DNA of 36,949 bases from a virus. A program made the translations under genes and the position numbers. A model generated the notes under the pieces. The model was not told the DNA's origin, did not search any database, and was given only the letters and a program-made list of their open reading frames with translations. The DNA lies in IMG/VR virus record IMGVR_UViG_3300020129_000209, positions 1-36,949 of that record. One strand, written 5' to 3'. The first letter of the stretch is position 1. The number at the start of each line of letters is the position of its first letter. Shown piece after piece: positions 1-36,949 of this stretch.

Positions 1-873
1 GGCTACGGCAACGCCGGTACCGCCTGCGCGCCCGGTGCCCGCCGATCCCGCCACGTCGCCGTTGCCACCCGCGCCGCCGGTACCGGCGTTGCCGTAGCCG
101 CCCGCGCCGCCCGTGCCAGCCACGCCGCTGGCGCCGCCGGTGCCCTTCTTGCCGCCGTACGCCTTCAGCCACTGGCCAAACGTGGCGTCGGGGGCGTCGG
201 TACCGTTGTTGCCGGCGGTGTTGTCCGTGGTGACGGCGGCGCCGCCCAGCGGCCGCGCGCCGAACGTGACGGCTTCCGTCGCGCCGAGGATCGACGCGGG
301 GAACTCCTCGGTCGCCACGCCGCTCGCGCCGCCGCCACCGCCGCCCTGTTCAGATCCGGAACCCCGGCTACCGCTGCCAGCGCTGGCTCCCCACGGAACG
401 AGCTCCACCCGCACCCACGCGGGCGCGTACGTGCCCACGGTCGGTGGCTTCGTCCAGGTGCCGTTGGCGGTGAATGTCTGAATGTCCGGCGCCGGCGGAA
501 TGGTCGGGACGACGACAGGCGCGGGCGGGCTGTGCCGGTGCCAACGGCCGACCTTCACGTTGGCGACGGCAACGCGCCCGGCGCTGTAGCCCTTGCCGCC
601 GTTGTCGGCGTCGGTGCTGGTCGGGTGCCAGACGAACATGCCCTCGCCCCCGTCCATGGCGTCGACGTAGCCCGCCAGCATCGTCGCGGCCGGGCCGCGG
701 TTGCCGGTGACGTCGCCCAGCGTCTTGCGCAGTTCGGCCAGCGAGCCGACAGCGTGAGCGCGAAGCTTGGGCGCGCGCTCGGGGATCACCTCTTGGTTGA
801 GGGCCTCCCGTTGGGCCTGGGCGAGGTTCCCCTTGCCCGGGTCGGTGGGCCGGCCCCGCGGCTCGCTGCTCAT
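1..873 (-). CDS. Glycine-rich tail fibre / receptor-binding protein, N-terminal part (runs off the window)
   Basis: Starts at ATG 873, overlapping the stop of the adaptor gene as ATGA, and stays open through position 1 (291 codons). Residues about 60-110 hold a segment (GGEGMFVWHPTSTDADNGG ... GRWHRH) of the kind found near the start of phage tail spikes and fibres. It is followed by a proline linker and FTANGTWTKP, the usual entry to the glycine-rich domain of phage fibres. From about residue 165 the protein is dominated by Gly/Ala/Thr repeats. The same frame continues in the segment 36949-36593; joined, the protein would be 409 residues. Family knowledge supports a surface-exposed adhesin at the tail tip. 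The exact receptor is unknown. Confidence 0.8.
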   Translation of the reverse strand, partial: MSSEPRGRPTDPGKGNLAQAQREALNQEVIPERAPKLRAHAVGSLAELRKTLGDVTGNRGPAATMLAGYVDAMDGGEGMFVWHPTSTDADNGGKGYSAGRVAVANVKVGRWHRHSPPAPVVVPTIPPAPDIQTFTANGTWTKPPTVGTYAPAWVRVELVPWGASAGSGSRGSGSEQGGGGGGASGVATEEFPASILGATEAVTFGARPLGGAAVTTDNTAGNNGTDAPDATFGQWLKAYGGKKGTGGASGVAGTGGAGGYGNAGTGGAGGNGDVAGSAGTGRAGGTGVAVA

Positions 874-1511
874 CGGCGGTAGAACATTCCGGGCAGCCCA
901 CGCGGACGCACGTCGCGCGGGCGCACGGGGTCAAAGCTGCGCTGGCGGCCGGCCCAGGCCTCAGCGCGCGCCTTGCACACCGCGAACAGGGGAGCGAGGT
1001 TCGACGTCGACGATTCCTCGCTCGCCAGGCACTTGATCGCCGCGTGCAGCTCGAAGTACTCCCGGTGCGGCGCTAGCTCGGCGTCCAGGTTCACCAGGGG
1101 CGTCAGGATGACGGGCAGCGGGTTGTAGCGCAGCTCGTAGACGCCCACGGACCACTCGAGGGGATCGATGTAGAGATTGACGCCCTCGACGCGGTAGGTG
1201 CGCTTGCCGGCCTGCTCGTCGCCGGCGCGGAAGATCGGGCAGCGGTCGGACGAATTGGCGTCCTTCGTCACCTTGAAGACCGCCCCGAAGTCAGCGGGCA
1301 GGGGAGCGTAGGGCGTCGCGGTGTCGGTAATGGTCAGCGTGGTCGGCGTGACCCGCCAGCCGGCGTTGACGGCGCCACAGTCCGTGTAGAACGCGGTGAC
1401 GGCGTCATTGATTGCGGCATCCCACTCGTCATCGCCCCAGGGCCCGCCCACCTGCATGTTTGCAGCGGTGCGGGCCCTGCTGACGAGCGATTCGAGTGGG
1501 ACGCCGGCCAT
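870..1511 (-). CDS. Head-tail adaptor/connector protein
   Basis: 213 residues from ATG 1511. The N-terminal part is helical (SLVSRARTAANM ... DDEWDAAINDAVTAFYTDCG), followed by a beta-rich middle with short motifs (PYAPLPADFGAVFKV, YELRYNPLP) and a helical, basic C-terminus. This organisation and position, between capsid genes and tail fibre/nozzle, match the adaptor proteins of short-tailed phages that dock the tail nozzle onto the portal (gp7/gp11/tail-tubular-A type). The stop overlaps the tail-fibre ATG by 4 nt, so the two are probably translationally coupled. The assignment is by context and fold-like pattern, not by a signature motif. Confidence 0.6.
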   Translation of the reverse strand: MAGVPLESLVSRARTAANMQVGGPWGDDEWDAAINDAVTAFYTDCGAVNAGWRVTPTTLTITDTATPYAPLPADFGAVFKVTKDANSSDRCPIFRAGDEQAGKRTYRVEGVNLYIDPLEWSVGVYELRYNPLPVILTPLVNLDAELAPHREYFELHAAIKCLASEESSTSNLAPLFAVCKARAEAWAGRQRSFDPVRPRDVRPRGLPGMFYRR

Positions 1512-1514
1512 AGG

Positions 1515-1784
1515 TTATTCCTCGGCGTCGGCTTCTTCGGTGTCCGGCTCGGCCGCCGCCGGCTTCTTGTCCTTCATGCAGGCCGAGATGAGGTCGACCA
1601 TCGCGCCGTCGAACTCCTCCCGGTCCTTCTCGTCGACACCCAGGATCGAGGACAGGTCATCGAGCGCGCGTTGCTTGACCTTGCCGTACCCCTCGCCCTC
1701 GGCGACCACGACGACGGCGTCAGGTCCCTTCTCGCCGCCGCCCTTCTTCGCGCGGCCGGCGATCTTGTCGATGTAGTCCCCCAT
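1515..1784 (-). CDS. Small acidic protein of the head module, unknown function
   Basis: 89 residues, ATG 1784, TAA stop. A basic glycine-rich N-terminus (GRAKKGGGEKG) is followed by a helical middle (KVKQRALDDLSSILGVDEKDREEFDGAM) and a very acidic, alanine-rich tail. It sits 11 nt after the possible decoration protein and 3 nt before the adaptor. I do not recognise the family. Small acidic proteins here in podoviruses may be minor virion or assembly factors, but nothing in the sequence proves it. Confidence 0.6.
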   Translation of the reverse strand: MGDYIDKIAGRAKKGGGEKGPDAVVVVAEGEGYGKVKQRALDDLSSILGVDEKDREEFDGAMVDLISACMKDKKPAAAEPDTEEADAEE

Positions 1785-1795
1785 GGTGGCGAGAC

Positions 1796-2224
1796 TCAGT
1801 ACGAGATGAACGCGACGACGTAGACGATCGAGTTGTCGGGCAACTCGGCGTCGATGTAGTTGGTGGCGTCGGTCGAAGGGTTGAGGAACTGCCCTTCGAA
1901 CGTGCCGTCCAGCGCCGACCGGTCCATGTCGTTGTCGCGGATGATGAACACGCCGCCCTTGGTCTTCGCGCCGTAGACCACGTCATCGGGGCCCTGGATG
2001 CACGCGAATGCGCCGTGAAACACGCGAATCCCCTTCGCCAGGGGCGTCCCGGGCGCAACGGAGAACGTGTAGCGGCCTGTCTTGGCCGCCGTCTTGGTGG
2101 CGATGACGCCGGAGTCCCCCGGAAGGTCCTGCGACGCGATGACGCCCGCGACGCCCGTGATGAACGAGTGCGCGATGACCGCGAAGTTGCGCCGATTCAG
2201 GACGCCTGCAATTGGATTGAACAT
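1796..2224 (-). CDS. Probable head decoration or minor capsid protein
   Basis: 142 residues from ATG 2224 with an AAAGGAAA ribosome site. It lies immediately after the major capsid gene, from which it is separated by an intrinsic terminator (2242-2280). The sequence is rich in short beta-prone segments (GRYTFSVAPGTPLAKGIRVF, GGVFIIRDNDMDRSALDGTF, NSIVYVVAFISY) with no signal peptide or membrane segment. A capsid decoration or head-fibre role is inferred from position and composition; no family motif is recognised. Confidence 0.55.
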   Translation of the reverse strand: MFNPIAGVLNRRNFAVIAHSFITGVAGVIASQDLPGDSGVIATKTAAKTGRYTFSVAPGTPLAKGIRVFHGAFACIQGPDDVVYGAKTKGGVFIIRDNDMDRSALDGTFEGQFLNPSTDATNYIDAELPDNSIVYVVAFISY

Positions 2225-2241
2225 GGTCGTTTCCTTTGCTG

Positions 2242-2280
2242 AAAACGACGGGCCGGCGCTCGTACAGCCGACCCGTCGTT
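2242..2280 (-). terminator. Intrinsic terminator after the major capsid gene
   Basis: On the minus strand a 14-bp stem (AACGACGGGTCGGC pairing with GCCGGCCCGTCGTT through one G-U wobble) with a 9-nt loop (TGTACGAGC) runs into TTTTC. It begins 10 nt after the capsid stop codon and ends 17 nt before the next ATG. The T-run is short, so it may be partial, acting as a transcript attenuator that favours capsid mRNA. Confidence 0.75.
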
Positions 2281-2290
2281 CTCGGTTGGA

Positions 2291-3580
2291 TTACGTCTTG
2301 TGGACGCAGACCACGTTGACGATCGGGTTGTTGCAGCCGATCGTCCCGTAGTAGCCCATGCGGGACTCGACGGCCGCGGCGTCCGTCATGCGCAAGACCT
2401 GGCCGACGCCGTCATCGTTGATGAAGCGCGGAACCTCAGCGCTCCCGCACCCGTAGAACTTCACGGTCTTGAGGTCGAGGAGGTAGGAGCGCTTGACCGG
2501 GCAGTACCGGTCGGGCTGCACCTTCACCTCGCCGTTGTCGGTCTGGATCTTGATGCCCTGGAACGAGATGCCGTAGGGCCCGCGGGTCGTGTCCGGCCGG
2601 TACTTGGCCGATCCGAGGGTCAGGATTTCCTTGTAGTTCGTGTTGTTGGTGAAATACACCATCGACTCCGGGCTCCCGCCGTAGCGAGCGCTCGCGGTGA
2701 TGGCGTCGATGCACTGATCCTCCTTGTTCTTCGTGGAGGCCGTGAAGTCGAGGATGGTTCCACGCAGCAACGCGGACTTGGACCGGTCCACGCCGGACGC
2801 GACGTCGAGGGTGGTCGGCACGGTGGTCGGGAACCACGCGTCCAAACCGTTGAGGCCCGTCGGCGTCGGAGTCGCGCCGACGCCCCGGTTGCCTTCCGGG
2901 AACACGAAGTCGCCAACCGCGATGGCCGCAATGGCCGTCGACAGGTTTTGCGTCATCGTGATGTAGCCCTTTTCGAAGTCCTCGACGCCGACCACTTCCA
3001 TCGTCGCGCCGGCGTTGCGCGCGGCCGAGGTGTGGTCGTCGGGGGCCGCGATCAGGGTCATCCCGTCGATGAAGAGGACCGAGTCCTCCGGCTCCTTCAG
3101 GATCATCCGCGTGGACGCGATGTTGGTGGTCGCGTCGATCTGCCCGATGCACCCGAACCCGTTCCGATACACGTCGGTCGAGAACTGGTGCATGATGCCC
3201 TCACTCACGCCGTCGAGCTGCGTGCAGAGGTCGTCGTACACGGCGCCGGCGCTGTCGCTGGCCGCCGCGAGCAACAGCGAGTCGATCTGCGCGACGCCGA
3301 ACTTCTTGTACCACTGCGGAAGGAACTGATAGACCTTCGTGATACCCGTCGACGTCTTGGCGCGGTTCTGAGCCGTCGCGAAGTCGTTGGAGACGGCCGG
3401 CGAGGCCGAGTTGCGGATCGGAATGACGGGCTTGAGACCCGACCACCGAACCTTCTTGATCATCGCGGCGAGAGCGCCCTTCGACCAGCCGACCTTCCCG
3501 CGATACGGAAGGTCGTAGTGCAACATCAACGCATCGGAGAGCGTGGTGATTGTTGCGCCAGGAGTAGACCCTTGTGCCAT
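2291..3580 (-). CDS. Major capsid protein
   Basis: 429 residues, ATG 3580, GTGAGG ribosome site 7 nt upstream, TAA stop. It lies after portal and scaffold in the standard podovirus order and has the length and composition of an HK97-fold shell protein: a flexible Ser/Thr-rich N-terminus, a helical stretch (TKVYQFLPQWYKKFGVAQID), and a beta-rich domain with DDHTSAARNAGATMEVVGVE and GGSPESMVYFTNNTNYKE. It forms the icosahedral shell around the DNA. It is the only late gene flanked by both its own promoter (3681-3708) and an intrinsic terminator (2242-2280), consistent with the need for hundreds of copies. Its start codon lies in one arm of an 11-bp inverted repeat. Confidence 0.85.
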   Translation of the reverse strand: MAQGSTPGATITTLSDALMLHYDLPYRGKVGWSKGALAAMIKKVRWSGLKPVIPIRNSASPAVSNDFATAQNRAKTSTGITKVYQFLPQWYKKFGVAQIDSLLLAAASDSAGAVYDDLCTQLDGVSEGIMHQFSTDVYRNGFGCIGQIDATTNIASTRMILKEPEDSVLFIDGMTLIAAPDDHTSAARNAGATMEVVGVEDFEKGYITMTQNLSTAIAAIAVGDFVFPEGNRGVGATPTPTGLNGLDAWFPTTVPTTLDVASGVDRSKSALLRGTILDFTASTKNKEDQCIDAITASARYGGSPESMVYFTNNTNYKEILTLGSAKYRPDTTRGPYGISFQGIKIQTDNGEVKVQPDRYCPVKRSYLLDLKTVKFYGCGSAEVPRFINDDGVGQVLRMTDAAAVESRMGYYGTIGCNNPIVNVVCVHKT

Positions 3581-3643
3581 TGCGAAACCTCACGAGCCAG
3601 GAGTTGTGGGAACACACACTCCGCCGACCGGTGGTTTCGCAAT
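3579..3643 (-). promoter_or_regulatory. Leader hairpin overlapping the capsid start codon
   Basis: ATTGCGAAACC (3643-3633 on the minus strand) and GGTTTCGCAAT (3589-3579) are a perfect 11-bp inverted repeat separated by 43 nt. The 3' arm covers the AT of the capsid ATG and the end of the GUGAGG ribosome site. The loop holds a further small stem (TGTG TTCC CACA). A second imperfect copy of the 5' arm (ACTGCGAAACGG) lies just upstream. Folding in the mRNA would hide the start; the regulatory role is inferred. Confidence 0.55.
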
Positions 3644-3680
3644 TCGGGCCGTTTCGCAGTTTCAGCGGGAGACAATCGCG

Positions 3681-3708
3681 ACTGTACGCGTGGCGCCTGC
3701 CTCGTCAA
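3681..3708 (-). promoter_or_regulatory. Late promoter for the major capsid gene
   Basis: Minus strand: TTGACG (3708-3703), 16-nt spacer, TACAGT (3686-3681) followed by CG. The same box pair and spacing recur at 26591-26564 and, with TTGCCA, at 9836-9809. The -35 box contains the stop codon of the DUF5681 gene. Transcription would begin about 95 nt before the capsid ATG, producing a structured leader. Confidence 0.7.
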
Positions 3709-4085
3709 CTCTCGTTATTTGCGGTCGCAGTGGCCGTTAATTGAGCCACCTCCGCCTCCTTTCGTTTGCGAGCCTCCTCCAATGCCGCTTCCATCATTTC
3801 TTTGGCCAGCGCCTTGACCGATTCGTCGTCGAGCGCGCGCTTGGGCAGGCCAATGCCGTAGGCCGCGCAGAACTGGATTGCCCAGGTCTGCTTTGGGCTT
3901 TTGTCGTCGAAGGCGTAGCGGAGAACGACGTCCGTGAGCGAGCGCTTGTACATCGGATCCGGGACGTTGAAAGCGTCCCGCATCCGCCGCGCGAACTCGA
4001 TTGTGCCCTTCGGCTTACCCGCCGGGTTGCCGCTCTTCCCCTTCTTGAACGGGGTCAGCTGTTTCGGGACGGGACGTTTGCCCAC
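3705..4085 (-). CDS. DUF5681-domain protein
   Basis: 126 residues from ATG 4085. Residues 10-27 (LTPFKKGKSGNPAGKPKG) carry the KxGxSGNPxGxPKG signature of DUF5681, a small basic domain common in phage packaging regions. A helical middle and a long amphipathic, Glu/Lys-rich helix follow (KEMMEAALEEARKRKEAEVA). The usual suggestion for this family in phages is DNA binding, possibly terminase-small-like, but here it sits between scaffold and capsid. The stop codon falls inside the capsid promoter. Confidence 0.65.
   Translation of the reverse strand: MGKRPVPKQLTPFKKGKSGNPAGKPKGTIEFARRMRDAFNVPDPMYKRSLTDVVLRYAFDDKSPKQTWAIQFCAAYGIGLPKRALDDESVKALAKEMMEAALEEARKRKEAEVAQLTATATANNES
3717..3737 (-). promoter_or_regulatory. 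Upstream activator-like site, capsid promoter
   Basis: The 21-mer ACGGCCACTGCGACCGCAAAT is reduced here to its core, TGCGACCGC, flanked by AT-rich ends; it lies 8 nt upstream of the -35 box. It matches the element before the 26591 promoter at 17 of 21 positions with identical spacing. It probably binds a late transcription activator; the protein is not identified. Confidence 0.5.
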
Positions 4086-4091
4086 AAAGGA

Positions 4092-5276
4092 TCACCGGAA
4101 GTTGAACCGGGCTTTGATCGCATTGCGGCGCTCGTCGGGATCGTCGGGCAGCTTCATCTCCTTGGCCGGGCGAGCGCCCGGGCCGGGAGAGCGGCGACCG
4201 AGTGCCGGCGCGGTGGGCTTGGGCTTCGGCTTGGGAGTGGGCGACGCTGACGAGGACCCGCCGCCGTTCTTCTTGGCGTAGGCCTCGAAGGCCTCCTTTT
4301 GCTCGTCGATGAGCTGCGCTTCGACGAGGGGCGCGGCCTCGGCGATGAAGGCCTTGCGGTCGCCGGCGGGCTTGCCGGCGTTCTCCCAGAGCCGCTGGGC
4401 GGTCTGCAGGACGAGCTCGCGGCCAGACATGACCACCGTCCGCCCGTCGGCACCGGGCACCGAGACGCGTGCGGTGGCGCGGACGACGGGGATGTCCAGG
4501 TCCTTGGTGACCGTCTCGACCACCTCCAGGGCTTCCCGCTTGTTCACCTCGCGCTCGCGCTGCTCGAGGCGCGTCAGCCGCTCGTTGACGGGATCGGGCG
4601 TGTTCGCCGCCGGCGCCGGCGTGGTGCCCTCGTTCGGGTCGGAGAGCAGCAGATCGATCGCCTGGTCCTTCGTGAGACCCTGGCGCTTGGCCGCGGCCAG
4701 GAGCCCGCCCTTCAGCGCCTCTTCCGCCGCCCTGCGCGCCTGGCGCTCGTTGCCCAGCTCGCGCTCGAGGGTGAGCCGCTTCTGCTCGGCGTCCACGGAG
4801 GCCATCAGGTCGCGCCGGCTCGGCGGCTTCTCGTCGGCGCCGCTCGCCGCGGCCGCGGGCTCTTCCTCGGTCTCCGTCTCGCCGCCCTCGGTGGTCTCGG
4901 TCGTCTCGCCGCCGTCGTCAGTGGCCCCGGCGGCGCCGGCGCCATCGTCATCGGTGTGTCCGAGCTGGCGGCCAAGCAGCGCGCGAATCTTCTGTTCCTT
5001 CTCCTCGGCGCTCTGCGCGGCCTGGCGCTCCTCGTGGTCCTCGTCGGGGATGACACCGTCGGGCGGCTGCTCGCCGAACTCGCTCGGGTTGGCGAGGTCG
5101 TTCCAGTCGGTGACCGTGGGATCCTGCAGCCGGGACTCCCCGGGGGCTGGCCTCACGCCGCCTTCGCGGGCGTTGGGGATCTTGGAAGCCGACGGAGACT
5201 CGACGCGGTTGTTGCGCGTGGGCGCTGCGCTACGGGACTGCGCGGGGCGCGCTGCTGCTGCACGTTTCGTTGCCAT
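4092..5276 (-). CDS. Scaffolding protein
   Basis: 394 residues, ATG 5276, AAAGG ribosome site. The N-terminus is basic and disordered, followed by an acidic low-complexity stretch (about 105-150, rich in Thr/Glu/Gly), then a long charged coiled-coil region (KRLTLERELGNERQARRAAE ... LTRLEQREREVNKREALEVV) and a Pro/Lys/Ser linker with a basic C-terminus (RRNAIKARFNFR). This layout, between portal and capsid, is that of internal scaffolds, which nucleate shell assembly through a basic C-terminal helix and leave before DNA packaging. The assignment rests on layout and synteny rather than on a conserved motif. Confidence 0.75.
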   Translation of the reverse strand: MATKRAAAARPAQSRSAAPTRNNRVESPSASKIPNAREGGVRPAPGESRLQDPTVTDWNDLANPSEFGEQPPDGVIPDEDHEERQAAQSAEEKEQKIRALLGRQLGHTDDDGAGAAGATDDGGETTETTEGGETETEEEPAAAASGADEKPPSRRDLMASVDAEQKRLTLERELGNERQARRAAEEALKGGLLAAAKRQGLTKDQAIDLLLSDPNEGTTPAPAANTPDPVNERLTRLEQREREVNKREALEVVETVTKDLDIPVVRATARVSVPGADGRTVVMSGRELVLQTAQRLWENAGKPAGDRKAFIAEAAPLVEAQLIDEQKEAFEAYAKKNGGGSSSASPTPKPKPKPTAPALGRRSPGPGARPAKEMKLPDDPDERRNAIKARFNFR

Positions 5277-5306
5277 GTTCAGACCTTTCGTTGCGAATTG
5301 AGGTGA

Positions 5307-7271
5307 CTACAGGACGGGAGCGGCCTCGGGCGTGGGCGCGAGGTTGGGCAGGGGAGCGATTGGCGCGGCCACGGGAGGTGCGGCCACAGGAGACAGGGCG
5401 AGCGGCGACGGCGGCCCAGCTGGCGCAGCGGGGAGCGCTGGTGCCGCACCAGCTGGCGCAGCGACCTTGCCCGCGGCCTTGTCGCGGGCGGCCTGGGCGA
5501 TCGGCTGCAGGTAGTCGAGCAGCTTGCGCATGTCGTACATCGACTCGAACGGATAGGACCCGTCCGCGTCGGCGCGCAGGTAGCGCAGGCGGCAGTACTC
5601 GAAGGTCTTGATGGGGTTCGCCCACTCGATCGGCGTGGTGTAGCGCCCGCCCTCGAGCAGCTCGTCGGCGAAGTTCTCGATCCACTCGAACTCCGCCAGC
5701 TTCACCTCCATGACGGATTCCAGATCCGGCACGCCCAGGACGCGCAGGATCTCGTCCTTGTCGAACCAGCCCGCCTTGACGGCGTCCATGGCCTTCTGCA
5801 GGCGCGCCGGGATGCTCTGCCCGAACAGCGACGTCGGGAACGCGCGCACGGTCACCGGGCCGCCGCTCGCGTCCATGTTGATCGTCGCGACGCGCCCGCG
5901 CTCGGCGGCGCGGTACTCGCGCGTGCCGCCGACGTCGGATTCCAGCGCGAACCACTTCTCGCCGACGCCGCAGACCATCGTCTCCCAGGTCTGCGACAGC
6001 TGCGACAGACGGTCGCTCTGAAGGTCCGTGACCGCCTCGATCGCGACGGCCGCGGTGACGCCCTGGGGCTTCGTGGCCTGGGCGGTGTTCTGCGACACTC
6101 CCAGAACCTCGAACATCCACTGTTTCTTCATCTCGAACCAGCGGTACGCGTCGGGGTCCACTGGCTTGGGGTTGTGGAAGGTGACCGGGCGCCCCGGCAC
6201 GTCGTTGACGTACTGGACGATCTCGTTGGTCATCTTCTCCGGCGCGTGCGGCCCGGACATGAAGAGCTTCGCCGACAGGTGATGGGCGGCGTCGATCTCG
6301 CCGACGGTTTCGTCCAGGCCCGTCTGAATGCCGCGCACCTTGTCGAGCGCAGAGCGGCCCCAGAAGCCCGTGCCCTCGGCGAAGTCGAACCTGAAGATGT
6401 CGAAGGGCAGGAAGCGGTGTTTCCACTCGCCCTCCTCGCCGTCGCCTCCCATGCCGAACACCAACAGGTCGCCAACCATCATGACGTGACGGCCGCGGGG
6501 GCCCTTCGCGTAGGCGTCGACCACGCGCACCATCGGCTGGCCGTTGCGACGGGCCAGGCCATACAGCCCGTCCGAACTGGTGTAGCCGGACGTGCTCGCG
6601 AGCCGCTCTGACCCGCTGATGATCTTGAAGCGCTCCTCGGTCGTCTTGCCGGCGAACCGCAACGCCTGGCGCTGCGTGATGTACCGGACGTGATAGGCGC
6701 ACTCGGGCCGGCCGTACTTGCCGTCATCGGCGTCGATCTTCAGCTCCCACGACGGGAACCGGCCGAGGCTCGTCACAATCTCCTCGTCGTCGGTGCCCTG
6801 AAACAGCATCTCCTGATACGTCTTCAGGACGCCGCCCCGGCCCATGAGGGCGTCGCGGAAGGCCAGGGAGGCCTGCTGCTGATACTCCTCGCGCTGCGCC
6901 CAGGCATCGCTGGCGGCGGTGCGGTCCCGGCACAGCTTCTGCGTCTTGTAGTTGCCCGCCTCGGGAATGAACTGCGCGCGCGGACGGAACGAGCAGATGC
7001 GGCTGACGATGGTGCTAATCACCGAGTAGCTGGCGTTGAACTTCAGTGTCGCGGCGGCGCCGGCGATCTCGGCATAGCTCCACAGGTCCGCCATGGAGAT
7101 GGCGTTGAACGGCCGCCCGCTGTAGAGCGCCAGATCGACGAGCAGCGCGACGAGGCTGCCCTGTTCTTCGGGCGACGTCTCGATCGCCGACACGGCCTGG
7201 TCGAGCTTCGACCGCACGTCATCGGGATCTGTGACCTCGGCGTCACACCACTCTCGGTCAAATTCGTACAT
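5307..7271 (-). CDS. Portal protein
   Basis: 654 residues. ATG 7271 overlaps the terminase stop as TAATG; the stop is TAG, one of the few amber stops here. The sequence has the portal pattern: helical N-terminus, a stem/wing region (FLPFDIFRFDFAEGTGFWGR), and a clip/crown-side helical region (AVAIEAVTDLQSDRLSQLSQ, EKWFALESDVGGTREY). The last 60 residues are Ala/Pro-rich and probably disordered. It forms the dodecameric ring at the packaging vertex to which terminase, and later the adaptor and tail, bind. Position between terminase and scaffold supports the call. Confidence 0.85.
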   Translation of the reverse strand: MYEFDREWCDAEVTDPDDVRSKLDQAVSAIETSPEEQGSLVALLVDLALYSGRPFNAISMADLWSYAEIAGAAATLKFNASYSVISTIVSRICSFRPRAQFIPEAGNYKTQKLCRDRTAASDAWAQREEYQQQASLAFRDALMGRGGVLKTYQEMLFQGTDDEEIVTSLGRFPSWELKIDADDGKYGRPECAYHVRYITQRQALRFAGKTTEERFKIISGSERLASTSGYTSSDGLYGLARRNGQPMVRVVDAYAKGPRGRHVMMVGDLLVFGMGGDGEEGEWKHRFLPFDIFRFDFAEGTGFWGRSALDKVRGIQTGLDETVGEIDAAHHLSAKLFMSGPHAPEKMTNEIVQYVNDVPGRPVTFHNPKPVDPDAYRWFEMKKQWMFEVLGVSQNTAQATKPQGVTAAVAIEAVTDLQSDRLSQLSQTWETMVCGVGEKWFALESDVGGTREYRAAERGRVATINMDASGGPVTVRAFPTSLFGQSIPARLQKAMDAVKAGWFDKDEILRVLGVPDLESVMEVKLAEFEWIENFADELLEGGRYTTPIEWANPIKTFEYCRLRYLRADADGSYPFESMYDMRKLLDYLQPIAQAARDKAAGKVAAPAGAAPALPAAPAGPPSPLALSPVAAPPVAAPIAPLPNLAPTPEAAPVL

Positions 7272-8773
7272 TAGCGGTCACCTCGGCCGGCAAAACGACG
7301 CCCGGCGCGCTTGAGTTGTTCGGCCATGCGGGCCGCTTCTTTGTCGAGAGGGTCCATTGCTCGAGGCGGGGGCACGGGGGCGGGGCGCGTCTCCCAGTAG
7401 TCGCCGATCGTGTAGCGAACGCACTCGGACGCGGTCGGGTGATAGGCGCCCCACTCGCCGTCGACCAGCTGCGCGCTGACGTAGTCGGCGGCCAGGTTGC
7501 TGTTGCGCATGACCGCCAGCGTGCCGTTGGACAGCAGATCGTTGTTGCGCCGAATCTGTCCGTCCCGGTCGAGCTTCTTCGCCGCGCGGATGACGGGCAC
7601 GCCGTACTCGTTCCCGAAGGTGTCCAGTTCCGTGTCCGACGTGGTGTCGTAGCGCCAGAGCACCGTTGGGTAGTGCTTGGCGACGAGCTTGCCGAGGGTG
7701 TCCATGACCGCCCCCCAGGAGAGTTTCGCGCCTCGAGGGGCAACCCAGTCCACCAGGTGTTGAATGCGCCGGTGGCCCTTGCCCCACCCGATGGCCTGCA
7801 GGCCGAACGGGTCGTCGCCGCCCGGATCGATGGCCACGGCGAACGTGTCGATCCCAGGCCACGGCTCGGCGAAGCGCACCGGGCCAAACCCCGGGGGGCT
7901 GACGAACGACGTCGCCCACGCAGGCGTGACGGGGTCGTACGCGTTGACGCTCTCGCGGTACCAGTAGGTGCGCGCGGTCGGGTCGTAGACGCCGCGGTTG
8001 AACCAGTCGCGGAGGATCTGCAGGATGATGCTCAGCTTTCCGCTTTCGGGCGGGTGCTCGGGGTCGAACTCCAGGTCGGATTCCTTCAGCTGGTGATCGT
8101 GCAGGTGGTTGGCCAGCGTCGTGCGCGCCTCGGGCGTGTGCGGGTTGTCGAAGCGGCCCCACCCGAAGTGGTCCCAGCTCTTGTCGGTGGCGTCGCGATA
8201 GAACCGGCCCGCCGGCATGTCGGGGTGCACGCCCGCCTCGATCAGCAGCGTGTCCGGCGTCATCATCGGCGGCAATACCTGGTCGAGCAGGTAGCGCATG
8301 GTGTCCTCGGGCTGGTCCTGCGCCTCGTCGATGATGAACGTCGAGCCAGGGGGCAACCGGTTGCCGAGGAAGTTCCGCACGTGACGCAAGTCGTCCGTGC
8401 CGGAGAAGATCACGCGAGCCCCGTTGGGGAACTCGCTCAACATGAGCTGCTGGTTGTCGCGTCGCTCGATGCGGTACCTGTCGAGCATGCGGCGCCAGAT
8501 CGGCACCCAGTTGTTCATTCGGACCGCGACGCCGTTCAGGCCCAGGACGAAGTGCAGGGAGTTGGGCGTCAGCTGGGCGCGGTCGGCGCCCACGCCGTCG
8601 ATAATCCAGCTCTTCCCGGACTGGCGGGCGCATTGGAGGTGACGGCGCATACTCCTCGAGCTGGCGAACTCCCATTGCTTCGCGTGGTCCCCGCAGAACG
8701 AGCGAAGGGACCACCGAGGCCGCGAGGGCTCGAACGCCACCAGGGCGTCAGCCAGCGCCGCCAGTTCGCTCAC
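7271..8773 (-). CDS. Terminase large subunit
   Basis: 500 residues from GTG 8773 (GTGA overlap with the GNAT-like gene). The N-terminal ATPase has a Walker A-like CARQSGKS (48-55), Walker B FIIDEAQD (146-153) and a coupling-type SGTDDLRHVRN after a beta-strand. The C-terminal nuclease domain begins at AVAIDPGGDD (D316) with a second acidic site at LWRYD (D376) and later conserved polar residues (RRNNDLLSNG). Such enzymes pump DNA into the prohead through the portal and cut the concatemer. The basic, disordered C-terminus (KRAGRRFAGRGDR) may contact the portal. No clear small subunit is adjacent; the upstream zinc-motif protein or the DUF5681 protein could fill that role. Confidence 0.92.
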   Translation of the reverse strand: MSELAALADALVAFEPSRPRWSLRSFCGDHAKQWEFASSRSMRRHLQCARQSGKSWIIDGVGADRAQLTPNSLHFVLGLNGVAVRMNNWVPIWRRMLDRYRIERRDNQQLMLSEFPNGARVIFSGTDDLRHVRNFLGNRLPPGSTFIIDEAQDQPEDTMRYLLDQVLPPMMTPDTLLIEAGVHPDMPAGRFYRDATDKSWDHFGWGRFDNPHTPEARTTLANHLHDHQLKESDLEFDPEHPPESGKLSIILQILRDWFNRGVYDPTARTYWYRESVNAYDPVTPAWATSFVSPPGFGPVRFAEPWPGIDTFAVAIDPGGDDPFGLQAIGWGKGHRRIQHLVDWVAPRGAKLSWGAVMDTLGKLVAKHYPTVLWRYDTTSDTELDTFGNEYGVPVIRAAKKLDRDGQIRRNNDLLSNGTLAVMRNSNLAADYVSAQLVDGEWGAYHPTASECVRYTIGDYWETRPAPVPPPRAMDPLDKEAARMAEQLKRAGRRFAGRGDR

Positions 8774-9195
8774 GCGGCCTCCCGATCACCATCGCTGCCC
8801 AGGTGGGTCCACACGATGCCGTGGAGTGACGCCCAGCGCAGGAAGCTCGGCGTCGGCCGGTGGACGACCAGCTGCACGAAGCCGGGCCAGCGCGCCGTGA
8901 CCAGCTGCAGGCCGATGCGGTGGCCACGAAACTCGTGCTTCACGTACAGGCAGCGAAGGGTGTGGCCCGTGCTGATCAGGAACCCCAGCACCACGCCCTT
9001 CGCCTCGAACACCAGGACCTCGCCGGCGGCGCGCCAGGCGTCGAGCTGCGCGCCGTGCGCGCCCTGCCACTCTGACCACGGCAGGACGGGACGCAGACGG
9101 CGGGTCCGCTCATCGAAGCGATGCGGCCAGCGAACCTTGCAGGCCGTCTCGCGGACGAAGCGGACCCACTCGTCCTCTGTGGGCGGCCGGATCAG
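8770..9195 (-). CDS. GNAT-like acetyltransferase, probable CTG start
   Basis: About 141 residues. It reads IRPPTEDEW directly after the start, the usual opening of GNAT proteins, and later has GFLISTGHTLRCLYVKHEFR followed by GHRIGLQL, resembling GNAT motif A (acetyl-CoA pyrophosphate loop). No ATG, GTG or TTG fits this opening; the nearest ATG, at 9330, would put 139 bp inside the upstream gene and add a charged, non-conserved extension. CTG at 9195 overlaps the upstream TGA as CTGA, the same geometry as the ATGA/GTGA junctions elsewhere. Substrate unknown. It could be a virion- or terminase-linked modifier, but nothing shows this. Confidence 0.65.
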   Translation of the reverse strand: MIRPPTEDEWVRFVRETACKVRWPHRFDERTRRLRPVLPWSEWQGAHGAQLDAWRAAGEVLVFEAKGVVLGFLISTGHTLRCLYVKHEFRGHRIGLQLVTARWPGFVQLVVHRPTPSFLRWASLHGIVWTHLGSDGDREAA

Positions 9196-9800
9196 GACGG
9201 CTTCGCCTTCTTCGCCGCCTTGGACTTCGCCTTCTTCTCGGCGTTCTTCAGGTCCACGGCCGCGTTGCCGGTGACGCGATCCTCGGCGTCGGTCGGCGGC
9301 GCCTCGGGTTGCGGGGGGATGCCACGGCACCCGAGCGGTCCCTTACCGGCGTCCATCTCGGCCGCCAGTTCCTTCGCGCCCTCGGTGGCCAGCTGCACCG
9401 AGATCCAGCCCTGACACTTGAAACACTGCCAGCTGCGCGAGCCCGGGTTGGCGAAGTCTTTCTCGGGTCGCTGCTCCCAGACGTGGGGCACCATCTCCGC
9501 GGCCTCGGCGGCGGCTCGGTCCGCCTTGCACTTGGCGACGAACTCCTTCCGGAAGTCCAGATCGCTCAGCATCATGAGGAACTCGGTGTTGCACTCCACC
9601 GAGACCCCGTCGAACGAGATGTTGACCGAGCGGATGACCGTGTCATCGCTGGCCGCCCAGACCTTCCCTCCGATGTTCACGCCGCGGATGCCGTCGCGCG
9701 GGTTGAACACCACTGCATCGTGCGGGCTGTTGGCCAGCGCGCGGTGCGAGACCGTGATTTCGTTGATTGTGACTCCGTGGTCGTTGCGAATTGTCCCCAT
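9192..9800 (-). CDS. Zinc-motif protein at the head of the packaging module
   Basis: 202 residues from ATG 9800. A beta-rich N-terminal half (GVTINEITVSH, IRSVNISFDGVSVECNTEF) is followed by helices, a CxxC pair (CFKCQGWI) with a further Cys (GPLGC), and a lysine/alanine-rich tail (KNAEKKAKSKAAKKAKPS) suited to nucleic-acid binding. It is the first gene after the late promoter at 9836-9809, whose -10 box ends 8 nt before the ATG, so its mRNA may be leaderless. As the gene before terminase it is a candidate for the small-subunit function, but no HTH is evident. A TTG at 9836 in the same frame lies in the -35 box and is rejected as the start. Confidence 0.6.
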   Translation of the reverse strand: MGTIRNDHGVTINEITVSHRALANSPHDAVVFNPRDGIRGVNIGGKVWAASDDTVIRSVNISFDGVSVECNTEFLMMLSDLDFRKEFVAKCKADRAAAEAAEMVPHVWEQRPEKDFANPGSRSWQCFKCQGWISVQLATEGAKELAAEMDAGKGPLGCRGIPPQPEAPPTDAEDRVTGNAAVDLKNAEKKAKSKAAKKAKPS

Positions 9801-9808
9801 GTCGCGGG

Positions 9809-9836
9809 ACTGTACGGAGCTGCGCGGGTTTGGCAA
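9809..9836 (-). promoter_or_regulatory. Late promoter for the packaging/head operon
   Basis: TTGCCA (9836-9831), 16-nt spacer, TACAGT (9814-9809) then CCCGCGAC and the ATG at 9800. Box sequences and spacing match the promoters at 3708 and 26591. The start of transcription predicted 6-8 nt after the -10 box coincides with the ATG, so the transcript is probably leaderless. Confidence 0.65.
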
Positions 9837-9856
9837 TTCTCGCGGAACTGCACTTA

Positions 9857-9877
9857 ATTACGGGTTGCGGCGACCGT
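9857..9877 (-). promoter_or_regulatory. Diverged activator-like palindrome upstream of the packaging promoter
   Basis: AATTAACGG and CCGTAATT flank a 10-nt centre on the minus strand. This resembles the elements before the other two late promoters (about 14 of 21 positions), sharing ATTAACGG with the capsid one. The gap to the -35 box is 20 nt rather than 8, roughly one helical turn further. It overlaps the stop codon of the last early gene. Confidence 0.35.
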
Positions 9878-10058
9878 TAATTACAGACAGGCCGCGGCCT
9901 GAATTAAGAACGGTCACGACGCCGTCGACGGCCGCTACTTGGAATCCGCCTTCGATGGCCCTGATGTGGTTGCGCCGAAAGACCTCGTCCAGCGCGTCCA
10001 GCCCGAACCCTTCGTTCGCCATCTCAACGGCCGCCTCGACTTCAGCTCGGTCGCTCAC
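9858..10058 (-). CDS. Small protein at the end of the early operon, unknown
   Basis: 66 residues from GTG 10058, which overlaps the previous stop as GTGA and has GGAGAG 6 nt upstream; this start is preferred to an ATG at 10124 inside the upstream gene. The sequence is helical then beta (AVEMANEGFGLDALDEVFRR, AIEGGFQVAAVDGVVTVLNS). I do not recognise the family. It is the last gene before the late promoter region. Confidence 0.6.
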   Translation of the reverse strand: MSDRAEVEAAVEMANEGFGLDALDEVFRRNHIRAIEGGFQVAAVDGVVTVLNSGRGLSVINGRRNP

Positions 10059-10372
10059 GCTGCTCTCCGCTGGGGCGTGCCCCTCGGCTTTCGCCAGGGT
10101 GGCAGGTTCTTCGGGGGCGGGCACTCGGCCTTGGTTGGGAGGCGCGCTGCCCGTGTCGTTGGGAGGTAGCGAACAGAGCCGTCGCGCTTGAGGTGAGGCG
10201 AGGGGGCGACGGGGCAGCGGTCGCAGGGCTGGTGAGGGCAGGGGGCGCGGTACCTGGCTGTCCAGCCGTCGGTACGAATAGTCTCCAGGTGGAACTCACA
10301 GAGCCAGGCGTAGGTGGTCCACTCGCGGGTGAGCTCGTAGATGGAGACGATGGGGCCGGGGGGCGGGTTCAC
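10055..10372 (-). CDS. Cysteine/histidine-containing small protein, unknown
   Basis: 105 residues from GTG 10372 (GTGA overlap with the acetyltransferase stop). A proline-rich start leads to SIYELTREWTTYAWLCEFH and then CPHQPCDRC, a likely zinc-binding cluster, and a basic proline-rich C-terminus. Probably a small nucleic-acid-associated protein; no family recognised. Confidence 0.55.
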   Translation of the reverse strand: MNPPPGPIVSIYELTREWTTYAWLCEFHLETIRTDGWTARYRAPCPHQPCDRCPVAPSPHLKRDGSVRYLPTTRAARLPTKAECPPPKNLPPWRKPRGTPQRRAA

Positions 10373-10839
10373 GGGGCCTTCTCGCTTCCCGGCGCCCACC
10401 AGCGGCGTTTGGGTCGAGGGTCGATGGCCTTGGCGCGCGGCCGCTTGGGCCGGGAGTGCTCACCGCCCTTTGTGAGCCCGCCGTCGGTCCACCCGGCCGC
10501 CTTGAGCGACGTACCCGGTTCGTCGAGGTGCGTGTGCGTATCCATCGACGTGACACCCATCGCGCGAGCTGCGCGCCAGCAAGCGCCGTACAGCATCGAG
10601 CAGGCGTTCGGGAACCCTTCCTTGACGGCCACTCGGAGTATGCGCAGGTGATCGATTTCGTCCGTCGTCTGTTCCTGTGAAGGCCAGCCGACCAGGGCGA
10701 CGCCGACGATTTCCGATCCGGCGCGAACGGACACGGCCCACATCGCGCCTTGAACCTCGGGCAGGCGGCGATGGACCTCCTTGACGAACGCTATCGCGTC
10801 GGTGCGCTTCACGGTCCACGGCCGAAGGTGGAGCTTCAC
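10369..10839 (-). CDS. XF1762-type GNAT acetyltransferase
   Basis: 156 residues from GTG 10839 (GTGA overlap) with GGAGGAG 5 nt upstream. It has the features of the XF1762 phage family: EVHRRLPEVQGAMWAV (21-36), a VGVALVGWP strand, LRILRVAVKEGFPNACSMLY (65-84), and DEPGTSLKAAGW (106-117), followed by a basic tail. The fold is GNAT-like, and phage proteins of this type have been compared with Mu Mom, which modifies adenine in phage DNA; whether this protein modifies DNA is speculation. It follows the replisome-organiser-like gene. Confidence 0.75.
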   Translation of the reverse strand: MKLHLRPWTVKRTDAIAFVKEVHRRLPEVQGAMWAVSVRAGSEIVGVALVGWPSQEQTTDEIDHLRILRVAVKEGFPNACSMLYGACWRAARAMGVTSMDTHTHLDEPGTSLKAAGWTDGGLTKGGEHSRPKRPRAKAIDPRPKRRWWAPGSEKAP

Positions 10840-11921
10840 TTCGCTCCTCCGGCTGCGCGCGCGGGGGCAGTGGTTCCGCGAACGGCCTCGGCCAGCTCGG
10901 CCTTCTGTTCGTCGGTCCATTCGGGTGGGGGTTTGAGGGTGGGGGGGGCGACGGGGGTTGGGTCGCTTTCGCGGGTCCCACGAGCTGCTGCGTTCTCCTT
11001 GCAGGTCGGGCAGCCAGTGACAGGTCCGCCTCGAGGGAGCTGGCGAAAGGTACCGGCCTGGCGGTGGAGGTTGCAGCGGGGGTCGGCCTCGGCCTTCGTG
11101 CGGATGGGGTCGGTCAGCAGGCCGCCGAAACGGCCGACGAAGAACGCGAATGGGTGGCGGGCCTTCACGGCCGCGGGGCTCTCGTCGCCGAGGAATGCGG
11201 CGAGCAGCTTCGGCGCTCGGTCCTGCGCGGCTGATCGTGCGGCGGGGTCCATCGCCGCGAGGAAATCCGCGAGGTTGCCGCATGCCTTCCCGTCGCTCGT
11301 CTGGCCGTAGGTGAGCGTGCGGTAGCGGTCCGCCCAGGCCCGCTTGAAGAGCTTGAGCCAGTCCCCGGCCGCCCACAGATCGCGCGCCTGCGCGGGCGCA
11401 ACACCCACAGGTTCTTCAGAACCGTGAACCGTGAACCGTGAAGGCACGGGATTCCCGGAAGACTCCGCGCGGATTCCCGCGGGAGTCCCAGTGGAATCTT
11501 GCGGAGCCTCCGCGGGAACTCCGCGGGGTTCCTCGGTTGGCGCTGCGTGCGCGGCCTTGATGCCCTTCGACCGGCGCCAGCGGGCGCGCTCGGCTTCGAG
11601 CTGCTGAATGGCGTAGCCGGTACGCCCGGGCTCCATCCAGTTGTGCAGCGAGCGCGTCCCATTCGCGCCCTCGTCAACGAATCCGGCGTCGACAAGGGCT
11701 CGGTAGCAGGCGCCGTCCGCCGCCGCGTAGCCCGCGCCGGATTCGATTTCAGGCACGTCGATACCGCTCAGGTCGCCATCGGGCGCCGCCTCGACAGCCC
11801 ACGCCCACAGCGCGATCAGGTGGCCGAAGGCCATCGGGTTGCGCAGCAGACGGCAGAGCTTCCGGGTCTTCACGTGGTTCATGAAGCCGGTCTCGACGGA
11901 CAGTGAGAAGTCGCGTGCCAT
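10836..11921 (-). CDS. Replisome organiser / replication initiator-like protein
   Basis: 361 residues from ATG 11921 (ATGA overlap). The N-terminal 100 residues have the winged-helix pattern of phage replisome organisers (ARDFSLSVETGFMNHVKTRK, GHLIALWAWAVEAAPDGDLS, YRALVDAGFVDE). A disordered Pro/Ser/Glu linker (about 120-165) follows, then a helical C-terminal part (LWAAGDWLKLFKRAWADRYR, HPFAFFVGRFGGLL) and a Cys-rich end (CNLHRQ ... GCPTCKE). Proteins of this type bind the phage origin and recruit host helicase or loader, and no phage helicase or polymerase is seen here. The origin itself was not located; such proteins often bind repeats within their own gene. Confidence 0.65.
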   Translation of the reverse strand: MARDFSLSVETGFMNHVKTRKLCRLLRNPMAFGHLIALWAWAVEAAPDGDLSGIDVPEIESGAGYAAADGACYRALVDAGFVDEGANGTRSLHNWMEPGRTGYAIQQLEAERARWRRSKGIKAAHAAPTEEPRGVPAEAPQDSTGTPAGIRAESSGNPVPSRFTVHGSEEPVGVAPAQARDLWAAGDWLKLFKRAWADRYRTLTYGQTSDGKACGNLADFLAAMDPAARSAAQDRAPKLLAAFLGDESPAAVKARHPFAFFVGRFGGLLTDPIRTKAEADPRCNLHRQAGTFRQLPRGGPVTGCPTCKENAAARGTRESDPTPVAPPTLKPPPEWTDEQKAELAEAVRGTTAPARAAGGAK

Positions 11922-12394
11922 CAGGCGGGGCGCAAGCCCCCGTCGAACGGGCCGTGAACGAGCTGGCCGCCGAGAGTGAGCTGCGTGTCCTTGAAGGCGA
12001 GCTGGACGTATGAGCCGCAGTTGCGGCCGAGGAACGACCAGACGTCGTCGGTGTAGACCGCTTCGAAGGCCAGGCGAATCGTCGGCGGGTCCTCGGGCTC
12101 CTTCCCCGCCTTGCACACCGCCTTCTCGCCGTGGCAGGCCTTGATCGTCACCTTGTCCTTCCCGCACACCAGCTTCGCTTCGACGTTCACTCGGTCGATG
12201 CTGATGTGGCACTCCTGAAGGTCACCTGCCTTCAGCGCGGCCAGGGCCTTCTTGGCGCCGCTGCCCAGCGCGGCGGCAATCTCGGTGTCGAACTCTCGGT
12301 CGAAGGCCATGTTGCAGCGCCGGATCACCAGCGCCGCCACGCTCTTGGTCTTCAGGGTCACCTTTGCGATGCTGGCCGCTATCTCAATGTCCAT
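11921..12394 (-). CDS. Conserved-looking early protein, unknown function
   Basis: 157 residues from ATG 12394 with AAAGGAAC upstream. The first helix is followed by alternating beta segments (ECHISIDRVNVEAKLVCGKD, KVTIKACHGEKAVCKAGKE, PTIRLAFEAVYTDDVWSF, YVQLAFKDTQLTLGGQLV) with four cysteines and a histidine. The internally regular beta pattern suggests a beta-sandwich or barrel domain. It is coupled to the replisome-organiser gene by an ATGA overlap, hinting at a replication or recombination role. No family recognised. Confidence 0.6.
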   Translation of the reverse strand: MDIEIAASIAKVTLKTKSVAALVIRRCNMAFDREFDTEIAAALGSGAKKALAALKAGDLQECHISIDRVNVEAKLVCGKDKVTIKACHGEKAVCKAGKEPEDPPTIRLAFEAVYTDDVWSFLGRNCGSYVQLAFKDTQLTLGGQLVHGPFDGGLRPA

Positions 12395-12581
12395 CGGTCA
12401 CCGTTCCTTTCGTTGTTGGGCGCGCGGCTTCGCCCTTCGACACCAGGGCCTCGCCGCATCTCTTGTGAACGATTCGCTCAACGCCGGCGACGACCACGAC
12501 GTCGTGCGAGCGGCGGCCGTGGAGCTGGCGCGAGCAGTCCCAGCAGAAGGGCACCCGGGGCCTGTTGGCTTGCAGCTTCAT
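12384..12581 (-). CDS. Small zinc-ribbon-like protein
   Basis: 65 residues from ATG 12581 (ATGA overlap, GAAGG upstream). CWDCSRQLH ... HKRCG gives a CxxC-x~25-HxxC arrangement that could hold one zinc ion. The remainder is basic. Probably nucleic-acid binding; the family is not recognised. Confidence 0.5.
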   Translation of the reverse strand: MKLQANRPRVPFCWDCSRQLHGRRSHDVVVVAGVERIVHKRCGEALVSKGEAARPTTKGTVTDGH

Positions 12582-12970
12582 CCTTCGTGGTCCGCACAGG
12601 GCAGCAGCAGCGAGCAGGGGGCGCCCGAGCGCATGGGGTGGCGGCACCGCTTCCCCTCGGCCAGCTCCCGGACCACGCGGTCAGCGGCGCCCGGCTCGAT
12701 ACGTTCCCCGCGGGCGCCGGCCCTGCACTCCCCGCACGAGCGGCCTGGCCTCTTCGGGTGGCCGAACTGGCAGCGCACCAGCGTCGGGTCACCCTCGGCC
12801 TTGATTCGCTTCCTCGCCGTGGAGAGCGTGGAGTAGACGGATTGGCGGCCGATTCCGAGGCGGGCCGCTATCTCCCCCGGGTCGTGGCCGCGAATCGCCA
12901 GCTCCATCACTTCGCGCTGGCGCGCTGACATCCGACGGAAGGCCGCGGTGTCCATCGCCGTCGCCGTCAC
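12578..12970 (-). CDS. HTH protein with two Cys/His knuckles
   Basis: 130 residues from GTG 12970 (GTGA overlap, strong GGAGGTG). Residues 15-57 (SARQREVMELAIRGHDPGEI, AARLGIGRQSVYSTLSTARK) match a sigma-70 region 4 / LuxR-type helix-turn-helix. Two related cysteine/histidine segments follow: RCQFGHPKRPGRSCGECR (67-83) and KRCRHPMRSGAPC ... CADH (107-128). It is likely a DNA-binding regulator made in the early phase. A region-4-like HTH with zinc knuckles makes it a candidate for the unknown late activator, although its genome position gives no proof. Confidence 0.65.
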   Translation of the reverse strand: MTATAMDTAAFRRMSARQREVMELAIRGHDPGEIAARLGIGRQSVYSTLSTARKRIKAEGDPTLVRCQFGHPKRPGRSCGECRAGARGERIEPGAADRVVRELAEGKRCRHPMRSGAPCSLLLPCADHEG

Positions 12971-13158
12971 GCTGCACCTCCGCAGTCGTCGCACAGCTCA
13001 CGAACGCGGCCATGCCCGCACCGACGTTGCCTCAGCAGCGCGCGGCAACGGCCGGCGCGCCAGTGCACGAACCACTTCGCGCCACGGTCGGCGGCGATGT
13101 TGATGGCGGCCCACAAGGCGAAGAGACCGAGCAGCCCGGCGATGTCCAGCCAGGTCAC
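12967..13158 (-). CDS. Small membrane protein with Cys-rich tail
   Basis: 63 residues from GTG 13158 (GTGA overlap). Residues 1-22 (TWLDIAGLLGLFALWAAINI) form one transmembrane segment; the rest is basic and carries RCGHGRVRELCDDC, a possible zinc site on the cytoplasmic side. Function unknown. Confidence 0.5.
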   Translation of the reverse strand: MTWLDIAGLLGLFALWAAINIAADRGAKWFVHWRAGRCRALLRQRRCGHGRVRELCDDCGGAA

Positions 13159-13337
13159 TGGATCTGCTCCAGCTGCTCCAGCCATCCGACGACAGCCTCC
13201 ATGGCCACTCGCCGCGAGCGCAGCCCGACGGAGATGTACCGGCGGACGCCGCCCATGGTGACCTCGACGGTCCACGCGCCGGGCGCGGTCTGCATCAGGA
13301 CGACGGTGACGGGCGAGGCGAGGGTGGGGGCCGTCAT
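13155..13337 (-). CDS. Small early protein, unknown
   Basis: 60 residues from ATG 13337 (ATGA overlap). A beta-hairpin-like N-terminal part (PVTVVLMQTAPGAWTVEVTM, RRYISVGL) is followed by an amphipathic helix (VAMEAVVGWLEQLEQIQ). No signal or membrane segment. The family is not recognised. Confidence 0.5.
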   Translation of the reverse strand: MTAPTLASPVTVVLMQTAPGAWTVEVTMGGVRRYISVGLRSRRVAMEAVVGWLEQLEQIQ

Positions 13338-13474
13338 CGAAGCACCACGGCCAGGCCGATGAACGCCGCGGAGAGAACCGCGACGCACAGGCAGGCGGCG
13401 ACGCCCCGCCAGAGCTGGCGGCGGGCGCGCTGGTCTTCGGTCTCGAACACCAACGGAAGGCGGTTATTGGACAT
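13334..13474 (-). CDS. Single-pass small membrane protein
   Basis: 46 residues from ATG 13474, overlapping the upstream gene by 11 nt. A charged N-terminus (FETEDQRARRQLWR) is followed by one transmembrane helix (GVAACLCVAVLSAAFIGLAV) ending at the C-terminus, so it is tail-anchored. Function unknown; small membrane proteins in early operons can act in exclusion or host takeover. Confidence 0.5.
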   Translation of the reverse strand: MSNNRLPLVFETEDQRARRQLWRGVAACLCVAVLSAAFIGLAVVLR

Positions 13475-13488
13475 TGCGACCTCTAATT
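13464..13488 (+). promoter_or_regulatory. Possible extra copy of the late activator palindrome
   Basis: Plus strand GGACATTGCGACCTCTAATT shares CATTGCGACC and AATT with the element before the 26591 promoter (17 of 24 positions over the wider window). It overlaps the start codon of the small membrane protein. No convincing -35/-10 pair accompanies it, so it could be an isolated binding site or chance. Confidence 0.25.
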
Positions 13489-13688
13489 GGCTGGCTATTG
13501 TTCTTTGCGTGAACCGCGGCAACGAAGTCCGCGTTGGCCTCCAGGCAGGCTCGACAGGCGTCGACGACGCGACCTATCTGCCGCCTGGTCATGTAGCGCT
13601 TGTCGCGGGGACCGAACCGGTACCCGCACCACGCGATGTCAACGTTCCCGTACGCGCTGAATCCGTCCCGGTGGGCTAGGTGACTCAT
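13464..13688 (-). CDS. Small basic early protein, unknown
   Basis: 74 residues from ATG 13688 (ATGA overlap with the HNH-like gene), stop TAA. It contains NVDIAWCGYRFGPRDKRYMT and a helix (QIGRVVDACRACLEANADFV) with two cysteines. No recognised domain. The basic character suggests nucleic-acid or protein binding. Confidence 0.5.
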   Translation of the reverse strand: MSHLAHRDGFSAYGNVDIAWCGYRFGPRDKRYMTRRQIGRVVDACRACLEANADFVAAVHAKNNSQPIRGRNVQ

Positions 13689-14113
13689 CCTCTTCGGCTC
13701 CCGTGTGACAGGTAGAGGGCCGTCGTCTCAGCGATGCGCGCCTCGGCCCACTCGCGGCGCTGTTGCTTGGTCCAGCCCCCGAACCAGCCTCGGTGTTCGG
13801 TCCACTGGCGGTGCAGGCCGGTGCACATCGGGATCGTCTCGCTGTCGGGGCAGCGGGTGGCGAGCCCCTTGCCGGTGCGGCCCTCGTGGCAGACCTCGAC
13901 GCGCCCGGTGCACTGGTGGGCCGGGCGCCAGTGGCCGGCCTCGTCGCGGATGAGGTCGGCGAACGTCCTCCGGCCCACGCAATCCAGCGTCGCCACAAAC
14001 CCCATCCGCGCGGGGTCGGCGTGCGGCCCACTCAAGCGGCGCGGACGTCGGGCCTTGATGCCCCAACGCTTCGCCCGGAGTGGCGTGCGCCGCTTGAGTG
14101 GGGAGCGGTTCAC
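13685..14113 (-). CDS. HNH-like / NinG-Ref-type nuclease candidate
   Basis: 142 residues from GTG 14113 (GTGA overlap). It opens with NRSPLKRRTPLRAKRWG, the basic RSPLKRxTPLR start typical of phage recombination-associated HNH proteins (NinG/Ref-like). The core (72-107: VEVCHEGRTGKGLATRCPD followed by SETIPMCTGLHRQWTEH) has the order Cys-His, then a Pro-Met-Cys strand, then HxxxxxH, as expected for a degenerate beta-beta-alpha metal nuclease. It may cut recombination intermediates alongside the recombination genes further upstream. The catalytic assignment is uncertain because the second histidine pair is atypical. Confidence 0.55.
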   Translation of the reverse strand: MNRSPLKRRTPLRAKRWGIKARRPRRLSGPHADPARMGFVATLDCVGRRTFADLIRDEAGHWRPAHQCTGRVEVCHEGRTGKGLATRCPDSETIPMCTGLHRQWTEHRGWFGGWTKQQRREWAEARIAETTALYLSHGSRRG

Positions 14114-14550
14114 GCCACCGCCGTCGGTTCGAAGACGTCGAACAGCTCGTCCATCGTCGCGAGGATCGTCGCCTCGCGGAACATCAGCTCGGGCTCGGTC
14201 TCCCCAAACGCCACCACGTAGCCCTTCTTTCCCTGGCCCATGGCGTAGCCGAACTCCCAGGAGGCCGAGCGGCCGCACGGAAGCACGTACACGACGGCGT
14301 CGCAGTCGCGCAGGGCCGCGATGTCAGACGCGTAACCGGCCTCGGCGACAGGATGCGCGAGCATCTTCCGCCAGGTCTCGACGTCGACGTGCCCGCCCGG
14401 GCCGCGACTCACGCCGGTCTGTTCCCATCCGAACCCGCTCCCGCTGGGCGGGTTCTTGAAGTCGTAGACCTCGTGCCCGCACCGACGGAGCGCGTACACG
14501 ATCGCCGGCTGCAGGTGATTGCGCCACGACGACGCCACGTAGATTTTCAT
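14110..14550 (-). CDS. Nucleoside 2-deoxyribosyltransferase-like protein
   Basis: 146 residues from ATG 14550. MKIYVASSWRN at the N-terminus, GHEVYDF, DIAALRDCDAVVYVLPCGRS and SASWEFGYAMGQGKKGYVV (97-113) follow the order of the nucleoside 2-deoxyribosyltransferase superfamily, with E99 as the expected catalytic glutamate and GRS (93-95) near the phosphate/ribose site. Family members transfer deoxyribose between bases or hydrolyse nucleotides. In a phage this could salvage or remodel host nucleotides or destroy a nucleotide signal; the substrate cannot be read from the sequence. Confidence 0.7.
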   Translation of the reverse strand: MKIYVASSWRNHLQPAIVYALRRCGHEVYDFKNPPSGSGFGWEQTGVSRGPGGHVDVETWRKMLAHPVAEAGYASDIAALRDCDAVVYVLPCGRSASWEFGYAMGQGKKGYVVAFGETEPELMFREATILATMDELFDVFEPTAVA

Positions 14551-14756
14551 GGCGCCCCCTTCGTGACGGGCAGCTCCACCTGGCGGTCGACGTCCCCCGC
14601 CACCGCCATCTGGATGATGACGGCGCGGATGTTCGGCGGGAAGAAGGCCAGGATGTTCGCGATGAGCTTGGCCGCCTTGAAGCGGTCGATGCTCTTGCGG
14701 TGGGTCAGCTGGGGCGGGCGCTCGCCCCCCCCCTCGGTCGGTGGTTTGCGGGGCAT
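14547..14756 (-). CDS. Small early protein, unknown
   Basis: 69 residues from ATG 14756, 2 nt after the ParB-like gene and overlapping the next ATG as ATGA. A basic, proline-rich N-terminus leads to a long hydrophobic-amphipathic segment (FKAAKLIANILAFFPPNIRA) interrupted by a double proline. It may associate with membrane or with a partner protein. No family recognised. Confidence 0.5.
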   Translation of the reverse strand: MPRKPPTEGGGERPPQLTHRKSIDRFKAAKLIANILAFFPPNIRAVIIQMAVAGDVDRQVELPVTKGAP

Positions 14757-14758
14757 GG

Positions 14759-15922
14759 CTACTCCCCCTCGCTGTAGTCGGCTTCGTTGCCCTCGCCGTC
14801 GACCATCTTCACCGTGAGGCGCCGCGCCCCCTTGGCAGGCTTGTCGCCCGTCTTCGCGGCCTCGCGGGCGTACGGGACGAAGCCGCCCTTGCCGTCGGAG
14901 ACCTTCGCCTCAGCGCCGCCAAGGCGCAGCTCGTCGGCGGCGTTGAGCCACTCCGTGACCCCAACGAACCCCGTGCGCGCGCACTCCTGGCACTTCGCCA
15001 GGCGCGCCGGGATGCGCTTGCAGGACGGGCACACCGCCCGCGGATAGGCCGCGCGCACGTCCGAGGTGAACTCGCCCAGTGGCCCCACGACGTCGCGACA
15101 GATGGTCGCCGCCAGGGAGTCGACCCCGATGTCCCGCGAAAAGGCGGCGTACGCCTTGGTCAACGCCGTCTCCAGTTTCTTGAGCGCCTCCTGGGCGACA
15201 ACGACGTGATACGCGTCCTCGGCGGACAGCAGCGGGAGCCCGTAGGTTTCGACCGGCGGGGGCAGTTCCGCGACGGGGCGCCCTTCGTTCTCGTCCTCGG
15301 CGCGCGCGGCTAGCTCGGCCTCCCGCTCGGCTTTCTTCTCCGCCGCCCGCGCCCGTTTCTCGGCCTGGCGGATGGCCTCGGGGGTCTTCCCCGTCGCCGC
15401 CGCCACCGCTTCACGCGCCTTGCCCTTCGCCGTCTTGGGCCGACCGACGGGGCGTGGCTCTTCGGGCTCGAGCTCGGGCTCGGCGCCCGGCAGTTCGTCG
15501 GCGGGACCGCCCCGAGGCGCATTCCGGATGGCCTCGGACTCGGCCCTTGCGGCCTCCTCCATGTCCGTCTTTTCGATCTCGCCCTGGGTCAGCTCGACGT
15601 ACCGCTTGGTCATCGCGTCGACGTCGTCGTTGTGGCGGCGCTCGATGTTCTCGGCGAGCTGCAGCGCCTCGAACTCCTCCTCGGTGCCCCGGAAGACGCG
15701 GACCTCGTGCGTCTTGGCCTTCAGCTTCAACAGTGCCGTCAACCGGTCGCCGCCCGCCAACAGCTTCTTGGTGCGGTCCTGGATGACGATGAGGTTGATC
15801 AGGCCGTGTCGCTGGATGCTCGCCATCCGGCTCGGAATGTGGGCCAGCTTCGCGCGCTCCTTGAACCCCTTCGGGACCAGGATGCTGGCCAGCTGCACCT
15901 TGCGTGTGCCGGGGAGAATCAC
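14759..15922 (-). CDS. ParB/Srx-like DNA-binding or nuclease protein with zinc ribbon
   Basis: 387 residues from GTG 15922 (GTGA overlap). Residues 10-97 match the ParB N-terminal domain: IPSRMASIQRHGLINLIVIQ, LLAGGDRLTALLKL (GDR in place of GERR) and LQLAENIERRHND. A long charged coiled-coil linker (115-215) follows, then a C-terminal region with CPSC (298-301) and CQEC (311-314), a four-cysteine zinc site. Phage ParB-like proteins act as CTPase clamps, nucleases or regulators. No parA is present, so plasmid-like partition is unlikely; a regulator or nuclease role is favoured. Confidence 0.75.
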   Translation of the reverse strand: MILPGTRKVQLASILVPKGFKERAKLAHIPSRMASIQRHGLINLIVIQDRTKKLLAGGDRLTALLKLKAKTHEVRVFRGTEEEFEALQLAENIERRHNDDVDAMTKRYVELTQGEIEKTDMEEAARAESEAIRNAPRGGPADELPGAEPELEPEEPRPVGRPKTAKGKAREAVAAATGKTPEAIRQAEKRARAAEKKAEREAELAARAEDENEGRPVAELPPPVETYGLPLLSAEDAYHVVVAQEALKKLETALTKAYAAFSRDIGVDSLAATICRDVVGPLGEFTSDVRAAYPRAVCPSCKRIPARLAKCQECARTGFVGVTEWLNAADELRLGGAEAKVSDGKGGFVPYAREAAKTGDKPAKGARRLTVKMVDGEGNEADYSEGE

Positions 15923-16434
15923 AGGGTCTCCGTGGGCGCAGCGGAAGCCTCGGCCGTCGCCGTCGCCAGGTCAGCCGACTTCGCAGCGGGGCCGTTCGCC
16001 AGCCAGTCGACAATCCACCCCTCGGTGATTTTGGCGACGGGGTTCTTGTCGGGCGTCGAGCCCTCCGTGATGGCGAGGAACCACCGCTCGGCCGGTCTCG
16101 AGCTGTCGGGCTCGAATCCCAGTTCGCCGTAGCTGCAGCCACGGACGTTTGCGAGGGTGCCCACCAGGCACGCGCAGGAGCCGTGATAGGTCGACCCGTC
16201 GACGCGCCCCTCACGCAGCGCCAACAGTAGGCCCGGGACCTCGGCCGGCGCGCTGGCGAGCACCTTGTACAGGTCGTCGCGGATCGGCGAGAGGTTCGCG
16301 CGCGAGAGGTCCGCGTCCGAGAGGTTCGCGCGCGAGAGGTTCGCGTCCGAGAGGTACGCGCGGGATCCGCCTTCCTCGCCGCGGCGCCACTTCCCGTGGG
16401 CCTCGACGACTGCCGCCAACTCGGCGGCAGTCAA
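15919..16434 (-). CDS. Pentapeptide-repeat phage protein
   Basis: 171 residues from TTG 16434 (TTGA overlap). Five to six pentapeptide repeats occupy residues 26-50 (YLSDANLSRANLSDADLSRA), followed by a conserved-looking domain with IRDDLYKVLASAPAEVPGLL, GRVDGSTYHGSCACLVGTLA and ERWFLAITEGSTP. Proteins with this layout recur in phages of high-GC hosts; the function is not established. The short repeat run is too small for a DNA-mimic gyrase inhibitor of the Qnr type. It is the first complete gene after attP in the reading direction. Confidence 0.7.
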   Translation of the reverse strand: MTAAELAAVVEAHGKWRRGEEGGSRAYLSDANLSRANLSDADLSRANLSPIRDDLYKVLASAPAEVPGLLLALREGRVDGSTYHGSCACLVGTLANVRGCSYGELGFEPDSSRPAERWFLAITEGSTPDKNPVAKITEGWIVDWLANGPAAKSADLATATAEASAAPTETL

Positions 16435-16646
16435 GACGCCACCGCCATCAGGTCCGCGACGCCGAAGAAGCGGCGAGCCTGGCGCAGGCTCATGCGGTCG
16501 GCCGCGAGCGCGGCGACTACCCGGGTGGAACTATTCGATTTTTTCGGTCGCTGTGGGCCCAGCAGGGATTGAACCTGCGGCCTACGGATTAAAAGTCCGC
16601 AGTCCTTGTCGGCGCCGCTGCGACCACGCGTGTTCTTCGTGGCCAT
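16431..16646 (-). CDS. Small ORF spanning the tRNA-Lys att core
   Basis: 71 codons from ATG 16646 with AGAGGAG 8 nt upstream. The first 16 codons are basic (ATKNTRGRSGADKD); codons 17-31 are the translation of the tRNA 3' portion (CGLLIRRPQVQSLLG); the C-terminus (SLRQARRFFGVADLMAVA) resembles a short helix pair. It overlaps the next start as TTGA. Integration at the att core would separate its beginning from its end. It could be a directionality factor or only a coupling leader; excisionase-like motifs are not clear. Confidence 0.45.
   Translation of the reverse strand: MATKNTRGRSGADKDCGLLIRRPQVQSLLGPQRPKKSNSSTRVVAALAADRMSLRQARRFFGVADLMAVAS
16554..16601 (-). other. attP core: 3' part of tRNA-Lys(UUU)
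   Basis: The minus strand carries a tRNA from the anticodon stem to the discriminator base: stem GCGGA, loop CTTTTAA (anticodon TTT), stem TCCGT, variable AGGCC, T-arm GCAGG-TTCAATC-CCTGC, acceptor TGGGCCC, A73, then CAG in place of encoded CCA. There is no D-arm or 5' acceptor strand upstream, so it is not a whole tRNA. It lies 120 bp past the integrase stop. Temperate phages carry such pieces to restore the host tRNA after integration. Confidence 0.85.
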
Positions 16647-16707
16647 GGTGAGTGCTCCTCTTGAGTGCCATCGTCGAGAATCTCGACACCCAAACCGGTA
16701 CACCCTT

Positions 16708-16724
16708 TGTCACGGTTCGGTCAA
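16708..16724 (-). promoter_or_regulatory. Repressor-controlled promoter upstream of the att ORF (candidate)
   Basis: TTGACC (16724-16719) is followed 1 nt later by AACCGTGACA (16717-16708), an exact half-site of the early operator, with an imperfect opposed copy (TGTACCGGTT) 5 nt further. A 16-18 nt spacer puts a weak -10 at TGTACC or TACCGG. The arrangement resembles the early promoter, where the operator also fills the spacer. A 15-bp palindrome (GTCGAGATTCTCGAC) follows at 16687-16673. Confidence 0.45.
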
Positions 16725-17767
16725 TTACTTTTTTCGCCTACATCTGGCAAATCGACCTTCGCCGACTTATTGCGCGCGCGGTGTGGGCCCTTCCGGGGGC
16801 CTGCCAGCTGGCGGCGGACCAGCTCCCGGCGGGCCCTGAAATCCAACACGTCTCGGGCGTCGTGAATGTCGTAGCGGTCGAAAACGGCCCGCGTCTTGTG
16901 CCCGGTGATGTTCATGATGGCCCGCTCACTCTCGCCGTCGCGTCGGGTGAGCGTCACGAACGACCGGCGAAGGTCGTGGAGCCAGGGCGGCCCGTCGGGG
17001 CCGTCGAGCCCCAGGCGGCGCACCAGGCGGCCAAAGCGGTGCGTCCAGGTGTCGCTGGCGATCGGATGTCCCGGGCGCCGGGGCGACTCGAACACGTAGG
17101 TGCTGGTCGCGGGCAGCTCGGCGATCGCTGCAACGGCGTCGCCCGACAGGGGCACGATGCGGCCGGCGCGCTTGCCCTTGACCTCCTTGGAAGGAATCCA
17201 CACCACGCCGTTTCGGATGCGGTCCCGTCGGAGCCTGGCAGCCTCAGCGCGACGCACACCCGAGTGGTGCACGACCAGGATGTACGCGCGCAGCTGGGCG
17301 CCGGCCTCGCGGAGGAAGTCGGCCAGGGTGAGGCCGGTCTCGGCGCGCTCTTCGATCACCGTCGTGCGGGCGTTGTCCTCTGGGTGGATCAGCTCGCGGG
17401 TCATGCCGGGCCCGTGCAGCTTCGAGCGGGCCACCAGCTCCCGCCGCACGCCGAAGTTCACCAGCCGGCGCAGCAGCGCGATCTCCCGGTTCACGGTCGC
17501 GATGGCCGCATTCTCGGCCAGCCGGCGTGACCGGTAGGCGTCCACCTCGGCCGGCCCGACGGCACCCGCCTCGAGGTGACCGAACGCCGGCCCCACGTGG
17601 TCGCGCCAGCGCTGGGCGTAGTCGCGCCAGCTGGCGAGCCGTTCACTGTTGGCGAGTGCGAACGGCGCCCACAGGTCGGCGGCCGTAACGGCCGGCGTCA
17701 CCGTCGGGGCAAGCCTGTCGACAGCAGCTCGCAGAGCTGCGAGCTGCGCCAGAACCTCAGCTGACAC
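16721..17767 (-). CDS. int: Tyrosine-type integrase
   Basis: 348 residues from GTG 17767 with GGGAGGG 5 nt upstream. A SAM-like core-binding domain (about 28-110: LWAPFALANSERLASWRDYA, VNREIALLRRLVNFGVRREL) precedes the catalytic domain with the full active-site set: R172 (HHSGVRRAEAARL), K197 or K199 (SKEVKGKRAGRIVPL), H264 and R267 (WLHDLRRSF), H290 (ITGHKTR) and Y299 (VFDRYD). It lacks an obvious N-terminal arm-binding domain beyond a short helix. The adjacent tRNA-Lys 3' fragment is its expected attP core. The C-terminus is unusually basic. Confidence 0.93.
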   Translation of the reverse strand: MSAEVLAQLAALRAAVDRLAPTVTPAVTAADLWAPFALANSERLASWRDYAQRWRDHVGPAFGHLEAGAVGPAEVDAYRSRRLAENAAIATVNREIALLRRLVNFGVRRELVARSKLHGPGMTRELIHPEDNARTTVIEERAETGLTLADFLREAGAQLRAYILVVHHSGVRRAEAARLRRDRIRNGVVWIPSKEVKGKRAGRIVPLSGDAVAAIAELPATSTYVFESPRRPGHPIASDTWTHRFGRLVRRLGLDGPDGPPWLHDLRRSFVTLTRRDGESERAIMNITGHKTRAVFDRYDIHDARDVLDFRARRELVRRQLAGPRKGPHRARNKSAKVDLPDVGEKSN

Positions 17768-17916
17768 GGAACCCTCCCGGTACGACTCTCGACGGTGACG
17801 TTGCGTTCAACAGGCGCCGCCGACGAGCACAGGGCGTGCCGCGTCTACGCTGGCGCGAATCCGGGGGCGGACGACGGGAGCGCGCGTGCCTCGCCGTCGC
17901 GTGGTTTCAAAACAGG
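17768..17916 (-). other. 149-bp intergenic region before the integrase
   Basis: No gene is seen here. On the minus strand TTGAAC (near 17810) could be a -35 box for the integrase but a good -10 is missing. The strong GGGAGGG ribosome site is at its 3' end. It may hold integrase arm sites; none are obvious by eye. Confidence 0.3.
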
Positions 17917-18156
17917 TTAGCGGGTTCGATCCCGTCGACGACGGACCAGGCGGCCGACGGCGCGGGCCTGGCTCCGATGGACGATGTCAGCCAATGTCGC
18001 CATGTCGAGGTTCATTTCCCGGATCGCTTTGTCGTGGCGGCCGAGCCAGGCGGCGTGCTCGCGAGCGGTGGTTTCAAGCTTGCTCACGCGGGCGAAGAGG
18101 GGATTCCCCGACGGTGCCATGCCGGGGAATCTGGATCGGTTTCGACGCAAGGCCAA
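17917..18156 (-). CDS. Small coiled-coil-like protein before the integrase
   Basis: 79 residues from TTG 18156, 2 nt after the nuclease stop; ATG 18120 (67 residues) is an alternative, and neither has a clear ribosome site. The middle (VSKLETTAREHAAWLGRHDK, AIREMNLDMATLADIVHRS) is a helical, heptad-like stretch, followed by a very basic C-terminus (RLVRRRRDRTR). Size, charge and place next to int would suit a recombination directionality factor, but no MerR/Xis motif is visible. Confidence 0.45.
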   Translation of the reverse strand: MALRRNRSRFPGMAPSGNPLFARVSKLETTAREHAAWLGRHDKAIREMNLDMATLADIVHRSQARAVGRLVRRRRDRTR

Positions 18157-18158
18157 GC

Positions 18159-18728
18159 TCAGGCGACCCGGAGGCGCTCCGGGAGGTGCCGGGCGAAGAT
18201 GCCCGCCAGCTCGTCCACCGCGCGCTGCACGTCGTCCCTGATGCCCGGGTACGTGAAGAACGAGGTGGCGTGGTACTCGGTGACCGTGACCGACGGAGCG
18301 CCCTTGCTGTCGTAGCGGCCGACGAACACGTCATAGATGAACTGGCAGGCGTCGAACATGACGAGGTACGCCCTCCACTGAAGGCTGTCCACGTAACGCT
18401 CCGCCTCCCACTTCTCGGTGAGCTTCTGGTCACGGACCGTCAGGCCCTCGAGGGAGTCACAGTGCCCGACCAGCGTCACCGGCCCCTGTGGCGTCTGAAA
18501 CAACACCTCGGCCTGCAGCTCGCGGACGGGGGGCAGCTGCAGGTTGGCGTCAGCCTGGAACACGAAGTCCCAGCCGTCGACGGTCGCCTTCGGGATGCCG
18601 TCGCCGTTGAGCGGATCGGCGACCAGGTGGCGCTCGGCGTGCTCCATCAGCTTCGCGAAGGCCTTGCCGGCGTTCATCTGCGCGGTGGGCTTCTTGCCCT
18701 CGCGCAGGTCTGCCACCAGCATGGCCAT
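18159..18728 (-). CDS. PD-(D/E)XK nuclease, RecB/Cas4-like
   Basis: 189 residues from ATG 18728. The nuclease motifs are in order: E74 (LQAEVLF), D91 in LVGHCD, D100-x-K102 (TVRDQKLT) and Q117/Y121 (SLQWRAY), which is the RecB-family signature. The N-terminal part (NAGKAFAKLMEHAERH) is the helical lead typical of the family. No Cys cluster for an Fe-S site is seen, so it is closer to lambda-exo/RecB-like phage exonucleases than to Cas4. Together with the Sak4-like ATPase upstream it should make up a phage recombination module that resects DNA ends. Confidence 0.8.
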   Translation of the reverse strand: MAMLVADLREGKKPTAQMNAGKAFAKLMEHAERHLVADPLNGDGIPKATVDGWDFVFQADANLQLPPVRELQAEVLFQTPQGPVTLVGHCDSLEGLTVRDQKLTEKWEAERYVDSLQWRAYLVMFDACQFIYDVFVGRYDSKGAPSVTVTEYHATSFFTYPGIRDDVQRAVDELAGIFARHLPERLRVA

Positions 18729-18737
18729 GGTCGTGTC

Positions 18738-18923
18738 TTAGCGGTCACGCCAGTAGCGGACCGTCTCCAGCTCGGAGACGTGGATGTGCGCGCCGCGGAA
18801 GTCGCAGCGGTCGTGGCTGCAGCGACCAGGTGCGCGCGTGACCGGAGGCGGTGCGGCCAACTCCCCACGCTCCCATGCGGAGGCCGCGCGAGGCTCGCGC
18901 AATTCGTCCTCGGCGCCCATCAC
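18738..18923 (-). CDS. Small Cys/His protein between the recombination genes
   Basis: 61 residues from GTG 18923 (GTGA overlap; ATG is the next codon), TAA stop. CSHDRCDFRGAHIH gives a compact Cys-x4-Cys-x5-HxH cluster that could bind zinc. The remainder is Ala/Pro/Arg-rich. Its position between the ATPase C-terminal ORF and the nuclease suggests an accessory role. Unrecognised. Confidence 0.45.
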   Translation of the reverse strand: MMGAEDELREPRAASAWERGELAAPPPVTRAPGRCSHDRCDFRGAHIHVSELETVRYWRDR

Positions 18924-19237
18924 GCGGCCTTCGGCGCGGGCGCGCTGTACGTCTTGGTCTTCTTGTCGAGCTTGTAGCCCTTGGCGATGGCCGCGGCGGC
19001 GATCATCAGCGCCACTGCCTTGGGGGCGGATTCCTCTTCGGCCAGCGCCACCAGGCTGTCAAAGTCGGTGGTCGCGGACGCCTTGTCGATGCGCTCTTTC
19101 CACGCCGCCTGCAGCGCCCGCTCCGCGGCCTGCTCAGCCGACAGCTTGTTCAGGGCCGTCTTGGTCTGCTCGATGGCGGTGGCCAGGACCGGCACCATGG
19201 CGCCGGGGGCGAACGTCGGCACCTCGATCGGCGCCAA
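18920..19237 (-). CDS. C-terminal part of the Sak4-like ATPase, separated by an amber codon
   Basis: 105 codons if begun at TTG 19237. The frame is open from 19258, directly after the TAG that ends the ATPase ORF, and is in phase with it. The intervening codons read FGKNPGQ, then LAPIEVPTFAPG, as in Sak4-type proteins, where a GKNP motif leads into the C-terminal helical domain. The rest is helical (TAIEQTKTALNKLSAEQAAE, DFDSLVALAEEESAPKAVAL) with a lysine-rich end. An independent start is weak: there is no ribosome site near the TTG. It is best read as the second half of one 303-codon gene. Confidence 0.6.
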   Translation of the reverse strand: MAPIEVPTFAPGAMVPVLATAIEQTKTALNKLSAEQAAERALQAAWKERIDKASATTDFDSLVALAEEESAPKAVALMIAAAAIAKGYKLDKKTKTYSAPAPKAA

Positions 19238-19258
19238 CTGGCCGGGGTTCTTGCCGAA

Positions 19259-19261
19259 CTA
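19259..19261 (-). other. In-frame amber (TAG) codon inside the Sak4-like gene
   Basis: The context is GTG-TAG-TTC-GGC on the minus strand. Protein continuity across it (SPSDV-stop-FGKNPGQLAPIEVP) suggests that a sense codon is expected; TAC or CAG is one change away. It could be a mutation, an assembly or sequencing error, or a suppressed codon. Confidence 0.75.
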
Positions 19262-19831
19262 CACGTCCGAAGGGCTAAAGTTGAGCATGCGCCGGCCCCG
19301 CTGCATCGACAGCGATCCCATCATGTCGGCGCTCTTGTAGACCTCGTTCTTGGAGGCCCCTTGCATGTCCAGGCGGGTGATCAGCTCGTCACCCTTCCGC
19401 TGCTCGTCGGAGTGGCAGATCAGCACGATGTCCAGGCCGATGTACTTCAGGTTGCTCAGCCACTGGTAGAAGGTCGACTTCAGAGCGCCGAATCCCTGCA
19501 GCGACAGCGCGCCACCCCGGTTGTTCTTCGAGTCCTGCGCCATCAGGTCGGCCGCCAGGCAGTCCAGCGCGCGGCCGGCGGTGTCGACGACCACCGTCGA
19601 GTAGCCGGCGAAGTCGGCGGGCGTAAGGTTCGAGACGTCGCGCCAGCTCTCGATCTGGACGCAGTCCCCGCGGAACGCGCCAGCGCGATACACGCCGCTG
19701 TCGAACGCCAGGCACAGGGGTTTCTCGGCGGTGAACCCGAGGGAGGTTTTCCCGATGCCGGGGTCTCCGTGGATGCAGACAACTACGTGCTTCACTTCAA
19801 TAGGATCGGCGGCCTTGGTGATCTTGAGCAT
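19259..19831 (-). CDS. Sak4-like recombination ATPase (AAA_24 type), N-terminal part
   Basis: 190 residues from ATG 19831 (AAGGAAAG ribosome site). It is a RecA-fold phage ATPase with Walker A GDPGIGKTS (22-30), Walker B STVVVDTAG (78-86, D83), an LQGFGALKSTFYQWL helix and the sensor-like ICHSDEQRKGDE (139-149) typical of AAA_24/Sak4 proteins. These assist single-strand annealing during phage recombination together with a nuclease and SSB. Family members continue beyond the RRMLNFSPSD motif into a GKNP segment; here TAG interrupts at that place and the rest follows in the same frame, so the gene is split or suppressed. Confidence 0.8.
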   Translation of the reverse strand: MLKITKAADPIEVKHVVVCIHGDPGIGKTSLGFTAEKPLCLAFDSGVYRAGAFRGDCVQIESWRDVSNLTPADFAGYSTVVVDTAGRALDCLAADLMAQDSKNNRGGALSLQGFGALKSTFYQWLSNLKYIGLDIVLICHSDEQRKGDELITRLDMQGASKNEVYKSADMMGSLSMQRGRRMLNFSPSDV

Positions 19832-19867
19832 GGTTCTTTCCTTGTTTCTGGTTGAACGGACCGGTAA

Positions 19868-20104
19868 TCAGCGAACGGAGCGGGCCGCGTACTCACGGAG
19901 CCACTCCCGGGCCTTGATGCGCGCCTCGGCGTGCTCCGTGGCGTCGTGGGTGGCCAGCAATTCGGTGATCGTCGCGGCCGCGGCCGCCAGCTCGGCGCCG
20001 CCGGCGGCGTACCCGCGCTCGTAGGCCTTGTCGTAGAGCTCCCCGGCCAGCTCGCTCGCCTTGGCGGCGAACGACAGGGCGTCGCCCGTCGGCACCCGGC
20101 TCAC
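19868..20104 (-). CDS. Small helical early protein, unknown
   Basis: 78 residues from GTG 20104 (GTGA overlap with the lipoprotein). Almost entirely helical and alanine-rich (ALSFAAKASELAGELYDKAY, ELAAAAATITELLATHD, AEARIKAREWLREYAARS). It resembles small phage helical proteins of no known role. There is no signal peptide. Confidence 0.5.
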   Translation of the reverse strand: MSRVPTGDALSFAAKASELAGELYDKAYERGYAAGGAELAAAAATITELLATHDATEHAEARIKAREWLREYAARSVR

Positions 20105-20340
20105 GGGGTCACCGCCGGGCAGGCGGCCACACACACCGCCGTCGACGTCTCGCCCTTGGCGTTGGTGACGACGATGAACACAGCGGTATCGTCGTCGAGG
20201 CCCTTGCAGAGGTAGGCCGGGTAGGCCCCGACGTTGGTCCCGCAAGGGTGGTCGTCGGTGATGAACGGGCCGCCGTCGCAAGGGGCGTCACCGCACCCGA
20301 CGAACGCCACGGCCAGCAGGGCCAGCGCGAGCGCCTTCAC
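20101..20340 (-). CDS. Early lipoprotein, exclusion candidate
   Basis: 79 residues from GTG 20340 (GTGA overlap). MKALALALLAVAFVGC is a lipoprotein signal peptide with the lipobox FVGC and lipidated C16. The mature part (63 residues) has five more cysteines (C20, then in DDHPCGTN, AYLCKG, VCVAACP), which may form disulfides in the periplasm. It is expressed from the early promoter rather than the lysis region. Phage early or lysogenic lipoproteins (T5 Llp, Cor) often block receptor use by other phages; the same role here is inference. Confidence 0.65.
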   Translation of the reverse strand: MKALALALLAVAFVGCGDAPCDGGPFITDDHPCGTNVGAYPAYLCKGLDDDTAVFIVVTNAKGETSTAVCVAACPAVTP

Positions 20341-20621
20341 GGCTGCACCTCGTCGGCCAGCTCGAGGCAGAAGCCGCCGGCGCAGCACTTCTCGGCCTCC
20401 TCGCGGCTCTCGTGGCACGTCTTGGGCTTGCAGCACGAGAACCAGAGGCCCTCGTCGTCCTGCCACACCGAGTGGCCGCGCCACTCGATGGCCTCCCGGA
20501 GCCGCTGGTCGTTGATGGTCGCGAAGTCGGTCAGCAGCCCGAACACCAGCGCGGCGTTGGTCTGGGCGGGAACCGGGACCGTCTTCTCCTCGAATACCTC
20601 GGTCGGCGTCGCTGTTTCCAT
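20337..20621 (-). CDS. First gene of the early operon, Cys-rich
   Basis: 94 residues from ATG 20621, whose A lies in the operator palindrome; the -10 box ends 6 nt before it, so the mRNA is probably leaderless. The N-terminal part is acidic, the middle helical (NDQRLREAIEWRGHSVWQD), and the C-terminal part carries WFSCCKPKTC and EKCCAGGFC, six cysteines that could bind metal. As the first product under repressor control it may be an early regulator. No family is recognised. Confidence 0.6.
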   Translation of the reverse strand: METATPTEVFEEKTVPVPAQTNAALVFGLLTDFATINDQRLREAIEWRGHSVWQDDEGLWFSCCKPKTCHESREEAEKCCAGGFCLELADEVQP

Positions 20622-20646
20622 GTCACGGTTGTATGAAACCGTGACA
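20621..20646 (-). promoter_or_regulatory. Main early operator
   Basis: A perfect 10-bp inverted repeat, TGTCACGGTT and AACCGTGACA, separated by 6 bp (gtatga on the plus strand). It covers the spacer, the -10 box and the start codon region of the early operon. Related half-sites lie at 16708-16717, 20664-20677 (CGTGAC aa GTCACG type) and 21128-21148. Confidence 0.7.
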
Positions 20647-20656
20647 ACCGGGTCAA
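20628..20656 (-). promoter_or_regulatory. Early (lytic/lysogeny-controlled) promoter
   Basis: TTGACC (20656-20651), 17-nt spacer, TACAAC (20633-20628), then CGTGAC and the ATG at 20621. The operator palindrome overlaps spacer and -10, so a bound repressor would exclude RNA polymerase. The predicted transcription start falls at the ATG. Confidence 0.65.
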
Positions 20657-20674
20657 GAGAAATCGTGACAAGTC

Positions 20675-20699
20675 ACGGAACGGCGCGAAACCGTTCCGT
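20675..20699 (-). repeat. 9-bp inverted repeat after the repressor gene
   Basis: ACGGAACGG and CCGTTCCGT with a 7-nt loop, starting 3 nt after the repressor stop. No T-run follows on either strand, so an intrinsic terminator is unlikely; it could slow polymerase or protect the 3' end of the repressor mRNA. Confidence 0.4.
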
Positions 20700-20701
20700 T
20701 C

Positions 20702-21130
20702 TTAGTCCGTCTTGCCGGACTTGGCGGCCTCGGCCTTGGCGGCCAAGACGCGATCGATTGTCTTTTGAACGCTCGCCGGGATGGTGCCGCGGGCGTTGAT
20801 TCGCCGTACGTTGTCGTATTCCAGGCCGAAGAACGTCGCCAGCGCGCGCAGGGAAGTAAGGCCGAGCTTCGCCGCGAGCTTGGCCATTGGGCCGTCGTTT
20901 GCCTGCGGGCCCGGGCGCTTGGCGGCTGTCACGGAAGGAGTTGCGTCCATGCCGCGAACCGTGCCATAACCGTGACGTGCTCGCAAGCCTTCTTGTGCAT
21001 CTGCCGCTTCATCCAGGGCCTTCGCGTAAAGCTCCAGCTTGGCGGCCTTCACGCTGGCCTCGGTCAGGATCGAGGCGGCTTGGGCGCGGGCCTTCGCGGC
21101 CTCCTTGCGCATGTCCTGAGCTGTCGGCAC
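20702..21130 (-). CDS. Phage repressor candidate (HTH protein)
   Basis: 142 residues from GTG 21130. The N-terminal 50 residues form a coiled-coil-like helix (DMRKEAAKARAQAASILTEA, SVKAAKLELYAKALDEAADA). Residues about 80-130 (MAKLAAKLGLTSLRALATFF, GLEYDNVRRINARGTIPASV) look like an XRE-type helix-turn-helix, and the end is basic. Operator half-sites sit before its start, in its middle (20957-20975) and around the early promoter downstream, as expected for an autoregulated immunity repressor. An internal ATG at 20950 preceded by two direct half-sites could give a shorter HTH-only form. No peptidase domain is present, so induction would not be by RecA self-cleavage. Confidence 0.6.
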   Translation of the reverse strand: MPTAQDMRKEAAKARAQAASILTEASVKAAKLELYAKALDEAADAQEGLRARHGYGTVRGMDATPSVTAAKRPGPQANDGPMAKLAAKLGLTSLRALATFFGLEYDNVRRINARGTIPASVQKTIDRVLAAKAEAAKSGKTD

Positions 21131-21148
21131 GGTGTCACGGTATCACGG
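21128..21148. promoter_or_regulatory. Tandem operator half-sites at the divergent start
   Basis: Three CACGG units occur at 21128, 21136 and 21144 (8-bp period), including TGTCACGG. They lie between the repressor GTG (21130, minus) and the exported-protein GTG (21162, plus). On the minus strand TGATAC 9 nt before the repressor GTG is a weak -10 candidate. Autoregulation of both divergent genes is inferred. Confidence 0.45.
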
Positions 21149-21161
21149 GGAAGGGCGGGCG

Positions 21162-21416
21162 GTGAAGCGCCGGGGCTTCTTGGCTGCGCTGGCGGCGGTG
21201 CCGTTCCTGCGACGCTGGGCGAAGGCCGCGCCGGCCAGGGAGATCGTTCCCGTCGGCGTGCCCGATGTCTTCGAGTTCAGCGTTGGCAACGTGGGCAGTA
21301 TGTCGGAAGGGCGCTACACGGTCGCCTACGATCCTGGCGGGACCATGGGCAGCCTCGTCGTCACCGCCATCGACTACAAGGCCGGCACCATCACGGTGCA
21401 GGCGTCGCGCGGCTAG
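21162..21416 (+). CDS. Exported protein with Tat-like signal, divergent from the repressor
   Basis: 84 residues from GTG 21162, a rare plus-strand gene. KRRGFLAALAAVPFLRRWAKAA has the RRxFL twin-arginine pattern, a hydrophobic core and an AKA-type cleavage site near residue 22. The mature 60 residues look like a small beta domain (VFEFSVGNVGSMSEGRYTVA, GSLVVTAIDYKAGTITVQAS). The upstream GGGAAGGGCGGGCG can serve as ribosome site. It converges with, and overlaps by 26 bp, the lipoprotein gene at 21391. Expression from the immunity region suggests a lysogen function, for example surface modification or exclusion. Confidence 0.6.
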   Translation: MKRRGFLAALAAVPFLRRWAKAAPAREIVPVGVPDVFEFSVGNVGSMSEGRYTVAYDPGGTMGSLVVTAIDYKAGTITVQASRG

Positions 21417-21606
21417 CTGCTCGCTGCCGCACGCGCCAGGCGCAGGCGCTCCACGTGTCGCCGCTGCTGTCCTTGCAGCAGTCGAACTCGCCGGACTGCG
21501 CCACGTGCGGGCAGCCGACGTGACACGCCGGCGGGACCTGGGGAGGCCTGGGAGCGCAACCGGCGCACGAGGCGATGACGGCCACCAGGGCGGCGAGGAG
21601 CTTCAT
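21391..21606 (-). CDS. Pro/Cys-rich lipoprotein, possible outer spanin
   Basis: 71 residues from ATG 21606 (ATGA overlap). MKLLAALVAVIASCAGC is a lipoprotein signal with lipidated C17; the mature start is proline-rich (APRPPQVPPAC), as in Rz1-type outer spanins, but six further cysteines are unusual for that group. It is the last gene of the late transcript. A partner inner spanin could be the membrane/coiled-coil protein at 22248-22646. An alternative is a surface exclusion lipoprotein. Confidence 0.55.
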   Translation of the reverse strand: MKLLAALVAVIASCAGCAPRPPQVPPACHVGCPHVAQSGEFDCCKDSSGDTWSACAWRVRQRAASRATPAP

Positions 21607-21899
21607 GTGTCGTCCTGTCTCGGCGGGATGGTGGGCCGCCGTCTGTCGAGGTCGAAGGGGATGCGGGGGGACTCCCGGCGGTCGGGCCCCAGGTAGAGCT
21701 CGAACGCCCCCAGGCGCAGGTAACGCCCAACGCCGCACCAGGCCCATTTGCCGCCGTCGATGCACGTAGGCAGCCGCTCGGCCTCGTAGCGCGAGCCCGG
21801 GGCCGGCGCGACGATGGTCACCGCGCTCACGCCGCACCGGCGGAAGCATGACCCGGGCGGCGCGGTTGGCGTCTGCTCGCGGTCGTAGTCCGCCGTCAT
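21603..21899 (-). CDS. Late small protein, unknown
   Basis: 98 residues from ATG 21899 (an ATG at 21917 overlaps the upstream gene). Three to four cysteines (GSCFRRCGVS, PTCIDGGKWAWCGVGRYL), a beta-prone middle (AFELYLGPD) and a basic proline-rich C-terminus. It sits in the place where lysis genes are expected but shows no muramidase, amidase or peptidase motif. Confidence 0.5.
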   Translation of the reverse strand: MTADYDREQTPTAPPGSCFRRCGVSAVTIVAPAPGSRYEAERLPTCIDGGKWAWCGVGRYLRLGAFELYLGPDRRESPRIPFDLDRRRPTIPPRQDDT

Positions 21900-21901
21900 G
21901 T

Positions 21902-22255
21902 CTACCGGGTCGCCCACCAGAACCTCACGCGTGCAGCTGCTCGAGCAAACCGCCCCCCCTCGCCAGGTCGGGGAGGGTCGACAGGGAACACGCCGCGCGA
22001 GGCAATGTCGCGCAGCAGCTCCTCGGTCTCCTCCATCATTCGCCGGACGTCCTGGGATTGGGCGATGGTCTTGAAGATCGCAGCTCGTCGGCTATCCGAT
22101 GAAGCGCGGTCGATGACCCTCGCAACCGCCAGCACAGCCTCAAAGCTCTCCTTTCCGGCGAGTCCGATGTTGGTGAGGAGTCGTCGATCGGTTGAGATTC
22201 GCCCGCCACCTGAGCCCGCATCCCCGTCAACGTGATTGGTTGCGTGTTCATTCAC
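21902..22255 (-). CDS. Helical late protein, unknown
   Basis: 117 residues from GTG 22255 with GGAGGG upstream. After a glycine-rich start it is helical (LAGKESFEAVLAVARVIDRA, IFKTIAQSQDVRRMMEETEE, LLRDIASRGVFP) with a basic C-terminus. A shorter overlapping frame (ATG 22251 to 22036) is less protein-like and was rejected. It may belong to the lysis or virion set. Confidence 0.5.
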   Translation of the reverse strand: MNEHATNHVDGDAGSGGGRISTDRRLLTNIGLAGKESFEAVLAVARVIDRASSDSRRAAIFKTIAQSQDVRRMMEETEELLRDIASRGVFPVDPPRPGEGGRFARAAARVRFWWATR

Positions 22256-22646
22256 CGTTCCCTCCGGCTGGTTCTGCGACCTTCGGCTTCTTCGTGCGCG
22301 ACTGGACGGCCGCGCGCGCCGCCTTGGCGTCCTTGGCGATGGCGTCGAGCTTCTTGTTGACCGCGTCGCTGCGCTCGGCGTCGACCTTCGCCGCGGCCTG
22401 CTGGTTCCGCTCGACGCCCGCGATCTTCTCGTGGATCGGCTCCAAGTCCTTGGTGAGCGCGATGCCGGCGACGTGCGCGAGCCCGGTGAGCCCGCCTGTC
22501 CCGACGAGGAACACGGACAGGGCGGTGCCGATGATGGTTCCGATGGCCTTCGCGTTGCGGCCACTCCACGTGCGCATGTCGGGCGTCGGCTCGGGGAGCG
22601 GAGCGTCGGCGTGGCTCACGGCGCGGAGGGCGGGCGGGGTGATCAC
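22248..22646 (-). CDS. Membrane and coiled-coil protein: holin or inner-spanin candidate
   Basis: 132 residues from GTG 22646 (GTGA overlap). About 30 polar residues precede a hydrophobic stretch (AIGTIIGTALSVFLVGTGGL and TGLAHVAGIAL) long enough for one or two membrane passes. A charged, heptad-like domain follows (HEKIAGVERNQQAAAKVDAE, KKLDAIAKDAKAARAAV) ending in a basic tail. A single pass with a periplasmic coiled coil would be an inner spanin; two short passes would be a holin. The nearby lipoprotein supports the spanin reading. Confidence 0.5.
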   Translation of the reverse strand: MITPPALRAVSHADAPLPEPTPDMRTWSGRNAKAIGTIIGTALSVFLVGTGGLTGLAHVAGIALTKDLEPIHEKIAGVERNQQAAAKVDAERSDAVNKKLDAIAKDAKAARAAVQSRTKKPKVAEPAGGNGE

Positions 22647-22882
22647 TTGCGGTGCTCCTTGTAGGAGGTGACGGCGGACGCGCGCGCAGCAGCCATGCCG
22701 GCGGCCATCTCGCGCGCCTGCTCGGCGGAGATCTGCGTCGGGATCACGCCGTGCTGGTCGGCCTCCTCGAGCAGCCTTTCAAAGGCCGCCACGATCGGCG
22801 CGGCGGGCGGGTAGATGTACGCCGTTCCATCGGCGAGGAACACCGCGATCGACTCGGCCGTCTTGAGCTGCGCCGACGTCAT
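22643..22882 (-). CDS. Small late protein, unknown
   Basis: 79 residues from ATG 22882 (ATGA overlap). Helical with a short beta motif at the start (ESIAVFLADGTAYIYPPAAP) and a helix (ISAEQAREMAAGMAAARASA). It lies between the BppU-like protein and the membrane protein. No family recognised. Confidence 0.5.
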   Translation of the reverse strand: MTSAQLKTAESIAVFLADGTAYIYPPAAPIVAAFERLLEEADQHGVIPTQISAEQAREMAAGMAAARASAVTSYKEHRK

Positions 22883-23199
22883 CCCAGGTTGTCCCGCGTG
22901 TAGAGGGGCTCGTAGTTCTGCGTGGGGACGTGATAGATGGTCCCGTCGGGAGCGACAGCCTTGATCTCGACGTCCCACGCCGACGAGGTGTCGACGTCGG
23001 CAGGAAGGGGCACGTACTTCCAACGGCCATTGGCCGCGTCGACCGCAACACACCCGCCGTTCGCAACCTTGATCGCGCGCGTCGCCTTGTCCACGACGTT
23101 GAAGGTGACCGTATACCCAACGGTGTTGACGGCCGCACCAGTGGCGTCGCGGATTGTGAACGCGAACGGGTACGTGTCTGTGCGCTTGCGCGGCTTCAT
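22879..23199 (-). CDS. Ig-like/BppU-N-type tail accessory protein
   Basis: 106 residues from ATG 23199 (ATGA overlap). A regular beta pattern (YPFAFTIRDATGAAVNTVGY, TVTFNVVDKATRAIKVANGG, GRWKYVPLPADVDTSSAWDV, YHVPTQNYEPLYT) resembles BppU-N-like Ig domains, which in tails attach fibres or baseplate appendages. It is coupled to the repeat-containing protein upstream, so it may help mount it on the virion. Confidence 0.55.
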   Translation of the reverse strand: MKPRKRTDTYPFAFTIRDATGAAVNTVGYTVTFNVVDKATRAIKVANGGCVAVDAANGRWKYVPLPADVDTSSAWDVEIKAVAPDGTIYHVPTQNYEPLYTRDNLG

Positions 23200-25322
23200 T
23201 CGTCGAAGTCCGCTGTCAACGTAACGTCGTCAAACACAACGGTCAATTCAGCGTCGTCAAAGTCGACCATCAATTCAAAGTCGTCGAAGACCGCAAATAA
23301 CGGGGCGTTGAGCGTTGCAATTGCGGCCAACGCGTCCGGTAATGGGACTGCCGACAGGTACTCACGCCAAGCCTTTCGAGGTCGCCACGGCGTGCCCGGC
23401 GCGTCGAACGATCCGAGCGTCTTCTTGATCGGGATGAGGCCGGGCAGCGGGAGACCCTGCGCTGTCTCCGGCGGCCGCGGCCGCGGAACGGTTGGCCCGC
23501 GCGAGTCGCCAGCCCATCCAAGCGCCAGGAACCCGATCGGCTCGCCGCCGGCGTGACGGATCGTCGCGATCCTGCGCATCGGCGGCGGAGGCTGATCGCC
23601 CGGCCATGGCTTCGTGACGAGGCCGCCCGGCGCGTCGCCACCAGCGAAACGCAGCTGCACCAGCTGGCGCGGCCCCGGAGCCGTCGTGTCGCTCGCCCAG
23701 GGCGCGAGGCCTGCTGCGACGACGGACGGCATGGCGTCGCCGCCAGCTGGCCGCGACGCGATCGTCGAGCGCGGTCCCTGCTGTTGGGCATCGCCCGGCC
23801 ATGCCACCAGCGCCGCGGCAGGAGGGGCGGGTATCGCGTCCCCGCCGGAAGGCCGCCGAGCGCTCGCCTGTTGCGGCCTGGGCTGCTGAACCTCGCCCGG
23901 CCACGTTCCGAGCGCCGGCGCCGCCAGGGCGGCCAGCGCTTCGCCTCCGTGTAGCTGGCGCAGCGAGACGAGGCGAGGCGCCAGCGCGGGGAAGTTCTCG
24001 GGCGCGGCCGTCAGCGCCGCGGAGCCGAACCCGGGTAGCGGATCGCCGGGCCTTTCGTCTGCGCGGCGGCGGAATGGCGCCGGCTGCACCGGATTGGATT
24101 CGACCGAGGGATAGTCGCCGATGCAGACGACCCATCCGACGAAGGCGGACACGGCCGTGGTCATGCGCCACGTCGCCGTGGTGGGCCCGATCGCTGTCAG
24201 GTGGCCGACGACCCCGATCGCGCCGTTGCCAGGCACGTAGATGGAGCTGGCGTTGTCGGCCGCGGACGTGCACACCGCGCCGACCTGGGCGTTGGTGTCG
24301 CGGGTTGCGGTGGAGTGCTCGATGCCCACGCCCGTGAAGAAGCCGGTGCAGAGACGCGCGCTCCCCGTGGCGGTGCCCGCGCTGCTCTCCGTGGTGTTGC
24401 CGGACATCGCGACGATGCCGCCGAGGACCTTGAACCCCGGCGTGATCACCATGTCCGTGGTCGTGTTGGTCGCGCACGTGATGGTGCTCAGCTCCCAGAG
24501 CCCGTCGAAGAACAACAGCACCGGATACTGGTGCGTCCCTGCGCCTTCAACCGCGCTGTAGGTCCACGTGAAGTCGGCGGACCCCATGGCGGTGCAGCTC
24601 GCGCGCGCCAGCGGCGTTGTGCCGCCCGTTGAATTGCCGCGCGCCATGCATTCGGCGCTTCGAAAATAGACCTCGCTGACGGTAGTGGCGCGACCGTCGT
24701 CCGACCAGCCCGCCATCACGCCGTTGCGGATGGTGCCGGCGGGGTTCTTCAGGAACACGCCGAACGACAGATTGAAGTCAGTCGCGACCTGAGAGGGCGA
24801 GCTGAACGCCGACACGCCGCCCATGACGGGGACGATCCCGCACCGGGGCGCTCGAGGCAGGCCGGTCGTCTGGCTGGTGGTCGCCGTCGCCGGCTCGGCC
24901 GCCGTCACCGTCGCGAGCGCGGCCATCGGAATGGCCAGCCACTTGACGAGGATGTTGTTGGTGAAGGCCGTCGACGGCGTGATCGTGAAGCCCGTCGACG
25001 ACCAGGTGATCCCGGCCTTCCCCGCGTCCGCGCCGGCCGTCGACAGGGCATGGATGACGCTGTCGTCGCGTTCGCCCTGCTGGCACGCGCTGGTGCCCGT
25101 GTCCTTCGACGTGCCGGCCACAGACGCGTTGCCGTTGGCGCCGCCGCTGTAGCCCGCGATTCCGTAGCCCGCCTGAATGGTCGCGCGGGCGACGGTGTTC
25201 GACGTCTGCCCCGACCACGAGAGGACCAGGCCGCATCCCGTCAGCGTCGGATCGAAGGGAAGCGTCTGTGGCACACCCGTGGTGCCGGTGCCGACGTTGA
25301 ATTCGCCCGTCGCGATCTGCAT
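23196..25322 (-). CDS. Large virion protein with WPGD-type and FDD repeats
   Basis: 708 residues from ATG 25322. Residues 1-410 form a globular beta-rich domain (MQIATGEFNVGTGTTGVPQT, CGLVLSWSGQT, YPVLLFFDGLWELSTI, GVVGHLTAIGPTTATWRMTT) with about 10 cysteines, similar in feel to phage tail-side proteins. From about residue 425 come six degenerate repeats of 30-34 residues with a GG(D/E)A start, a W(P/A)GD centre and a PRP/PGPR turn. The last 35 residues are a nine-residue repeat (VFDDFELMV, DFDDAELTV, VFDDVTLTA, DFDE). Probably a fibre or appendage with a stalk of repeats. Function inferred from position only. Confidence 0.6.
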   Translation of the reverse strand: MQIATGEFNVGTGTTGVPQTLPFDPTLTGCGLVLSWSGQTSNTVARATIQAGYGIAGYSGGANGNASVAGTSKDTGTSACQQGERDDSVIHALSTAGADAGKAGITWSSTGFTITPSTAFTNNILVKWLAIPMAALATVTAAEPATATTSQTTGLPRAPRCGIVPVMGGVSAFSSPSQVATDFNLSFGVFLKNPAGTIRNGVMAGWSDDGRATTVSEVYFRSAECMARGNSTGGTTPLARASCTAMGSADFTWTYSAVEGAGTHQYPVLLFFDGLWELSTITCATNTTTDMVITPGFKVLGGIVAMSGNTTESSAGTATGSARLCTGFFTGVGIEHSTATRDTNAQVGAVCTSAADNASSIYVPGNGAIGVVGHLTAIGPTTATWRMTTAVSAFVGWVVCIGDYPSVESNPVQPAPFRRRADERPGDPLPGFGSAALTAAPENFPALAPRLVSLRQLHGGEALAALAAPALGTWPGEVQQPRPQQASARRPSGGDAIPAPPAAALVAWPGDAQQQGPRSTIASRPAGGDAMPSVVAAGLAPWASDTTAPGPRQLVQLRFAGGDAPGGLVTKPWPGDQPPPPMRRIATIRHAGGEPIGFLALGWAGDSRGPTVPRPRPPETAQGLPLPGLIPIKKTLGSFDAPGTPWRPRKAWREYLSAVPLPDALAAIATLNAPLFAVFDDFELMVDFDDAELTVVFDDVTLTADFDE
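23480..24050 (-). repeat. Coding tandem repeats of 30-34 residues
   Basis: Within the 708-residue protein. Three consecutive copies are exactly 34 residues (starting GGEALAALA, GGDAIPAPP, GGDAMPSVV), followed by 31 and 30-residue copies (GGDAPGGLV, GGEPIGFLA) and preceded by a diverged one. Each has a conserved Trp followed by PGD, PGE, ASD or AGD. Limits are approximate. Confidence 0.6.
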
Positions 25323-25351
25323 GGTGAATCAGCGCGGCGGCGCTGGCGGGG

Positions 25352-25573
25352 CTACGCCCAGTCGGGGAAGTCGTCGCAGGACAGGCCGTAGTTCGGCAGC
25401 TGCATGTCCATCCCCGTGTAGGCCTCCGGGTAGACGATGCTGCCCAGGAACTCGCCGGGGTGCTGAAGAGACACCAGCTCCGGGTAGGCCGTTGCCAACG
25501 GGAAGTCGAGCAGCAACTTGGTCAACCCGCCGTTCTCGCCCGCCACCGGTCCGTAGATTCTCAACGTCAACAT
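25352..25573 (-). CDS. Small structural-module protein, unknown
   Basis: 73 residues from ATG 25573 with GGAGGG 4 nt upstream. It begins LTLRIYGPVAGENGG and ends in an acidic aromatic tail (LPNYGLSCDDFPDWA). No domain recognised; likely a virion or assembly component by position. Confidence 0.5.
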   Translation of the reverse strand: MLTLRIYGPVAGENGGLTKLLLDFPLATAYPELVSLQHPGEFLGSIVYPEAYTGMDMQLPNYGLSCDDFPDWA

Positions 25574-25583
25574 GGTCCCTCCG

Positions 25584-25847
25584 TTACGCTCCAATTGCCG
25601 CGAGCATTCGCCCGCGGGCTTCCATCGCCTCGATCCGCTTCTCAAAGGGCGTGCACCGCCCGCCGAGCTTCTTCGCGCACGGGACGCACTCCCGGGCGCC
25701 GCACTTGTGACAGAACGCCATCTCCTTGGCGTTCGCCGGCGGCACCCGGTGAATCTCGTTGCAGTGGCAGCACGTGAAGGTCTCGTAGACCGTTGTTCCA
25801 GACGGCCCAGAGACCTCGACGTGCCCCAATGCGCGAGCGCGCCCCAT
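25584..25847 (-). CDS. Zinc-finger protein in the structural module
   Basis: 87 residues from ATG 25847. A beta start (HVEVSGPSGTTVYETFTCC) leads to a dense cysteine cluster: CCHCNEIH, FCHKCGARECVPCAKKLGG and RC, enough for two zinc ions in a treble-clef or ribbon-like fold. A helix ends the protein (EKRIEAMEARGRMLAAIGA). Comparable small zinc proteins are common next to tail genes in phages of high-GC bacteria; the role is unknown. Confidence 0.6.
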   Translation of the reverse strand: MGRARALGHVEVSGPSGTTVYETFTCCHCNEIHRVPPANAKEMAFCHKCGARECVPCAKKLGGRCTPFEKRIEAMEARGRMLAAIGA

Positions 25848-25851
25848 CAGC

Positions 25852-26295
25852 CTACTGCTTGACCTCGGCCTTCACGTTGACCGTGGTCGCGCCGCCCAGG
25901 GCGTTGACCAGGTAGCCGATACCGTTCGCCGCGGTCGCCGGCATCAGCAGTTCGGCGCTCGGGTCGTAGGCCACCCATCGGAACGTCGAGCGCGGGTTGA
26001 CGGCGGTGTCGTCCAGGACGGTATTCGCGGTGTAGGTCGGCTCAGCGGACGCGTTCGTGCCGGCCGTCAGCGTGGACGCCGGATCACCGCTGTCGGTCGT
26101 CGCCGGCGTGACGCCGGTCGTGGTGCCGGCCGCCGTGAAGCGCTTCGCCTGCACCTGGAACGCCGAATCGACGGACACCGTGCCGATGTTCGAGTACTGG
26201 TGCGAGCAGACCCGAGGCCGGATGGTGGCCGCCGAGATGAGGGTCAGCGCGGTCTTGGCCGCCGCCGTCTGAGTCCCAACCGCAACGTAGAGCAT
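25852..26295 (-). CDS. Virion structural protein (small beta family)
   Basis: 147 residues from ATG 26295. The pattern LYVAVGTQTAAAKTALTLIS, RFTAAGTTTGVTPATTDSGD, EPTYTANTVLDDTAVNPRST and FRWVAYDPSAELLMPATAAN is one seen repeatedly in structural regions of tailed phages, where it is annotated as a virion structural protein. It probably folds as a beta sandwich. The gene lies 1 nt after the small zinc-like ORF upstream. Confidence 0.6.
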   Translation of the reverse strand: MLYVAVGTQTAAAKTALTLISAATIRPRVCSHQYSNIGTVSVDSAFQVQAKRFTAAGTTTGVTPATTDSGDPASTLTAGTNASAEPTYTANTVLDDTAVNPRSTFRWVAYDPSAELLMPATAANGIGYLVNALGGATTVNVKAEVKQ

Positions 26296-26296
26296 G

Positions 26297-26542
26297 TTAC
26301 TTGCCTCCCTTCGTCAGACCAACGGAGCCCTCAACCAGCGCGTGCTCGGGGCACGTGTGCCCATTGAGGACCGTCGCCTGGCCGCCGCCGCGCGAGACGG
26401 TGACCGTGACGTGTTCCCAGGTGGCCAGCTCGGCGGCGTGCTTCGCCGACGCAACGGCGTCCGGGACTTCCTTGCCGCCGATGACGACGGGCGGGAACTC
26501 CTTCACTTCATCGATCTCCGTGGGACAAACCAGACACTTCAT
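26297..26542 (-). CDS. Small Cys/His protein, first gene after the 26591 promoter
   Basis: 81 residues from ATG 26542 with AAAGGAAGG upstream. LVCPTEID at the start and GHTCPEHAL near the end could form a zinc site (Cys, then Cys-x2-His). The middle has a helix (ASAKHAAELATWEHVTVTVS). It heads the tail-appendage transcript from the promoter at 26591-26564. Confidence 0.55.
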   Translation of the reverse strand: MKCLVCPTEIDEVKEFPPVVIGGKEVPDAVASAKHAAELATWEHVTVTVSRGGGQATVLNGHTCPEHALVEGSVGLTKGGK

Positions 26543-26563
26543 TTGGCGCCTTCCTTTCGGCCG

Positions 26564-26591
26564 ACTGTACCGACAACGATCAACTCGTCAA
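26564..26591 (-). promoter_or_regulatory. Late promoter for the tail-appendage and lysis genes
   Basis: TTGACG (26591-26586), 16-nt spacer, TACAGT (26569-26564) followed by CG; identical boxes and spacing to the capsid promoter. Only 22 nt separate it from the ATG, with the ribosome site between. Confidence 0.7.
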
Positions 26592-26599
26592 TTCACGCA

Positions 26600-26620
26600 A
26601 TTCGCGGTCGCAATGACCGC
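26600..26620 (-). promoter_or_regulatory. Upstream activator-like palindrome, 26591 promoter
   Basis: GCGGTC-ATTGC-GACCGC is a perfect 6-bp palindrome flanked by AATT on both sides, located 8 nt before the -35 box and directly after the stop of the previous gene. The capsid promoter has a near-identical element at the same distance. Confidence 0.55.
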
Positions 26621-26622
26621 AA

Positions 26623-27348
26623 TTACCCCTTGAACATTCCGAAGGCTTGCGGGTGGCCAAATCCCGCGGTCGGCGTGAAGAACACACGCGCCGCGCCGTA
26701 TTCGATGGTTCCCGTGGCACCGTCGGTGGAGATGGTCATTCGAACAAGTCGCTTCTGACCCGTCGACGCCACCAGCACGGCGATGACGGGCGACGGGAGA
26801 ATGTCGGTCCACTGGCCATCCGCGATCGCCAGCTTGTTTGCGCCGGTCGCGTTGCCGATCCCGCCCCAGTCGTTGGAGCATTCGATCCCGAACTGGCCCG
26901 CCAGCGTGTCAGCCGCCGGGCAGTACAGGAACACCGAGCCGGCGTAGAAGCGCGCCATGTCGACAGGCCGCGACGTCATGCGGCCGTTGAAGGTCAGAAC
27001 GCAGTTGCCGGCGCCCCCGCTCGGCGTGAACGTGAACTGGATGTACGGAAAGCCGTACGTCGGCTGCACCGGCGAGCTGGTACCAACCACGTTCTGATAG
27101 TTCGGCTGGCTCGGATACGTCGCTAGCTGGACGACGGTGGTTCCACCGTCGGGGCTTCCCTGGACGGTCCACGTGCCGGCGACGGTGCCGGTAAGCTGTT
27201 GCTGAACGGCGAGGGATTCGAGGCCCGCGACCTTCTGCCAGCCCGAGAGCATCGGCGTCACGCCCGCGATCGCGCCGTTGATGGGCGTGAAGGCCGTCGT
27301 GCTGACGTCCATGATGGGGTTGCCGCGCTGAAAAAGTGCATCGCTCAT
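26623..27348 (-). CDS. Structural protein, beta-rich
   Basis: 241 residues from ATG 27348, TAA stop. It opens with ALFQRGNPIMDVSTTAFTPI and has TWTVQGSPDGGTTVVQLAT, FPYIQFTFTPSGGAGNCVL, FLYCPAADT and RLVRMTISTDGATGTIEYGA, a typical beta-sandwich composition of virion surface proteins. It lies between the internal virion proteins and the appendage genes. The exact role is unknown. Confidence 0.55.
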   Translation of the reverse strand: MSDALFQRGNPIMDVSTTAFTPINGAIAGVTPMLSGWQKVAGLESLAVQQQLTGTVAGTWTVQGSPDGGTTVVQLATYPSQPNYQNVVGTSSPVQPTYGFPYIQFTFTPSGGAGNCVLTFNGRMTSRPVDMARFYAGSVFLYCPAADTLAGQFGIECSNDWGGIGNATGANKLAIADGQWTDILPSPVIAVLVASTGQKRLVRMTISTDGATGTIEYGAARVFFTPTAGFGHPQAFGMFKG

Positions 27349-27350
27349 GG

Positions 27351-27902
27351 TCAGGGTCCTTTCAGGTGGGTCTCGCCCGAGAAATCGGCCGGCGTGGGAA
27401 TCGGTGGCTTGCCGGTGAATTCGCGCCCGGGCGTCGGCTTGTCGGCCTCGTGGCCCTCGTTGTAGACGAGCGCGGCGTCGCGCCCGAAGAACACGCCCAG
27501 CGTCGCCTCCGACCAGGAGGGCAGGGGAGGGCCCGCGATCGCCAGCTCGGCCTCTACCTGGGTGCGCAGCGCCTGGTACACCTGGGGGTGCCCGTCGCGG
27601 AGCGCGCTTGCTTCGATGGAGTCGAGGTAGCCCGACAGCAGCAGCTCGCGCCCGCGGCGGAACGGGTCGGCCATGACGGCCACCAGGCGGTCAAGGCGCT
27701 CTTGCTTCGCGATGGACAGCGGGAGCGGTGCCCCCCATCGGTCGAAGGCCACCGTGGGGAGCTGCTGCTGCAGGTAGAGCATCGGCGGCGGGAGCGGGCC
27801 GAGCTTCTCGAGCTGGTGCAACTTCTCGATCGCCGCCATGACGTCCACGTGCGGCGGCAACTTTGGCCGCGGCGCGGGCTTGGGGCGCTTCATCCACATC
27901 AC
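27351..27902 (-). CDS. Structural-module protein, helical, unknown
   Basis: 183 residues from GTG 27902 (GTGA overlap). A proline/lysine-rich start (KRPKPAPRPKLPPHVD) is followed by helices (VMAAIEKLHQLEKLGPLPPP, IAKQERLDRLVAVMADPFRR, YLDSIEASALRDGHPQVYQA) and a disordered end. Placed after the three internal virion proteins; may be a minor internal or tail-assembly protein. Confidence 0.5.
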   Translation of the reverse strand: MMWMKRPKPAPRPKLPPHVDVMAAIEKLHQLEKLGPLPPPMLYLQQQLPTVAFDRWGAPLPLSIAKQERLDRLVAVMADPFRRGRELLLSGYLDSIEASALRDGHPQVYQALRTQVEAELAIAGPPLPSWSEATLGVFFGRDAALVYNEGHEADKPTPGREFTGKPPIPTPADFSGETHLKGP

Positions 27903-29734
27903 GGCTTCGCCCCGAACTCAGGGAACCCACCGTCCTCGGCAACGGGCTCACCGGGCGGTCCGAACTCCGGGAAGGGCTCGTTGTCCTCGGGAGACGAAGG
28001 CGCGTCGCCAAACACGTGATGGGCCAGCGCCGAGACGGCGGCGTCTTTGTTCGTGATGCCGGCGAGCTTCTGAGTAAACCCCTGCGTCGCCGGCGACGTC
28101 GCCAACGCCGCGGCGGTGGCGGCCGTATCAGCTGCGCCAGCGCGCCCAGCTTTCGCCACACCCTCGCTGAGCAGTGCCCCGGCCTCCTTGGCGGCGCCGA
28201 AGGCCTTCGCAGTCACCCCGTGGCCTCTTTCCATCACCCTGGACAATCGCGTGCCGCCGTCGGTCGGGGCACTCTTGGCCTTGGCCGCCGCGGCCGCCTC
28301 GAGGCGCAGCAGGACTGTCTGCTTTTCGTTCAGCGCGCGAACGGCCGCGGCGCCGCCCGGAACGTACTGGTCGACGTGCCGCTCGAGCGCGTCCTTCAGA
28401 ATGCCGGCCGCCTTGGCTGCGGCCTCGCGAGCTGGCGTGGTCAGCGAGGCGTCCGATCGATCGAAGGCGATCGCCTGCAGGCGGGTTACCTCGCGCCGGG
28501 CCTCGTCGAGGGAGAGGCCGTTGCCCGCCAGTTCGGACCGGATGACGGGGATCGGCTTGCCCGCCTTCAGGGACTCGCGCGCGGCCGTCAATTGCGCCTC
28601 CTGGGTCAGCTTCCGAGGAGTGCGCTCGGCGAACTTTCCGATGTGCGTGTCGAGCGCGCCCGCGATCTCCTGCTGGTCGAAGGGCATCGCGCCCTTGGCG
28701 GCCGTCAGCGCCTTGGCCACGACCTGGGGATCCAGCTTGCCGCCCAGGCGTTCGGCCTCGCCGTAGAAGTGCTGGGTCTGGTTGCCGAGCGAAGAGATTT
28801 CCTCGCCCAGGGCCTGGTGCAGATCGGCCGGCGTCTTGTACGTCGCTGCGAACCTTGGACTGGAACGGATGGCGTCGACGGTGGCGTCCGCGACGTCCTT
28901 GATCTTGTCGCGCATCTTCTTCGTGGCGCCCTCGGATACGTAGCCCAAGATCCGCTCGTCTGACCTGGCCATCGCGCCCTTGAACAGGTCCGACACGCTA
29001 CGGGAGACCCATCCCGCCAATGGCCCCAGCGTCGAGGCGCCCGCGCCAGCGGTGGCACCCGCAACCGCGCGTTTTCCGATGTCCTCGGCGTCTGCGCCTT
29101 CGGATGCAGCCTGCGCCGCCCCCTGCGCCCCACCAACGACGGTTTTCGCCGCAAACGGGACGGTCGCGCGCGCGACCGTCGGGACGGCCGGCGCAGCGCT
29201 GCCTGCGGCGGCGCCGGTGCCGAACCCCCCACTCGCCGCGACGGTCGCCAGGCCTCCGGCCGTACGCCCAAGAACGCCCGCCACGGGGTGAGCGGCCTCG
29301 CCGGCCGCCGTGTCAGCTTCCAAGGCGTCGAAGTTGTCGCGAAACGTGCGGCCGTTGCCGATCACCGGCATAGATGCCAGCGCGGCGCCCGTGGTGTGCC
29401 CGAACGGCACGGCGGAACCAGCGCTGTGCACCAACGACTCCAGGAAGCCGGGCGGCTTGCGCGTCACGCCGTGGACTGCGTCGATGATCTGCTTTCGTTG
29501 GTCGTCGGGGTGCTGGTTGTCGAAGCCCTCGGCGCCGATGGTGTTCGCGATCGCGGCGCGCACGTCGTCCACCTGATGCGGCGGCACGGGATCGTGAGCG
29601 TAGTCGGGCAGGCCGGCGGCGTTCGGCGTGGCCTCGGGGCGCGCCAGCATCGGCGGCACGCCAACGGCCGCTGGCTGACCCTTCGCCCGTTCGACCGCCA
29701 GCTTGCTCAGGAACGCATCGGGATCGAATGCCAC
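27899..29734 (-). CDS. Internal virion (ejection) protein 3
   Basis: 611 residues from GTG 29734, overlapping the upstream amber stop as TAGTG; an ATG at 29803 would extend it 23 codons into that gene. A central Gly/Ala-rich hydrophobic region (about 130-240: GVLGRTAGGLATVAASGGFG, AAKTVVGGAQGAAQAASEGA) is followed by long helical domains (KKMRDKIKDVADATVDAIRS, EVTRLQAIAFDRSDASLTTP). This suits a protein packed in the head and sent through the membrane to form an ejection channel. No transglycosylase motif is clear. Position after the nozzle and two other helical proteins supports the call. Confidence 0.6.
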   Translation of the reverse strand: MAFDPDAFLSKLAVERAKGQPAAVGVPPMLARPEATPNAAGLPDYAHDPVPPHQVDDVRAAIANTIGAEGFDNQHPDDQRKQIIDAVHGVTRKPPGFLESLVHSAGSAVPFGHTTGAALASMPVIGNGRTFRDNFDALEADTAAGEAAHPVAGVLGRTAGGLATVAASGGFGTGAAAGSAAPAVPTVARATVPFAAKTVVGGAQGAAQAASEGADAEDIGKRAVAGATAGAGASTLGPLAGWVSRSVSDLFKGAMARSDERILGYVSEGATKKMRDKIKDVADATVDAIRSSPRFAATYKTPADLHQALGEEISSLGNQTQHFYGEAERLGGKLDPQVVAKALTAAKGAMPFDQQEIAGALDTHIGKFAERTPRKLTQEAQLTAARESLKAGKPIPVIRSELAGNGLSLDEARREVTRLQAIAFDRSDASLTTPAREAAAKAAGILKDALERHVDQYVPGGAAAVRALNEKQTVLLRLEAAAAAKAKSAPTDGGTRLSRVMERGHGVTAKAFGAAKEAGALLSEGVAKAGRAGAADTAATAAALATSPATQGFTQKLAGITNKDAAVSALAHHVFGDAPSSPEDNEPFPEFGPPGEPVAEDGGFPEFGAKP

Positions 29735-31260
29735 TATTTCACCCCCAGCGCTTTCAGGATTTCTTCGGCCTTCGGCGTTCCGCGGCCGGGCCCCTTCGCC
29801 CACTTCAAGGCCTCGCGCTTCTCAGCCGCGGTCATCATCACCGGCGGGGGAGGATCCGGTTTGGGAGGAACCATGGGCTGCGTCGAAGGAACGGGCGCCT
29901 GTGCCGGCGCTACAGGAGCGGCGGCGGGAGCTGCTGTGGCCGCAGCAGGCGGCGCAGGCGCGGCCGGGGTTGGGACGAACGTCTCGCCGCTCTTCCTGGT
30001 CTGCACGGCGCTGTTGGCCGTCATCTGGATCGCGTGAAGCCCCTGATCCTTGTTGGCGCGGGCCAGGTTCCGAATCAGCCGACGGTCAACTTTCCACGGG
30101 CCATTCCCTGACGGACCCAGCCGCTCAGCCTCGACGAGCGAGGATTTGTCGGTTCCCGGCATATTCTTCACCGACGTGATGGCAGCGATCGCGTCGGCGT
30201 GCGCGCCCTTCAGGAGGTTGTAGTCATCCGTCCCAGGAATCACCGCCCGTCCGCCAACCTTGGCCACAACGTCGTCATAGTGCTTCAGCGCCCGCCCCGC
30301 CGCCGCACGCAGGACCGTCTCTTTGTTCACGTCGTGCGCCGCGCCGGCGGGGGCATATCCCGCCGTCGAGCCGTCGGGGTTCTTCACGACGGCGAGTTGC
30401 CCTCTGCTCGACACCTCGTTGGTCGCGTCCGGCTTTGCGCGCGTCGTTTCTTCGACCTTCTGCCCCGTGCGCGTGTGCTCGTCGGCGAGGCCAGCCACCG
30501 CGCGCTTCTTGCTCTCCACCTCCGCGCGGTCGAGGGCGAGCTTGGCTTCGTTGCCAGCGATCTGCGCGGCGGGCACACCCTTCGCCTTCAAGAGTGTCTC
30601 CACGTGCTGGCTTGCGAGGTTGAACAGGGCGGCGCCCTTCATGTCGACCTTGGCGAGCGCGAGCTCGCGCGCGGCCAGGGCGTCCTTGACGCCTTCCTTG
30701 GCCATGATCTGGCTGTCGGTCAGCTTCTTCAGGTTCTCGCGCTGGCGCTCGAGGTCCATCGTGATGATGTCCGTCACCGCCGACGGACCAGCGGGCCGGC
30801 CGAGCACCGCGCTGGCCTTCGCATTGATGGCGTCTCCCAGGCCCGCCAGCGCCATGCCGATCGCGAGCTTCGCCTTGTCCCATCCCTTGCGGTCGGCCAT
30901 GAGCGCCGGCGCCGGCGTTGCCCTGATAGCCTCGTTGGCCGCGCGCAGTTCGTCGGCGCGCTTGGCAATCTTGGCCGTCTCGGCCTCGTCGACGCGCGCC
31001 TTCTCCGCGTTTGTCGCCCGAGCCTGGTCTTCCTTCGCCTGGGCACCGGCGGCTTCGATTCCTGCCTTCTCGCCCTCGAGCTTGGCCTTCTCGTCGGCCG
31101 CGGCCTTCTCGCGCTCGGCCTGCGACAGGGATTCTTCCTGCACGGCGATCTGCGGCTGCGACAGGCTCTTGGTCGTGTCCGCGGTGTACGGCTGATCGAC
31201 GCGCTTCTCCCATTCAGGGGGCGACGGGAAGACGATGTCTCCACCAACAAGTTCAGCCAT
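29734..31260 (-). CDS. Internal virion (ejection) protein 2
   Basis: 508 residues from ATG 31260, TAG stop. A very long charged coiled coil (about 40-110: LSQAEREKAAADEKAKLEGE, KARVDEAETAKIAKRADELR), a short hydrophobic helix (KLAIGMALAGLGDAINAKAS), a second helical domain, and an Ala/Pro-rich linker (about 425-480) before a basic C-terminus. The composition and position match ejection proteins of short-tailed phages. The promoter of the plus-strand membrane gene lies just upstream of its start. Confidence 0.6.
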   Translation of the reverse strand: MAELVGGDIVFPSPPEWEKRVDQPYTADTTKSLSQPQIAVQEESLSQAEREKAAADEKAKLEGEKAGIEAAGAQAKEDQARATNAEKARVDEAETAKIAKRADELRAANEAIRATPAPALMADRKGWDKAKLAIGMALAGLGDAINAKASAVLGRPAGPSAVTDIITMDLERQRENLKKLTDSQIMAKEGVKDALAARELALAKVDMKGAALFNLASQHVETLLKAKGVPAAQIAGNEAKLALDRAEVESKKRAVAGLADEHTRTGQKVEETTRAKPDATNEVSSRGQLAVVKNPDGSTAGYAPAGAAHDVNKETVLRAAAGRALKHYDDVVAKVGGRAVIPGTDDYNLLKGAHADAIAAITSVKNMPGTDKSSLVEAERLGPSGNGPWKVDRRLIRNLARANKDQGLHAIQMTANSAVQTRKSGETFVPTPAAPAPPAAATAAPAAAPVAPAQAPVPSTQPMVPPKPDPPPPVMMTAAEKREALKWAKGPGRGTPKAEEILKALGVK

Positions 31261-31284
31261 GCATCACCATCGTTTTCGGCTCGC

Positions 31285-31314
31285 TTGACCTGGAATTGTC
31301 AACGCGCCTATTCT
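31285..31314 (+). promoter_or_regulatory. Promoter of the plus-strand membrane gene (moron)
   Basis: TTGACC (31285-31290), 18-nt spacer, TATTCT (31309-31314), then 7 nt to the ATG at 31322. The predicted start of transcription coincides with the ATG, so a leaderless mRNA is expected. No TGTCACGGTT operator is seen, so it should work in a lysogen. Confidence 0.55.
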
Positions 31315-31321
31315 GCCCGCT

Positions 31322-31819
31322 ATGATGGGAGCGAAAGCGGCCCTGCGTGTTCTCGCGGCCAGTCGAGATGTGCTTTTCGCGTTTTTGGGGCTTGCGCTGG
31401 CGGCACTTCTGCTCGTTGCTATCGTGGCCCTTCCGGTCAGCATAGGCGGCGCCTTTGCGTACATTGCCGACCGTGGCCCGTGGCATTTCGGCGGTCTTGT
31501 CGCGATCGGAGTGTCCGCTGGTTGCACACTGGTACTGAGCTGGGCGCTCCTTCGTCCTACCGACAATCGCGACTGGGTCGAACGGATCGGATGGGCCGCG
31601 ATCGCCCTCGCGGTGGTTGGCGTTGCCTTCGTGTATGGCCCGCGGACGCGGTGGTACAGAGAGGCGGTTGGACCGACGACGGACCCTCGCGAGCTCAAGA
31701 TCGGCGACCTCTACCTCGAGCAGATTAAGCTCCACAGGGAGATGGAGCGACTTCAGAGCGATCTGGACGCCTGCCAGGCGCGCCCCCGGGTGAACATCAA
31801 CTACGGTGGTCACAGGTAG
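31322..31819 (+). CDS. Multi-pass membrane protein, moron candidate
   Basis: 165 residues from ATG 31322, opposite to all surrounding late genes. Three or four hydrophobic segments (FAFLGLALAALLLVAIVALP with VSIGGAFAYIA; FGGLVAIGVSAGCTLVLSWA; IGWAAIALAVVGVAFVYG) are followed by a charged helix (LKIGDLYLEQIKLHREMERL) and a short polar end. It has its own promoter and fits exactly between two internal virion protein genes. Morons of this kind often confer exclusion or change the lysogen envelope; function here is unknown. It is not a holin by position, although a holin-like topology cannot be excluded. Confidence 0.65.
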   Translation: MMGAKAALRVLAASRDVLFAFLGLALAALLLVAIVALPVSIGGAFAYIADRGPWHFGGLVAIGVSAGCTLVLSWALLRPTDNRDWVERIGWAAIALAVVGVAFVYGPRTRWYREAVGPTTDPRELKIGDLYLEQIKLHREMERLQSDLDACQARPRVNINYGGHR

Positions 31820-31821
31820 CG

Positions 31822-33525
31822 TCACGCCGCGATGACCTTTCCTGCAGTCCCCGCCAGCGACGCCCAGAACTGATCCTCCGCCGCCTGTCGTTCCTGGTCC
31901 GTCTTGGCGACCGAGATGGACGCGTTCAGCTGGGCGATCAACGACTGCAGGCCCAGCTCTTTCAGCTTCGCGTCCGCCGCCGCCATGTCGGATTGCTTGC
32001 GCTCCTCGAGCGCGGCGTTCGAGATGCTGACGTTGGTCGCGTTGGTCGCGTTGGTGTTGTTGATGCTGACCTGGTTCGCCGCGTTCTGCTTCGCGGCGTC
32101 GTAAATCTGGTCCTGCTGCTGCATCAGCAGCTTGGTCTGCGCGTCGAGCTGGGCGATCGCCGCGGCGGTCTGCGTGGCGGCGTTGCGGTCGTTGGCCGCG
32201 GTCTGCGCCTGGAGATTGGAGACCAGCACCTGCATCTGGTTGTTGGCGTCGGCGATCTGCAGCGCCACGGCGTTGGCCGCGTTTGCCTTCGAGGCGTCGA
32301 GCTGCGCCGTTTGGTTCGCGATGTCCCTCGACGTGGACGCCTGGGGATTGGCGACAGCCACCGAGGTCTGCGCCTGAAGTGTGGCGATGCTGGCGGCGGT
32401 CTGGGCGGCCAGGTCGGCCTTACCCTCCTCGAGCTGCGTCTGCTGGTTCCCCTGCAGGACCTTGATCTTTTCCTGCAGGTTCGTCACCGAGAGGGTCAGG
32501 TCTTTGGACTGGTTCGACTGCAGGGCCGACAAGTCCTGGGCCGCGATGGACGTGCCAAGCGTCGCGTAGGCCTCGCGGGCCTTCGCCTGCTCGGTCGCGC
32601 GCAGGGCCGCCATGTCGGCCGCGCTCTTCGCGATCGCGTCCTTGGCGGTCATGGTGCCCGTGCGGAGCGCCACGCCTGGATTGCGGCCCTGCAGCGACGC
32701 CGCGAGTCCGTAGGCCGCGCCCACGTTCTCGTCGATGCCCTTGCGCAACAGCCACTCGGCCGCGCTGGGCGTCTTCCCCTCGGCGGCGTCCTTGAGCTGC
32801 CCCAGGGCCGTCATTTGCGCGTCGCGACCGGCGCCCCCGACGGTGATGTCCGAGACGGGGGCCGCGGACTGGACATCGACGAGCGGCGTGGTGCCGCGAA
32901 TCGATCCGGCGCCGGCGCTGCCTGCCGTCGCCTGCGCGCCGGGCCCGAGCTGCGGCGCCGACACGACCGGCGCAACGCCAGCCGAAGGCGCGCCCGTGAT
33001 CTGCGGCGCGGCCTTGATGAGCCCCGCGTTGAAGTCGACTGACGGCGGAGCAACCGCACCGGGCGCGGAGATGGTCGGAGCGTTGACGACGGGCGTGGCA
33101 ACGCCCTGCTGGTTGCCGAAGTCCTGCGTGTTCGGCGCGTTCGGGTCCCAGGCGCCGAGGTTGTGGGCGGCCGTGGAGATGGCCGTCTTGTCGGCCGCGG
33201 CCGCCGAGCCGTCGTCGCCGGTGATCTGGTTCTTTGCTGCTTTCGGGATCGCGAGGGTGGCGTCGATTACGCCGGTGACCGGGTTCGACCCAATTCCGGG
33301 CAAGACGCCGCCCGCCAGGTTGTCATTGGCGTTGTTGAGGTCCTGGACCTTGTTGGGGTCCACCCGGTTGCCGCCGCTGTCGGTGACGTAGTTGGTCCCG
33401 TCGGCCGCCCGATTGTTGGTCAGTCCGTTGGACCCCGCCCACGACACAGAGCCATCCGGGTTGACCGTATATTGGTCCGGGTGGGCCTTGAAGTAGTCGT
33501 AATCGGACTGTGAAATCGCTGCCAT
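31822..33525 (-). CDS. Internal virion (ejection) protein 1
   Basis: 567 residues from ATG 33525. The N-terminus reads SDYDYFKAHPDQYTVNPDGS, a small folded motif, then a Pro/Ala/Val-rich low-complexity region (about 120-220) and a long Gln/Ala/Asn-rich coiled coil (about 300-540: QSNQSKDLTLSVTNLQEKIK, TQTAAAIAQLDAQTKLLMQQ). Ends with TDQERQAAEDQFWASLAG, a motif common in podovirus internal proteins. It follows the nozzle gene by 9 nt. Likely packed inside the head and ejected with the DNA. Confidence 0.6.
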   Translation of the reverse strand: MAAISQSDYDYFKAHPDQYTVNPDGSVSWAGSNGLTNNRAADGTNYVTDSGGNRVDPNKVQDLNNANDNLAGGVLPGIGSNPVTGVIDATLAIPKAAKNQITGDDGSAAAADKTAISTAAHNLGAWDPNAPNTQDFGNQQGVATPVVNAPTISAPGAVAPPSVDFNAGLIKAAPQITGAPSAGVAPVVSAPQLGPGAQATAGSAGAGSIRGTTPLVDVQSAAPVSDITVGGAGRDAQMTALGQLKDAAEGKTPSAAEWLLRKGIDENVGAAYGLAASLQGRNPGVALRTGTMTAKDAIAKSAADMAALRATEQAKAREAYATLGTSIAAQDLSALQSNQSKDLTLSVTNLQEKIKVLQGNQQTQLEEGKADLAAQTAASIATLQAQTSVAVANPQASTSRDIANQTAQLDASKANAANAVALQIADANNQMQVLVSNLQAQTAANDRNAATQTAAAIAQLDAQTKLLMQQQDQIYDAAKQNAANQVSINNTNATNATNVSISNAALEERKQSDMAAADAKLKELGLQSLIAQLNASISVAKTDQERQAAEDQFWASLAGTAGKVIAA

Positions 33526-33534
33526 CAGGTCACG

Positions 33535-36500
33535 TCACTTCCATCGCGATCCCTGGTCGGTGACCAAGGCTCCTTCGCGCGTCCCAATGATTGCGGAGAA
33601 CCCATCAACGCGGACTGTACAGTCGCCGGTGGGCAATACCAGTTCCAGCGAGAACGATGTGCATTTCTGGTTGCGGGGCACCATTTCGCCAGTCCCCGAC
33701 AACACCGCACCCGAAACCGCCCCGCTAAGGAACTGCTCGACCTGGGCGTCGTCGTTGTTGCGGTAGATGCGCCCCAGGAGCTTGACGCTGGCGCCGCCGC
33801 TGGTGCGCGTGTACGTCACTCGGCCTCGGTAGAGGCGCAGGCCCTGTTGCCCGGCGGTCGCCGTCGAGCCGGTTCCCGGGCCGCCTGAGCCCTGCGTGGG
33901 GCGCATCCACGGCGAGCGGATGGTGCCGACGAAGGCCGCGCCCTGGTCGGTCAGCTGCGTCTGGTCTCCCTCGCGCCAGACGGTCCCATCGTTGCGGAAG
34001 AGCACCAGGCGGCCGGCGATCACCACGCACCGGCGCATCCCGGAGAGACCCGTCACCCGCCGCCAGTAGTTGAAGGTGATGTTGTGGATCAGGAGGTAAT
34101 TTGTGGTCACAAAGACCACTTCATTGGTGGTCGACACAAAGCACCCGTCGTAGACCGTCTCGGGTGTCTGCACCAACGGCTGGTGCAGGAACTGATCGAC
34201 GGCGTCCATGAAGACGACCACGCCTTGCTTGTCGACGGTGTGAATCCCGCGCTCGCCGACGAAGTAGAGCACCTTGCCGGTGTTCACCAGCGGCGAGCCG
34301 GGCAGGGCGCCCTGGTCGGTGTCGATGCGGTCGAAGTGGTAGTTGGTGCCGCTGCCCGAGTCGGTGAAGCCGTCGCCCGTGCCGAAATAGATCGCGTTCT
34401 TCTTGAACAGGACGTTCTGCGTGTCGAGGCTGGCGCCGTTGGTGAGGTCGCCGAACTCGTCGTCCTGGTCAACGATGCCTTCGTTGGTGAACTCCGGCTG
34501 TCGGCCGGGGCGCAGGTTCTTGGTGTACCAGGCCTCGGTGGGGTACTCGGCGTTGATGGCCCACAGCCGGTCGTCGTGCATCCAGACCGCGCGCGGCGGG
34601 GGCGTGATGGCCGTGGCCAACTCGCCCTGGGTATAGAGCACCTCGCCGTCGACGATGGCAGAGTCGGGCGCCAGATCCGTGTAGGTCGCCGCCCCGCCAA
34701 GCCACGTCAGGATCGTCGCGATCCGGCGGTAAGACGAGCCATTTGCGGCGGTTCGGTAGATGCCGACGCGGACCCTCCGCGAGGTCGTATCCGTCGGCCA
34801 GAGCGCCCAGACGAATTGAACGGTGTTGTGCAGGGCGCCCAGGGTGATGAGCCACGGCGCCGAGGGCGGCGAGCGCCAGATGTTGCCGTCGTTGTCCAGC
34901 ATCTCGGCCACCAGCACGTAGCCGTACTCCGCGCCACCCGTCAGCGTGCCGGCCGCCGTGCTCGAGCTGCCCGAGATGACCGCCCTCGGCGGCGTGGCGA
35001 GCCCATGGCGCACGGGCGCCTCGTTCTCGACGTACGACAGCTCGGCGCCGGGCAGGTAGACCGTCTGCTTGTACGTCACCGGCTTCTGCGTGGGCATCGC
35101 GGCGATGTCCTGGCCCGTCAGCTGGTTCCATTCGAAGAGGTCGACCGAGTAGTGCCGGACGATGGTTCCCGCGTTGTCCTCGTAGATGACCTGAACGGGC
35201 AGGCCCGCGGACCACTGGCGCGAGCCGGTCTTCGTCACCTGGAACAGCGACGCGTTTCCGACGGTCTTCCCCGCGGCCAAGGGCTCGGGGGCGGACACGG
35301 GCCGGCCGAGGAAGTATGGCGTGCCGAGGGGGATCCGCATCTCGACCCAGGAGTCCTGTGGGTCGTCGACGTTGGTCGAGTGGAACCCGGCCAGGAAGTT
35401 GTAGAAGTTCCCCGCGTTGTCTCGCCAGGCAACGGAGTCGAGGGTGACGCCGACTTGCGACGAGTTGAGCAGATCGGCCGGCGTCCCGACCACGCCCCCC
35501 GTCTTGTCGCTCAGGCGGATGGAGGGCGCGGCGATTTGGTAGGCGACGTTGTAGTTCGCGCCGGCCGAGGAGGCCACGCCGGTGATCTGGGTGCTTGCGA
35601 CGGCCTCCACCTGGTCGTTGGTCAGCACCGCGCCGGCGCTGCTCACGCGGGTCACGCGCGTGGTGGGGGTCGTGTGCGAATTGGCGATGAAGCGGACGCC
35701 GGAGCTGTCCGGGTCGACCAGCAGCGACAGCGCGTTCGCGCAAGAGATGCCCGCCGTCGCAACGTCGGTCGGCACCGCGCCGGTTGCGGGGTTGAACTCG
35801 AGGTGTCGAACAGCGTCCGCCGCCGTGCGCACCACGACGGTGATGGTCGCGCCGCCATACCAGACGGCGTCGAGATAGGGCGCGGTCGCGTGGCCGCCAG
35901 CTGCCTTGACGGTGTAGGTCGCCATGGCGCCCATCGTCGACGGGATCACGTAGGCCAGGAGGCTCCCGTCCGAGCGCGCCGCGAACATCACCAGGTGCGT
36001 CGACGTCGAGGCGCCGCGCCAGCGCAGCACCAGCGCATCGGTGGTGATCTGCCGGGGGACGCCGTTGGTGACGTCGACGGCGTAGACTGGGTTCGCGGCG
36101 CCGCCCGCCGGATCGCCCGTGCCGAGGAGCGCGACGTTGCCCAGGCGCGTGAAGCCGGTAGGGAACGAGCCGTTCCCGATCTCCACCAGCGGCATCCGCT
36201 TGTGACTGGCCGGCGGCGAGCCGAGCGACGACGAGCCGTAGGGCGCCCACCGAGGCGAGCCGGCGCCCACCGATGGGTAGTAGGACATCGCCAGCGCCTG
36301 GCTCTGCGCGAACATGCCGGCGTCGCCCAGGTTGCCGACGAAGTAGGGGAACGTGTCGCCGGTGTAGAAGCTGCTCCCGCTGGGCAGCGAATCGAGGCTG
36401 TCATTCGTGAAGCCGTTGCGCCGGCGCCACTCGTTCAGGCGCTCCTGAATGACGTTGTCGAGCGTCAGGTGGGAGCCCGGCTGGATCGCCAGAGGCGATT

Positions 36501-36558
36501 TCTTGGTGTCGAGGCCGCCGGTCAGCGGCCAGGACACGGGGATCTTCTGAAGGCTCAC
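33535..36558 (-). CDS. Tail nozzle / tail tubular protein B-like
   Basis: 1007 residues from GTG 36558 (AGGGG close upstream). The N-terminus (WPLTGGLDTKKSPLAIQPGS then HLTLDNVIQERLNEWRRRNG) has the GGLDT ... NV ... RRRNGF pattern of podovirus nozzle proteins. The body is beta-rich, with repeated WxxxN/GTGD blades (NAIYFGTGDGFTDSGSG, VLYFVGERGIHTVDK, EVVFVTTNYLLIHNITFNYW), in line with the beta-propeller of tail nozzles. It forms the distal tube of the short tail below the adaptor, and carries the fibres. Length is greater than the usual 700-800 of T7-type proteins, suggesting extra domains in the middle. Confidence 0.75.
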   Translation of the reverse strand: MSLQKIPVSWPLTGGLDTKKSPLAIQPGSHLTLDNVIQERLNEWRRRNGFTNDSLDSLPSGSSFYTGDTFPYFVGNLGDAGMFAQSQALAMSYYPSVGAGSPRWAPYGSSSLGSPPASHKRMPLVEIGNGSFPTGFTRLGNVALLGTGDPAGGAANPVYAVDVTNGVPRQITTDALVLRWRGASTSTHLVMFAARSDGSLLAYVIPSTMGAMATYTVKAAGGHATAPYLDAVWYGGATITVVVRTAADAVRHLEFNPATGAVPTDVATAGISCANALSLLVDPDSSGVRFIANSHTTPTTRVTRVSSAGAVLTNDQVEAVASTQITGVASSAGANYNVAYQIAAPSIRLSDKTGGVVGTPADLLNSSQVGVTLDSVAWRDNAGNFYNFLAGFHSTNVDDPQDSWVEMRIPLGTPYFLGRPVSAPEPLAAGKTVGNASLFQVTKTGSRQWSAGLPVQVIYEDNAGTIVRHYSVDLFEWNQLTGQDIAAMPTQKPVTYKQTVYLPGAELSYVENEAPVRHGLATPPRAVISGSSSTAAGTLTGGAEYGYVLVAEMLDNDGNIWRSPPSAPWLITLGALHNTVQFVWALWPTDTTSRRVRVGIYRTAANGSSYRRIATILTWLGGAATYTDLAPDSAIVDGEVLYTQGELATAITPPPRAVWMHDDRLWAINAEYPTEAWYTKNLRPGRQPEFTNEGIVDQDDEFGDLTNGASLDTQNVLFKKNAIYFGTGDGFTDSGSGTNYHFDRIDTDQGALPGSPLVNTGKVLYFVGERGIHTVDKQGVVVFMDAVDQFLHQPLVQTPETVYDGCFVSTTNEVVFVTTNYLLIHNITFNYWRRVTGLSGMRRCVVIAGRLVLFRNDGTVWREGDQTQLTDQGAAFVGTIRSPWMRPTQGSGGPGTGSTATAGQQGLRLYRGRVTYTRTSGGASVKLLGRIYRNNDDAQVEQFLSGAVSGAVLSGTGEMVPRNQKCTSFSLELVLPTGDCTVRVDGFSAIIGTREGALVTDQGSRWK

Positions 36559-36592
36559 GTGCCCCTCGTTTCCGGCCGTTGTGACCGAGAAA

Positions 36593-36949
36593 TCACGCGT
36601 ACCACGTTGTCACCCGGCACCAGCACTGAGCGCCGTCGTTGCCCTTGCCGCTGTTGTTGCCGTTGTTCGAGGCACCGCCACCGCCGCCGCCCGCGCCGTA
36701 GTTGCCGCCGCTCGAGCCCGCACCGCCGGTTCCCGCGCCGTTGCCACCTCCCCCGCCGCCGCCGCCGCCACCGCCCGTTTCGCCGGCCGCGCTGGACGCC
36801 GGCGCGCCTGCAGCGCCTCCGACGGCGCCCCCTGTGCCTCCAGCGAGGTTCGTGGCCCTGTCGGGGCCGCCGTTGCCGCCGGCTTTGCCAACGACGCCGG
36901 CGAGGCCGCCACCGTGACCGCCGCCACCACCGCCGCCGCCTGCGCGCCC
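36593..36949 (-). CDS. Glycine-rich tail fibre, C-terminal part (continuation of 873-1)
   Basis: 118 codons open from the window edge to TGA at 36595-36593, in the frame that continues the fibre gene from position 1. It is nearly pure Gly/Ala/Asn/Thr with runs of up to ten glycines, and ends with a short structured cap (GNDGAQCWCRVTTWYA) containing two cysteines and two tryptophans, as seen at the tips of glycine-rich fibres. It is followed, 34 nt later, by the nozzle gene. Confidence 0.7.
   Translation of the reverse strand, partial: GRAGGGGGGGGHGGGLAGVVGKAGGNGGPDRATNLAGGTGGAVGGAAGAPASSAAGETGGGGGGGGGGGNGAGTGGAGSSGGNYGAGGGGGGASNNGNNSGKGNDGAQCWCRVTTWYA

Follow-up and report, generated by a model that had tools for sequence, protein, structure and literature searches.

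A single in-frame amber codon in the Sak4-family recombinase gene of a metagenomic phage, probably a recent nonsense mutation

A gene for a Sak4-like recombination ATPase is cut by one in-frame TAG codon in the phage DNA analysed here, which raises the question of whether this codon is a mutation carried by the phage, a mistake in the assembled sequence, or a signal that the host reads in another way. The window, that is, the whole stretch of DNA that was analysed, is an IMG/VR virus record of 36,949 bases. On its minus strand, a frame that starts with the ATG at 19831 reaches the TAG (19261-19259) after 190 sense codons; if the TAG is passed over, a further 112 codons (19258-18923) follow before the next stop, a TGA (18922-18920). 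Reading of the sequence confirms in this the preliminary description, which had reported the TAG followed by 112 open codons down to 18920. With a GC content of 68%, an open stretch of this length arises by chance with a probability of about 0.12 and is weak evidence when taken alone. The features of the locus are the following:

19259..19831, minus strand: interrupted frame of the Sak4-like ATPase, 190 amino acids, with the P-loop, the Walker B region and a C-terminal beta-hairpin carrying the invariant R181
19259..19261, minus strand: in-frame TAG, codon 191; the relatives found all have a sense codon here
18923..19258, minus strand: remainder of the Sak4 gene beyond the TAG, 112 codons, with the FGKNPGQL segment and the helical C-terminal tail
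18920..18922, minus strand: TGA that closes the full-length frame; the genes of close relatives stop nearby
19836..19843, minus strand: likely Shine-Dalgarno region (aaggaaag), preceding the ATG at 19831

The first 190 residues match Pfam AAA_24 (PF13479) with an E value of 2.3e-32, and the short frame matches phrog_124 (PHROG 124, Sak4-like ssDNA annealing protein) over residues 2-189 with an E value of 3.8e-33 and 116 bits, which places the protein in the Sak4 family by sequence profile, as had been proposed. When the two halves are joined, the match to phrog_124 extends to residues 2-298 with an E value of 8e-41 and 142 bits, and both coverage and score increase. Given this gain, the 74% protein identity of the part beyond the TAG to viral contig G001 (E 3e-48), and the same pattern of GC content by codon position on the two sides (0.60/0.43/0.90 upstream and 0.63/0.50/0.95 downstream of the TAG), the segment beyond the TAG is clearly real coding sequence. 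The earlier view that it is the natural continuation of a Sak4 protein is therefore borne out.

The nearest Sak4 genes are found in the viral contigs G001, G002 and G003, with more distant ones in G004-G009; the nearest sequences are from uncultured phages, are 52-95% identical over the first 190 residues and have the C-terminal helical tail. Where the TAG stands, 59 of the 75 viral loci that were retrieved together with the downstream part have a codon for alanine, 13 one for serine and 3 one for glutamine, and a residue is also present there in 22 of 22 relatives from bacterial genomes (Stenotrophomonas, Xanthomonas, Devosia, Mesorhizobium and others). None of these 75 viral and 22 bacterial-genome loci has a stop at this position, and in each of them one uninterrupted gene runs through the site. 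A collection-wide scan for a TRR codon pattern at the site returned one contig only, with TGG and no stop. Directly beyond the site, relatives of the FGKNP type show little or no variation in the segment FGKNP(G)QL, with F192, G193, K194, N195, P196, Q198 and L199 invariant across 36 sequences. Near-identical copies of the window's own site were not found in IMG/VR, in a search that may omit very close records, and the window DNA had no match among phage records. The preliminary description had pointed to homologues that naturally end here and are followed by a separately initiated second gene as the finding that would speak against an interrupted gene; such homologues were looked for, and all those found are single genes across the site. 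In the window, the scan of in-frame starts beyond the TAG detected a Shine-Dalgarno-like sequence only before the ATG at residue 276. A separately initiated second gene is thus rejected, given that the homologues are single genes and that there is no suitable start near the stop.

Comparison of the window with G001 gives a dN/dS of 0.10 (dS 0.41) for the part before the stop and of 0.27 (dS 0.57) for the part after it. For the intact pairs among G001, G002 and G005, the dN/dS after the site is 0.40-0.51, and the value of 0.27 is not higher than these. The downstream part was therefore under purifying selection until recently and shows no drift. This low dN/dS at a normal dS indicates that the interruption would be young; it is equally expected if the stop is erroneous or if some readthrough takes place.

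Given that the relatives found all have a sense codon at the position of the TAG, the favoured explanation is a recent nonsense (amber) mutation at residue 191 of a gene for a Sak4-family single-strand-annealing recombinase, and this is probably what the window records. The intact relatives and a downstream part that was recently under selection are what is expected of a nonsense allele. This explanation also draws support from the fact that no other window ORF checked is interrupted, from the precedent of the G003 and G002 contigs described below, and from the lack of both a tRNA gene and a start with a Shine-Dalgarno sequence near the stop. The mutation would then be a genuine feature of the phage, with translation most likely ending at the TAG to give a product of 190 amino acids. 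Three options had been left side by side in the preliminary description, and they now separate: the recent nonsense mutation is preferred, an error in the sequence comes second, and a short and long form made through suppression has no positive support.

The second of these options, a sequencing, consensus or assembly error in the metagenomic contig with an intact gene in the real phage, is unlikely but has to be taken seriously. A difference at one position is enough to explain the TAG, the relatives are all intact at the site, and the downstream part has no sign of decay. The listed ORFs of the window were compared with six relative contigs, and interior stops came up in two cases only, the TAG of the window and, in the Sak4 gene of G003 (L090:3376-4278, plus strand; L004:3001-3909), the closest near-complete relative, a TGA at codon 19; the remaining stops in the reverse comparison were judged to be overlapping wrong frames or extensions upstream of starts. 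The Sak4 gene of G002 (L003/L098) is intact in a contig that is 99.95% identical to G003, with 2 differences in 4,233 aligned bases. Over about 10.9 kb, two SNPs and one 3-base indel separate G003 from G013, a further contig that shares its dataset number with G002. G003 and G002 differ by a single stop-making base in almost identical DNA, a pattern to be expected from a consensus error as well as from a minority allele. Nonetheless, no other interrupted gene was found in the window of about 37 kb or in its relative, which argues that the sequence is not generally error-prone, and single-base consensus errors are rare in short-read assemblies. Taken at face value, the stopped gene of G003 and the intact one of the near-identical G002 suggest that broken and intact Sak4 alleles coexist in this phage group.

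An interior stop in Sak4 occurs in G003 alone among about 81 other viral contigs, and the aligned part of the 22 genome loci has none. One of the latter loci, a prophage Sak4 in the chromosome of Devosia sp. A8/3-2 (L115:3001-3830), matches from residue 24 and has a seeming frame change after residue 207, and it is probably a decayed, frameshifted copy.

Other genes of the window were also compared with G003. The pentapeptide-repeat protein gene at 15919-16434 (minus strand) has as its counterpart in G003 a run of short repeats (L090:6733-7002), and the near-identical G002 contig breaks off at this run. The ORF of 708 amino acids at 23196-25322 (minus strand) has no Pfam, PHROG or PADLOC match, and only its last 38 residues match G003, which suggests a mosaic gene. 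An open frame of 1020 codons at 33889-36948 (plus strand) lies antisense to a minus-strand gene of 1007 amino acids and is rejected as a gene, since it is interrupted by ten stops in the aligned stretch of G003 and is an artefact of high GC. On the minus strand, 14110-14550 and 12578-12994 encode a nucleoside deoxyribosyltransferase-like protein (phrog_12607, E 3e-40) and a sigma-70 region 4-like helix-turn-helix protein, respectively.

Readthrough of the TAG in the host, by an amber suppressor tRNA or by leaky termination, is quite improbable as a source of a short ATPase core together with the full-length protein. The intact downstream frame and its conserved sequence would fit such a pair, and so would the place of the break, just past the RecA-like core strands of the AlphaFold2 model; given that the HK620 Sak4 has been described as a protein consisting of the RecA core only (PMC5928155), the short form could in principle fold. 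However, programmed readthrough goes with a conserved stop and a stimulating context, and here the stop is unique to the window and the RNA fold downstream of the TAG is not significant (z -1.59). Moreover, the near invariance of F192-L199 means that the short form would miss residues kept throughout the group. The window contains no tRNA genes, and therefore no suppressor tRNA, and TAG terminates 5 of its 47 listed ORFs, including the Sak4 frame and the portal gene (5307-7271). Global recoding of TAG, already held unlikely in the preliminary description, is rejected on the same grounds and because a single gene is interrupted, where a TAG-recoded phage would have TAG within many genes and a suppressor tRNA.

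The AlphaFold2 model of the read-through sequence (mean pLDDT 80.7) has its last core beta-hairpin at residues 170-184, which includes the invariant R181, and helices within residues 215-283. In Foldseek, this model matches Rad51 paralogs, RecA and the solved Sak4 of phage 52A (8rc5), so that the read-through sequence has the RecA/Rad51-like fold of the Sak4 family; a sequence search of solved structures reached 8rc5 at chance level only (E 0.56). The arginine finger of Sak4 proteins is said to sit in the C-terminal hairpin (PMC8093625), and R181 may be its equivalent. The 190-residue product would keep the P-loop ATP-binding core and this hairpin, and would lose the helical C-terminal tail and the invariant FGKNPGQL segment, which lies after the TAG and is present only if the codon is read through. 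Since both parts are missing, the short product is probably inactive or poorly active.

Loss of Sak4 should carry a cost unless another function covers for it, given that Sak4 is essential in the staphylococcal phage phi11 (PMC5499656), and this counts against the nonsense mutation. Neither lambda red nor P22 erf is needed in recA+ hosts (PMC5499656), and the phage of the window may lean on host RecA or on co-resident phages. Among the window ORFs scanned, none was recognised as a second annealing protein, and near Sak4 the profiles revealed no convincing candidate for a cognate SSB, the kind of partner that stimulates ATP-dependent annealing in the Sak4 family. Given that a tyrosine-recombinase-type integrase is encoded at 16721-17767, the phage is probably temperate and able to persist as a prophage.

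A host defence of the AbiK/AbiA-like or Stl2-like kind that senses or targets Sak4, and thereby favours loss of Sak4 function in this phage group, is the least probable of the explanations weighed and would be surprising. Phage phi31 can grow on AbiK hosts when its Sak4 is mutated (PMC5499656), Sak4 mutation is a documented route past AbiK (PMC5499656, PMC8093625), and Sak4 is also a target of AbiA (PMC8093625) and of Stl2 (PMC11846896). It is in line with such a pressure that the window and G003, the sole case among the other viral contigs, each have a different stop in their sak4 gene. Nonetheless, these are two cases only and were spotted after the fact, and plain dispensability of the gene, or an error in either contig, would give the same pattern. 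PADLOC returned nothing for Sak4 and nine further window ORFs. A terminase search for cultured relatives that might point to the host gave no match. A broader form of the idea, in which sak4 loss alleles segregate beside intact ones in a temperate clade, hosts with defences triggered by or aimed at Sak4 maintain an on/off polymorphism, and the TAG of the window and the TGA of G003 are two of its alleles, is very doubtful as well.

The locus shares with the known Sak4 annealing proteins (phrog_124; PF13479; HK620, phi31, phi11, 52A) the P-loop RecA/Rad51-like core and the C-terminal beta-hairpin with its invariant arginine, and differs from them in that its frame is broken at residue 191. An in-frame TAG in a conserved gene is also seen in TAG-recoding phages (crAss-like, genetic code 15; PMC9523058), whereas the window has a single such TAG, normal TAG stops elsewhere and no suppressor tRNA. 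It is closest in kind to ordinary nonsense alleles and phage pseudogenes, with a single stop in an otherwise intact conserved gene and with intact relatives. What distinguishes it from these is only that a close relative, G003, carries an independent stop in its own copy of the gene; this second stop is the sole unusual element of a case that is ordinary overall. For annotation, this means that the 190-residue product should be recorded as an interrupted Sak4, neither as a naturally short Sak4 nor as evidence of recoding. Coexisting broken and intact Sak4 alleles fit the known biology of a protein that is an AbiK/AbiA-type target, and selection on sak4 is so far an unsupported idea; if population reads showed repeated sak4 stops, defence-driven natural selection on phage recombinases would become directly testable.
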